From a virus: a stretch of DNA of 39,837 nt. Where the stretch lies: IMG/VR virus record IMGVR_UViG_3300046501_000546, positions 1 to 39,837 of that record; one strand, written 5' to 3'. The position numbers and the translations under genes were made by a program. Position 1 is the first letter of the stretch; each line of letters opens with the position of its first letter. This document shows positions 1-39,837 of this stretch, piece after piece. Below the pieces are notes generated by a model. The model was given only the letters and a program-made list of their open reading frames with translations, had not been told where the DNA came from and searched no databases.

Positions 1-545
1 AGGCACATTCCATACTGCTCTTTATCCGGCTGGTGCAGCGTGCCGGCGAACTCGCCGAGCTGCGTCCAGGTCGGATGCTCGGGCATCGTCAGGCCGGCGT
101 CCTTGAACAAGTCGGTGCGGTAATAGGTGATGGTGCTTTCGCCATAAAACGGCAGGGCGTAGAGCGTGTCGTTGACTGACAGTCCCTGACGAACCGAGGG
201 GAAAATATCCTCGAGGTCATAGCTGGCTGGCAGATCTTTCATCGGCTCCAGCCAATGCTTGGCGCCCCACAATGGAGTTTCGTAAGTGCCGATGGTCAGC
301 ACGTCGAATTGACCGCCCTGAGTGGCAATGTCAGTGGTCAGGCGCTGACGCAACACGTTCTCTTCGAGTACCACCCAATTGAGCTTCACGTCTGGGTGCA
401 GTTGTTCAAACGTTTTGGACAACCGCTGCATGCGGATCATGTCGCTGTTGTTCACGGTGGCGATGGTCACCGTTTCGGCAGCCTGGCAGAGCAGGGCAGA
501 GGACAGGCCGGCGGACAGAAAAAACGCGCTTGGAATGATCTTCAT
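1..545 (-). CDS. mtlE: Mannitol/polyol ABC transporter substrate-binding protein, partial (C-terminus outside window)
   Basis: The reverse strand encodes the first ~181 residues of a periplasmic solute-binding protein. It starts at 545 with a typical signal peptide (MKIIPSAFFLSAGLSSALLC, then QAAE), so the mature protein begins near residue 23. Segments such as ATVNNSDMIRMQ, ATQGGQFDVLTIGTYETP and LPFYGESTITYYRTDLF are the pattern of family 1 extracellular solute-binding proteins of the sorbitol/mannitol type. Known family role: delivering polyols to an MtlFGK-type permease in the inner membrane. A GGAG ribosome site lies 9 bases before the ATG. It is divergent from an AraC-family regulator with a long palindrome between them, the arrangement of the P. 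fluorescens mannitol operon. The symbol is an inference from sequence style and context; another sugar-alcohol specificity is possible. Confidence 0.75.
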   Translation of the reverse strand, partial: MKIIPSAFFLSAGLSSALLCQAAETVTIATVNNSDMIRMQRLSKTFEQLHPDVKLNWVVLEENVLRQRLTTDIATQGGQFDVLTIGTYETPLWGAKHWLEPMKDLPASYDLEDIFPSVRQGLSVNDTLYALPFYGESTITYYRTDLFKDAGLTMPEHPTWTQLGEFAGTLHQPDKEQYGMC

Positions 546-680
546 CGTGTTCTCCACTCTGCGCCTTGGGCGGCAGAGGCTCTTATTGTTGTTGTAGTCC
601 TCGGTGCGAGTCATCAGCCGCAACGGGATGACCACAGGATTACAGCAACCCAAGCGGTGAACAAATGAACGGCATACGCG

Positions 681-731
681 CCACTGATACTTTTTTAACC
701 GCGCAGGGCCATGGAAAAAAAGTATCAGTGG
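681..731. promoter_or_regulatory. Long inverted repeat between mtlE and mtlR, candidate MtlR operator
   Basis: A perfect 16-bp inverted repeat: CCACTGATACTTTTTT at 681-696 and its reverse complement at 716-731, separated by 19 bp. It lies in the divergent intergenic region (546-870). AraC-family activators usually bind paired sites upstream of the operon they control, so this is the natural candidate for MtlR binding; that link is inference. It could also fold as a hairpin in the mtlE leader or upstream RNA. Confidence 0.55.
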
Positions 732-870
732 CCGCCATACAGCGCACTAGGCTTGCTGCCTGTTTAGGGTGAGTCTGATAACAGCGCCGTAGAGTCTCGA
801 ATCAGCTTCGACTCATCCCGGGCTTCGCGGTAGCCTTGATAAAACCAACAAAAATGGAATCGCCAGGGTG

Positions 871-1776
871 ATGAGCCATCACGTAGTTGCAGACAAGCCA
901 CCAGCGCTTGAAGTCATTCTGAACGAGCCCCAGCACAGCTTTCGTTGGTATGAGCATGACTATCCCTTCGACCTTGCCCGCTGGAACCATCATCCGGAAT
1001 TCGAGATCCACCTGATCCGCGAAGGCAGCGGACGGCTGTTGGCCGGTGACTACATCGGCCTGTTCGAGGCCGGCCATGTCGCGCTGATCGGCCCTGGCTT
1101 GCCTCACGACTGGACCAGCGATCTTGGCAAAGGGGAGGTGATTGCCGGCCGCGACGTCGTCTTGCAATTCGATGGTCAGATGCTGATGCAACTGCGCGAC
1201 AAGGTTCCTGAACTCAGCGAGTTGCAAAGCCTGTTTCGTCAGTCGGCCCAGGGCATCGAATTTCACGGCGTTACCCGCAAGAACGCGGCCCGACTGCTGG
1301 AAGAAATCGGTGAGTGCCAAGGATTGCAGCGGTTGTGCCTGTTCCTGTCGTTGCTGCAATTACTGGCGTCAGCCCCCGACAGCGAGCGACAGACGCTCGC
1401 CAGCCTGCAATATGCTCCGATGCTCGACGCATTGACGGCCCGGCGCATGAGTATTGTCTTCGATTACATCCTCAACGACCTCGCGGATGAGTTGCGCATG
1501 TCAGTCATCGCCCAACGCCTGGACATGAATGAACCGGCCTTCTCCAAATTCTTCAAGCGCGCCACTGGCCACACCTTCGTCGACCTGACACGCAAACTGC
1601 GGGTCCAGCGCGCTTGCCGGTTGCTGGCGCAAAGCAGTTTCAGCGTCGCAGATATCTGCTTTGAAGTGGGGTATGCCAACCTGTCGAACTTCAATCGACA
1701 CTTCCGCCATGAAATGCAGGAGACACCTAGCCAGTATCGACAGAGGTTGCAACGGGTGGTGGCGGTCAGTCATTAA
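871..1776 (+). CDS. mtlR: AraC/XylS-family transcriptional activator, MtlR-like
   Basis: 301 residues from the ATG at 871 (a GTG three bases upstream is also in frame). The N-terminal half is a cupin-like sensor domain (WNHHPEFEIHLIREGSGR, then a GHVALIGPGLPHDW segment). The C-terminal ~100 residues hold two helix-turn-helix motifs: the first around MSVIAQRLDMNEPAFSKFFK, the second in the signature VADICFEVGYANLSNFNRHF followed by PSQYRQ. Known family role: polyol-responsive activation of the adjacent transporter/dehydrogenase operon. Its divergent placement next to the polyol-binding protein gene and its length match the P. fluorescens mannitol regulator MtlR. Family call is firm; the specific name is a strong inference. 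Confidence 0.8.
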   Translation: MSHHVVADKPPALEVILNEPQHSFRWYEHDYPFDLARWNHHPEFEIHLIREGSGRLLAGDYIGLFEAGHVALIGPGLPHDWTSDLGKGEVIAGRDVVLQFDGQMLMQLRDKVPELSELQSLFRQSAQGIEFHGVTRKNAARLLEEIGECQGLQRLCLFLSLLQLLASAPDSERQTLASLQYAPMLDALTARRMSIVFDYILNDLADELRMSVIAQRLDMNEPAFSKFFKRATGHTFVDLTRKLRVQRACRLLAQSSFSVADICFEVGYANLSNFNRHFRHEMQETPSQYRQRLQRVVAVSH

Positions 1777-1789
1777 AAGGCCCAAGATC

Positions 1790-1864
1790 AAAAGATCGCA
1801 GCCTTCGACAGCTCCTGTGGATGTACGCGATCCATGTAGGAGCTGCCGAAGGCTGCGATCTTTT
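1790..1864. repeat. REP pair / REPIN-like palindrome
   Basis: Two inverted copies of a Pseudomonas REP sequence: the left arm reads AAAAGATCGCAGCCTTCG from 1790, and the right arm ends in the reverse complement at 1864, with GTAGGAGCTGCCGAAGG inside it. The arms differ by few bases (CGACAGCTCCTGTGG against the complement of a CGGCAGCTCCTAC version) and enclose a short loop around 1823-1829. Such extragenic REP doublets are common in fluorescent pseudomonads. Placed just after mtlR, it may also end transcription. Confidence 0.8.
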
Positions 1865-1865
1865 A

Positions 1866-2086
1866 AGGCTCCGGTCTGCTCTTGGAACATACACCGGCGG
1901 CATGACCTGGAATTATTTTTCTCCAGTTCTTGACATGCCTTTCGAACCAGTCCAGAATTGCGTCCATTCCTGCTTAGGGAACACGAAAACCCCTTAGATT
2001 TCAAAGGGTTGGATGCTAGATTAGAATCTTGTTTCCAGATACGAGTTTACACGTTTGATGTCGTGCTACTGACGTCAGATGTTTGA
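1866..2086. other. Host intergenic stretch upstream of tRNA-Cys
   Basis: No convincing coding region is seen. The stretch holds a small hairpin-forming segment (ACCCCTTAGATTTCAAAGGGT around 1990-2011) and an AT-rich portion (2018-2055) where the tRNA promoter should lie. No exact -35/-10 pair is obvious enough to call. Confidence 0.4.
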
Positions 2087-2160
2087 GGCCGAATAGCAAA
2101 ATGGTTATGCAGTGGATTGCAAATCCACCTACGCCGGTTCGATTCCGACTTCGGCCTCCA
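2087..2160 (+). tRNA. tRNA-Cys (anticodon GCA)
   Basis: 74 nt with encoded CCA at 2158-2160. The acceptor stem GGCCGAA pairs with TTCGGCC. The anticodon stem GTGGA/TCCAC (2112-2116 and 2124-2128) encloses the loop TTGCAAA, giving anticodon GCA at 2119-2121. The T arm contains GGTTCGATTCC. It matches the usual bacterial tRNA-Cys layout. The 3' end points into the prophage and the nearest recombinase gene is oriented toward it, so its 3' portion is the likely integration site (inference; the matching right-hand copy was not found in this window). Confidence 0.95.
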
Positions 2161-2165
2161 CTATT

Positions 2166-2202
2166 AAAAACCCCGTAGATCAATGATCTACGGGGTTTTT
2201 TT
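2166..2202 (+). terminator. Rho-independent terminator after tRNA-Cys
   Basis: Stem CCCCGTAGAT/ATCTACGGGG with loop CAATG, preceded by an A run and followed by TTTTTTT. It starts a few bases after the tRNA CCA end. The A and T runs make it usable in both directions. Confidence 0.85.
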
Positions 2203-2277
2203 ATGTCTTCAGGAAAGTGGGGTGTTCCGCAATTTCAGCGCTGCGTTCCGCAACCACAGACTAAGAGGGGTCTCATC

Positions 2278-2340
2278 ATGGAAAAAATAACTGCTGACGC
2301 CACATTTGATCAGCGGCATCCCCTAGTTTTCCATTTTTGA
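2278..2340 (+). CDS. Possible 20-residue leader or remnant ORF upstream of the DUF262 gene
   Basis: A short frame (MEKITADATFDQRHPLVFHF) with a good ribosome site, AGAGGGG, seven bases before its ATG. It sits alone between the tRNA terminator and the DUF262 gene. It could be a leader peptide, a truncated gene end, or chance. Nothing in it identifies a function. Confidence 0.2.
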   Translation: MEKITADATFDQRHPLVFHF

Positions 2341-2416
2341 CTTCAGCTACCGTTGTCTTCGATCCGTTCACCGCGCTACCCTCAGAGTCTTTGCAGAGCT
2401 GCCTCGAGGGGATGCA

Positions 2417-4156
2417 ATGTCGGAATTCATCACGGATAGTCAGGATGAACAAAGCTTTGAAGCGCTTTTGCGGGATGCTGATCAAATTCACGTTCCAATA
2501 TTCCAAAGAAACTATGTTTGGAAGCAAAAACAGTTAGATGAATTATGGACAGATATAAATCAGGTAAAATCTGAGATAGAAGAAATACAATTCATGGGGG
2601 CAATCGTTGCTTACGAGAAACCCCGTGGAGGTAGCACTGTTGGACGAATGAAAGCGCTAGAAATTGTCGATGGGCAACAGCGTGTTCTTACACTGTATAT
2701 ATTTGTTATGGCTATAGTCGAATTTCTTGCCCCTCTTGATAAGGAGGAAGCAATGGAGCTGGTAAGGGAGTTTTTGCTACTGACTCCTCGGCGCGGGCTT
2801 GAAATTAATACACGTATCGTTCCTGCTTTTGCTGATCGTAGTCAGTTTCGAGTTATTTGGGATAGAATAAATAGTCCAGATATTTTGCAGGATGAGTTAG
2901 AAGATTTTCATCTTCATCTCCCTCCTCCAAGTGGTGATGCAAGTGGCGAGTTAGTAAATCAATACCACAGGATATTGAGGTATTTGCGAAAAGAGTTACC
3001 ACAAGAGGATACGGAGCAAATTGAGTATCTTCGTGAAACTTTGGGTGTTTTGACGCGGCATCTATCATTTGTGCACTTGAAGCTCAACGATGCGTCGGCC
3101 GCTACAAAAATATTCGAACGGTTGAACTTTAGGGGTGTAAGGGTTGGAATTGTAGATTTAGTTCGAAACGAAATTTTTTCAAGTTTGGCGGGGGATCCTA
3201 TCGAAACGCAGCGCGTATTTGATCATGTGTGGAGACCTTTTGAGATTGCATTCAATGATCGATCAGAGACTTTCTTCTTTCCATATTGTTTGATTCAGGA
3301 TAGTAATACTAAGAAGTCTGAGTTGTTTATACAGTTAAGAGCTTCTTGGAAGGGGTTGACCCCACAAAAGATGATCGAGCATATGAAGCCTTTTCAGCAG
3401 CCATTTGTTGCAATTGATCAGTCAGGGCATCACCCAGGTAGTGCTGAAATATCGAAGTGTCTCGATCGCTTCGTACGTTTGCGGCGCCCTTCTTCTGTGT
3501 ATCCTTTTGTGATGTCGTTGTTGAAGTCGCATTCTGATTCTAAAATATCTGAATCCTCAGTAGTTCAGCTATTAAATGCATTGGAGTCTTTTCTAATTAG
3601 GCGGGCAATAGTTGGCTTGGAACCAACAGGTTTACATGCTCTATTTAAAGGGCTCTGGTTTCAGATGAAAAAACATACTGTGGCTGAATTTAAGCGTCAG
3701 ATCGCTAGTAGGCCGACTATACAATGGCCAAGTGATCTGGATGTTAAAAATGCTATTCTGAAGCGAAGCCTTGCCGGCGCTAATATATGTTCTTATTTGT
3801 TGGTAGAATATGATCGAGGCCTTAAGGGTGATAATCCTTCTTCTGTTTCTACTGTCGAGCATATTTTGCCGCAAACATATGACGAGGAGTCTGAGTGGGC
3901 CGAAGTGTTTAGTAAGGAACAGCATAAGCATATGAAGGACTTGTTAGCAAACGTGGTGCCCTTGTCTTCGCCGCTAAACTCATCTCTTCAAGATGTGGCT
4001 TACTCAGTAAAAAAAGTCAGATATCAAAAGGAATCCATGTTCACGACGCCTCGCGATCTTGCAAGTAGGTGGGTAAAATGGACTCCAAAGTCAATTGAGC
4101 AGCGTTCGATAGTGCTAGCTGATTGGGCAATCTCTCGCTGGGATCAATCGTTGTAA
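2417..4156 (+). CDS. DUF262/DUF1524 single-chain protein, GmrSD-like (modification-dependent restriction or SspE-like defence)
   Basis: 579 residues. The N-terminal DUF262 (GmrS-type) domain shows the FQRNYVW motif at 29-35 and the nucleotide-binding/hydrolysis motif DGQQR at 85-89. The C-terminus carries a DUF1524 His-Me finger nuclease motif: EHILPQ with H482, then LANVVPL with N512 and N521, then a VKKVRYQKE tail. Known members combining these domains are type IV GmrSD enzymes acting on modified phage DNA and the SspE effector of phosphorothioate systems; no Ssp modification genes are seen here, which favours a stand-alone GmrSD-like enzyme. The ATG at 2417 has GAGGGG a few bases upstream. 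The gene is visibly AT-rich compared with the late genes, sits between tRNA-Cys and the integrase, and has its own terminator, all signs of acquired cargo. Confidence 0.85.
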   Translation: MSEFITDSQDEQSFEALLRDADQIHVPIFQRNYVWKQKQLDELWTDINQVKSEIEEIQFMGAIVAYEKPRGGSTVGRMKALEIVDGQQRVLTLYIFVMAIVEFLAPLDKEEAMELVREFLLLTPRRGLEINTRIVPAFADRSQFRVIWDRINSPDILQDELEDFHLHLPPPSGDASGELVNQYHRILRYLRKELPQEDTEQIEYLRETLGVLTRHLSFVHLKLNDASAATKIFERLNFRGVRVGIVDLVRNEIFSSLAGDPIETQRVFDHVWRPFEIAFNDRSETFFFPYCLIQDSNTKKSELFIQLRASWKGLTPQKMIEHMKPFQQPFVAIDQSGHHPGSAEISKCLDRFVRLRRPSSVYPFVMSLLKSHSDSKISESSVVQLLNALESFLIRRAIVGLEPTGLHALFKGLWFQMKKHTVAEFKRQIASRPTIQWPSDLDVKNAILKRSLAGANICSYLLVEYDRGLKGDNPSSVSTVEHILPQTYDEESEWAEVFSKEQHKHMKDLLANVVPLSSPLNSSLQDVAYSVKKVRYQKESMFTTPRDLASRWVKWTPKSIEQRSIVLADWAISRWDQSL

Positions 4157-4191
4157 TATATAATAATCCGTATTGGATTAATGTATTATAA

Positions 4192-4227
4192 GTCCGGGTC
4201 TCCATATTTTATGGGCCCGGGTTTTTA
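4192..4227 (+). terminator. Terminator downstream of the DUF262 gene
   Basis: CCGGG (4194-4198) pairs with CCCGG (4216-4220), followed by GTTTTTATT. The loop is rather long, so strength is uncertain. It separates this gene from the convergent integrase gene. Confidence 0.55.
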
Positions 4228-4236
4228 TTGAGCAGA

Positions 4237-5310
4237 CTATTTAGTTGGCTTCACAATTTCCCCAACGCGTCGATATACTCTCTTTGTCATTTCCTGAGTT
4301 GAGTGTCCGAGCAAACGACTCGCCTCGGCGATATCCTCGATTTCGCTAGCTGCTTTTGGGCGGATGTCCCTAAACTGGAACTGACGGATGGTGGTGGCCA
4401 GAGTCGAGTTCCCTTCCGCCATCGCTTTGGTTGCGGCTGAATCTCTTGCTTCATCCCAGCGATTGCGCAACATGGCATAGCTCATGCGCAGCCCAGCCTG
4501 GTTGGTGATCAACCGGGAGGTTTTGATTCCGGCGGCGGATCTGCGATCGAACAGGGCATCAAGAAACACGCTCAGCTCTGTTGCCAGGGAGCCGTTGTGC
4601 AACCTGATCCTCAAGCGCTTTTCCGTTTTTCCTTGGCCGACCATCAGAAAACCGTTGCTGATATCGGTGTCTGACGTTTTGAGTACGTCACCTGGTCGCT
4701 GGCCAGTGAGATAAGCCAGATCCATCGCATCTTTGAGTTCTTGCGGCGCCTCGATGTAGACGGCTTTCCATACGATATCGCCAGCGTAATAATCCCGAGG
4801 TGTTTCCTGGTTACGGCGCAAGCCGAAGCATGGGTTTGCTTTCTCTGTCAGTCCCCACTCGCGGGCAAAAGTAAACATGGTGGACAGTAAGGCTATCTCT
4901 CGGTTGGCGCGCACCTTTGCCGTTCGGGCGTCACGATATTGCGCGATGACCTGCGGGGTGATGGCATCAAGAGGGGCGGACTCGAACGCTTTCCGTAATT
5001 GCCTTAGGCCTTTTACATAGTCCTCTTGGGTACCTTTCTTTAATTTTGGAATAACCTTCGATTCATAATCATCGAATAACCGGCCCATTAAGTGGGCCGG
5101 TTTGGGAATTGCTTTGCGGTCGAGTCGTGCCCATTCGATCTTGGCTTCGTCCAGGTCGCTGCCGAGCGGGATCTCGACACGGTTGCCGTCGGCATCTCGC
5201 CCGTTATAGTAGTAGCCCGTCCATATGGTGCCGCCTTTTCTTTTGCGGGTCCGCCGGATCATCCGTGGCGGCAGGTCTCGGTTTGCTGTTTTTTTTTGTC
5301 GCATCGTCAT
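4237..5310 (-). CDS. int: Phage tyrosine recombinase (integrase)
   Basis: 357 residues when started at the ATG (5308-5310) that overlaps the stop of the upstream gene as ATGA; a longer frame adds nine residues. The N-terminus is a basic arm-type DNA-binding region (RMIRRTRKRKGGTIW), followed by a core-binding domain. Catalytic residues visible are R205 (TGQRPGDV), R317 (in FRDIRPKAAS), H336 (LLGHS) and the nucleophile Y346 (VYRR). The usual first histidine of the HxxR box is R314, a variation that also occurs in active members. Role: site-specific integration and, with an accessory factor, excision. It is the last gene of the leftward operon and points to tRNA-Cys. Confidence 0.95.
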   Translation of the reverse strand: MTMRQKKTANRDLPPRMIRRTRKRKGGTIWTGYYYNGRDADGNRVEIPLGSDLDEAKIEWARLDRKAIPKPAHLMGRLFDDYESKVIPKLKKGTQEDYVKGLRQLRKAFESAPLDAITPQVIAQYRDARTAKVRANREIALLSTMFTFAREWGLTEKANPCFGLRRNQETPRDYYAGDIVWKAVYIEAPQELKDAMDLAYLTGQRPGDVLKTSDTDISNGFLMVGQGKTEKRLRIRLHNGSLATELSVFLDALFDRRSAAGIKTSRLITNQAGLRMSYAMLRNRWDEARDSAATKAMAEGNSTLATTIRQFQFRDIRPKAASEIEDIAEASRLLGHSTQEMTKRVYRRVGEIVKPTK

Positions 5311-5591
5311 CCCACTCGCGAAAGGTCGAGAGTCCAAGTCTCGGCTACGGCGTTGTTTGCCGTGGGTTTGACGCCGGCCAGTTTCAGTCGGGCATAAACC
5401 CGGCCGACGACTGGGCGTTGGGCTCCGGTCAGCACGAACTCCCAGTGATTGCTAGTCAGCCACTGACGCTGGCAGGACGGAATTTTGTAGCCGGTGATGG
5501 TGGCCAGCTCTTCGTCAGTGAGGGTTTCGCTGAGAAATTCTAAGGGCTGCCGCCCGATTGGTCTGATCGCTGCGGTGTGGTGTGTGGTCAT
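5307..5591 (-). CDS. DUF4224 domain protein, integrase-associated
   Basis: 94 residues, with GGAGG upstream of the ATG at 5591. The middle matches the DUF4224 pattern: FLSETLTDEELATITGYKIP, then QRQWLTSNHW. This small domain is found in phages directly upstream of integrases and resembles a DNA-binding (excisionase-like) fold, but its function is not settled. The stop overlaps the integrase start by 4 bp (ATGA), indicating translational coupling, so a role in recombination directionality is a reasonable inference. Confidence 0.8.
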   Translation of the reverse strand: MTTHHTAAIRPIGRQPLEFLSETLTDEELATITGYKIPSCQRQWLTSNHWEFVLTGAQRPVVGRVYARLKLAGVKPTANNAVAETWTLDLSRVG

Positions 5592-5696
5592 GCCGTCAGC
5601 CTCCGGCGGTGATGATGATCAGGTCTTGTGCGTGCATGTGCTGTGTCTCATGGAGTGCATGATGTTTGCCCCTGGGCGGCAGGGGCCACCGTTGAA
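5592..5696 (-). other. Short gap in the integrase operon; nothing convincing
   Basis: About 105 bases between the PrtN-like gene and the DUF4224 gene. A 12-codon frame (MHAQDLIIITAGG-like, without an evident ribosome site) lies on the coding strand, and a CCCCTGCCGCCCAGGGG hairpin lies near 5671-5688. Either might matter for expression of the two distal genes, but nothing here can be called a gene. Confidence 0.3.
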
Positions 5697-5939
5697 TCAG
5701 GCCGCGGCCTTCGTTGCTTGGGCGTCGAGGTAGTCGGCCAGGTTGTGCAGGTACACCACCGGCTTTGCCCGGGCTGAGCAGTGCAGGCGCGTCACGATCA
5801 GCTGAATACGGCCGGCCTTGATCTCGCTCAACAGGTAGCGGTCGGTGCGGATATGCGCGAAGTACTGTTCACGTACCGCCGTAAGCGACGGGCAGGGTGT
5901 GGCGAACTGTTTTCGAAGTTGATCGAGGGTGTTGCTCAT
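5697..5939 (-). CDS. PrtN-family (pyocin activator-like) protein
   Basis: 80 residues. The segment AVREQYFAHIRTDRYLLSEIKAGRI, followed by LIVTRL and a C-terminal VVYLHNLADYLDAQ, fits the PrtN domain, in which a short helical region is followed by HxxDLAxYLD. PrtN activates pyocin genes in P. aeruginosa after SOS de-repression. Here a shorter relative is embedded in the integrase operon of an intact prophage. It overlaps the upstream gene by 4 bp (ATGA). Likely role: a transcriptional regulator of phage or integrase functions (inference). Confidence 0.7.
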   Translation of the reverse strand: MSNTLDQLRKQFATPCPSLTAVREQYFAHIRTDRYLLSEIKAGRIQLIVTRLHCSARAKPVVYLHNLADYLDAQATKAAA

Positions 5940-6319
5940 GCTGCATCCTCCCCGAACCCCTCCGAGCGGCGCCCCAACTTCAGGCGGATCAATTCGGCCA
6001 GACCCTCTTTACTTTTGCCCATGCCGGCGGCGCAGACGTGGCCCTTTGCATCAGCAACAACGGCGCCGAAGGGATATTCGGGCGAGTTGGTCGGGGTGAC
6101 ATAGGCGATCTGACCTTCGTGGATCACGTCGTTGACGCAGCGGAAGACCTCGGCGAGTTCCAACGTGCGGCAAGGGATGTTGCCCAGCAGGTCAATGGCT
6201 TCGCTTGCGGCGCCGATCAGTGTGGCGCGGCTGACCACGCCGGGGCTGTCCAAGTAAATGGGGATCAGTCGCAGGGCGCCGAGGGCTTGGGTGTATGCAT
6301 TGAAGTAATTGGTTTTCAT
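5936..6319 (-). CDS. Phage protein of unknown function (127 aa)
   Basis: Start chosen at the ATG at 6319, which overlaps the KilAC gene stop by 4 bp; an in-frame extension to 6370 would overlap that gene further and is not favoured. The protein is soluble in appearance with no membrane segments. Segments such as EVFRCVNDVIHEGQIAYVTP and SKEGLAELIRLKLGR suggest a compact alpha/beta protein. No family is recognised. It is co-transcribed with integrase-operon regulators. Confidence 0.7.
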   Translation of the reverse strand: MKTNYFNAYTQALGALRLIPIYLDSPGVVSRATLIGAASEAIDLLGNIPCRTLELAEVFRCVNDVIHEGQIAYVTPTNSPEYPFGAVVADAKGHVCAAGMGKSKEGLAELIRLKLGRRSEGFGEDAA

Positions 6320-6591
6320 GCGGCGGCGTCCTTCTTCGTGATGGTGATTCCCAGCTTCTTGGCCAGCCAATCCACACCTTCTTCCTTCACCATCACCACG
6401 GAGTAGTGACGGTATTTGTTGATCGACGGGATCAAGGTGCTACGCGGGTCCGAGAACAGATAACCGCGGTCGCGGTGCTGGCTGGCAAGGTCGCCACTGC
6501 TGTTCAAGATGTCCAGTTCCCGCAGCCTGGTGCGGAAGGCACGGTTTTTGAGTCCGAGCAATGCGGCGGTTTCATCCAGGGTGCGGTTCAT
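6316..6591 (-). CDS. KilAC-domain protein, candidate antirepressor fragment
   Basis: 91 residues. The N-terminal part (TLDETAALLGLKNRAFRTRLRELDIL) and the following RGYLFSD, RHYSVVMVKEEGVDWLAKKLG segment fit the phage antirepressor KilAC domain, a winged-helix-like DNA-binding module. Full-size antirepressors normally have an extra N-terminal domain (BRO, AntA or Rha type); here the domain stands alone, so the protein may be a DNA-binding regulator rather than a repressor-binding one. The ATG at 6591 has GAGGA upstream; a longer in-frame start at 6717 overlaps the previous gene and is rejected. Confidence 0.75.
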   Translation of the reverse strand: MNRTLDETAALLGLKNRAFRTRLRELDILNSSGDLASQHRDRGYLFSDPRSTLIPSINKYRHYSVVMVKEEGVDWLAKKLGITITKKDAAA

Positions 6592-6601
6592 GGTGCTGTC
6601 C

Positions 6602-6868
6602 TCAGACCGGAACTGGTGTATTGGCGAGTTCTTGGATGAAGTCGCGCAGATGCAGGTGATTGGCCCTGTCATTGCGCCGCAGCTTGATGGTGTCTTGGCG
6701 ACCGGCCACCTCCACATGAACGACTGTGAGGGTGGGCGTGAACTCGACAGACAACTCTGCCTGAATCGTTTGTAGAGGCCGGCTCAGGCCGCACACAGCA
6801 TCGCCACCAACTTGGAGCATGTGGTGCAGGAGTTCCTGTCTCGCGAGAGGGATGGAGAACTTGTTCAT
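6602..6868 (-). CDS. Phage protein of unknown function (88 aa)
   Basis: Begins MNKFSIPLARQELLHHMLQ and ends ten bases before the KilAC gene start. No transmembrane segments or recognisable motif. A region of alternating hydrophobic residues (AELSVEFTPTLTVVHVEV) suggests beta structure. Its start overlaps the preceding gene by 4 bp (ATGA). Confidence 0.65.
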   Translation of the reverse strand: MNKFSIPLARQELLHHMLQVGGDAVCGLSRPLQTIQAELSVEFTPTLTVVHVEVAGRQDTIKLRRNDRANHLHLRDFIQELANTPVPV

Positions 6869-7062
6869 GCTACATCCCCCCCGAACGGGCTTGGCTCATC
6901 GCCGGATACGTCCGATTTTGCAGGCGCCAGGCGGCAACCCGGGGTGATGATCACCAGTAGACCGGTGAGTTTCTGGATGGCGTCAACCACCTGGGGGCTA
7001 GTGCATGCTGCGGGGTGCAGATACACCGGGCAGCGGGTTTGACTGTGCTGTGTGGTTTGCAT
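6865..7062 (-). CDS. Small phage protein, first gene of the integrase operon (65 aa)
   Basis: Begins MQTTQHSQTRCPVYLHP; a hydrophobic stretch (LTGLLVIITPGC) sits in the middle and the C-terminus is polar. It is the first gene after the operator-containing promoter at 7096-7124, with AGAGTACGAG-type purine-rich sequence before the start. Function unknown. It ends in an ATGA overlap with the next gene, so it is clearly part of the same transcription and translation unit. Confidence 0.6.
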   Translation of the reverse strand: MQTTQHSQTRCPVYLHPAACTSPQVVDAIQKLTGLLVIITPGCRLAPAKSDVSGDEPSPFGGDVA

Positions 7063-7095
7063 GTCTCGTACTCTTGGTGAGAGGTGTACGAAACA

Positions 7096-7137
7096 AAGTT
7101 AGCAATGGCTAATTGTATTTACAATAGCTTCCGCTAA
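7096..7137 (-). promoter_or_regulatory. Promoter of the integrase operon with two operator palindromes
   Basis: On the reverse strand, TTGTAA (7119-7124) is spaced 17 bp from TAACTT (7096-7101). Two palindromes of the form (T/A)TAGC-N4-GCTAA lie at 7099-7112 and 7124-7137, 25 bp centre to centre. The first covers the -10 and spacer, the second abuts the -35. The same sequence and geometry recur at the rightward promoter near the repressor start, so both are probably bound by the CI-like repressor (inference). Confidence 0.65.
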
Positions 7138-7155
7138 CTTATTTTCTTCTGGGCC

Positions 7156-7182
7156 AAAAAAAACCGCAAATGCGGTTTTTTT
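7156..7182 (-). terminator. Terminator of the repressor/SLATT transcript
   Basis: Stem AAAACCGCA/TGCGGTTTT with a two-base loop and T runs on both strands, 17 bases beyond the stop codon of the SLATT-like gene. The symmetric runs make it bidirectional. Confidence 0.85.
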
Positions 7183-7198
7183 GATGGATAGGTTGGAC

Positions 7199-7738
7199 TC
7201 AGGCTTTGGATGTATCCCAGTCAAACCAATGCGCTGTGGTGCGTTTGAACCATGAGAGTTTGCATAAGTAAGCGGCCGCTTGTTCTTTGGGGTACAAGGA
7301 TCTGATGACGTCATCCCTTGCTAAAAGTTCTAGCGCTGGCAGTGTCGGTGGTTCGTCAGCTTCGATGCGTCGAATGCGGCTATTGAGTTGACGCATCACA
7401 TCATCAGGAATAGGGCGCGCGCATCCCAGCATTTCGGCCTCAATGTCTAGATAGCGTTTTCGCAAGTCATTGTGAAGCCATGCCCTTTGACCTGTTCCTA
7501 CAACCAGGTCGGTTGCGGATGCGAGGGTGACTAGCAATGCTGATGTTGTTACAACAAATGTTGGGGCGTGTGTCAGCAATGATGTGACTGTGGCTGATCC
7601 AGAAATAACACCGACAAAGGCAGTGAATCGTCCCCAGCGCATAAAGAAAGCGGTTCTGCGCATGTGATAACGAATGCAGCGTTGAACATAGAACGCTAGT
7701 TCGTACAATTCTGTAGCTGCTTTATCGGTGTCAGTCAT
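7199..7738 (-). CDS. SLATT-like two-transmembrane protein, candidate immunity/exclusion effector
   Basis: 179 residues from the ATG at 7738. A helical N-terminus (ATELYELAFYVQRCIRYHMRR) precedes two transmembrane helices (about residues 36-54 and 60-80: FTAFVGVISGSATVTSLL and TFVVTTSALLVTLASA), then a long soluble helical tail. That order is characteristic of SLATT domains, membrane effectors associated with nucleotide-signalling and phage defence; the call is by architecture and is not certain. The start follows the stop of the proline-rich ORF by one base, so translation is coupled. A longer frame from 7825 overlaps that ORF and lacks a ribosome site. Located directly behind the repressor in the region normally expressed in lysogens, it is a candidate superinfection-exclusion or abortive-infection protein (inference). 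Confidence 0.6.
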   Translation of the reverse strand: MTDTDKAATELYELAFYVQRCIRYHMRRTAFFMRWGRFTAFVGVISGSATVTSLLTHAPTFVVTTSALLVTLASATDLVVGTGQRAWLHNDLRKRYLDIEAEMLGCARPIPDDVMRQLNSRIRRIEADEPPTLPALELLARDDVIRSLYPKEQAAAYLCKLSWFKRTTAHWFDWDTSKA

Positions 7739-7739
7739 T

Positions 7740-7901
7740 TCAAGGATCTCGGCGAGGTGGAGGCGGCACAGGGCGACTTTCGGAGATCGTATTTGGGCCG
7801 CTACCTTTCTCGCGGCTTTTGCCATCGTTGAAGCTATCCCGGCTCGGTTTTGGATGGGTTGGAGGAGTCGGACGTGGTGGCTGTTTAGGCTTGTCGTTCA
7901 T
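7740..7901 (-). CDS. Proline-rich small protein (53 aa) coupled to the SLATT-like gene
   Basis: The frame starts at 7901 with AAGGAG (7911-7916, reverse strand) nine bases upstream, the best ribosome site in this interval. The protein is basic and proline-rich (KPKQPPRPTPPTHPKPSR near the N-terminus, PVPPPPRRDP at the end), with SFNDGKSREKG in the middle. It is likely unstructured. The stop is one base before the SLATT-like start. It may be a partner, regulator or anchor of that membrane protein, or merely a leader for coupled translation. No family is recognised. Confidence 0.6.
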   Translation of the reverse strand: MNDKPKQPPRPTPPTHPKPSRDSFNDGKSREKGSGPNTISESRPVPPPPRRDP

Positions 7902-7945
7902 CTAGCGTAGCTCCTTTGTGTGTTCGGTAATCCGATTACTTCCCG

Positions 7946-8596
7946 TCATTCAGTCACCTGGCTAGGGGGAACAATCCCGCCGACATAGTGAATTTTTACT
8001 ATGTCGCTTCGCGGAATATTCAACCTGCCATACCCGTCATTAACGGACATGAGGCTTACTTCATCGACGTTTGCGTAGAGCAATTCCTTGATCATGCACT
8101 GCCCGTTGGTGCAGTAGATAACGACGTATTCCCCTGGAACCAATTCATGCTTTGGCTCGCACCAAACCACCCAGCCATTGCGTATAGCTGGAGCTAACGC
8201 ATCCCCTTTGATGCGCAGCGAGTAAACAGCCGGATCTGAAGTGGGTACATCAACCCAGCCAGTTGCTGGTGCCAGCTCATCCCAAAATCCGTCTTGTTTC
8301 AATTGGGCTACTCCTTGAATGGGAGCCCGCCGGAAAGGGTTTATAAGACTTGGTGCCTGATCAATGCCAAGCGCCAAGCCGTCCTGGGCTGAGCGCGCGG
8401 GCATCAACAGTGTTCCGCCAGTAAGGCCGATCTTATCTTCAAGATTCTTTGCGGCCTTATCACCCAATGGCCTATGGCCATTCAGCAATTGGGAAAGGTA
8501 TGACGGATCTAGATTGTACCGGTCGGCAAACTCTTTGGTTTTGAGGTCGCCGATCAGGGCCCTGAGGGCTTCAACGCGGAGCTGGCTGATATTCAT
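7946..8596 (-). CDS. CI-like phage repressor with S24/LexA-type C-terminus lacking the catalytic serine
   Basis: 216 residues. The N-terminal helix-turn-helix spans about residues 19-50 (KTKEFADRYNLDPSYLSQLL). The C-terminal domain is of the S24 peptidase fold. The position of the nucleophile, normally in a GDSM motif, reads GDAL with A133, while the general-base lysine K170 (MIKEL) is kept at the family's usual spacing of 37 residues. No Ala-Gly or Cys-Gly cleavage bond is apparent in the hinge (RRAPIQGVAQL). Self-cleavage is therefore unlikely. Role: repressor of the two operator-bearing promoters. Divergent from the Cro-like gene. Confidence 0.9.
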   Translation of the reverse strand: MNISQLRVEALRALIGDLKTKEFADRYNLDPSYLSQLLNGHRPLGDKAAKNLEDKIGLTGGTLLMPARSAQDGLALGIDQAPSLINPFRRAPIQGVAQLKQDGFWDELAPATGWVDVPTSDPAVYSLRIKGDALAPAIRNGWVVWCEPKHELVPGEYVVIYCTNGQCMIKELLYANVDEVSLMSVNDGYGRLNIPRSDIVKIHYVGGIVPPSQVTE

Positions 8597-8615
8597 TTAG
8601 GCATCTTAGAACCGT

Positions 8616-8672
8616 TTAGCATTTTGTAAATTGCAATCAGCTATTGTTAATGACGTTAGCGGCTGCTATCTT
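8616..8672 (+). promoter_or_regulatory. Rightward early promoter and operators (PR-like), overlapping the repressor promoter
   Basis: Rightward promoter: TTGTTA (8644-8649), 17 bp, TATCTT (8667-8672). A clear palindrome TTAGC-GGCT-GCTAT (8656-8669) overlaps the -10. Degenerate copies lie at 8631-8644 (one good half-site GCTAT) and 8616-8629 (TTAGC with a weak partner), centred 25 and 40 bp upstream. A leftward repressor promoter may use TTAACA (8650-8645) and TACAAA (8628-8623) with 16 bp spacing. The geometry matches the integrase-operon promoter. Confidence 0.65.
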
Positions 8673-8692
8673 TTTGCGAAACGGAGGTGCAC

Positions 8693-8920
8693 ATGAGCTT
8701 GCATGCATACATAAAGACTCTTGACAAAACAGCGTTGGCTGCTCTGGCGTTGCGATGTGATACGACTGCGGGTCAGCTCAAGCAGATCGCATATGGCAAC
8801 CGTCGTGCTAGTGGCGGCTTGGCCGTTTCCATCGAGCGTGAAACGCAGGGGAAGGTCACCTGCGAACAGCTTCGCCCCGAGATTGATTGGGCTTATCTGC
8901 GCGGCTCTCAGGCCGCATAA
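8693..8920 (+). CDS. Cro/YdaS-like helix-turn-helix regulator
   Basis: 75 residues. GGAGG (8683-8687) lies five bases before the ATG at 8693, which decides the start. The sequence (LHAYIKTLDKTALAALALRC, then TTAGQLKQIAYGNRRASGGL) fits the YdaS/Cro-type helix-turn-helix of phage early regulators, and the C-terminal QLRPEIDWAYLRG is a common ending in this group. It is the first gene from the rightward early promoter and is divergent from the repressor, so it probably acts as the Cro counterpart. Confidence 0.85.
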   Translation: MSLHAYIKTLDKTALAALALRCDTTAGQLKQIAYGNRRASGGLAVSIERETQGKVTCEQLRPEIDWAYLRGSQAA

Positions 8921-9059
8921 AGGGTGCCGGGTTGGGGCCTCTCACCAAAGAATCCCCCAGCCCGGCTACGACGATACACAGCACATGCACATCGGTCGTA
9001 GTCGTAGGATAGGTCGTACCTATTCTTATGGCTAGGCCGTAAATGGGGAATTTACGGTT
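8921..9059 (+). other. Leader before the CII-like gene; stem-loop and short repeats
   Basis: No gene is seen. CTACGAC (8966-8972) can pair with GTCGTAG (8995-9001), and GTCGTA recurs at 8995 and nearby, giving a small repetitive stem-loop region between the Cro-like and CII-like genes. It could be a tR1-like termination or antitermination site, but there is no T run, so this is only a suggestion. Confidence 0.25.
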
Positions 9060-9548
9060 ATGAGTAGCTCAAATCAGTTGCCGGCCAATGGGCCGGTTCT
9101 TTCGCTGCGTAAAGCGCTATATCGGGCAGGTCATGATTATCGGGGCGGTGTGACCTCGCTCGCGTTGGACATGGTCATCGACTACGACACCCTCCAGAAG
9201 AAACTCAAGCACGACGAAGAACGCCGCTGGCTGGATCCTGATGAGCTTGAAGAGATCATTCGACTGACCGCCAACCCACTGCTGCTTGATGCCTTAATGC
9301 GTCCTGCTGGGATGGTCTGGTACAAGCCCGAACCGGCGGCACCTACCAAACAGGCGCTACTCGCAGTGAGTCGTCTGCTGCATGAAACAGGTGTTTTCGT
9401 TTCGAGCATGCATGAGGGGGCGGCTGACAACATCTGGGAGCCACATGAAGTAGCGTTGCTGGAAAAGCACGGCGCTGATGTGATTCGTAAGGTGTTGGGC
9501 ATCATGGCCGGTGCTCGGCAAGCGATGGAGGATCGCCTGAATGGATGA
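9060..9548 (+). CDS. Phage regulatory protein CII family
   Basis: 162 residues, starting at the ATG at 9060 after a GGGG-containing leader. The N-terminal half has an HTH region (YRGGVTSLALDMVIDYDTLQKKL) followed by DELEEIIRLTANPLLLDALMRPAGMVW, the pattern of the CII-type regulators (P2/186-like phage family) that govern early lysogeny decisions. The C-terminal part is helical (HEVALLEKHGADVIRKVLGIM). It overlaps the zinc-finger gene by 8 bp. Confidence 0.8.
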   Translation: MSSSNQLPANGPVLSLRKALYRAGHDYRGGVTSLALDMVIDYDTLQKKLKHDEERRWLDPDELEEIIRLTANPLLLDALMRPAGMVWYKPEPAAPTKQALLAVSRLLHETGVFVSSMHEGAADNIWEPHEVALLEKHGADVIRKVLGIMAGARQAMEDRLNG

Positions 9549-9744
9549 TATCGATCGCGCCAACGACCAGGCGCAATACCTGCTCGACGTAGCCATCCAT
9601 CTCAACCGCCGCGCTCCGACCAATCGCGTTAGCGCGCAGTTCTGTGAGGACTGCGACGAACCTATCCCGTTGCTTCGACAGCAGACGATCGAGGGTTGCG
9701 AAACCTGCGTCAGTTGCCAGGGGTTGCGGGAGCGGCGCAGATGA
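9541..9744 (+). CDS. TraR/DksA-type C4 zinc-finger protein
   Basis: 67 residues. Four cysteines, C35/C38 and C56/C59, with 17 residues between the pairs, form the DksA/TraR zinc finger; an N-terminal short helix precedes it. Phage TraR-like proteins bind RNA polymerase in the secondary channel and alter host promoter activity; that role is inferred from the family. It overlaps the genes on both sides (8 bp and ATGA). Confidence 0.9.
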   Translation: MDDIDRANDQAQYLLDVAIHLNRRAPTNRVSAQFCEDCDEPIPLLRQQTIEGCETCVSCQGLRERRR

Positions 9745-12437
9745 GTGATCACGACAATGGATTGCCAACTTCTGATTGGGCCCAGTTCTACATAGACACG
9801 TTTGGCTGGGCGTTGGTCCCTATTGAACCAGGTGAGAAAGGTCCGAAGGGGAAGGGCTGGAACAAGCCGGGCGGGTACATCACCGACCCGGTAGCCGCTG
9901 AAGCATTCTGGAAAAGAAATCCTAACCACAACCTGGGCGTCGTGCTTGGGCCGAGTCGCGTCTGTTCGTTGGACGTGGATGACGTGCAGTGGACACGTCA
10001 CGTGTTGTACGAGCTGCTGGGCCTCGATCTGGATGCGATGGCCGTGGTGTATCCGACCATTGTCGGTAACCCTCTGCGGTTCCGCGTGCTGTTTAAGTTG
10101 CCGGACGGTATTGATCTGACTCGGCATTCGCTTTCGTGGCCGAATCAAAATGACCCGGACGGTTCGATTTTCAAGGCGCTGGGCGCTAAGGCCAAGGCGG
10201 CGAAAGAGCAGGGCGATGCTGCTGGTGAAGCAGCGGCACTGGCGGAAGCCGAGGACTACAAGCGATTCACGGTGTTCGAACTGCGCGCCGGCCTGGTGCA
10301 GGACGTGTTCCCGCCGTCGATCCATCCCGGCACCGGCAAACCGTATATCTGGCGCACGCCGCCAAACGCTACGGATGGTTTGCCCACGCTGACCACTGAG
10401 TTGTTGGCCATCTGGGAAAACTGGGACATCTTCAAGCGCGATGCTGAACGGGCCTGCCCGTGGGCGCCCAAGCCGAAAAAGTCGGTGGCCAAGGTCATCA
10501 AGCGGGCACCGCCGGCGGCGGGTAAACCCTCGGTTATCGATGAGTTCAATCGCAGCCACGACGTTGAAGAACTGCTGCGATCGCATGATTACATCAAGCG
10601 CGGCAGTAAGTGGCTATATCCACACAGCAGCACGGGGCTGCCGGGTGTGACGATCAGTGACGGCAAGGTGTATTCGCACCATGGCGCCGATCCGCTCGCG
10701 AACGGCCATCAGAATGATGCGTTCGAGGTGTTCTGTTTGCTGCAGCATGGCGGCGACCAAGCGCGGGCGGTTAAGGATGCTGCGCGCTTGCTGGGTATGC
10801 AGCATTCGTCGCGACCGGATCCGCGTGATCTTCCCCCAGCCCCATCTGGTGAATCGAGCGAGCCGAGCTGTGAGCCGGACGGCAACAGTGAGGCCGCTCC
10901 GGCTTCTGACGGGGGCGCGGGGGAGGTGCTGACGCTTGACCATATCCTTCGGCGGTTTGCGTTAGTGGAAGGAACCACTCATGTGTGGGACTTCGACCAG
11001 TCGCGGGTCATGAAAAAGTCCGCGTTTGAAGCGCGGGTCGGTAAGCCATTGGCAAAACAGTGGCTGGAAGACACCGAGCGCCGAAAGCTGATTTCGGACG
11101 ACCACGTGCGCGACATCGAGCAGTCGCGGCGGATGGCAGGCAAGAAGGGCGGGGCGTTCGGTATGCCGCCGACCGAGCGTTACGTATACATCGATGGCAC
11201 GAAGGACGTTTGGGATCGTGAGAAGAAACGCCGCGTTGCCGAAGGCGCCGTGAAAATGGCCCTGGGTGACACGTACCCGTTGTGGTTGAACAGCAGCGAG
11301 CGGCGGGTGGTAGATGTCGACCACATTGTCTTTGACCCGACGATGACCAAGGACCCGAGCGTCTACATCAATACGTTTGATGGCTTGCCGCTTGAGCCAG
11401 TCAGGGACGATGACGCCTGCGCGAACCTGCGCTGGTTGATTTCGTTCCTGTGCAACCACGATGAGGATGCGGCGAGGTGGTTAACCCGGTGGATGGCGTA
11501 CCCGCTTCAGCACCTGGGCGCGAAGATGGACACGGCGGTTTTGATGCATTCCATCATGGAGGGCTCGGGCAAAAGCCTGTTGTTCGCCGATGCACTGGGG
11601 ATGCTCTACGGCCAGTACGCCGCGACAGTCGGGCAGACGCAGTTGGAAAGCAACTTCAATGCCTGGCAAAGCCGCAAGCTGTGGTCGGTGTTTGAAGAAG
11701 TTGTTAGCCGCGATCAGCGATACAACCAGGTGGGCAAGATCAAGCACTTGATCACCGGCAAAACGGTGCGCATGGAATCCAAATTCATCAATGGCTGGGA
11801 GGAAGCCAACCACATGAATGCGGTGTTCCTGAGCAACGAGATCATGCCGTGGCCGATCAGTGAAAGTGATCGGCGGATGCTGGTGATGTGGCCCGAGCAG
11901 ACCCTACCCGAAGATCGCCAGAAGGCTATCGGCCAAGAGCTGAAAAGCGGCGGGGTGGCGGCACTATATGGCTGGCTACTGTCGATTGATCTGGGCGACT
12001 TCGACGAGCGCACCCGGCCGCCGAGTACGGACGCGCGTGAACGCTTGGTGGCGTTGAGTCGGGCCGGTTGGCAAACATTTCTCAATCTTTGGAAGTACGG
12101 CGAGCTGGGGCGCGATTTGTGGGGCGTGTGCCTCTCGACCGACCTCTACTCGCTGTTCCTTGAGTGGTGCCACCGCAACAAAGAGCATGTGATGAGTCAG
12201 ACGAAGTTTTCGCTGTTCATTGGCTCGGAGGTGGATAAAACCCGGTCCATTCCCTGGACTGAAGGCAGTAACCGGCGCTTTGGTGCGTTCTTCTTTCCCA
12301 ATGATCCCGGCGCTTCCCAGCCCCCATCACTGAAGGCGGCAGACCTGGGCAAGACAGTTAACGACTGGCGTGCCCAGGCGAAGCTGGCAGGGTGGAACGT
12401 GGACAACTGGGAACATGTGAAGGCGGCTGCGGCATGA
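9741..12437 (+). CDS. Bifunctional primase-polymerase / DUF5906 helicase replication protein
   Basis: 898 residues from the ATG that overlaps the previous stop (ATGA); a longer frame from 9696 is rejected. N-terminus: prim-pol domain with YIDTFGWALVPIEPGEKGPKG, then NLGVVLGPSRVCSLDVDDVQW, which holds the acidic metal-binding residues. A central linker rich in Pro/Ser/Glu (around residues 370-400) leads to the C-terminal D5-like helicase/DUF5906 domain with Walker A GSGKS at 608-612 and downstream W-rich helicase motifs. Such fused proteins prime and unwind DNA at the phage origin. An array of short repeats directly follows the gene. Confidence 0.9.
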   Translation: MSDHDNGLPTSDWAQFYIDTFGWALVPIEPGEKGPKGKGWNKPGGYITDPVAAEAFWKRNPNHNLGVVLGPSRVCSLDVDDVQWTRHVLYELLGLDLDAMAVVYPTIVGNPLRFRVLFKLPDGIDLTRHSLSWPNQNDPDGSIFKALGAKAKAAKEQGDAAGEAAALAEAEDYKRFTVFELRAGLVQDVFPPSIHPGTGKPYIWRTPPNATDGLPTLTTELLAIWENWDIFKRDAERACPWAPKPKKSVAKVIKRAPPAAGKPSVIDEFNRSHDVEELLRSHDYIKRGSKWLYPHSSTGLPGVTISDGKVYSHHGADPLANGHQNDAFEVFCLLQHGGDQARAVKDAARLLGMQHSSRPDPRDLPPAPSGESSEPSCEPDGNSEAAPASDGGAGEVLTLDHILRRFALVEGTTHVWDFDQSRVMKKSAFEARVGKPLAKQWLEDTERRKLISDDHVRDIEQSRRMAGKKGGAFGMPPTERYVYIDGTKDVWDREKKRRVAEGAVKMALGDTYPLWLNSSERRVVDVDHIVFDPTMTKDPSVYINTFDGLPLEPVRDDDACANLRWLISFLCNHDEDAARWLTRWMAYPLQHLGAKMDTAVLMHSIMEGSGKSLLFADALGMLYGQYAATVGQTQLESNFNAWQSRKLWSVFEEVVSRDQRYNQVGKIKHLITGKTVRMESKFINGWEEANHMNAVFLSNEIMPWPISESDRRMLVMWPEQTLPEDRQKAIGQELKSGGVAALYGWLLSIDLGDFDERTRPPSTDARERLVALSRAGWQTFLNLWKYGELGRDLWGVCLSTDLYSLFLEWCHRNKEHVMSQTKFSLFIGSEVDKTRSIPWTEGSNRRFGAFFFPNDPGASQPPSLKAADLGKTVNDWRAQAKLAGWNVDNWEHVKAAAA

Positions 12438-12769
12438 GTGCGCTTAGAAGTGTGTTGGGTGTGTCGGGTGTGTGTTGGGTTGGTTTTCGATACCCCACAC
12501 AGATTTTGGCTTTGAATTTCGCTGGTTTGCGGGCGTTGTGTCGGGTGTGTTGGGTTTGGCTTCGTGCGCGCGCATGCGTAACGTTATTTCGATGGCTAAT
12601 AACGGAAAGAATTTTTTCTTATGCGAGGACAGATAAACCCAACAAACCCAACACACTAAACACAATGTTGTTGAGGATATTGATTTTAAAGGGATTTGTT
12701 TGTGTTGGGTTTGTGTTGAGTAGTGGTTTTTTTGTGTCGGGTTCGGTTTTTCGGGAGGTCGGGCGATGA
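12434..12769 (+). CDS. Questionable 111-aa ORF lying over the repeat array
   Basis: An open frame from an ATGA overlap with the primase stop to an ATGA overlap with the next start. Those junctions look like real operon joints. The protein, however, has odd composition (repeated VLGV, VCWV and RVCWVW runs) that comes directly from the GTGTTGGGT-type DNA repeats. No domain is recognisable. I lean toward a non-coding repeat region that happens to stay open. Confidence 0.25.
   Translation: MSALRSVLGVSGVCWVGFRYPTQILALNFAGLRALCRVCWVWLRARACVTLFRWLITERIFSYARTDKPNKPNTLNTMLLRILILKGFVCVGFVLSSGFFVSGSVFREVGR
12451..12742. repeat. Array of TGTGTYGGGT repeats, candidate replication origin
   Basis: Exact copies of TGTGTTGGGT or TGTGTCGGGT start at 12451, 12460, 12471, 12537, 12546, 12701 and 12733 on the plus strand. 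An inverted exact copy lies at 12646-12655, with a partial one just before it, and a one-mismatch copy starts at 12712. The copies enclose an AT-rich stretch (12590-12700). Repeats grouped around an AT-rich segment directly after the replication gene resemble iterons of an origin (inference). Confidence 0.6.
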
Positions 12770-13248
12770 TCGAGGCAATGGAAGTGCTGCTGAAGCACTG
12801 GGGCGAGCAACTTCGGCGTAATGGTGAGATGGGCGGCATGGGCAGCCCGATGGCAACGATCATGGAGTGGGGCGGTTGTGCGCCGCGCGGTACGCCTGGG
12901 TCACGGATCATCCTCGGCGGCGGGGCTGGGCCTGATGAAATTGCACAAGTGGTTGGCGCTGCGTTGTCGGATCTGGCTCGGCAGGATGAGCGGGGAGAGC
13001 GGCTGTATCGGTTGGCCGTGTTGCGGTATAGCGATGATCCGGCGCCGACTTGGCTGATGCAGTTACATCTGCTGGATTCGTTGTCCAGCGCCAAGCAGAC
13101 CTACTACGACCTGGTACACCGGCTGCATGAGCGGTTGCTGATGGTGCTGACCGAACGGGCCGAGGCGCGAAAGTGGCTTGCCACTGGTCGGGGCGGTTTG
13201 CCTCAAAGTCTCCTCAAAGTTGCGTCAAAGTCGCGTCAAGTTGGATAA
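12766..13248 (+). CDS. Phage protein, candidate late-gene regulator
   Basis: 160 residues, with GGGAGG seven bases before the ATG. It opens MIEAMEVLLKHWGEQLRRNG and has a conserved-looking MEWGGCAPRGTPGSR segment. The C-terminal half (LHLLDSLSSAKQTYYDLVHRLHERL) resembles the DNA-binding end of phage Q/ArpU-like late regulators. The position, last early gene before the lysis and head genes, supports a late-transcription role, but the family is not firmly recognised. Its 3' end contains four 11-bp-spaced TCAAAGT-type repeats. Confidence 0.5.
   Translation: MIEAMEVLLKHWGEQLRRNGEMGGMGSPMATIMEWGGCAPRGTPGSRIILGGGAGPDEIAQVVGAALSDLARQDERGERLYRLAVLRYSDDPAPTWLMQLHLLDSLSSAKQTYYDLVHRLHERLLMVLTERAEARKWLATGRGGLPQSLLKVASKSRQVG
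13203..13244. repeat. Four tandem repeats with 11-bp period
   Basis: TCAAAGT begins at 13203, 13214 and 13225, and a final TCAAGT at 13236, each exactly 11 bp apart. They occupy the last codons of the candidate late regulator and lie just before the leader region of the late genes. An 11-bp period places each copy on the same face of the DNA helix, suggesting a protein-binding site (inference). Confidence 0.55.
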
Positions 13249-13352
13249 CCTAAAATGCCCCCTTTTCGGTTCCGTACTCAGGGGGTAAAAAGTCCCCACG
13301 ATATGAAATTTGCGCCTCGGCGCGGACCTCGCACGTGCTGTGCAGCTTCACC

Positions 13353-13410
13353 CGGCCTTCCCTGAGCCGGTCACCTAACCCCGCTTCGGCGGGGTTTTTA
13401 TTTTCGGCCC
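13353..13410 (+). repeat. 58-bp direct repeat, copy 1 (with terminator)
   Basis: From CGGCC to CGGCCC; 55 of 58 positions are identical to copy 2 at 14036-14093. The two copies bracket the 163-aa cargo gene. The sequence includes a full Rho-independent terminator. Confidence 0.85.
13377..13403 (+). terminator. Terminator inside 58-bp repeat copy 1
   Basis: AACCCCGC-TTCG-GCGGGG followed by TTTTTATTTT: a strong tetraloop terminator, upstream of the cargo gene. Confidence 0.85.
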
Positions 13411-13497
13411 GTTGGTAGCTTGAAAAATCGTAAGATTGTCCCAATACCTCCAGAGCCGCTTGTGCATGGGCTCAACGCAAAGGAGTGAGGATTGGGT

Positions 13498-13989
13498 ATG
13501 ACTGATGATGTGGGTGCGAAGCTTGATGTGATTTTCAATGCTCGAGCTGAAAGAGAAGCTGAGGCTGGTCGCGTCAAGCGAGAGGCCCAACTGAAGCGAG
13601 AGTCCAGCCTTCAGGAGTTTTTGGCGCTGAAGGATACTGTAATCCGTCCCACTCTGGAGGCCTTGGCGCAACGCTTGAGCGACCGAGGTCAGAAGAGCGA
13701 GATAGTCGAAATTACAGATGGTGAGATGATTCACGGCAAAGTGCGGGATGCAGCAATCAGTTTACGGTTTTTACTCGATACAGTGGCGAGTTCTCTAAGT
13801 AGTAATGACTATCCTCACTTGACGTTGTCGGCCGATAAGGTTGGTCGGCGAGTGGCATTCCACTTCAGTACGATATCGCCCGGTAAAGGCGGAACCTCCT
13901 CCACTAATGGGCTTGTTGATTACGATGCTGTAACAGCAGAAATAATCAATGAGAAAGCCCTTAAGCTGATCGCTGTCGTTTACTCATAG
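13498..13989 (+). CDS. Unknown protein (163 aa), repeat-flanked cargo gene
   Basis: ATG at 13498 with GAGG seven bases upstream. The N-terminus is a charged helical region (VIFNARAEREAEAGRVKREAQ) that may form a coiled coil; the remainder looks alpha/beta with no membrane segment. No family is recognised. It sits alone between two terminator-bearing 58-bp repeats, with codon use less GC-rich than the late genes. That is how morons (lysogen-expressed cargo) are usually arranged. Function unknown. Confidence 0.75.
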   Translation: MTDDVGAKLDVIFNARAEREAEAGRVKREAQLKRESSLQEFLALKDTVIRPTLEALAQRLSDRGQKSEIVEITDGEMIHGKVRDAAISLRFLLDTVASSLSSNDYPHLTLSADKVGRRVAFHFSTISPGKGGTSSTNGLVDYDAVTAEIINEKALKLIAVVYS

Positions 13990-14035
13990 TGTTTTGAGCT
14001 TTTCGACGCTCATTGACGTGCTGTTTTTATTTCCT

Positions 14036-14093
14036 CGGCCCTCTCTGAGCCGGTTACCTAACCCCGCTTCGGCGGGGTTTTTATTTTCGGCCC
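14036..14093 (+). repeat. 58-bp direct repeat, copy 2 (with terminator)
   Basis: Three mismatches from copy 1 (at repeat positions 6, 9 and 20). It follows the cargo gene by 46 bases and precedes the first holin. Confidence 0.85.
14060..14086 (+). terminator. Terminator inside 58-bp repeat copy 2
   Basis: AACCCCGC-TTCG-GCGGGG followed by TTTTTATTTT, identical to the hairpin before the cargo gene. It ends the cargo transcript. Confidence 0.85.
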
Positions 14094-14119
14094 AATGGGT
14101 GTCTTCAAGGAGAATCAGC

Positions 14120-14473
14120 ATGAGTGAGCCGGCAACTGTTGTCGTAGCCGGTGGTGTGGGACTGGCGGCTACCGGTCTGCTGGCGGGCGTGGACATGCTC
14201 GCGGTAATCGGTGCACTGGCTGGTTCTCTTGTGTTCTTCACCACCACTGAGGAATTGCCGGTCTGGAAGCGGGTTCTATTCCTGCTGGTGTCTTTCGTGA
14301 TGGGTTACATGTTCGCCCCTGGCATGGCCGAGGTTGAGTTGTTCGGCACCAGGCCTTTCAAGTACACCGGGCCAGCGGCGTTCGGTGCGTCGGTGGTTGT
14401 TGTTACCGTCGCGCTGGCTGTCATCAAGCGGCGTGGCCTCATTGCTGAACAGCAAGGGAGGCAAGATGGATAG
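14120..14473 (+). CDS. Putative holin (117 aa, three or more TM segments)
   Basis: AAGGAG (14107-14112) precedes the ATG at 14120. Hydrophobic segments: VVVAGGVGLAATGLLAGVDM with MLAVIGALAGSLVFFTT, then VLFLLVSFVMGYMFA, then a C-terminal AAFGASVVVVTVALAVIK followed by basic residues. This is the layout of small phage holins of the type found next to terminase genes in Pseudomonas phages. Role: timed permeabilisation of the inner membrane for lysis. It overlaps the next holin-like gene by 8 bp. A longer in-frame start at 13994 runs through the terminator and is rejected. Confidence 0.75.
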   Translation: MSEPATVVVAGGVGLAATGLLAGVDMLAVIGALAGSLVFFTTTEELPVWKRVLFLLVSFVMGYMFAPGMAEVELFGTRPFKYTGPAAFGASVVVVTVALAVIKRRGLIAEQQGRQDG

Positions 14474-14756
14474 TCAACTGATGCCGCAAGTTCTCACTCA
14501 GGTCACCTTCTGGTTGTGCGTGGCGTTGTTCATTCGGCTGTTTACGTTCCGCCGTCATGGTGCGCGGTTTCGCCGGAGCATGAGTTGTCTTGCCTGGCTG
14601 GTGATGGTCGCGTCTGGTTCTGCGGTTGTGTACATCGGTAAGGGCCAGTTGGTGATGCCACCTAACTCGTGGCCGCTGGTGCTGTTGCTTGCAGTGTTTG
14701 TTGGGTCGGTCTGCAAAAGCTCGGGCAATCTGGCGCGGGTTTGGAAGGTGGGTTGA
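14466..14756 (+). CDS. Putative 3TM holin (Phage_holin_3 type)
   Basis: 96 residues with three predicted membrane helices: VTFWLCVALFIRLFTF, SCLAWLVMVASGSAVVYI and SWPLVLLLAVFVGSVC, separated by the basic RRHGARFRR loop. It resembles the small 3TM holin families of Pseudomonas phages and lies in tandem with another holin-like gene; one may act as the antiholin. The start uses AGGGAGG upstream. The stop overlaps the HNH start by one base. Confidence 0.75.
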   Translation: MDSQLMPQVLTQVTFWLCVALFIRLFTFRRHGARFRRSMSCLAWLVMVASGSAVVYIGKGQLVMPPNSWPLVLLLAVFVGSVCKSSGNLARVWKVG

Positions 14757-15124
14757 TGAGCACGTTATCGGATGATCGGCGTGGCAGCAGCACGGCGCGG
14801 GGTTATGGGTACAAGTGGCAGAAGTCTCGCGATGGGCACCTGAGTCAGTTTCCCTATTGCACCATGTGTTCGACTGATCAGCGGCCAGTCGCTGCGACCA
14901 TTGTCGACCACAAGATCGCCCCCAAGCTGAAGGACGCCAAGGATAGTGGTGATCCGGTTCGTATCAAGGCGGCATGGAAGTTGTTCTGGAACCCGAAGAA
15001 CTGGGCGAGCCTGTGCAAGTTCTGTCACGACTCGACCAAGCAACGGATGGAGAAGAGCGGTCGGCTCCCTGGTTGTCAGGCTGACGGCCGTCCAGTCGAT
15101 CCGGGGCACCACTGGAACCGGTGA
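14756..15124 (+). CDS. HNH endonuclease, packaging-associated
   Basis: 122 residues. Zinc ligands C35/C38 and C87/C90, the D51-H52 pair (IVDHKIAP), N82 and H91 form a complete HNH motif of the type encoded beside terminase genes. Known role in HK97-like phages: an accessory nuclease needed with the terminase for cutting at cos. It sits immediately upstream of the terminase small subunit, consistent with this. Confidence 0.9.
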   Translation: MSTLSDDRRGSSTARGYGYKWQKSRDGHLSQFPYCTMCSTDQRPVAATIVDHKIAPKLKDAKDSGDPVRIKAAWKLFWNPKNWASLCKFCHDSTKQRMEKSGRLPGCQADGRPVDPGHHWNR

Positions 15125-15277
15125 CCAGCCCCCTCCGACGCACCAATAAATGGCACCACCCTGAGGGTAGGGGGGGTGAAAAACTTCATTGGGATTTCTT
15201 TCTAGACCGCTCGCCCCCCTCTCTTCGCAAAGTCGGGAAAAATGAGGGGAGGGGGGTATCAATAGGCAGGGGTATTT
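15125..15277 (+). other. Gene-free G/C-run segment before terS, candidate cos region
   Basis: A 153-base gap with several homopurine runs: GAGGGTAGGGGGGG (15163-15176) and GAGGGGAGGGGGG (15244-15256), plus a CCCCCCTCTC run (15213-15222) that can pair with the latter. In HK97-type phages the cos site lies upstream of the terminase small subunit. The placement fits, but no overhang can be read directly. Confidence 0.3.
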
Positions 15278-15811
15278 ATGGCCGGAAACGGGAACTCGGG
15301 TCGCCCTGGAAAACCAGCGGTGCTCAAACTTTTGCAGGGAAATCGGGGCCGGGAAAATCTCGGTGACCTGCTGGCCGAAGCCACTTCGCCGGCGGTCCCC
15401 GTTGGGGCACCGCCGATGCCAGACGTCCTGTCGACAGAGGCGATAGCTGAATGGGAACAGTTGGTTCCCGCACTGATCGCCCTCGGTATCGTTTCGAACC
15501 TGGATTCGATGGCGCTGGCGACTTATTGCCAGGCCGCGGCTGATTGGCGCCGCTACCAGCGGCTGATCACCAAGCGCAACGCTGCATCCGATGACGAATT
15601 GGGTGGCGATATCCAGACCTTCAAAACCGGTGCGCAGCAAATACACGTCCTACGCCAGTTGGCGAACGACGCCGAAAAGCGCGCCAACGCCGCCGGCGCT
15701 CAGTTTGGCCTGTCGCCAATGTCCCGGCGCAATCTGAAAACCACGCCGGCGCCGCAAGGTGAGCTATTCCCCAATGAGCAACGAGACGCCGCAGACAAAT
15801 ACTTCAGTTGA
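15278..15811 (+). CDS. terS: Terminase small subunit, P27 family
   Basis: 177 residues. It opens with the family signature GRPGKPAVLKLLQGNRGREN, followed by PDVLSTEAIAEWEQLVPALIALGI and YCQAAADWRRYQ. The small subunit recognises the packaging site and recruits the large subunit. The C-terminal end overlaps the large-subunit start by 38 bases, typical of translationally coupled terminases. Confidence 0.9.
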   Translation: MAGNGNSGRPGKPAVLKLLQGNRGRENLGDLLAEATSPAVPVGAPPMPDVLSTEAIAEWEQLVPALIALGIVSNLDSMALATYCQAAADWRRYQRLITKRNAASDDELGGDIQTFKTGAQQIHVLRQLANDAEKRANAAGAQFGLSPMSRRNLKTTPAPQGELFPNEQRDAADKYFS

Positions 15812-17588
15812 CGATCGCGTCACCGCCTTTGCCCACGCCGTACTGGCCGGCGAAATTGTCGCCGGTCCCAACGTTCGCAATGCCTCTAAACGTCATCTGC
15901 GTGACCTCGAGCACGGACCGGCTCGCGGCTTGGTTTGGGATCTGGAAAAAGCTAATCGTGCGATCGGCTTTTTCGAAGATGTGCTATGCCTCAACGGCGG
16001 TGATTACGAAGGCATGCCTTTCCTGCTCGCTCCCTGGCAGGCATTTGTGGTCGGAAGTTTGTTTGGCTGGATGACCGTAGACGGTTATCGGCGTTTCCGA
16101 CTGGGCTACATCGAGACTGGCAAGGGCTCTGGTAAAAGCCCACTGGTCGGTGGGATCGGCCTTTATGGGTTGGTTGCCGACGGTGAACAGCGTGCTGAAA
16201 TTTATGCGGCGGCCACCAAGCGCGATCAGGCGATGATCTTGTTTCGCGATGCCGTGTCGATGGTGGACATGTCGGAAAAACTTCGCTCCCGGCTCGTGCA
16301 GTCGGGGCGCGACGAAAAAGTCTGGAACCTGTTTTATCCGAACACCAATTCCTTCTTCAGGCCGATCAGTGCCGACGAAGGCAAGTCCGGCCCACGGCCC
16401 CACATTGGGCTGCTCGATGAGGTGCACGAGCACAAGAGCGCGGCCACTGTGAACATGATGCGCGCCGGCACCAAGAACCGCCGCAAAGCTATGGTGGTGA
16501 TGATCACCAACAGCGGTTCCGACAAGAAGACGGTATGCGGTCAGTACCACGATCTGGGCGTGCGGATCTGCGCGGCCATTGAAGATGACGACAGTTTCTT
16601 CGCCTTCATCTGCTCCCTGGATGAAGGTGATGACCCATTCAAGGACGAAGCCTGCTGGCCCAAGGTCAACCCCTCGCTGGACTACATCGCCGAAGGGCAA
16701 AGCGATGGCATCCCCGGTCGTAAGTACTTGCGTGAGCAGGTCCAGTCGGCCCGAGGGTTGCCGGCTCAGGAGTCGGTGGTGCGCCGTCTCAACTTCTGCG
16801 AGTGGACGCAAGCCGATGCCCCGTGGATTTCTTGGGGTGTTTGGAAACAGGCCGAAGAACGTGTGCCAATGCGGCTACTGCGCAACCGCCGATGCGTTGG
16901 CGGGCTCGATCTTGCCAGCACCACGGACTTGACAGCATTTGTCCTGATCTTCTGGCCCGCCCCACACGATCCGCACTGGCGGCTACTGCCGTACTTCTGG
17001 ATCCCGGACGACGACCTGCAAGGGCGCGAAGATCGCGACAAGGTGCCCTACGCCATGTGGGTTAAAGATGGTCACCTTGAAACGACGCCGGGCAGGGCCA
17101 TCAGCAAGCTGCATGTGCTGCGGCGGCTGGTCACAATCTGTGCGTACTTCGACGTCGAGCGTATCGCCTATGACCGGTGGCGCATTGAAGACCTGTTGCA
17201 GCTGATGTCCGAATACGACATCTCGCTGCCGGAAATGGTGGGCTTCGGTCAGGGCTACAAGGACATGGGGCCGGCGGTAGATGAGTTTGAGCGCCGCCTT
17301 CTGGGGTTGGCCCCTGAGCAGGACGTAATCGATCTTGATCCCGCTGAGTGGGAGGTCATCGAAAGCGAGACAGTTGAAACACTGCGTCACGACGGCAACC
17401 CGGTAATGACCTGGTGTGCCGGCAACGCGGTGATCGTTTCCGATCCAGCCAATAACCGGAAGGCCGACAAGGCCAAGGCGACAGGTCGGATCGACGGCAT
17501 CGTCGCATCCATCATGGCCGTCGGAATCAGCAGCAAAGCTGCGGGGCCGAGTGGCAAATCCATCTACGACGAAGGGGCGGGTATATGA
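15774..17588 (+). CDS. terL: Terminase large subunit (HK97-like)
   Basis: 604 residues; start at MSNETPQ (15774), where GGTGAG lies upstream. Walker A is GKGSGKS (residues 116-122, in YIETGKGSGKSP), and Walker B is LLDEVHE with D215/E216. The C-terminal nuclease domain contains GGLDLASTTDLTAF, whose aspartate is a metal ligand, and further acidic residues later. Role: ATP-driven packaging motor and headful/cos nuclease at the portal. It overlaps a small membrane protein gene by 4 bp. Confidence 0.95.
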   Translation: MSNETPQTNTSVDDRVTAFAHAVLAGEIVAGPNVRNASKRHLRDLEHGPARGLVWDLEKANRAIGFFEDVLCLNGGDYEGMPFLLAPWQAFVVGSLFGWMTVDGYRRFRLGYIETGKGSGKSPLVGGIGLYGLVADGEQRAEIYAAATKRDQAMILFRDAVSMVDMSEKLRSRLVQSGRDEKVWNLFYPNTNSFFRPISADEGKSGPRPHIGLLDEVHEHKSAATVNMMRAGTKNRRKAMVVMITNSGSDKKTVCGQYHDLGVRICAAIEDDDSFFAFICSLDEGDDPFKDEACWPKVNPSLDYIAEGQSDGIPGRKYLREQVQSARGLPAQESVVRRLNFCEWTQADAPWISWGVWKQAEERVPMRLLRNRRCVGGLDLASTTDLTAFVLIFWPAPHDPHWRLLPYFWIPDDDLQGREDRDKVPYAMWVKDGHLETTPGRAISKLHVLRRLVTICAYFDVERIAYDRWRIEDLLQLMSEYDISLPEMVGFGQGYKDMGPAVDEFERRLLGLAPEQDVIDLDPAEWEVIESETVETLRHDGNPVMTWCAGNAVIVSDPANNRKADKAKATGRIDGIVASIMAVGISSKAAGPSGKSIYDEGAGI

Positions 17589-17770
17589 AATTGGTCATCC
17601 TTTCATGGCTGGCCGGTCTGCTGGGCTTCGGTCTGCTGGTGTACGGCGTAGCAATGATCAGCACGCCGGCTGCCTGCATCGTCGCAGGTCTCGGCTTGAT
17701 GGCCTGGTCATTCCTTGCCGATCGCGCATCCGCTGCACTGAAAGCCAAAACCAAACCCCAAGGAGGTTGA
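17585..17770 (+). CDS. Small two-TM membrane protein between terL and portal (61 aa)
   Basis: Two hydrophobic segments (VILSWLAGLLGFGLLVYGVAM and CIVAGLGLMAWSFLA) then a basic tail. It overlaps terL by 4 bp and ends two bases before the portal start. Small membrane genes at this spot recur in related phages, but the function is unknown. Confidence 0.7.
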   Translation: MKLVILSWLAGLLGFGLLVYGVAMISTPAACIVAGLGLMAWSFLADRASAALKAKTKPQGG

Positions 17771-17772
17771 GC

Positions 17773-19044
17773 ATGTTCTTTTCAAGCGTGCTCGGTGAGG
17801 GGCGCGGAAATCTGACAGAAACGGGCGGCGGCTTTTGGCGTGGGCTTCTTGGTGGTGGCCGCAACAGCTCGGGCGTGAAGGTCACACCCGAGTCGGCGCT
17901 TGGCCTGCCGATCCTACAAAACTGCGTCACGCTGTTGGCAGAGACAATGGGGCAACTACCTTGCGAGATGTACCGCCGGCTGGATAAAGGTCAGCGTGAA
18001 GCCGCCATCAACCACCCAACGTATGACGTCCTTCGGTACCAGCCGAATGGATTTCAGACGCCGTATGAATACCGGGAGTGCACGCAAGGTGCCGCCGGCT
18101 TGCGTGGCAACGCATATAGCTTCATTGATCGTCGGGACGACGGAAACGTCACCGCGCTCTGGCCATTGTGCAACGACAAGGTGCAGGTGCTGAAGGGCGG
18201 CGACATGCTGCCGTATTACCGGATCAGCGGCGGTGAAGCTCTGCCGATGCGCATGATTCACCACGTGCGGTGGTTCAGCATCAACCATTACGTGGGGCTG
18301 TCGCCGATCGAGGTCCATGCCGAATCGCTGGGTTTGGCTCAGGCGGTGCGGCAATACACGGGCAAAAGCTTCGCCAACGGGGTGACTGTTTCAGGTGTGA
18401 TCGAGCGTCCGCGTGAAGCCCCGGCGATCAAGGATCAAGGCAGCATCGACAAGATCGTCGATCAGTGGGGGCAGAAGTTTGGCGGCATGGACAACGCCAA
18501 GAAGGTTGCACTGTTGCAAGAGGGCATGACCTTCAAACCCGTCTCCATGAATAACGTCGATGCCGAGGTGTTGGGCATCCTCAAAACCACCGGTACCGAT
18601 ATCGCCCGGATCTACAAAATCCCGCTGCCGATGGTCAACGACCTGGAGAAGTCGAACTACAACACCCTTGAGCAGTTGATGATTCAGTTCGTGGTGTTCG
18701 CCCTATTGCCTTGGGTCAAGCGTCATGAGCAGTCGATGATGCGCGACTTTCTGTTGCCCGCTGACCGGCGCGAGTACTTCATCGAATTCAACTTGTCCGG
18801 CCTGTTGCGCGGTGATCAGAAGAGTCGTTATGAAGCCTACGCCATCGGGCGGCAGTGGGGCTGGCTCAGCGTCAACGACATCCGCCGGCTGGAGAATATG
18901 CCTCCGGTACCGGGCGGTGATATCTACCTGCAACCGCTGAACATGGTGGACGCAGGCAAGGGCGCCCCTGACTTGACCAACCCCAACGTGCGAGCTCAGC
19001 TCGAACTGCAGCACGCTGAAATAGAGAGGATTCTGGCGCAATGA
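17773..19044 (+). CDS. Portal protein, HK97 family
   Basis: 423 residues, AGGAGG (17761-17766) before the ATG. The N-terminus includes VTPESALGLPILQNCVTLLAETM, the typical portal opening, and the body has DIARIYKIPLPMVNDLEKSNYNTLEQ, a conserved portal segment. It forms the dodecameric vertex ring through which DNA passes. The downstream protease start overlaps by 4 bp. Confidence 0.95.
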   Translation: MFFSSVLGEGRGNLTETGGGFWRGLLGGGRNSSGVKVTPESALGLPILQNCVTLLAETMGQLPCEMYRRLDKGQREAAINHPTYDVLRYQPNGFQTPYEYRECTQGAAGLRGNAYSFIDRRDDGNVTALWPLCNDKVQVLKGGDMLPYYRISGGEALPMRMIHHVRWFSINHYVGLSPIEVHAESLGLAQAVRQYTGKSFANGVTVSGVIERPREAPAIKDQGSIDKIVDQWGQKFGGMDNAKKVALLQEGMTFKPVSMNNVDAEVLGILKTTGTDIARIYKIPLPMVNDLEKSNYNTLEQLMIQFVVFALLPWVKRHEQSMMRDFLLPADRREYFIEFNLSGLLRGDQKSRYEAYAIGRQWGWLSVNDIRRLENMPPVPGGDIYLQPLNMVDAGKGAPDLTNPNVRAQLELQHAEIERILAQ

Positions 19045-19985
19045 AAAACTACCTGAGAGCCTCCAGCCTGCTGTTCAATCAGCCGCTGTTGGTGACACCT
19101 GACATGTTGGACCTCGGCGTTCGCTGGGCCAACCAGGCAATGAGCTTGAACATCGTCAACATCGGTGGTCAGGGAGTTGCCAACCTATGGTCGGATGACG
19201 GCATGGACCGAATCGCTCAGCGTGAAGAAGAGCGTCGGACGGCAATCGCGCGCACCGGCATCGAGGTGATTCCGGTTAGCGGCGTGTTGGTCAGCCGCGG
19301 CAGTCACGTCAGCATGTGCGAGACGATGACCAGCTATGAAACGCTGCGGACTCAGATTCGCAACGCTGTTGCGGATCCGATGGTCGAGCGCATCGTGTTG
19401 GACATCGACAGCCCAGGCGGTTCTGCCGTCGGTGCGTTCGAACTGGCTGCTGACATTCGCGCCATGGCCCAACAGAAACCCATCACCGGCATCGTCAACT
19501 TCATGGCCTACAGTGGCGGCTACCTGATTGGCGCCGCTTGTAGCGAACTGGTGGTGAGTCAGACCAGTGGTGTCGGATCGATCGGCGTCATCGCCAGCCA
19601 CATGGATCGCTCCAAGATGGAAGAGGGCATGGGCGTCAAGGTGACCACCGTGTTTGCCGGTGCTCACAAAAATGACCTCAGCCCTCACGAGCCGTTGAGT
19701 GACCAGTCGCTCAAGTACCTCAACGACGTTGTGCAGGAAAGCTATCAGCTCTTCGTCAATGCGATTGCCGACTACCGCGGACTCTCGGTGCAGCAAGTCA
19801 TTGCCACTGAGGCGGGCCTATATCGAGGGCAGGCCGGTATCGCAGCGGGCCTCGCCGATCGCATGCGGAGTCCGCAACAAGCCGTCGATGATTTATCCAA
19901 CTCGGTGGCATTGAGCCGAGCCAATCGGCAGCAAAGCCGCCTTTCGGTCCGTGCAGCTGCACTGGATTTTCAAACCCGGATCTGA
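19041..19985 (+). CDS. S49-family prohead protease (SppA-like)
   Basis: 314 residues. It carries VLDIDSPGGSAVGAFELA and the nucleophile region FMAYSGGYLIGAA with S158, followed by VGSIGVI, all hallmarks of signal peptide peptidase A-like S49 serine proteases of phages such as lambda gpC. It processes capsid and scaffold during prohead maturation. The C-terminal ~40 residues (VALSRANRQQSRLSVRAAA) may serve as internal scaffold, but no separate scaffold gene is seen. Confidence 0.9.
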   Translation: MKNYLRASSLLFNQPLLVTPDMLDLGVRWANQAMSLNIVNIGGQGVANLWSDDGMDRIAQREEERRTAIARTGIEVIPVSGVLVSRGSHVSMCETMTSYETLRTQIRNAVADPMVERIVLDIDSPGGSAVGAFELAADIRAMAQQKPITGIVNFMAYSGGYLIGAACSELVVSQTSGVGSIGVIASHMDRSKMEEGMGVKVTTVFAGAHKNDLSPHEPLSDQSLKYLNDVVQESYQLFVNAIADYRGLSVQQVIATEAGLYRGQAGIAAGLADRMRSPQQAVDDLSNSVALSRANRQQSRLSVRAAALDFQTRI

Positions 19986-20008
19986 CCGCGTTCGCGGCAG
20001 TCACCAAG

Positions 20009-20030
20009 CCCGCCCTGTGCGGGTTTTTTT
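20009..20030 (+). terminator. Terminator between protease and capsid genes
   Basis: CCCGC-CCTGT-GCGGG then TTTTTTT. Placed before the high-level capsid gene; such internal hairpins may tune relative expression. Confidence 0.75.
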
Positions 20031-20046
20031 ATGCCCAGGAGGCACC

Positions 20047-21366
20047 ATGTCCCTTGTACTTCAATTGCGTAGCGAACGCGCCAAGATCAACGACACGCTC
20101 CAGGCGCTGGCTAAGCTCGAAGCCGGTGGTGAAGCGCTGTCGGCTGAGCAACTGTCTCAATTCACCAGTCTGGAAGCTGAGTTCAATGCGTTGACTGACA
20201 AGATCAGTCGGGCAGAGAAGGCCGAGCGAATGGCAGCTGCCAATGCGGTTCCGGTGAGTGAGTCGGCGCAAGGCCGCACTGGCCCACCACCAGGCTACAT
20301 TTCCGGATCGGGTCCAGCTGATGCTCCCGGGGTGCGTATGGCGCAGATGGTGCGCCTACTTGCCGCCGCAGGAGGCAATCAACATCAGGCTGCTCAAATG
20401 GCGGAACAAGGTGGTTTCTCCACTGATGTTGCCATGGCCTTGAGCACGGTAACGCCCGGCGCCGGTGGCGTGTTGGTACCGCAAAACTTCGCCACCGAAA
20501 TCATCGAGGCTCTGCGCCCAATGTCGGTGGTGCGCAAGATGGGGGCTCGCAGCCTGCCGTTGAACAATGGCAACCTGACTCAGCCTCGTATCACAGGCAA
20601 CACCATCGTCACCTACATCGGTACCGAAACCGATATCCCGCTGACCGGTATGACCTTCGCGGACACCAAGCTGTCGGCGAAAAAAGCCGCCGCGATCGTG
20701 CCGATCTCCAATGATCTGATTGCCAACGCCGGTACCAGCCCGCGAATCGATGACCTCGTCGTGGCCGACCTGGCGGTGTCGATGGGACTTTCGGAGGACC
20801 TGCACTTCATTCGTGCCGATGGTAGCGGCACGCTGCCCAAGGGTATGCGCTACTGGGCGCAAGCGTTCAACGTGTTGCCGGCTCCCGACACTACGGACAT
20901 CACCTTGGAAAAAATCGACCTGTTCTGCGGCGGTATGATGCTCCGTATCGAAACCGCAAACGTGATGATGAAAAGCTGTGGTTGGCTGATGCATCCCCGT
21001 GTTTTCCGCTGGTTGCAGTCGTTGCGAGATGGCAACGGCAACAAGGCCTATCCGGAAATTGAACAGGGTCTGTTCAAAGGCTACCCGGTTGGTTTGAGCA
21101 ACCAGATCCCGGTGAACCTCGGCGCCGGTAGCAATGAGACGGAATTTTACTTCGTCAACTTCGCCGACATGATGATCGGCGAAGACATGGACCTGACAAT
21201 CTCGTTCAGTAATGAGGCCGCGTACAGGGATGCTGAAGGCAACATGGTCAGCGCCTTCCAGCGCGACCAGACCCTGGTCAAGGTGATCGCCAAGCACGAC
21301 TTTGGCCCTCGACACGTTGAATGCATCGTCGTCGCTGTAGCCGTCAAATGGGGCGCCGGCATGTAA
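20047..21366 (+). CDS. Major capsid protein, HK97 family
   Basis: 439 residues, ribosome site AGGAGG before the ATG. The first ~70 residues form a coiled coil (delta domain: LRSERAKINDTLQALAKL, FNALTDKISRAEKAERMAA), usually removed by the protease. The remainder has capsid-typical segments: TVTPGAGGVLVPQNFATEIIE, TDIPLTGMTFADTKLSAKKA and LSEDLHFIRADGSGTLPKG. Forms the icosahedral shell. Confidence 0.95.
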   Translation: MSLVLQLRSERAKINDTLQALAKLEAGGEALSAEQLSQFTSLEAEFNALTDKISRAEKAERMAAANAVPVSESAQGRTGPPPGYISGSGPADAPGVRMAQMVRLLAAAGGNQHQAAQMAEQGGFSTDVAMALSTVTPGAGGVLVPQNFATEIIEALRPMSVVRKMGARSLPLNNGNLTQPRITGNTIVTYIGTETDIPLTGMTFADTKLSAKKAAAIVPISNDLIANAGTSPRIDDLVVADLAVSMGLSEDLHFIRADGSGTLPKGMRYWAQAFNVLPAPDTTDITLEKIDLFCGGMMLRIETANVMMKSCGWLMHPRVFRWLQSLRDGNGNKAYPEIEQGLFKGYPVGLSNQIPVNLGAGSNETEFYFVNFADMMIGEDMDLTISFSNEAAYRDAEGNMVSAFQRDQTLVKVIAKHDFGPRHVECIVVAVAVKWGAGM

Positions 21367-21373
21367 TCCATAT

Positions 21374-21394
21374 GCCCCGCTTCGGCGGGGCTTT
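21374..21394 (+). terminator. Hairpin after the capsid gene
   Basis: GCCCCGC-TTCG-GCGGGGC with a short TTT. A weak terminator or an mRNA-stabilising hairpin. Confidence 0.65.
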
Positions 21395-21414
21395 GCATAT
21401 CTGAGGTAGATGCA

Positions 21415-21768
21415 ATGAGCGATAAAGTCGTTGTGCGGTTTTTGAAGGCGTGGCGCGGTTACTCGGCAGAGGAACTGGCCGGGTTCGATGTTGACGTTGT
21501 TGAGGGGTTGAAGTCCAAAGGCTTCGCTGAAGTCTATGAGGGCGAAGGCGGAGCAGTACCGAAACAGAAGTCTGGTAAGACTCCAGCGGCGAAAGCAGGT
21601 GGTGCAAAGCCCAGCGGTAAATCTGGTGCAGTTACTCCACCGGCTGGCAATACAAGCGCACCACCAGCTGGTGGCGAGGGCGACGGCGGCGGTGACGATA
21701 CAGGGGGTAGTGACGGTGGCGCTGGTGAAGGCGGCGAAGGTGGTGATGACGACGACGAGAAGCCGTAA
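21415..21768 (+). CDS. Low-complexity head-region protein with acidic glycine-rich tail (117 aa)
   Basis: The N-terminal ~42 residues form a compact domain (VVVRFLKAWRGYSAEELAGF, then VEGLKSKGFAEVYE), resembling the short domain found in phage proteins downstream of capsid genes. The rest is a Lys/Pro/Ala linker followed by a Gly/Asp/Glu tail ending DDDDEKP. Likely a minor head or connector-associated protein; its exact role is unknown. It follows the capsid gene and leads into the connector genes with three bases between. Confidence 0.7.
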   Translation: MSDKVVVRFLKAWRGYSAEELAGFDVDVVEGLKSKGFAEVYEGEGGAVPKQKSGKTPAAKAGGAKPSGKSGAVTPPAGNTSAPPAGGEGDGGGDDTGGSDGGAGEGGEGGDDDDEKP

Positions 21769-21771
21769 GCC

Positions 21772-22323
21772 ATGGCCCGTCGAATCGAGTACTTCGGCGA
21801 GCCGGTCCTGACGCTGGAACAAGTGGCCTTCCAATGCCGGCTTGAACCTGAAGACATGGAGCCAGGGTTGATCGAGCAGATCATCATCCCTGGCGTCACG
21901 ACGCAGTGTGAATCCAAGACCGGTGCCTCAATACGTGGTGCCGTCTACGAAGAGGAATGGCCGGCTGGCTTTGCCTCGGGGCACGCGCTGGACATTGGTC
22001 AGGCCACAGAGATCGTATCGGTGGATGTCCGGCAGCCTGATGGTTCGTGGGCTCCACATACCGGTTCGGTTGAGCTGCGTCAGGATCAGCGCGAAAGCTT
22101 CTTGTCATTCCCCGTAGGCCGGCCTTCCGGTGTGCTTCGGATTCGCTACAAAGCCGCACTCGATCTGGAGTTGCACCCCGGTGTCCGCAACTGGTTGTTG
22201 ATGGCGGCAGCGACGATCTATCGCCATCCGGAAATGTTCTTGGTGGGTCAGACGCTCGCCGAACTGCCGTCGGCATTTCTAGATCACCTGGTGGCAGATA
22301 TCACCGTACCGCCGAGGTTTTAA
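21772..22323 (+). CDS. Head-tail connector, gp6-like
   Basis: 183 residues. The arrangement (YFGEPVLTLEQVAFQCRLEP at the start; a C-terminal helical segment VRNWLLMAAATIYRHPEMF) matches the HK97 gp6-like adaptor family, which binds beneath the portal to prepare the tail interface. Position between capsid and head-closure genes supports this. Confidence 0.8.
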   Translation: MARRIEYFGEPVLTLEQVAFQCRLEPEDMEPGLIEQIIIPGVTTQCESKTGASIRGAVYEEEWPAGFASGHALDIGQATEIVSVDVRQPDGSWAPHTGSVELRQDQRESFLSFPVGRPSGVLRIRYKAALDLELHPGVRNWLLMAAATIYRHPEMFLVGQTLAELPSAFLDHLVADITVPPRF

Positions 22324-22325
22324 CT

Positions 22326-22688
22326 ATGGCCATGCGCGAACCGAGTGCGGGGGAGTTGGACCGGCGTATCACCCTAAGGTTGAGAACCGACATCCCTGCG
22401 CTGGATCAGGGGCTTGACTCGTTGTTCACCGATCAGAAAAAACGATGGGCAAAGATTGAGCCGGTCGGTACCGCTGTTTACGCGAACGGTGTCCAGACCG
22501 ATATGAAGATCACCCACCGAGTGATTTTTTACTATCTGAAGGGCATGAGCGAGGCGCACGAAGTTGTGCACGGTGCCACGATTTATCGTGTTTGCAGGGT
22601 CGCGGACATGAACGGCAATCGTCGGTTTACCCTGCTTGAGGTTGAAGAGTTAGGGCCGGAGCAAGACGGGGGAGGGATCTATGGCTAA
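22326..22688 (+). CDS. Head closure / head-tail joining protein
   Basis: 120 residues. LDRRITLRLRTDIP and RWAKIEPVGTAVYANG, followed by HRVIFYYLKGM and a HGATIYRVCRVADMNGNRRF segment, fit the small head-tail joining (SPP1 gp16/HK97 gp7-like) family. It seals the connector after packaging. It overlaps the next gene by 8 bp. Confidence 0.8.
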   Translation: MAMREPSAGELDRRITLRLRTDIPALDQGLDSLFTDQKKRWAKIEPVGTAVYANGVQTDMKITHRVIFYYLKGMSEAHEVVHGATIYRVCRVADMNGNRRFTLLEVEELGPEQDGGGIYG

Positions 22689-23202
22689 CTCAGCTTCCGT
22701 TGACGGTTACTTGCATTTCGAGGGCTATGACAACCTGCCGCGAGATATCTTCGATAAGAAGAAAATTCGTGCAGGCATGCGCAAAGCCGGGCGGCTGGTG
22801 ATGCAAAAGGCCCAGATGAACTTGGCTCTTGCGCGTGGTGAGGAAGGCTACCCGGTCAATCGCACCGGGGCGACCTTGGAGTCGATCTCTTTCAAGGTGT
22901 CGCGATCGGGCTTCCTGGTCAGAGTTGCTCCGCGCAAGACCAGTGCCATGCCAGAGTTTTATCCGGCCTACTTGCACTACGGTGTGAAGAAAGGCCGTCG
23001 CCCTGGGAAGCTGGCACCCGGTAAGGGCAAGGGTCGGAAGAATCGTCGCGCCGCTGGTGCCCGCGCTCGACTCGTTGCTGAACGGGCTGCCGGTGAGTGG
23101 CGCATCAAGCCCCGTGACAACTACATGGCCGATGCATTGCAGGACTCCAATGCAGACGTTCAAGCCATTCTCTCTGCGGCGTTCGCCGCGGCGTTGAGCT
23201 GA
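22681..23202 (+). CDS. HK97 gp10-like neck/tail-completion protein
   Basis: 173 residues. The N-terminal FEGYDNLPRDIFDKKKIRAG, the MRKAGRLVMQKAQMNL helix and the PVNRTGATLESISFKVSR strand fit HK97 gp10-like proteins. A strongly basic insert (KKGRRPGKLAPGKGKGRKNR) precedes the C-terminal RDNYMADALQDS segment, which fits the same family. It contributes to the neck or tail completion. Confidence 0.75.
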   Translation: MANSASVDGYLHFEGYDNLPRDIFDKKKIRAGMRKAGRLVMQKAQMNLALARGEEGYPVNRTGATLESISFKVSRSGFLVRVAPRKTSAMPEFYPAYLHYGVKKGRRPGKLAPGKGKGRKNRRAAGARARLVAERAAGEWRIKPRDNYMADALQDSNADVQAILSAAFAAALS

Positions 23203-23245
23203 TCTCCGCCAGCAGTTGCTGGCGCCTCTCTCCCTGGAACAAACG

Positions 23246-23854
23246 ATGAAAATCAGTCTGATCGTCGCGCACCTGCGTGCGTACTGTCCTGCCTTTTCCG
23301 GTCGTGTGTCGGCTGGTATTGATTGGGACGCCGTGGCTACCAGTACCAAGTTAAGCCATCCCTCTGCGTACGTGATCGCGGCCGGTGATGACGCTGCCGG
23401 AAACGACCTACAGAACGGAGTCCGCCAAGACATCACCGATTTGTTTGACGTGATCTTGGTGCTCGACAGCACCGACGAGCGCGGCCAAGAGGCGGCCGAT
23501 CTGCTGCACGATCTGCGCGCTGGCTTATGGAAAGCCCTGGTGGGCTGGAAGCCTGGCACCGAGTACGACCCGATCGAATACGGCGGTGGCAGCTTGGTTT
23601 TTATCAATCGGGCCCGAGTCGTGTACCGCTTCAGCTTTGAAACCGCGTTTCAACTGGGCCGAAACCGGGCGTCTGACCCTCCCGAAACTTGGGAGGAATT
23701 CGAGCTCGATGGCCTGCCCGCGCTTGAGGGGGTCGATTTCAACGTCGACTTCATTGATCCCGCTGACCCCAACCTTCAGCGGCCGGGCCCAGATGGCCGG
23801 ATCGAGGCAACTTTCTCCGTTGAACTACCGAAACCCACTGAGGACTCCCCATGA
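23246..23854 (+). CDS. Tail terminator-like protein
   Basis: 202 residues from the ATG at 23246; a TTG start 30 bases upstream also exists. The N-terminus (MKISLIVAHLRAYCPAFSG) and the core LFDVILVLDSTDERGQEAADLLHDLRAGLWKALVGW resemble phage tail terminator / gp37-type proteins that cap the growing tail tube. The place, between neck genes and the sheath module, agrees. A small hairpin (CGCCAG/CTGGCG) lies just upstream. Confidence 0.7.
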   Translation: MKISLIVAHLRAYCPAFSGRVSAGIDWDAVATSTKLSHPSAYVIAAGDDAAGNDLQNGVRQDITDLFDVILVLDSTDERGQEAADLLHDLRAGLWKALVGWKPGTEYDPIEYGGGSLVFINRARVVYRFSFETAFQLGRNRASDPPETWEEFELDGLPALEGVDFNVDFIDPADPNLQRPGPDGRIEATFSVELPKPTEDSP

Positions 23855-24060
23855 GCCGCATGACTGTGTACCCGGCCGCGGGCCGGGTGGTGCCTGACCC
23901 TGAAGCCGGCGGCGACTTGCCCGCGGAGGGACGTGAAGTCCCGCGAGACGCGTACTGGCAGCGCCGCCTGCGTGATCGGGACGTCACCCTCGACGCGCCC
24001 AAGCAGGCCAAGGCCACTACTAAACCCCCGGCTCCGGCCACCCCAGGGAGCGCTGAATAA
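23851..24060 (+). CDS. DUF2635 family protein (Mu gp38-like)
   Basis: 69 residues. The motif RVVPDPEAGGDLPAEGREVP followed by YWQRRLRDRDV defines DUF2635, the short protein encoded immediately before the sheath in Mu-like tails. Its function is unclear. It overlaps both neighbours. Confidence 0.85.
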   Translation: MSRMTVYPAAGRVVPDPEAGGDLPAEGREVPRDAYWQRRLRDRDVTLDAPKQAKATTKPPAPATPGSAE

Positions 24061-25541
24061 TGATCAGCTTTAACACCATCCCCAGCGATCTGCGCGTGCC
24101 GCTGTTCTACGCCGAGGTCGACAATTCACAGGCCAACAGCGGCGGTTCGAGCATGCCGCGGCTGATCGTGGCGCAGGTCAACGATGACGCCACCGCGGCG
24201 GAAATTGGCCAACTGACCCTGGTGTCAAGCCTGGGCCTGGCCAAGGGCATTGGCGGCGTCGGCTCGATGCTCGCGCAGATGTACGAAACCTGGCGCCGTA
24301 TCGATCCGGCCGGAGAGGTCTGGTGCCTGCCGCTTAAAGGCGAAGGCGTCAAGGCGGCCGGCACTGTCACCATCAGCGGCGCGGCCACCGCGGGTGGCGA
24401 GCTGAACCTGTACGTCGGTGGCAGCCGCGTGCGCGCGACCGTGACCAAGGGAGCCACTCCGACGTTGGTGGCCGCGGCTTTGGCGGCGGCGGTGAATGCG
24501 GCCGGGCTGTCGGTCGTGGCCACGGCGCTGGTCGGTGTTGTGACGCTGACCAGCAAATGGTCCGGCGCGAGCGGTAATGATCTGGTGCTGCAGCTCAATC
24601 GTTTGGGCCGTAATAACGGCGAAGCTACCCCGGCCGGCCTGACCGTGGTTGTGTCGCCGATGAGTGGCGGCGTGGGTTCACCCGACGTCGCGTTGGCTTT
24701 GGCCAGCTTGGGCGACGAACCATTCGAGTTCATCTGTGCGCCGTGGGCTGATGCCACCTCGTTGGATGCATGGAAAGCCTTTATGGACGACACCAGCGGC
24801 CGTTGGAGTTGGGCCAAGCAACTTTATGGGCATGTCTACACCGCCCTGCGCGGCACCCTTGGTGCCCTGGTGGCGTTCAGCGCGACGCGTAACGACCAGC
24901 ACGCCACCATTCACGGCTTTGAAACCAGTTGCCCTGATCCGGTGTGGAACGTAGCGGCGGCCTATGCGGCGCGTAGCGCGGTGTTCATCTCGGCGGATCC
25001 GGCGCGGCCGACCCAAACCGGCGAGCTGAACGGTCTCACCCCGGCCCCGGCGGGCGAGCGCTTCACCTTGACTGAGCGTCAGTCGTTGTTGAACCGCGGC
25101 ATTGCCACGGCCTACTTCGGCGGCAACGCGCAGCGCATCGAGCGGGCGATTACCAGCTATCAGCTCAACGCCTTTGACCAGCCGGATGATTCCTACCTGG
25201 ACAGCGAGACGCTGCACCAGTCGGCCTATGTGATCGGCTACCTGAAAGCACGGGTGACCAGCAAGTACGGCCGGCACAAGTTGGCCAATGACGGCACGCG
25301 CTTCGGCGCCGGCCAGGCGATTGTCACGCCGAACGTGATCCGCGCCGAGATGATCGCCGGCTACTACGCGCTGGAGCAGTTGGGCATCGTGGAAAACGCC
25401 GACGCCTTCGCGGCCAATCTGATCGTTGAGCGTTCGAGCACCAACCCGAATCGGCTCAACGTGTTGTATCCGCCGGACCTGGTCAATCAGTTACGGATCT
25501 TCGCGTTGCAGTATCAGTTCCGCCTGCAGTACGCGATCTGA
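24060..25541 (+). CDS. Contractile tail sheath protein (Mu gpL-like)
   Basis: 493 residues. Opening FNTIPSDLRVPLFYAEVDNS, then SLGLAKGIGGVGSMLAQMYE and the C-terminal GYLKARVTSKYGRHKLANDG are typical of Mu-type sheath proteins. It forms the contractile outer tube, so the phage is myovirus-like. Followed by a terminator and the tube gene, the usual order. Confidence 0.95.
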   Translation: MISFNTIPSDLRVPLFYAEVDNSQANSGGSSMPRLIVAQVNDDATAAEIGQLTLVSSLGLAKGIGGVGSMLAQMYETWRRIDPAGEVWCLPLKGEGVKAAGTVTISGAATAGGELNLYVGGSRVRATVTKGATPTLVAAALAAAVNAAGLSVVATALVGVVTLTSKWSGASGNDLVLQLNRLGRNNGEATPAGLTVVVSPMSGGVGSPDVALALASLGDEPFEFICAPWADATSLDAWKAFMDDTSGRWSWAKQLYGHVYTALRGTLGALVAFSATRNDQHATIHGFETSCPDPVWNVAAAYAARSAVFISADPARPTQTGELNGLTPAPAGERFTLTERQSLLNRGIATAYFGGNAQRIERAITSYQLNAFDQPDDSYLDSETLHQSAYVIGYLKARVTSKYGRHKLANDGTRFGAGQAIVTPNVIRAEMIAGYYALEQLGIVENADAFAANLIVERSSTNPNRLNVLYPPDLVNQLRIFALQYQFRLQYAI

Positions 25542-25557
25542 TTTAACCCCCGTCCAA

Positions 25558-25581
25558 AGCCCGCCGCGTGCGGGCTTTTTT
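25558..25581 (+). terminator. Terminator between sheath and tube genes
   Basis: AGCCCGC (25558-25564) pairs with GCGGGCT (25570-25576), followed by TTTTT. Confidence 0.8.
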
Positions 25582-25595
25582 GTAGGAGAGAGGCC

Positions 25596-25943
25596 ATGGG
25601 CCAGAAAGTTGCGGGCACCGTCTATATCAAGGCAGACGGCGTTCAGTTCACCGTCACCGGCGGCGTGGAAGTGCCGCTGAGTGACAAAAAGCGCGAGTCG
25701 GTGGCACCCGGTTTTTTCAAGGAAGAGGACCTGGTGCCGTATGTGAAGGCCACCGTGGTGGACGCGCCGGACCTGCCGCTCAAGCAAATCATGGAGGCCA
25801 CTGATCAGACGGTCACCGTCGAGTTCAAGAACGGCCGTGTGTATGTGTTGGCGGGTGGGTTTGTGGTGGACGAGCCGACCTCCAAGGGTGATGACGGCAC
25901 CATCGATATCCAGTGGGATGGCAGTAAGGGGGGCTTCCAATGA
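25596..25943 (+). CDS. Tail tube protein (Mu gpM-like)
   Basis: 115 residues, short as expected for the Mu/P2-type tube. GTVYIKADGVQFTVTGGVEV and LKQIMEATDQTVTVEFKNGR, followed by WDGSKGGFQ, are family features. Forms the inner tail tube. It overlaps the chaperone gene by 4 bp. Confidence 0.9.
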   Translation: MGQKVAGTVYIKADGVQFTVTGGVEVPLSDKKRESVAPGFFKEEDLVPYVKATVVDAPDLPLKQIMEATDQTVTVEFKNGRVYVLAGGFVVDEPTSKGDDGTIDIQWDGSKGGFQ

Positions 25944-26242
25944 GCCAGGTAATTACGCACACCTTGTCCGCGCCGATTCAGGCGCATGACGAACAGGTGC
26001 TGGAACTGATCCTGCGCCGGCCGACGGTGGCCGAGGTGCGCGCGATCAAGGCGCTGCCGTACAAGATCGACAAAAACGAAGAAGTGTCACTGGACATGGA
26101 CGTGGCGGCCAAATACATCGCGGTCTGCGCGGGGATTCCGGCACCCTCGGTGAATCAGCTGGACTTGGCGGACCTGAACAACCTGGCCTGGGCCGTTGCC
26201 GGTTTTTTCATGACTGCGGCATCAGCGACCTTGGTGGCCTGA
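25940..26242 (+). CDS. Tail assembly chaperone, short form (Mu gp41-like)
   Basis: 100 residues in the zero frame, with LELILRRPTVAEVRAIKALP and a DLNNLAWAVAGFF end. It is the 'G-type' product of the tail assembly locus and presumably binds the tape measure protein during tail assembly. A slippery T-TTT-TTC near its end produces a longer form. Confidence 0.85.
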   Translation: MSQVITHTLSAPIQAHDEQVLELILRRPTVAEVRAIKALPYKIDKNEEVSLDMDVAAKYIAVCAGIPAPSVNQLDLADLNNLAWAVAGFFMTAASATLVA

Positions 26243-26370
26243 TTGCCGTGGCCTATGACCTGGCTTTTTTTTGGAAAGTCGGACCCGAACAAATGATGGT
26301 GCTGCCGCTGGATACGTTCACCGAATCATTGGAGAACGCCCAGCGCATTAATCAAGTTCAGCAGGGGTAG
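25940..26370 (+). CDS. Tail assembly chaperone, -1 frameshift long form
   Basis: Reading 25940-26209 and then stepping back one base (26209-26370) gives about 143 residues, with a C-terminal extension GLIAVAYDLAFFWKVGPEQ followed by MMVLPLDTFTESLENA. The -1 frame is open from the slip site to TAG at 26368 and fills the gap before the tape measure. Conserved -1 frameshifts in this position are known in dsDNA phages (lambda G/GT, Mu gp41, P2 E). The long form is thought to recruit tail tube subunits. Confidence 0.75.
26203..26209 (+). promoter_or_regulatory. Programmed -1 ribosomal frameshift slippery site
   Basis: T-TTT-TTC in the zero frame (codons TTT 26204-26206, TTC 26207-26209) fits the X-XXY-YYZ rule. 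It lies 33 bases before the zero-frame stop, and the -1 frame stays open afterward. Confidence 0.75.
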
Positions 26371-26372
26371 GT

Positions 26373-28289
26373 ATGGCCGATAAGTTTCAACTTAAGGCGC
26401 TGATTACCGGTGTCGATAAGCTGTCGCCGACCTTGGCCGGTATCCGGAAAAATGTCGCCAGCTTCCGTAAGGGGCTAGAGCGCACGGGGCTGGGCAAGAT
26501 CGGCTTTAGTGACATCGTCACGGGCGGAGCTTTGGCGGCCCCGTTCATTGCCGGGGCCGCGGCCGCGATTGAATTTGAGTCGCAAATGGCTGATGTGCGT
26601 AAGGTGGTCAACTTTGACACCCCGGTGCAGTTCAAGCAGATGGGTGAAGACATCGGGAAGATGTCTGAGCGGCTGCCGATGGCTGCCAATGACATTGCCA
26701 AGATCGTCGCCGCCGGCGGCCAGTCGGGCATTGCCCGGGAGGAGCTGCTGGGCTTTGCCGAGGCGGCGGTGAAAATGGGTATTGCCTTCGACCAGACCGC
26801 TGACGAAAGCGGCAGCATGATGTCAACGTGGCGCACGGCATTCAAAATGAGCCAAACCGATGTGGTCGGGTTGGCGGATAAAATCAACTACCTGGGCAAC
26901 ACCGGTCCTGCCAACACCAAGCAGATTTCCGCCATCGTCACGGAAGTCGGGGCGCTGGGTGAGGTGGCCGGTCTTTCGTCGGGCCAGATCGCCGCGATGG
27001 GGGCGACCATGGCCGGCGTCGGCGTCAAGCAAGATGTGGCCGCTACCGGCATCAAGAACTTTATGTTGGCGCTGACCAAAGGCTCGGCGGCGACCAAGAG
27101 CCAAGCCGAGGCTTACAAGGCGTTACGGCTGGACTCGAAAAGCGTGGCTGTGGCGATGCAAAAAGATGCGCAGGGGACAATGCTGGATCTGCTCAAGCGC
27201 ATTTCGCAGGTCGATAAAGCCAAGCGTCCCGCGTTGCTGACCAATTTATTCGGCAGCGAATCGATTGCGGCGATTACGCCGCTGCTGACCAACCTGGGGC
27301 TACTCGAGAGCAACTTGCAAAAGGTCGGCGACACCACGAAGTATGCCGGCTCGATGGATAAGGAGTACGCCTCCCGCGCGGCCACCACAGCCAACAACCT
27401 GCAGCTGTTGCGCAACGCCGCAGCCAGTGTGGCGCGGTCGGTCGGCAATGCCCTGTTGCCGGGTATCAATGCGGTGGTCGATGGCCTACGGCCGATGATT
27501 GCCTACGCTGCGGAGTTGATCCAGGCCAACCCGCAGTTGGTTCGTGGCCTGGCCATCGCCGGCGGCGCCTTCACCGCGCTGCGGGTGGCGGTGTTTGCGG
27601 CGACCGTGGCCACCCGGGTGTTAGGCGTGGCCTTTGCGGCGACACCGGTGGGCATCATAGCCGTCGCTATCGCCGCGGCGGCGGGTTTGATCGTTGCCAA
27701 TTGGGAAACGATCGGGCCGTTCTTCACCGCGCTGTGGGAGCTGATCAAGGCGCTGTCGACACCCTTTATGGAATTTATGAGGGGCGTGTTTGATTGGTCG
27801 CCGCTGGGGTTGCTGATCAAGCACTGGTCGCCAATCACCGCCTTTTTTAAAGAACTGTGGGAGGGGGTCAAACCGTACTTGCAGCCGATCCTGAGTATGT
27901 TCGGGCTTGAAGAGGGCGGCGCCGGGCTCACCGCGAAAGTGGCCAGTTACGCCGAGGAGCAACGCCAACGCAATGCTGGCCCCGGCGGCGGTACCGGCGC
28001 GTTCCTGCAGGCCAATGCGGTGAGCATTGCGAGGAATCAGCAGGCCGAACGTAACCTCACCCAGACCGGCCTTGATCCGGGCAAGCTATTGCGCCCGCTG
28101 GGGCTGCCGGCCCCGGGCTCACTGGTACAGCAAGCCTCGGCGAATAACCGCACACAACTGGATGGGGCGTTGGTGATGCGTTTCGAGAACGCCCCGCCGG
28201 GCTTCCGGGCCGATCCGGGGACGAGCAACCAACCAGGGCTGTCGATCACGCCGAAGGTGGGCTACCGCACGCTAGGGGGAAATCCGTAA
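26373..28289 (+). CDS. Tape measure protein (TP901-like)
   Basis: 638 residues. The N-terminal third matches phage TP901-type tape measures (EFESQMADVRKVVNFDTPVQ, ANTKQISAIVTEVGALGEVA, MGATMAGVGVKQDVAATGIK). Hydrophobic stretches lie in the middle (AGGAFTALRVAVFAATVATR, VGIIAVAIAAAAGLIVANW). It sets tail length and forms part of the ejection conduit. It is short compared with many siphophages, in line with a short contractile tail. Confidence 0.9.
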   Translation: MADKFQLKALITGVDKLSPTLAGIRKNVASFRKGLERTGLGKIGFSDIVTGGALAAPFIAGAAAAIEFESQMADVRKVVNFDTPVQFKQMGEDIGKMSERLPMAANDIAKIVAAGGQSGIAREELLGFAEAAVKMGIAFDQTADESGSMMSTWRTAFKMSQTDVVGLADKINYLGNTGPANTKQISAIVTEVGALGEVAGLSSGQIAAMGATMAGVGVKQDVAATGIKNFMLALTKGSAATKSQAEAYKALRLDSKSVAVAMQKDAQGTMLDLLKRISQVDKAKRPALLTNLFGSESIAAITPLLTNLGLLESNLQKVGDTTKYAGSMDKEYASRAATTANNLQLLRNAAASVARSVGNALLPGINAVVDGLRPMIAYAAELIQANPQLVRGLAIAGGAFTALRVAVFAATVATRVLGVAFAATPVGIIAVAIAAAAGLIVANWETIGPFFTALWELIKALSTPFMEFMRGVFDWSPLGLLIKHWSPITAFFKELWEGVKPYLQPILSMFGLEEGGAGLTAKVASYAEEQRQRNAGPGGGTGAFLQANAVSIARNQQAERNLTQTGLDPGKLLRPLGLPAPGSLVQQASANNRTQLDGALVMRFENAPPGFRADPGTSNQPGLSITPKVGYRTLGGNP

Positions 28290-29548
28290 TGAGTGAATGG
28301 CGCGACCGTAAACAAGGCGCCTCCTTTCGAGGGGTACCGTTCCTGGTGGACACCGACAGCGTGCCTGTCGGTCGGCGCACCCAGTTGCATGAGTTCCCGA
28401 AGCGCGATCAACCCTTTGTCGAAGACCTCGGGCGGCGAACCCGGCAATATAAGTTCGTGGGCTTTGTCGCCGGGGATGACTTCCTGGCGCAACGCGACCG
28501 GCTGCTCACCGCCCTGGACAAACCTGGCGCCGGTGAGTTGGTGCATCCGTGGTTCGGGCGCATGACCGTCACCGCAGGTGAGTGCGAGTTGTCGCATGCG
28601 CGCAATGAGCTGGGCATGGCGCGCTTTAATCTGGTGTTTATCGACGGCATGCTGGAATTCCCGGTGCAGTCGCCGAACACCCGTCGGGCGCTGGCGACCC
28701 AGGCACCGAGCCTGTTGGGCTCGATCAAGGGGCGCTTCAACGCGGCCATTGCGCCGGTGGATTTGGCCCGGCAACGCACCAGCGCCGTGCGCTCAGCGGT
28801 GTCAGGGGCGATGGGCTTTGCGCTGAAGTTCCTCAGTCCCGGTACCGCCTTGGGCAGCGATATCAGCGGTCTGGTGTCCTCGCTGATGAATGGCCCGGGC
28901 GCGTTCGCCGACAGTCTGCTGTCCGGGATCAGTGGCTTGGAGCGCTCCTTCGGCGGCTACGGCTCCAGCGGTTCGTTTAGCGGCAGCCGCGCCAAGGCCG
29001 CGGAGTTGTCCTCGCTGCAAGCCTCAGCGCCGGTACCGGATGATCCGGAGGTGGCGACGATTCAGGCAGCGGTGGTCGGGCTAGTGCAGGATGCGGCGCT
29101 GCTGGATGTGCTGTTGGACATGGCCGAGGTGCCGGTCGGGGTCAATCCGGGGGGCAGTTCGCCGGCGGCGGTGGACGTACAACTGGCGCAGCAAGGGGCC
29201 ACGATCGAGGCCGGCACCGAAGTTGAGACGGCGGTGCCGGTGGCCGACGACGTGCTGGCGGTGCGTGACTCGATCAGCGAGGCGATGTGGTCAGTTGCAG
29301 GAGAAAGCCCGCCGGAACACTTCAGCGCGCTGAGCGAGGTGCGTGTGGTTCTGGATCGGCATTTGACCGAGGTGGCGCGCAGCGGGGTCGGGCTGCGCGT
29401 GTATGCCCCGGCTGAAACCGTGTCAGCCTTGGTGCTGGCCCATACGCTGTATGGCGATGCGCTGCGCAGTGGCGAAATCGTTGCGCGTAACCGTGTGCGT
29501 CACCCGGGCTTTGTGCCCGCCACCGAACTTCAAGTCGCGAAAACCTAA
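28289..29548 (+). CDS. DNA circularisation protein N-terminal domain, Mu gpN-like
   Basis: 419 residues. The N-terminal ~100 residues (ASFRGVPFLVDTDSVPVGRR, TQLHEFPKRDQPFVEDLGRR) define the DNA_circ_N domain of Mu gpN-like tail proteins, and the rest is alpha-helical and Ala/Ser/Gly-rich. In Mu, gpN is a baseplate/hub-region structural protein (gp43 position). It overlaps the tape measure stop (TAATG). Confidence 0.85.
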   Translation: MSEWRDRKQGASFRGVPFLVDTDSVPVGRRTQLHEFPKRDQPFVEDLGRRTRQYKFVGFVAGDDFLAQRDRLLTALDKPGAGELVHPWFGRMTVTAGECELSHARNELGMARFNLVFIDGMLEFPVQSPNTRRALATQAPSLLGSIKGRFNAAIAPVDLARQRTSAVRSAVSGAMGFALKFLSPGTALGSDISGLVSSLMNGPGAFADSLLSGISGLERSFGGYGSSGSFSGSRAKAAELSSLQASAPVPDDPEVATIQAAVVGLVQDAALLDVLLDMAEVPVGVNPGGSSPAAVDVQLAQQGATIEAGTEVETAVPVADDVLAVRDSISEAMWSVAGESPPEHFSALSEVRVVLDRHLTEVARSGVGLRVYAPAETVSALVLAHTLYGDALRSGEIVARNRVRHPGFVPATELQVAKT

Positions 29549-29550
29549 CT

Positions 29551-30660
29551 ATGGACGAGCTGAACAAAGTCACCCTGAGCGTGGGTGGGCACGACTACGC
29601 CGGTTGGAAAAGCGTCAGCATCGGCGCCGGTCTGGAACGCCAGGCGCGGGATTTCAACCTGGGCGTTACCTGGCGCTGGCCAGGCAGCGCCGAGGTGCCG
29701 CAGCGGATTGGCCAGGGCGAAGCGGTGGAACTGCGCATTGGTCCGGATCTGCTGTTGACCGGTTATGTGTTCAGCACGCCGATTCGTTACGACAGCGAGT
29801 CGGTGACGCTGAGCATTGCTGGGCGTTCACGCACCGCGGACCTGGTGGACTGCGCCGCGGTCAATCAGCCCGGGCAATGGCGCGGCCAAAGCGTGCAAAC
29901 GATCATCGCGGCGATTGCCGGCGAGTACGGGATTAAGGTGGTCAACGATGCCGCGGTGACCTTGGGTCTGGAGGACCATACGCTGGAGCCGGGGGAGACG
30001 GCGTTTGAAAGCATCGACCGGCTGTTGACCCTGTCGCGGCTGTTCAGCACCGACGACGGCCAGGGGCGCTTGGTGATTGCCCGCCCGGGCAGTGCCGGCC
30101 GCGCGGTGGACACCCTGGAGCTGGGCAAAAACCTGCTGTCCGGCGATACCGCGCTGGACTTTTCCAGCGTGTTTTCCGAATACGTCAGCAAGGGTCAGCG
30201 TAGTGGCAGCGACGCCAGTTTTGGCGCCGCAGCCAGCGAGGTCGAGGCGCGCCTGAGCGACCCGCGCATTAACCGGCGACGGGTGAAGGTCATCCAGCAA
30301 TCCGGACAAATAACTGCAGCACTGGCCCGCGAGCGGGTCGAGTGGGAGCGGGCCAGTGCGGTCGGCAAGGCATTGTCCGTCAACTACGTGGTGCAGGGCT
30401 GGCGGCAAAGCAACGGCGCGCTGTGGCGGCACAACATGATTGTGCGGGTGGTCGATCCGTTGATTGGTCTGGACCGCGACATGCTGATTAGTGAAATCAG
30501 TTACGAGCTGGGCGAGCAGGGCACCACGGCAAAAATCAGCGTGGCACCGCCGGAAGCCTTCCTGCCGGAGCCGAACGACGCGCTTGCAAAACGCAAGCTC
30601 AAGAAAGGCAAGAAGACCGACAACTTCGAATACCTCATTCCAGCGGACTACAAACCATGA
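29551..30660 (+). CDS. Baseplate hub protein (Mu gpP / GpD-like)
   Basis: 369 residues. KVTLSVGGHDYAGWKSVSIG begins the hub fold; TGYVFSTPIRYDSESVTLSI and SLTAD-type GRSRTADLVDCAA follow. The C-terminus has MIVRVVDPLIGLDRDMLISE, then a lysine-rich tail. It binds the spike and is central to the baseplate. The next start overlaps by 4 bp. Confidence 0.9.
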   Translation: MDELNKVTLSVGGHDYAGWKSVSIGAGLERQARDFNLGVTWRWPGSAEVPQRIGQGEAVELRIGPDLLLTGYVFSTPIRYDSESVTLSIAGRSRTADLVDCAAVNQPGQWRGQSVQTIIAAIAGEYGIKVVNDAAVTLGLEDHTLEPGETAFESIDRLLTLSRLFSTDDGQGRLVIARPGSAGRAVDTLELGKNLLSGDTALDFSSVFSEYVSKGQRSGSDASFGAAASEVEARLSDPRINRRRVKVIQQSGQITAALARERVEWERASAVGKALSVNYVVQGWRQSNGALWRHNMIVRVVDPLIGLDRDMLISEISYELGEQGTTAKISVAPPEAFLPEPNDALAKRKLKKGKKTDNFEYLIPADYKP

Positions 30661-31160
30661 GAAACATTTTGGCGCGCGGCCTGGTGGCCCTGGGCAACTC
30701 GGCGAGCAAGCTGCAAAGCCTGCAGCTGCGGCTGTTGGCGGGCGAGGTCAAAGACAACGTGGAGCACCTGGAGCCGTATGGGTTCACGGCCTGCCCCCTG
30801 GCGGGGGCCGAGGCGCTGGCCGGGTTCATTGGCGGTGACCGCAGTCACGCGGTGGTGATCGTGGTCGCGGATCGGCGCTTCCGCCTGCAGGGACTCAAGT
30901 CGGGCGAGGTGGCCCTGTACACCGACGAAGGCGATTTCATTCATTTCAAGCGCGGCCGGATCATCGACATTGAAACCGTGACCCTGAATATCAAGGCCAC
31001 GCAGTCGGTGAACTTTGATACGCCGCTGATCAAAACGACCGGCCGCATTGAATCGGATGGCGATCAGGTCGCCAGCGACGTGAGCCAAATCAATCACCTG
31101 CATAACGGCGTGAAACAGGGCACCGAGCAAAGCGGGCCGCCGGTCGGGGGTGGAGCATGA
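30657..31160 (+). CDS. Baseplate spike protein (Mu gp45 / GpV-like)
   Basis: 167 residues. It starts RNILARGLVALGNSASKLQSL and has the OB-fold segment PLAGAEALAGFIGGDRSHAV, followed by the beta-helix repeat region. The spike-tip motif HLH (H147, H149 in INHLHNGV) resembles the iron-binding histidine tip of phage spikes. Used for piercing the outer membrane during contraction. Confidence 0.9.
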   Translation: MRNILARGLVALGNSASKLQSLQLRLLAGEVKDNVEHLEPYGFTACPLAGAEALAGFIGGDRSHAVVIVVADRRFRLQGLKSGEVALYTDEGDFIHFKRGRIIDIETVTLNIKATQSVNFDTPLIKTTGRIESDGDQVASDVSQINHLHNGVKQGTEQSGPPVGGGA

Positions 31161-31543
31161 CGCGTGAAGATCTGTTGCGCCGCTCGGTGACCATCAGCCT
31201 GTTCACCTGGCGCCGGGCCGGGCCGGATGACCGGGTGGACGACAGCGACCGTAAGGGCTGGTGGGGCGACTGCGTGCCGACGGTGGCCGGCGACCAGATC
31301 GGCTCGCGGCTGTGGTTGTTGTCGCGCCACACGCTGGTCGCGCAGACGCTGCAGGATGCCCAGGCCTACGCCGAAGAGGCACTGGCCTGGCTGCTCGATG
31401 ATCAGATTGTCACGGCCGTCACCGTCACGGCCGAGCGGCAAGGCAACGATCGGATGAACCTGCACGTGATGCTCACCGAGCAGAGCGGTGAAACGCTGGA
31501 ACTGAATTTTGCAGACACCTGGGAGCTGATCAATGGCGTATGA
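31157..31543 (+). CDS. Mu gp46-like baseplate protein (gp25-type)
   Basis: 128 residues. VTISLFTWRRAGPDD, WWGDCVPTVAGDQIGSRLWL and the YAEEALAWLLDDQIV helix match the GP46 family. It is a baseplate wedge component. It overlaps the neighbours by 4 and 11 bp. Confidence 0.9.
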   Translation: MTREDLLRRSVTISLFTWRRAGPDDRVDDSDRKGWWGDCVPTVAGDQIGSRLWLLSRHTLVAQTLQDAQAYAEEALAWLLDDQIVTAVTVTAERQGNDRMNLHVMLTEQSGETLELNFADTWELINGV

Positions 31544-32576
31544 GATTCCGACGCTACCGGCGCTGATCCAGCGCACCGAGGCCGATTTTGAACGCAATGC
31601 CCCGGACGCCTTGCGCCGCGCGGATGCCAAGGTGGCGGCGCGGGCGTTGAGCGGTACGGCCTACGAGCTGTACGGCTATCAAGACTGGATCGCACGCCAG
31701 TCTAACCCGGCGACGTGCGATGAAGCCATGTTGCTGCGCTGGGCCGAATGGCGCCTGGAGGGCGGAAGAAACCCGGCCGTGGCAGCCACTGGGGTGGCTT
31801 CGGTCATCGGTTCCAGTGGTGCCCTGGTCGATGCTGGCCAGCTCTACCAATCGGAGGACGGTCGCCGTTATGTGGTGCTGCATGCTGTCACCCTGGTGAA
31901 TGGGGCGGCCACCGTGCAAGTGATGGCCGAAGCGGTGGGCGCCCTGGGCAACATCGAGGCCGGCAGCCTGACGGCGGTGACACCGGTGATGGGCGTCAAC
32001 GCGACCGCCAGTATTGGCCCCGATGGCATCGTTGGCGGCACGGAAGAAGAGGCGCTGGAGGCGTTGCGCGCGAGGGTGCAGGCGGCCTTCAAAAATCCGA
32101 GCAAGGTCGGCAACGGGGCCGACTTTGTCGAGTGGGCCTTGGAGGTGCCGGGGGTCACCCGGGCCTGGGCCTTGCCGCGCTGGATGGGGCCGGGCACGTT
32201 TGGCCTGGCGTTCGTGCGTGATGGCGATCCTAACCTGATCCCCACGCCCGGCCAGGTCGCCGAGGTGCAAGCCTACCTGGACCTGAAACGCCCGGTTACC
32301 TCAGAGATTTATGCCCTGGCGCCCGAGGCCCGGCCAATTGATTTCAGCCTGCACCTGGTGCCGGATGGCAGCGCCCTGCGCGCGGCCGTCACGCAAGCGT
32401 TGCACGGCCTGATCATCGACGAAGGCGGACCTGGCGAAACGCTGCGGATTACGCATGTGCGCAACACCATCAGTAACACCCCGGGGGAAACCGATCACGT
32501 CTTGAGTCTGCCGGCGGGAGATGTGGTGATGGGCGCGATTCAAGTGGCGGTGCCGGGGGGGATCACATGGCTTTGA
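31533..32576 (+). CDS. Baseplate J / Mu gp47-like wedge protein
   Basis: 347 residues. It opens EIPTLPALIQRTEADFERN and has VIGSSGALVDAGQLYQSEDG, TASIGPDGIVGGTEEEALEA and GADFVEWALEVPGVTRAWA, consistent with the baseplate_J family. A central part of the wedge. It overlaps the gp48-like gene by 10 bp. Confidence 0.95.
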   Translation: MAYEIPTLPALIQRTEADFERNAPDALRRADAKVAARALSGTAYELYGYQDWIARQSNPATCDEAMLLRWAEWRLEGGRNPAVAATGVASVIGSSGALVDAGQLYQSEDGRRYVVLHAVTLVNGAATVQVMAEAVGALGNIEAGSLTAVTPVMGVNATASIGPDGIVGGTEEEALEALRARVQAAFKNPSKVGNGADFVEWALEVPGVTRAWALPRWMGPGTFGLAFVRDGDPNLIPTPGQVAEVQAYLDLKRPVTSEIYALAPEARPIDFSLHLVPDGSALRAAVTQALHGLIIDEGGPGETLRITHVRNTISNTPGETDHVLSLPAGDVVMGAIQVAVPGGITWL

Positions 32577-33208
32577 CCGAGACCGATTACGCGCAGCAAC
32601 TAGCTCAGCTGTTACCGCCGGGCCCGGCATTCGATCTGACCCTGCAGTCGGACTGGGCGCAGATCGTCGCGGCGCTGACTCCGGAACTGGCCCGAGTCGA
32701 TAGCAATGGCGAGGCGCTGTTGCTGGAGGTGAACCCGGCCACGGCCACGGTGTTGCTGCCATATTGGGAGGGCTATCTGGGTCTGCCCGATCTGTGCACA
32801 GTGGTTGGCTCGCAAACCCTGGAAGAGCGCCGCCAAGCGGTGATCGACAAGCTGACCGCGACCGGCGCACCGCAACTGAGCTATTACCGAAAGCTCGGCA
32901 CGCAGCTGGATATCGCCGTGCAGATTCAGGAGTTCCGCGAAGCTCGGGTGGGCCCGGCCAGCGTCGGCGACTTTCTCTATGGCGACGGCTGGCCGTGGAG
33001 CTGGATCGCTTCGACGCCGGTTGAAGCCTATGGCACCGAGGCCGCAGCCACGCTGGATTGCCGGCTTCAGCGCGATGCGCCGGAATACACCGACGTGCTG
33101 CTGGGGTTTGGGCAAGACGTCATCGCCGGCATTGTCGGCCAGGTGGACCAACTGTTTAACGCCATTCATTACGTCATGCCTGTCGCTGTTACTGGCGCTG
33201 AGGAATAA
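32567..33208 (+). CDS. YmfQ/DUF2313 family baseplate protein (Mu gp48-like)
   Basis: 213 residues. LAQLLPPGPAFDLTLQSDWA, followed by LARVDSNGEALLLEVNPATA, then TLEERRQAVIDKLTATGAPQ are family signatures. It links the wedge to the tail fibre. Two bases separate it from the fibre gene. Confidence 0.9.
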   Translation: MALTETDYAQQLAQLLPPGPAFDLTLQSDWAQIVAALTPELARVDSNGEALLLEVNPATATVLLPYWEGYLGLPDLCTVVGSQTLEERRQAVIDKLTATGAPQLSYYRKLGTQLDIAVQIQEFREARVGPASVGDFLYGDGWPWSWIASTPVEAYGTEAAATLDCRLQRDAPEYTDVLLGFGQDVIAGIVGQVDQLFNAIHYVMPVAVTGAEE

Positions 33209-33210
33209 GT

Positions 33211-33975
33211 ATGCAAAGAATTTCAGAATGGACGGACCTCGTAACGCCGGCGGGCGAGTTTCGTTATGGCAGCCTCACTGGCGGCGAACCACCTACGCCT
33301 CTAAAGGCTGAGTGGTTCAACCTGGTCCAGGCCGAGTTGGCTAACTTCATTCTGGCATCACTGCCAACACTGGATGCAGCAGATAGCTTTCAGTTATTGA
33401 AAGCCGCTCAGAAAATGATTTCGAACTTGGCGGTACAAGCAACGACGCTGGCGGGATACGGGATCACGGACGCCTATACCAAGGCACAAGCTGATTTGAT
33501 TATTTCCGGTAAAGCAAGCTGGGCAATAACCTTGGCAGGCTATGGCATTGATGATGCCTACACGAAAGCGGCGACGACAGTCCTGCTTAACGCCAAGGCC
33601 AACAACGCCACTTCGCTGGCGGGTTACGGCATTCAGGATGCTTACACTAAGGATGGGATGGACTGGCTGCTGTCCCTTAAGCAAAACAAGAACACAGCCT
33701 CCTTTGGAGCGGCCAGTTGGGTGCTGGATTCCGCTACGGGCGCGCTTGAGCAGTTTGGTAACTTCGGTATGGGAGGGGGGGCGTCAGAGCAAACTATCCT
33801 TTTTCCGGTCGCGTTCCCTACAGCTTGCCGGGTGGTGATGCTAACCAACCGCGAAAATGCGGCTGCAGAAGGTAACGTGGTCCGCATTCTGGACTCCGAC
33901 CGCTACTCGGTAACGATCGCGAACTCGGGCGGGAATACCTTCACTTCATACGACTGGCTAGCGAAGGGGAATTGA
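33211..33975 (+). CDS. Tail fibre protein with three internal repeats
   Basis: 254 residues. The N-terminus (RISEWTDLVTPAGEFRYGSL) is a baseplate attachment domain. Three copies of a LAGYGI-x-DAYTK repeat follow (around residues 78-90, 107-119, 137-149). The C-terminus (SATGALEQFGNFGMG up to SYDWLAKGN) fits the gp53-like receptor-binding tip. The fibre is short, so it probably recognises a nearby surface receptor. Confidence 0.9.
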   Translation: MQRISEWTDLVTPAGEFRYGSLTGGEPPTPLKAEWFNLVQAELANFILASLPTLDAADSFQLLKAAQKMISNLAVQATTLAGYGITDAYTKAQADLIISGKASWAITLAGYGIDDAYTKAATTVLLNAKANNATSLAGYGIQDAYTKDGMDWLLSLKQNKNTASFGAASWVLDSATGALEQFGNFGMGGGASEQTILFPVAFPTACRVVMLTNRENAAAEGNVVRILDSDRYSVTIANSGGNTFTSYDWLAKGN

Positions 33976-33977
33976 GC

Positions 33978-34181
33978 ATGGGCTATTCGTACAGCGCATC
34001 ACTGAATGCGTTTTTTCACACGTCTGTGCCTGACATGAATGTTCCTAGCGATGCGGTGGATATAACCGATGAGCAGCACGAAGAATTAATGGCACTTCAA
34101 ATGGAATCTGGAAAGCAGATAGTCGCTGGCGAAGATGGCCTGCCGACAATTGTCGAGAATGAGTTACCAGGCATTTCATAA
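33978..34181 (+). CDS. Short tail fibre assembly-like protein
   Basis: 67 residues. MGYSYSASLNAFFHTSVPDM, then VDITDEQHEELMALQMESGK and QIVAGEDGLPTIVE resemble the N-terminal domain of tail fibre assembly chaperones. The C-terminal chaperone part found in longer relatives is missing. Either a minimal chaperone or a shortened copy. It starts two bases after the fibre stop and ends before a terminator. Confidence 0.7.
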   Translation: MGYSYSASLNAFFHTSVPDMNVPSDAVDITDEQHEELMALQMESGKQIVAGEDGLPTIVENELPGIS

Positions 34182-34192
34182 GTAGCTGTAGA

Positions 34193-34223
34193 AACCCGCG
34201 CACCCGCATCGGCGGGTTTTTTT
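34193..34223 (+). terminator. Terminator between fibre and tailspike genes
   Basis: AACCCGC (34193-34199) pairs with GCGGGTT (34212-34218), with an alternative shorter hairpin ACCCGC-ATCG-GCGGGT, then TTTTTT. Confidence 0.75.
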
Positions 34224-34240
34224 ATGTCTGGAGAAACCGA

Positions 34241-36136
34241 ATGACTGATATCTCAGCGCTGGAAGCCTACGCTGGCCAGCTCTCGGAAGCGGCTCAGCTA
34301 TCTATAGCGGCGGCCGCGCTGCAACACCAGTTTGTGAACGCAGATGAAAACACCGCTATTGAAACTGAATCTGGCCCGCTACCTTCGTTAGCAAAGTGGC
34401 GCAAAGACTTGGCGACATTGGAAACCCAATTAGCTGACCCCGACGTAGGCGCTGAAATTGTAGCCTGGAAGCGCACAGGCCTTTACTCCGCGATCAAGAC
34501 GGCCAACCTCGCGCTCTCTGGGCTTGTGGTCAACATCTGGGAGTTTGCTGACCTTGCCATCGGTTACGATCCGACGGGTGTTGTTCCTTACTGGCAATGG
34601 GACTGGACACCGGCCACGTCAGCAGCCAGCTATTACGTTAAGAACAAAGGTGGGGGTACGGTCCGCTACCCCTCAGGCGCCTACCCACATCGCATAATGA
34701 CGAAGCTGCACTCGGTTGCTTGGGATGGTGACGGCCCAAGCTCGACATTCATTACTACTTTGCCTGTTGCTACCACCGGCCACTATGGCTTGATTGAAAT
34801 CGAAGCCGGTGCCGTTTCTGCGTCTCACATGAGCGACATGCATATCATGGGTAGTGCAACTCCAGGCTTCGACTTGCCACCCGTTAACTCGACTCAATGG
34901 GGGATGTACTTTAAAGCCAAGTGGGATGCTACCTACAAACACGGTGGCCTTTGGTATTCAAATTTCACGAATGTGCGGATTTCAAACTTCAATAAAGGCA
35001 TCTGGACACGCGGTGGATACACCAACCTTCACTATCAGCTCCCAATTCAGTTCCTGAAGTTTTACCAGTTCTTTGTACAGGTTCCCGATGGTGGTGAGGC
35101 CATCAGGATGACTGGCCAGCATGGTCAGATTGATTTTATTGGTGGTTCCGGCGAAGGGCGAGACGGTGCTGTGGCGTTCAGGTGTGTGACGCTGGACTAC
35201 GACCCCGATCCGGCAACCATGGCGGACAACAACAGCGGTCATGGTGAGAGTACCGCTCATGTGGCGGGCGTCGATCATGCTGTCCTAGCTCCCATCAATG
35301 TGACCTTCGGTGGCAAGTTTTCCTTTCAAAAGGCCCAAGAAGGTTTGTATGGGCGCAGCTGCCGGGCGATTGTGGTTGATCGATGCTGGGTAGAGGACAT
35401 TGGGAAGTTCGTCACTTTGACGGGGAGCGGCCAGGCAGTTGTCACAAAAAACCATTTAGCCAATGCCGCTGACGGTTCTAAGTTTGGTTCGCTTGGGTCG
35501 GGCTATTTGTACAAGTGCAGCAGTGGTGCCGGCATTGATTTCGCCGAGGACAACGAGATTCAGGGTGTTGTCGATAACTATATGGACCCGTCGACAAACT
35601 ACAACGATTGCCAGGGCTTGAATCTGAAAGGCATGTTGTCGGGTAGTCCTGCTGGGAAGTTTAAAGCGGCTGGCTTTAAAACGCTGACGCTCAATGGCGG
35701 CGTGGTAGATCTGCTGGCTCATAAATTTGTCACGGTAAACCCGTCGCTCAGCGATCCCTTACTGAAACTCAGCAACCTGGCTGCTACAGCAGCACCTGGT
35801 GAGACGGTACGGCTGCGCCCGCTAATAGGCCCGATTACCCTGACGAACACCGGCAATATCTCTCTCAATAACCTCACCGAATTCACTGTCCCGCAAAACG
35901 GGGTGGTGACATTGCTGCGAATTCCTCAGGTCGTGGGAGCGGTGGAGTGGGTATTTGTTGGCTGTACACCAAGCATGGGCACAGCGGCCCCGGCAGACGG
36001 CTTCTATTACGCAGCGGGTTTCGAAAGAGAGCGAAGTAACCCAGCCGCCGGTGCGACCATGGGTTGGAAGTGCGTGACAGGGGGGATCGCAGGATCAACA
36101 GCAGTATTCAAGAACAAGCCGAACTTATCCGCCTAA
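34241..36136 (+). CDS. Tailspike-like receptor-binding protein, candidate polysaccharide-degrading enzyme
   Basis: 631 residues. The first ~100 residues are helical (SALEAYAGQLSEAAQLSIAA, KWRKDLATLETQLADP). A parallel-beta-helix-type body follows, with the GGGTVRYPSGAYPHRI motif common at the start of pectate-lyase-like spikes and repeated N/D-G turns (SNFTNVRISNFNKGIW; VTKNHLANAADGS). It has no close relation to the preceding fibre. Function: probably binding to or cleaving surface glycan such as O-antigen. The catalytic residues cannot be located by eye. Confidence 0.75.
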   Translation: MTDISALEAYAGQLSEAAQLSIAAAALQHQFVNADENTAIETESGPLPSLAKWRKDLATLETQLADPDVGAEIVAWKRTGLYSAIKTANLALSGLVVNIWEFADLAIGYDPTGVVPYWQWDWTPATSAASYYVKNKGGGTVRYPSGAYPHRIMTKLHSVAWDGDGPSSTFITTLPVATTGHYGLIEIEAGAVSASHMSDMHIMGSATPGFDLPPVNSTQWGMYFKAKWDATYKHGGLWYSNFTNVRISNFNKGIWTRGGYTNLHYQLPIQFLKFYQFFVQVPDGGEAIRMTGQHGQIDFIGGSGEGRDGAVAFRCVTLDYDPDPATMADNNSGHGESTAHVAGVDHAVLAPINVTFGGKFSFQKAQEGLYGRSCRAIVVDRCWVEDIGKFVTLTGSGQAVVTKNHLANAADGSKFGSLGSGYLYKCSSGAGIDFAEDNEIQGVVDNYMDPSTNYNDCQGLNLKGMLSGSPAGKFKAAGFKTLTLNGGVVDLLAHKFVTVNPSLSDPLLKLSNLAATAAPGETVRLRPLIGPITLTNTGNISLNNLTEFTVPQNGVVTLLRIPQVVGAVEWVFVGCTPSMGTAAPADGFYYAAGFERERSNPAAGATMGWKCVTGGIAGSTAVFKNKPNLSA

Positions 36137-36148
36137 TGAGGAAATGAA

Positions 36149-36415
36149 ATGGCCGTCACAGCAAGTTTAACCACGTCTTATGGCGAGACACGTGACCTCT
36201 ATGTGCGCGTCAATAGCCTGTCGACCAGTAATCATGGGGTCAGCTCCAGCGCATTGTTTCGGGGCTATATCGGCCAAGAACAGTTTCAGGCGGGCGGTGG
36301 TTACGTGTGGGAATTTGAAATGGATTTCATGGTGGATGTCTCGGGGCCCATCTGGGAACAGGCCTATGCAGCACTGAAGGATTTGGATGATTTCTCCGGT
36401 TGCACTGACTGTTAA
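36149..36415 (+). CDS. Phage protein of unknown function downstream of tailspike (88 aa)
   Basis: MAVTASLTTSYGETRDLYVRVN, then SSSALFRGYIGQEQFQAGGG and WEQAYAALKDLDDF. It looks like a compact beta-rich protein. Small proteins of this sort follow receptor-binding genes in other Pseudomonas phages; a role as a tail accessory is only a guess. No ribosome-site anomaly is seen. Confidence 0.65.
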   Translation: MAVTASLTTSYGETRDLYVRVNSLSTSNHGVSSSALFRGYIGQEQFQAGGGYVWEFEMDFMVDVSGPIWEQAYAALKDLDDFSGCTDC

Positions 36416-36428
36416 GCGAGGGCTTTGA

Positions 36429-36845
36429 ATGAAGTACTACATCCTCAAATATTCGGACGACTTGCCGGATGGATTCGGTGGAGCCACTCAAGGCCCGTTC
36501 ATCAAGGTTCGACCCAGGTATCAGAACGATGGTGGCTTGCTCGAACACGAGAAAACTCACGTGCAACAGTGGTATGCCCTGATGGGACTGGGCCTGGCGA
36601 TCGTAGCGGCGCTCGCGCTGCTTGTCTCGCCGGCCTTGTGTCCGGCCGCTGCAGTAGCTCCATTCCTTCATCCGCTGCTCTACAAGTTCCTGCGGCCGTA
36701 TCGGCAATGGTGCGAAGTGCAGGCTTATCGCGAACAGATTGAGGCGGATGGTAACTCCAATTCGGATTTTGCAGTGACCGCCCTAGTCGAGAAGTATCAC
36801 TTCAGACTGAGCATCGATGAGGCTCGGGCGCTGCTCAATGATTGA
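36429..36845 (+). CDS. Membrane protein with HExxH metallopeptidase-like motif
   Basis: 138 residues. HEKTH at 40-44 within LLEHEKTHVQQW matches the zinc-peptidase signature HExxH. A transmembrane pair follows (LGLAIVAALALLVSPALCPA and the AVAPFLHPLLY region), then WCEVQAYREQIEADG, whose glutamate could be the third ligand. This layout recalls small membrane-tethered peptidases in phage genomes. Position before the endolysin suggests a role at lysis or host-envelope modification (inference). Family not firmly identified. Confidence 0.6.
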   Translation: MKYYILKYSDDLPDGFGGATQGPFIKVRPRYQNDGGLLEHEKTHVQQWYALMGLGLAIVAALALLVSPALCPAAAVAPFLHPLLYKFLRPYRQWCEVQAYREQIEADGNSNSDFAVTALVEKYHFRLSIDEARALLND

Positions 36846-36862
36846 AATCTGCACCCCAATCC

Positions 36863-36887
36863 AACCCGCATGAGCGGGTTTATTTTT
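36863..36887 (+). terminator. Terminator before the endolysin gene
   Basis: AACCCGC-ATGA-GCGGGTT followed by TATTTTT. Confidence 0.75.
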
Positions 36888-36902
36888 GCCTGGAGAAAAT
36901 TA

Positions 36903-37328
36903 ATGACCGGAATTGAGAAAGACTGCGACATTCTCGCGCGCACATTGTGGGGTGAGGCCCGTGGTGAAAGTCTGGCCGGCCAAATCGCCGTAGCCTGGAC
37001 CATTCGAAACCGTGTGAACGATGGTAAAGCCAAGTCGTGGTGGGGGGAGGGCTATGCCGGTGTCTGTCAGAAACCGTACCAGTTCAGTTGCTGGAACAAG
37101 AACGACCCGAATTTCGTCTATCTGAGCGGCGCGAAACCGATACCGTTTCGCGAGTTTGCTCAAGCGCAGATCGCCGCTGACCAGGTGATGGCCGGCAAGG
37201 TGCCAGATCCAACTAATGGAGCCACGCACTACTACGCATCTACCATGCCAAAGGTGCCTGATTGGACTCTGGGAGCGAAGCAGACTTTGAAGCTCGGACA
37301 CCATATGTTCTTCAAGGATGTTCCATGA
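36903..37328 (+). CDS. Endolysin, SleB-type cell wall hydrolase
   Basis: 141 residues, GGAGA before the ATG at 36903; an in-frame upstream start runs through the terminator. LARTLWGEARGES contains the catalytic glutamate (E18), followed by AGQIAVAWTIRNRVNDGK, CQKPYQFSCWN and GATHYYAS, the cell wall hydrolase (SleB, Hydrolase_2) pattern. Cuts peptidoglycan during lysis. No signal sequence, so it depends on the holins for export. Confidence 0.9.
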   Translation: MTGIEKDCDILARTLWGEARGESLAGQIAVAWTIRNRVNDGKAKSWWGEGYAGVCQKPYQFSCWNKNDPNFVYLSGAKPIPFREFAQAQIAADQVMAGKVPDPTNGATHYYASTMPKVPDWTLGAKQTLKLGHHMFFKDVP

Positions 37329-37846
37329 GCCCCGCGGAGCTGAAGATGGCCTTAGCCGGGGTGCTGGCGTTGTTGCTAATCACCGCTGGAAGCGTATGGA
37401 AGGTACAGGATTGGCGCTATGGCAAGGAGCTCTCCAAGCAGGCTCGGCTACACGGAGGCACGCTGAACGAGCTGACCCTTGCCGCCGCGACCCAACAACG
37501 TAATGCACAGGACAAGCGACTCGAGCTCGAGCAGCGCTTGTCGGTCAGCGAGCAAACTTACTACGAGGAACTGAGCGATGCTCAACGCAACCAGGCTCGT
37601 TTGCGCGATCGCCTTGCCACTTCTGATCTGCGGCTGTCAGTCCTTCTCGACACCACGGATTCAGCCGGTGGTTGTTCAGTGTCAGCCGGTACCGAAGCCG
37701 GCGGCGTGGTTCATGGAGCAACGCGCGCCCGACTTGACCCCGCGCATGCTCAACGAATTGTCGAAATCACCAACAGCGGCGATCGAGGATTGATCGCACT
37801 AGCCGCCTGTCAGGCCTACGCCACAGAAGTCTCAACAATGAAGTAA
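37325..37846 (+). CDS. Rz-like i-spanin
   Basis: 173 residues. An N-terminal membrane anchor (MALAGVLALLLITAGSVW) is followed by a long helical region with heptad-like content (RNAQDKRLELEQRLSVSEQT, EELSDAQRNQARLRDRLA). This is the Rz inner-membrane spanin layout. It spans the periplasm together with the Rz1 lipoprotein encoded within it. The start overlaps the endolysin stop (ATGA). Confidence 0.9.
   Translation: MSPAELKMALAGVLALLLITAGSVWKVQDWRYGKELSKQARLHGGTLNELTLAAATQQRNAQDKRLELEQRLSVSEQTYYEELSDAQRNQARLRDRLATSDLRLSVLLDTTDSAGGCSVSAGTEAGGVVHGATRARLDPAHAQRIVEITNSGDRGLIALAACQAYATEVSTMK
37578..37793 (+). CDS. Rz1-like o-spanin lipoprotein, nested in Rz
   Basis: 71 residues in another frame inside the Rz gene. 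The signal peptide LVCAIALPLLICGC ends in a lipobox-like cysteine, followed by a proline-containing tail (RIQPVVVQCQPVPKPAAW). That is the classical nested Rz/Rz1 arrangement. The protein is anchored in the outer membrane and fuses membranes with Rz at lysis. Confidence 0.85.
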   Translation: MLNATRLVCAIALPLLICGCQSFSTPRIQPVVVQCQPVPKPAAWFMEQRAPDLTPRMLNELSKSPTAAIED

Positions 37847-37848
37847 AA

Positions 37849-37891
37849 AAACGGCGGCGAGATATATTAATACTTAAATCGGCCGCCGTTC
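37849..37891 (-). terminator. Terminator for the leftward membrane protein gene
   Basis: ACGGCGGC (37851-37858) and GCCGCCGT (37882-37889) form the stem. On the reverse strand the hairpin is followed by TTTTTTT, so it mainly ends leftward transcription between convergent genes. Confidence 0.75.
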
Positions 37892-37899
37892 AATTCGGG

Positions 37900-38862
37900 T
37901 TATTGTATGTTTGCATTGCTCAATTTTTTCCAAATCCAGCTTAGGGTGCCGATATAAGGGATTATTGTTATATATAAAAGTAGATAGTTTAGTTCTTTAG
38001 GCCATTTAACGCTGTAATCGGCTTGTATGCTTAATAATACTGGGGGTAAAAAAACGCCAGTTGTAAGGAGCAGTGCAACGACGCCTATGGCTTTCATGGT
38101 TGTTTTTTTTATTTGAAAGTGGGAGTTAAATAAGTTGTAGTTTTCTACTGCGGAGCGAAGTTCAATGAGAGTGCTGTCCCTATATCTCACTACCCCCTCG
38201 AAGCCATTTCGAATAATGCTCTCGTAATCAATTGTAGGTAGTGGGTTGTTTTCATAGTATTTTGCCCAGATGGCGGCTCTCTCTTCTGGTAATATAGTTG
38301 GATTCTGTTCTAGTTCTTTATGTTGTTTTTCGATGTTTGCTTGTTTTTCTTGTAGGGTTGTTAGTTTTGCTACGTTTAAAATATCGTCTTTAGATTGTCT
38401 CCATATAAAAGCAAAGGCACTTAGGCGGAGTGATATTTCGCTGAGTCTTTCATCGTCTACTAGGTTTGGAGTTGGTTTTAATGTCTTTGACGTATTTGGG
38501 TTGGTGGTCGCTTTTATGGAAAATGGAGGTGAGAGGTAAAGAAGTCCGAATAGTCTGCAAAGACTCTCGCATATTTCTTTGTTTGGTTCGTTTTTGATAA
38601 TAAACCATTGTTGTTTTATAATGGTTTTGCATGTTTCATATTCTAGGACTCCATCTGTTAATAGTGGGTCATTAGCCATGATAGAGAATGTGTTTACATA
38701 AAACGCAAAATTTGTCGCGTCTTTGGATGTTCTTTCGAGTCTAATTCGAGCTTCTTGAATTTTCTGATAAGCATATATTGCATACGCAGAATAAAAAGCG
38801 GCACCTATGCCAATCAGTGTGGAGTGGATAGAAGGAAGGGTCGTTAAAATTGCTGAGTCCAT
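37900..38862 (-). CDS. AT-rich membrane protein of unknown function (320 aa)
   Basis: One N-terminal membrane helix (about residues 12-33, STLIGIGAAFYSAYAIYAY), a long soluble region with coiled-coil potential (TTLQEKQANIEKQHKELEQN), and two C-terminal membrane helices (IGVVALLLTTGVFLPPVLLS and LLLYITIIPYIGTLSWIW). AAGGCAG lies before the start. It is transcribed against the late genes and is AT-rich with codon use unlike them, so it is likely horizontally acquired cargo. No family is recognised; phage exclusion or defence is a hypothesis drawn only from the location. Confidence 0.75.
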   Translation of the reverse strand: MDSAILTTLPSIHSTLIGIGAAFYSAYAIYAYQKIQEARIRLERTSKDATNFAFYVNTFSIMANDPLLTDGVLEYETCKTIIKQQWFIIKNEPNKEICESLCRLFGLLYLSPPFSIKATTNPNTSKTLKPTPNLVDDERLSEISLRLSAFAFIWRQSKDDILNVAKLTTLQEKQANIEKQHKELEQNPTILPEERAAIWAKYYENNPLPTIDYESIIRNGFEGVVRYRDSTLIELRSAVENYNLFNSHFQIKKTTMKAIGVVALLLTTGVFLPPVLLSIQADYSVKWPKELNYLLLYITIIPYIGTLSWIWKKLSNANIQ

Positions 38863-39085
38863 TTCTCTGCCTTTAAGGGGGGGCGGATGGCTTTATAGTG
38901 AAGTTGTATTTTTGCGCAATGGCAACTTGTATATACAGTTTTTCCGAAAATAAATAACAGTTCGTACGGCTAGGAAGCCGCGTTTGAGGACCGACTCCTG
39001 GCATTGGCGTCAATGGGTCCGATTAATTGGCCATTGTCCTAGTAATTCCCCCGGGCAAGGCAAGTTGGTGGCTGTGGAAGTTACA
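38863..39085. other. Intergenic region between the two right-end leftward genes
   Basis: No gene is seen. AT-rich sequence at 38900-38960 should carry the promoter of the 320-aa gene. The 38980-39010 part (GACCGACTCCTGGC) was compared with the tRNA-Cys 3' end (GATTCCGACTTCGGCCTCCA) and shares no useful match, so it is not an attachment site. Confidence 0.35.
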
Positions 39086-39837
39086 TCATCGAAATAGCGC
39101 TTTGGTGACGGGGCCGGTGTACATCCAGACAGTATCCTCTCCCTTGCCTCTCCAAGGAATTGCTACTGGGGGATTGGTGTGACACATGATAATTTCTTTA
39201 TCTGTAACTACGATCGCGGAGTTTCCCTCGGGCCAGATTCCTTGTATTTTTATGAGGCCAGGTTTTAGCACCTCGATGTCTAATATTATCAAGGTGCCAT
39301 TGGCGCCGTACTCGGGGTCTTTTCTTTGCATTAAAAATAATGCCATGGCAGGAAGGTAATATCTTGATGTTGGGCCTGTTATTGTTATTTTTCCGGGGCG
39401 CTGTTCAATTCCTATATCTTTGTCTTTAATTACTTCGATGTTGTTGTCGGTGATTTTTAGAATGGTCTTTCCGTCTCTGTCGGTAAAGGTGGAGCTAACG
39501 CTTAGCCATCCATTTTTTACGGAAAAACTGAGTTTGTTTTCGCTGGATAAATCAAAAGTTATTACGGTGTTTTCGCCTTCTCGCGCAATTGCAATTGATC
39601 CAAGCAGTATCTTTGGACTGCCGCCGGGTTCAACGTATACATGGCTGTATAGTTTTTCCGGCTCGCTTGCTCTCTCGATTCCTTTCCATCTGTATAGGGT
39701 TTCATCGTCAATGATTAGAGTCCCATGATGGCATGCGTCGTGACAGGCTGGACAGACAGCGATCATGTGTTCTTCGTTGTGACTGCGGTAAACAGACCAC
39801 TGTTTTATATGGTGGATTTCTGATCTTGTGTTGCTGC
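39086..39837 (-). CDS. HNH endonuclease-domain protein, N-terminus cut by window end
   Basis: The frame stays open to the window edge. It reads SEIHHIKQWSVYRSHNEEHM and then IAVCPACHDACHHG, an HNH motif (EIHH, N, CxxCHxxCHH). About 200 further residues contain beta-rich sequence (EGENTVITFDLSSENKLSFS, KTILKITDNNIEVIKDKDIG) of unknown role. It could be a phage or island nuclease with a sensor-like C-terminal domain. An in-frame ATG inside the HNH motif (39766) is not the true start. AT-rich like the preceding gene. Confidence 0.7.
   Translation of the reverse strand, partial: SNTRSEIHHIKQWSVYRSHNEEHMIAVCPACHDACHHGTLIIDDETLYRWKGIERASEPEKLYSHVYVEPGGSPKILLGSIAIAREGENTVITFDLSSENKLSFSVKNGWLSVSSTFTDRDGKTILKITDNNIEVIKDKDIGIEQRPGKITITGPTSRYYLPAMALFLMQRKDPEYGANGTLIILDIEVLKPGLIKIQGIWPEGNSAIVVTDKEIIMCHTNPPVAIPWRGKGEDTVWMYTGPVTKALFR

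Follow-up and report, generated by a model that had tools for sequence, protein, structure and literature searches.

How does lysogeny end in a phage whose repressor seems unable to cut itself? This question is raised by a CI-like repressor gene found in a viral DNA of 39,837 nt (IMG/VR record IMGVR_UViG_3300046501_000546), the whole stretch of which is referred to here as the window. The open reading frame (7946-8596) lies on the minus strand, which the initial annotation of this DNA had left unstated, and it comprises 216 codons from an ATG start, encoding a protein of 216 aa. The translated protein matched Peptidase_S24 in Pfam (PF00717; E = 7e-12, 45 bits against a cut-off of 23.3) and a PHROG of transcriptional repressors (E = 7e-19), and its N-terminus matched HTH_3 under the family cut-off (E = 0.0013). 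No match was obtained with the repressor in NCBIfam, and a search of solved structures using the repressor as a single sequence returned weak HTH matches only. A family profile of 39 relatives matched the full-length lambda repressor (E = 9e-8). In the alignment of this profile to lambda CI, position 133 corresponds to the nucleophile serine, position 170 to the dyad lysine and positions 99-100 to the Ala-Gly cleavage site. The same register was obtained by alignment to E. coli LexA.

These alignments agree with the residues originally proposed from the sequence of the window. Codon 133 (8198-8200, minus strand) is GCG, which places an alanine in the nucleophile column within the motif GDAL (surrounding sequence KGDALAPAIRNGW). 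No other serine aligns with this column, and a different serine was accordingly rejected as nucleophile. Codon 170 (8087-8089, minus strand) is AAG, and the lysine that it encodes, within MIKELLY, is retained at the expected spacing of 37 residues from Ala133. The hinge, in which no clear Ala-Gly bond had been recognized, presents Leu99-Lys100 (8297-8302, minus strand) at the scissile position. Among the features of self-cleaving repressors, the general-base lysine is consequently present, and both the nucleophile serine and the glycine at P1' are absent.

We modeled the repressor with AlphaFold2, using 39 sequences from the window and the related loci. In the model, pLDDT exceeded 90 for most of the C-terminal domain and confidence was low in the hinge (residues 68-85); the pTM was 0.58. 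Comparison of the model to the PDB with Foldseek (E < 1e-3) recovered LexA (with its S119A and G85D mutants among the entries), lambda CI, the repressor of 186 and a lambda-186 hybrid; the best E-value, 7e-8, fell in the set formed by the lambda-186 hybrid, lambda CI and LexA. By sequence and by predicted structure, the protein has the S24/LexA-CI fold, with an HTH at its N-terminus, but lacks two features by which self-cleaving S24 repressors are defined.

Ser133 is missing from each of the 13 distinct close relatives of the repressor (74-88% identity): twelve carry an alanine, one carries a threonine and none carries a serine. These relatives were found in IMG/VR contigs and in Pseudomonas genomes (Pseudomonas sp. 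HMWF021, P. fluorescens PfAR1 and one more from a genus search). Ser133 is present in the next relatives, at 60-64% identity. Codon 133 of the close relatives is GCG, GCA, GCC or GCT, which represent all four alanine codons, or ACA. A loss common to 13 distinct relatives and encoded by four alanine codons rules out a sequencing error or a single recent mutation. The initial annotation had pointed out that GCG is one base away from TCG. This is true but misleading, since serine is encoded by TCA, TCT or TCC in the nearest Ser-bearing relatives and since the alanine state has been kept while synonymous sites neared saturation. Lys170 is invariant in the close relatives, where it is encoded by AAA or AAG. 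Its apparent replacement by Ile or Phe in some distant relatives was rejected as a one-column alignment shift, the motif in these proteins being TFKKL or TIKRL.

We then estimated dN/dS within the Ala clade (Nei-Gojobori method with Jukes-Cantor correction). Ratios of 0.048 for the HTH, 0.44 for the hinge and 0.044 for the C-terminal domain were obtained, and they are rough because synonymous differences reach 0.61-0.75 in both folded domains. The low values in the HTH and in the C-terminal domain indicate that the protein is in use and point to strong purifying selection on the C-terminal domain despite a predicted dead enzyme. They also bear on the idea that the prophage is decaying and that the missing serine reflects the degeneration of an unneeded gene. 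The loss of active-site residues is a common sign of decay and the evidence on the viability of this phage is indirect; however, the probability of this scenario appears close to negligible, because the loss is common to thirteen distinct relatives with four synonymous codons at Ala133, because ratios of 0.04-0.05 in both folded domains contradict it, and because the integrase, terminase and tail ORFs are intact. The loss of catalysis alone does not account for the retention of Lys170, for which the simplest guess is a structural or binding role. A more specific proposal would be that the dead peptidase domain acts as a receiver, with a small molecule, or else a dedicated antagonist, as the ligand of its Ala133/Lys170 pocket, such that induction would respond to a signal other than DNA damage. 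If true, this would explain the strong selection acting on the lysine and on the rest of the domain after catalysis was lost, but we regard this proposal as improbable.

The nucleophile is not the only part of the cleavage apparatus that has changed in the Ala clade. Ser-bearing relatives with a comparable hinge present Leu-Gly or Met-Gly at positions 99-100; in the Ala clade, the first of these positions is Leu or Val and the second is Lys, Asn or Ser. Across 105 comparable C-terminal domains, 88 possess both the serine and the glycine, 16 possess neither, one combines an alanine with the glycine (L134) and none has the serine without the glycine. The association is very strong when kinship is ignored (Fisher's test, p = 5e-18), and it cannot reach significance when kinship is allowed for, as the loss events are too few. 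On a tree built without the scored columns, parsimony yielded at least two losses. The first maps to the Ala group, near which L125 (Ala, Leu-Glu) and L134 are placed on long branches, and the second to L033 (Gly133, Met-Asp), which is the same contig as L266. With an alanine at the nucleophile position and yet a conserved Leu-Gly, L134 would fit a scenario in which the serine was lost before the glycine. The rule is not absolute, since one repressor of the wider set (L319) combines the serine with Leu-Ser. In two more distant repressors, L275 (ORF 2721-3479) and L278 (ORF 2668-3486), the dyad lysine is replaced by an arginine and Ala-Ala is found at the cleavage site.

The cleavage of LexA is abolished by the change of its serine to alanine, and by the change of glycine to aspartate at P1', the latter (G85D) being the lexA3 mutation. 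The lexA3 protein has been called non-cleavable (PMC3121763). The loss of autocleavage in the repressor of the window is strongly supported by these sequence comparisons. Because the nucleophile and the P1' glycine have both been lost across an otherwise conserved clade, our results support the earlier suggestion that the induction of this prophage probably does not rely on SOS autocleavage. Alternatively, the repressor might still be cleaved: a different serine in the same chain could serve, or a second S24 protein (LexA or a UmuD-like protein, for example) could act in trans. The conservation of Lys170 would be compatible with residual cleavage, and some related phages encode a UmuD-like S24 protein with intact-looking dyad residues. 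The absence of the P1' glycine nevertheless removes the substrate site too, which argues against cutting in cis as well as in trans, and the nucleophile column is matched by no other serine of the repressor. Residual cleavage is, in our view, very unlikely.

The genomic context of the gene is that of an immunity region, with a divergent cI/cro layout and operator-like palindromes on both sides. Rightward genes encode a YdaS-type DNA-binding protein in the cro position (8687-8920, plus strand; PF15943, E = 2e-11; PHROG transcriptional repressor), a CII-like regulator (Phage_CP76; 9060-9548, plus strand, from family matches), a DksA-type zinc finger protein and a primase. In the leftward direction, we identified an excisionase or PrtN-family protein (5697-5939, minus strand, from family matches) and a tyrosine integrase (4237-5337, minus strand; Pfam and PHROG). 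A perfect 12-bp inverted repeat followed by a T run (7157-7182) separates the cI unit from the leftward operon and is likely to act as a terminator. Searching for the pattern GTTAGC-N4-GCTAAC with at most two mismatches yielded six occurrences in the window for 1.0 expected, a number that was reached in none of 100 shuffles. Three of the six are found in regulatory positions: GTTAGCGGCTGCTATC between cI and cro (O_R, 8655-8670), and GTTAGCAATGGCTAAT (7098-7113) and AATAGCTTCCGCTAAC (7123-7138) before the leftward operon (O_L). Related, somewhat diverged palindromes occupy the same places across the Ala clade and in the Ser-bearing sisters with a similar N-terminal domain. Based on the position, symmetry and conservation of these palindromes, we infer that CI binds TTAGC-N4-GCTAA at O_R and O_L, although Cro could be the protein that binds them instead.

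The sequences show which residues occupy the cleavage positions and that these are fixed in the clade, together with a fold that is conserved and palindromes that recur. We consider it very probable that a temperate Pseudomonas phage encodes here a CI-type repressor that works but whose self-cleavage has been disabled twice, and that lysogeny is ended by another route. The repressor would most likely dimerise through its LexA/CI-fold C-terminal domain and bind the palindromes of O_R and of O_L, the latter preceding the leftward xis/int operon. Self-cleavage would be permanently disabled by the replacement of the nucleophile serine by alanine or threonine and of the P1' glycine by lysine, asparagine or serine, RecA-stimulated cleavage would be absent, and DNA damage probably cannot switch the virus on in the textbook way. 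If self-cleavage is indeed disabled, it follows that lysogeny must be terminated without cleavage, possibly through a protein antagonist, encoded by the phage itself or by a co-resident phage, or else through Cro-driven or spontaneous switching. Any reading of the induction route assumes that the prophage is inducible, and SOS may act indirectly.

We see the chances that a protein antagonist ends lysogeny as evenly balanced. Precedents include the Gifsy antirepressors, which act on non-cleavable repressors (PMC3121763), and the MpaR metalloprotease, an antagonist that originates from a second element in Listeria (PMC6872733). A possible candidate antagonist of CI is the product of a leftward-operon ORF (6316-6717, minus strand; probable start inside the ORF) located behind the O_L palindromes, which presented a weak ANT/KilAC match (PHROG Ant, E = 5.5e-5; Pfam ANT under the cut-off). 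This gene is common to the Ser-bearing sister phages and present in most Ala phages, but it was not detected in the vicinity of the Ala repressors L010, L012 and L013. It is also possible, albeit rather doubtful, that SOS induces the prophage indirectly through a LexA-repressed antirepressor that lifts CI off the DNA, and that would be encoded by the phage outside its immunity region or by another prophage. This would refine the preferred explanation rather than oppose it. Indirect induction is a documented solution for other non-cleavable repressors, as in the case of Tum of 186 (PMC7708051) and of Gifsy in Salmonella (PMC3121763), and LexA boxes were observed near the right ends of some Ala-repressor phages. 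However, neither a LexA box above chance nor a LexA-controlled antirepressor gene was found in the window, which may be incomplete at its right end. The best LexA-like box of three Ala-repressor phages, located near one phage end, lies between a umuDC-like operon and a SRAP gene and does not adjoin an antirepressor. Moreover, no gene was found to track the alanine state across 11 related phages (5 with Ala, 1 with Gly and 5 with Ser repressors).

A LexA-fold phage repressor without autocleavage fits a known kind, of which CI of phage 186 (PDB 2fjr, 7jvt) is an example. Like the present repressor, whose status is read from its sequence, 186 CI is not inactivated by autocleavage and it was among the best fold matches, but whole-chain similarity is low (14-16% identity in fold alignments) and inactivation of 186 CI depends on Tum, an antirepressor under LexA control (PMC7708051), a counterpart of which was not found here. 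Lambda CI (PDB 3bdn) shares the HTH and the S24-fold domain and was aligned over almost its full length, and its immunity region shares the divergent cI/cro layout with operators, here operator-like sequences, on both sides. In contrast, lambda CI possesses the Ser-Lys dyad and an Ala-Gly bond where Ala-Lys and Leu-Lys are found here. The same two positions are altered in LexA S119A and G85D (PDB 1jhh, 1jhf), both recovered among the fold matches, but those changes were made separately, in the laboratory, in a protein that can be cleaved, whereas here they occur together and naturally. Prophage repressors of the Gifsy, N15 and TP901-1 types are likewise not inactivated by autocleavage (PMC3121763, PMC10432266, PMC8516035). 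The Gifsy repressors, however, are 136 aa long without a cleavage signature, whereas a full and conserved S24-fold domain is kept in the present protein. Repressors of the non-cleavable kind are common, since a 2023 study in Nature examined 271 CI proteins encoded by linear plasmid-like phages and labelled 210 as putatively non-autoproteolytic (PMC10432266).

What is new is the Ala clade itself, with its paired loss of the nucleophile and of the scissile glycine and a matched sister predicted to be cleavable; we found no description of this clade in the open-access literature. The two groups, which share their type of immunity region and operators, constitute a natural matched pair in which proteins with Ser and Leu-Gly are predicted to be cleavable and proteins with Ala and Leu-Lys are predicted not to be. 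This pair allows a direct test of the contribution of self-cleavage to prophage induction. The joint loss of the serine and the glycine, which occurred at least twice, also offers a simple sequence rule to predict prophages that are blind to DNA damage via repressor cleavage.

Immunity modules are swapped freely among the 80 loci with related terminases that we compared. The repressor profile yielded 44 hits in these loci: 5 belong to the Ala/Thr clade, 1 carries a glycine (L266), 34 carry a serine and 4 are seemingly unrelated to S24. Given this exchange and the predominance of serine among the hits, we rejected a link between non-cleavability and the phage backbone. Separately, a UmuD-like S24 gene was found together with a LexA-like box and an SRAP gene in divergent orientation in L223 (5435-7160), L231 (1-1729) and L230 (18639-19067), with a UmuC-like gene after the UmuD-like gene in L223 and L231. 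The cluster is located far from the immunity region and represents SOS-linked repair genes carried by phages whose repressor is predicted to be blind to SOS cleavage.

Several accessory genes were also observed in the window. Directly downstream of cI, a 208-aa protein of PHROG 11791 (unknown function; 7199-7825, minus strand) has counterparts in only two of the phages compared, L004 and L130, and it is likely cargo expressed in the lysogen. Between a tRNA-Cys (2087-2160) and the integrase, a GmrSD-type restriction-like protein with DUF262 and DUF1524 domains (2417-4156, plus strand) matched the Orf5/HEC-06 models of PADLOC and is probably a defence gene at the edge of the prophage. A direct repeat of the end of the tRNA-Cys was not found elsewhere in the window. 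Beyond the lysis genes, the right end presents minus-strand genes at 37900-38862 and 39086-39766, which yielded no significant family matches and were not found in the 11 related phages; these are likely cargo of unknown function.

Finally, we observed a strongly covarying RNA hairpin, with an apical UCU-CACCA(N)-AGA and a freely variable outer stem, of which the region between cro and cII contains one to three copies. In the window, it is located at 8922-8969 (plus strand), and a related hairpin is found at 7062-7095 (minus strand) before the first leftward gene; others are present in L007, L008, L009, L018, L222, L224, L226, L233, L236 and additional loci. Across 20 copies, 10 of the 12 pairs of the outer helix have changed on both sides, and the covariation score was 0.436, whereas shuffles gave 0.169 and slid controls did not exceed 0.16. 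Rfam returned no match at the hairpin in the window. The positions of these hairpins after both early promoters recall nutL and nutR of lambda, and they could be antitermination or translational control elements. A model of the hairpin found matches in 8 of 59 Pseudomonas genomes, and the eight best matches, one per genome, each preceded a CII homologue by roughly 1 kb at most, even where cI and cro were different.

Follow-up and report, generated by a model that had tools for sequence, protein, structure and literature searches.

Phage morons of the HK97/HK022 type are extra genes that sit between other phage genes and are expressed independently of them. The account in PMC2629481 uses the term in this sense, for an independently expressed gene inserted between phage genes. 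For P. aeruginosa, AlpA has been described to cause read-through of a terminator ahead of lysis genes (PMC7969949; PMC9371919). The locus presented here lies in a viral DNA stretch of 39,837 nucleotides (IMG/VR record IMGVR_UViG_3300046501_000546; the whole stretch is referred to as the window), and the carriers of the corresponding slot form a family of Pseudomonas phages. We consider it probable that a moron cassette has been inserted here into the leader of a late operon controlled by Q and that a second terminator bars the transcript of the cargo gene from the lysis genes.

The original prediction had described a 58-bp near-perfect repeat containing a terminator, and this was borne out: positions 13353-13410 (T1) and 14036-14093 (T2), both on the + strand, are identical at 55 of 58 positions, and an intrinsic terminator is present in each copy. 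In a repeat search of the window, the pair could be extended to 83 nt, though only weakly (84% identity). The core pattern of the repeat occurs at no other site in the window and did not appear in any of 100 shuffles. As determined by repeat comparison, hairpin and terminator scans and comparison with relatives, each copy is a unit of two hairpins, the final one of which is the intrinsic terminator (8-bp stem and T tract; 13377-13396 in T1 and 14060-14079 in T2), while the second hairpin is located upstream of it. Between the copies lies the cargo gene, which encodes 163 aa from its ATG (13498-13989, + strand) or 165 aa if the TTG at 13492 is taken as the start. It had been taken as the sole content of this interval; it is indeed the only gene there, but a conserved promoter-like element and a 5' untranslated region are found beside it.

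Upstream of T1, the gene at 12766-13248 (+ strand) encodes a protein of 160 aa belonging to phrog_4300 (listed as 'unknown function'). Its AlphaFold2 model reached a mean pLDDT of 73.7, with two poor stretches. When the model was compared to the PDB by Foldseek, the top three matches were Q21 chains with a probability of 0.96-0.98 but weak E-values of 0.2-0.4, and VIA-align ranked seven Q21 entries at the top (Z 8.4-9.9 over 92-111 aligned residues), ahead of an entry with Z 7.0, with AlpA scoring lower (Z 6.0 and 5.1). As middling Z values can arise by chance for mostly helical models, the match to the Q21 fold is good, but not final. A phmmer search against the PDB gave no sequence match at E<=1, Q21 included, and the product is therefore called Q21-type by fold and place and not as a sequence member of that family. 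A weak match to the NCBIfam PA0613 family remained below the cut-off. The fold and position suggest that phrog_4300 represents the late antiterminator family of these phages.

The stretch from the stop codon of the Q-like gene to T1 (13249-13352, + strand) is a leader conserved in the loci compared, and a 33-nt leader pattern occurs in 99 viral stretches; as an RNA family, it has no match in Rfam. The late promoter and the Q-loading site would be located within this leader. Downstream of the insertion, two holin genes (14120-14756, + strand; 14120-14473 and 14466-14756) form its flank and the start of the lysis module, as identified by PHROG (phrog_198, E 2.8e-26; phrog_217, E 3.4e-22) and Pfam (Phage_holin_8, Phage_holin_3_7), and these are followed by genes for an HNH endonuclease and terminases. 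The order of Q-type gene, leader, terminator and lysis genes is that of a late antitermination switch, and T1 is therefore taken as its terminator, by place and fold a predicted tR'-type terminator of the late operon. The two terminators had been thought to insulate the cargo gene. Since the left copy appears to be the ancestral late terminator behind the Q21-type gene, the copies are not to be regarded as neutral insulation. Short direct repeats of about 11 bp occur at or just after the end of the Q-like gene, in the window at about 13202-13244 with the sequence AAAGTYGCGTC. In L003, L086 and L119 such repeats follow the stop codon of the Q gene, and GTCGTATTGTG-like repeats occur with the second Q type. 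These elements could be candidate sites for Q or an activator and presumably resemble the pyocin P box.

Relatives were collected by several routes. The Q-like gene as query identified 80 viral loci and 23 loci in Pseudomonas genomes, some of them with the cargo, and the cargo protein as query identified 3 viral loci in a first scan and 13, including repeats, in a second. The cargo was present in one of 398 genomes of a sample of the genus Pseudomonas and in none of 390 genomes of a sample of the order, a draw without any positive genome. Searches by tblastn of 50,697 phage records and 72,556 plasmid records gave no match. A first scan of genome contigs with the cargo family also gave no match, yet L115, later found via its Q gene, carries the cargo; that scan thus provides no evidence of absence. 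Before counting, L025, L089, L090, L094 and L095 were dropped as contigs of kept loci, as were L093, which has the same cassette as L092 without a Q gene, and L051, which has no sequence past Q. Altogether, 16 loci carry the cargo, 15 of which are distinct and include the Q gene. In 16/16, the cargo is located between T1 and the first holin gene and is followed by a second terminator-like stem; none of the 16 loci has the cargo outside this slot. In L004, a further insertion follows T2 (about 4200-5600): the first holin ends after about 30 residues, and the stretch past it is followed by a holin of another family.

A survey independent of both Q and the cargo was based on the 33-nt leader pattern. 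Among its 99 stretches, 16 had less than 900 nt past the leader, leaving 83 that were long enough and, after removal of 8 copies of others, 75 distinct loci. The majority of these (63/75) contain no insert and exactly one terminator; counted from where the leader pattern begins, the holin gene is reached after 141-200 nt. Ten of the 75 carry this cargo. A strict detector recognized two terminators in nine of these but not in the L059 contig, in which the second stem contains a weaker pair. The remaining two (L136 and L131) have other cargo at the same place. L136 has a small gene of the kind found in L029/L032, plus a gene on the opposite strand, after the first terminator, the same arrangement of a small + strand gene and an opposite-strand gene as in L029/L032 themselves. 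A second terminator was looked for in L029/L032 and L136 and none was detected, so that not every insertion requires one. In L131, the first 600 nt or so past the leader contain a minus-strand gene for a probable membrane protein, then the apparent remains of a second terminator. With the contents of L131, L136 and L029/L032 read from their translations alone, three kinds of cargo have been seen at the slot so far. The original prediction had proposed to look for relatives with a single copy and no gene and for different genes at the same place, and both were found, the former in most of the loci surveyed and the latter in two of them as well as in L029/L032. The opposite outcome, relatives that all carry the gene and both copies, is excluded by the empty sites.

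Ten pairs of loci were compared. In 5/5 pairs of a filled and an empty site, the two flanks of the insertion overlap on the empty site, and the overlap falls inside the terminator (window/L006, 63 bp; L082/L081, 30 bp; L059/L075, 66 bp; L119/L116, 35 bp; L091/L081, 22 bp). The identity of the two flanks is unequal in some pairs, e.g., 97.6% and 88.1% in L082/L081. A single fixed insertion site with direct repeats and hairpins at both cassette ends would also be compatible with a cassette that moves by a site-specific or transposition route (integron-like, Xer-like or non-autonomous), the repeats then being recombination sites or a target duplication. We regard this as very unlikely indeed, as the length of the overlap varies from 22 to 66 bp, the end repeats are direct and not inverted, the cassette is without a recombinase, the cargo is found at no other place in the 16 loci, and the repeated sequence is the late terminator that these phages have even where there is no cargo. 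Inverted terminal repeats with a fixed target duplication, as of a transposable element, were not found either. The flank overlaps show insertion at one site, the late terminator.

The similarity of the two terminators differs widely between loci. Over 59 positions compared without gaps, T1 and T2 match at 55 in the window, at 53 in L003 and at 29-49 in the other 13 loci, with only 29-37 in L004, L059, L082, L085, L091 and L115; such ungapped counts are lowered by any single insertion or deletion, as is probably the case in L059. The near-perfect repeat of the window is one end of this range. As T1 and T2 are not near-identical in most relatives, the conserved feature is the presence of a terminator and not the repeat. 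By inspection and alignment, a terminator-like stem is present 3' of the cargo in 15/15 distinct insertions. In the alignment of the 15 T2 rows, 13-15 rows pair at each of 8 positions, and at one pair five rows are changed on both sides. In five loci (L065, L082, L086, L087 and L092), T2 contains the short stem AAACCCGC..GCGGGTTT, or a variant of it as in L065; no T1 does.

Sequence traces beyond the hairpin are most pronounced in L088. Here, about 34 nt past T1 correspond to the leader of a holin family present in other phages (score 42, a level attained by none of 2000 shuffles), while the holin of L088 itself belongs to a different family, and the 13 nt before the T2 unit are identical to the end of the Q leader. 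L005 has a sign of a holin leader after T1 (score 28), and L059 a sign of the Q leader before T2. Compared to each locus's own leader, homology around T2 beyond the hairpin was significant in 4/14 loci, and a score of at least 18 was reached by 12 of 180 control 39-mers. Therefore, a duplication of the terminator region flanking the insert appears clear in L088 and is suggestive elsewhere; in the remaining loci, T2 may have arrived with the cassette.

On a tree of 113 Q genes (15 rows with cargo), the presence of the cargo requires at least 9 changes, 7 of which are forced by well supported branches, a pattern indicating repeated gain or loss, between which the tree does not distinguish. Shuffled labels required 14.2 changes on average, and hence the cargo is somewhat clustered. 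L059 and L065 are joined by near-zero branches on the Q tree, but the later part of the cargo gene differs, as a swap would leave it. Among the 98 cargo-free Q loci, L116, a Pseudomonas genome contig, is the only bearer of the short-stem terminator allele. By hand count from the aligned rows, its left part differs at 1 of 37 positions from T1 of its tree neighbor L086, and its right part with the holin leader differs at 1 of 65 positions from L086 T2. This hybrid of a T1 left part and a T2 right part looks like a scar of excision between the copies; the same hybrid would also arise if the lysis module were exchanged with that of a filled phage. Entry and exit of the cargo by recombination at a duplicated terminator, as originally proposed, thus gain support from the empty and other-cargo sites and from the L116 hybrid.

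T2 might instead be independent of T1, having come with the cargo, its likeness to T1 being due to convergence or later gene conversion, with no recombination between the copies. The six loci in which T2 is far from T1 and the five in which T2 has a short-stem allele found in no T1 would fit such an origin. It is harder to reconcile with the T1/T2 matches of 55/59 in the window and 53/59 in L003, which include non-stem positions, with the leader and holin-leader sequences on the expected sides in L088, and with the hybrid terminator of L116. Overall, we consider this independent origin of T2 unlikely, and in the following T2 is regarded as a copy of the terminator region that was carried along or duplicated upon insertion.

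Within the cassette, an element resembling a sigma32 (RpoH) promoter is located at 13419-13447 (+ strand; CTTGAAA, 14 nt, CCCAAT). In 15/15 filled loci, an element that begins 79-83 nt upstream of the ATG consists of CTTGAAA, 13-14 nt and then CCCAAT or a close variant. The published sigma32 consensus is given as CTTGAA-N13-17-CCCCATNT (PMC4263515), and the usual single mismatch to the pattern is CCCAAT in place of CCCCAT. The sites score 12/13 in 12 of the 15 loci and 11/13 in the other three, with 2 of 900 shuffles reaching at least 11 against a pattern that was picked post hoc, with the conserved element already in view. At 12/13 or above, this is the only + strand site in the window, one minus-strand site occurs at 28187, and other phage sequence, 184,056 nt in total, contained none. 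As a control in five Pseudomonas genomes, Hsp20 genes scored 12/13 and groES only 10/13; one Hsp20 locus (L125) was unreadable and left out. In most cargo loci, the spacing exceeds that of the Hsp20 control by one base. A consensus scan detected no sigma70-type site for the cargo. Thus, the cassette has what looks like a promoter of its own, of the sigma32 type. An RNA thermometer hairpin in the 5' untranslated region was considered and is unsupported, with 3 pairs, none of them changed on both sides. In the openly available literature, we found no paper on a prophage moron driven by RpoH or a heat-shock sigma factor.

The base composition also sets the cargo gene apart, as its G+C content is 44.9-51.6% compared to 58.2-62.7% for the Q gene, in 15/15 loci. 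In agreement with what defines a moron, the cargo is thus inserted between genes adjacent in relatives (63/75 sites empty; five filled/empty pairs), is followed by its own terminator in the sequence of 15/15 distinct loci, and differs from its neighbors in composition in 15/15. One might rather think of a regular late or regulatory gene, e.g., a regulator of lysis timing, which was lost in many relatives and never acquired: the cargo is always located directly before the holins and would be transcribed by the Q-modified polymerase. Yet the gene is absent from 65 of the 75 distinct relatives, its composition departs from that of its neighbors throughout, it has its own promoter-like element and terminator, and it is found beside two holin families that do not cluster together. 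A regular late gene is therefore very improbable, and an acquired moron remains our preferred reading.

The cargo represents a real protein family with 14 aligned members, the others being 43-81% identical to that of the window. Invariant positions include the N-terminal region from M1 to A15 and I49-P51TL53. The model of the protein (pLDDT 89.7) has a helix at residues 2-62, seven strands and a C-terminal helix. No Pfam, PHROG, NCBIfam or PADLOC family matched above chance; profiles of PDB proteins gave weak matches only, mostly to ribosomal eL40 (best E 0.0092), and Foldseek with the model gave none at E<=0.001 in the PDB or BFVD. Mediator, CapZ and frataxin folds were considered on the basis of VIA-align; as the best Z of 8.9 is little above the level of a common arrangement, no fold is claimed. 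A role in protecting the host or the prophage is only a guess from the kind of gene.

Further genes of note are found elsewhere in the window. A gene for a GmrSD-type restriction endonuclease (2417-4156, + strand; GmrSD_N, E 2.2e-27; GmrSD_C, E 7.6e-18) is located between a tRNA-Cys gene (2087-2160) and a minus-strand integrase gene (4237-5337) and is possibly a defense gene at the prophage edge. A search near the tRNA-Cys gene revealed no attachment-site repeats of 14 nt or longer. At the right end, two minus-strand reading frames (37900-38862, 320 aa; 39086-39766, 226 aa) have no Pfam match, and the former no PHROG match either; they are possibly further cargo genes.

From these data, we propose the following scenario. 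The ancestral order would have been the Q21-type gene, the late promoter region, T1 and the holin genes. In the absence of Q, the late transcript would end at T1; in its presence, the polymerase would continue into the genes for lysis and the head. A cassette of roughly 620 bp, consisting of its own promoter and the 163-aa gene, would have entered between T1 and the holins, and T2, as a further copy of the terminator region, would have been brought along or duplicated in the process. In the lysogen, the cargo would be transcribed from the sigma32-type promoter, and heat or the stress of infection might raise its expression. Cargo with its own promoter ahead of holins would read into the lysis genes, and a terminator after the cargo is therefore useful. 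Such a need would explain why T2 is present in all 15 distinct insertions and why its stem is kept while the sequence varies. By halting the cargo transcript before the holins, T2 would allow the cargo to be induced by stress without switching on lysis, and during lytic growth the Q-modified polymerase would pass both T1 and T2, so that late expression is kept. The homology between T1 and T2 may further allow cargo to be gained, swapped and lost by ordinary recombination. The more far-reaching version, in which the late terminator is a plug-in slot with homologous swaps, the cargo is protective, heat-shock-driven and made by the prophage upon stress of or attack on its host, and T2 blocks the triggering of lysis, is tentative, and we think it more doubtful than the core proposal of a moron cassette in the late leader. 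The scenario would account for how a moron can precede lysis genes without firing them, and a regulatory terminator doubling as a recombination handle would be a route for cargo turnover. It also indicates where new cargo of Pseudomonas phages can be sought, namely in this small slot, and draws attention to a hitherto unstudied protein family for which the promoter suggests control by stress.

Several described systems share individual features with this locus. The prophage defense hotspots of P2/P4 (PMC9122126) and BstA (PMC8585504) are likewise small variable slots between conserved phage genes; the slot described here is a different one, and its cargo has no defense-family match in PADLOC. 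The Q21 and AlpA switches, as presented in PMC7969949 and PMC9371919, have the same order of antiterminator gene, promoter, terminator and lysis genes. The Q-like gene resembles Q21 in fold only, with no detectable sequence similarity. Tab of P. aeruginosa phage JBD26, according to the description in PMC10884400, is likewise a moron of a Pseudomonas prophage that is located in the late region and has its own promoter, but it is flanked by terminase genes and encoded on the opposite strand, and no protein similarity to the cargo is claimed. Morons of the HK97/HK022 type and the 'ant moron' of P22-like phages (PMC2629481) are also inserted between genes that are adjacent in relatives and have a promoter-like site and terminator of their own, with varied contents at one place. 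Compared with these, the site used here is the late terminator itself, the terminators stand in direct repeat, and the promoter resembles the sigma32 type.
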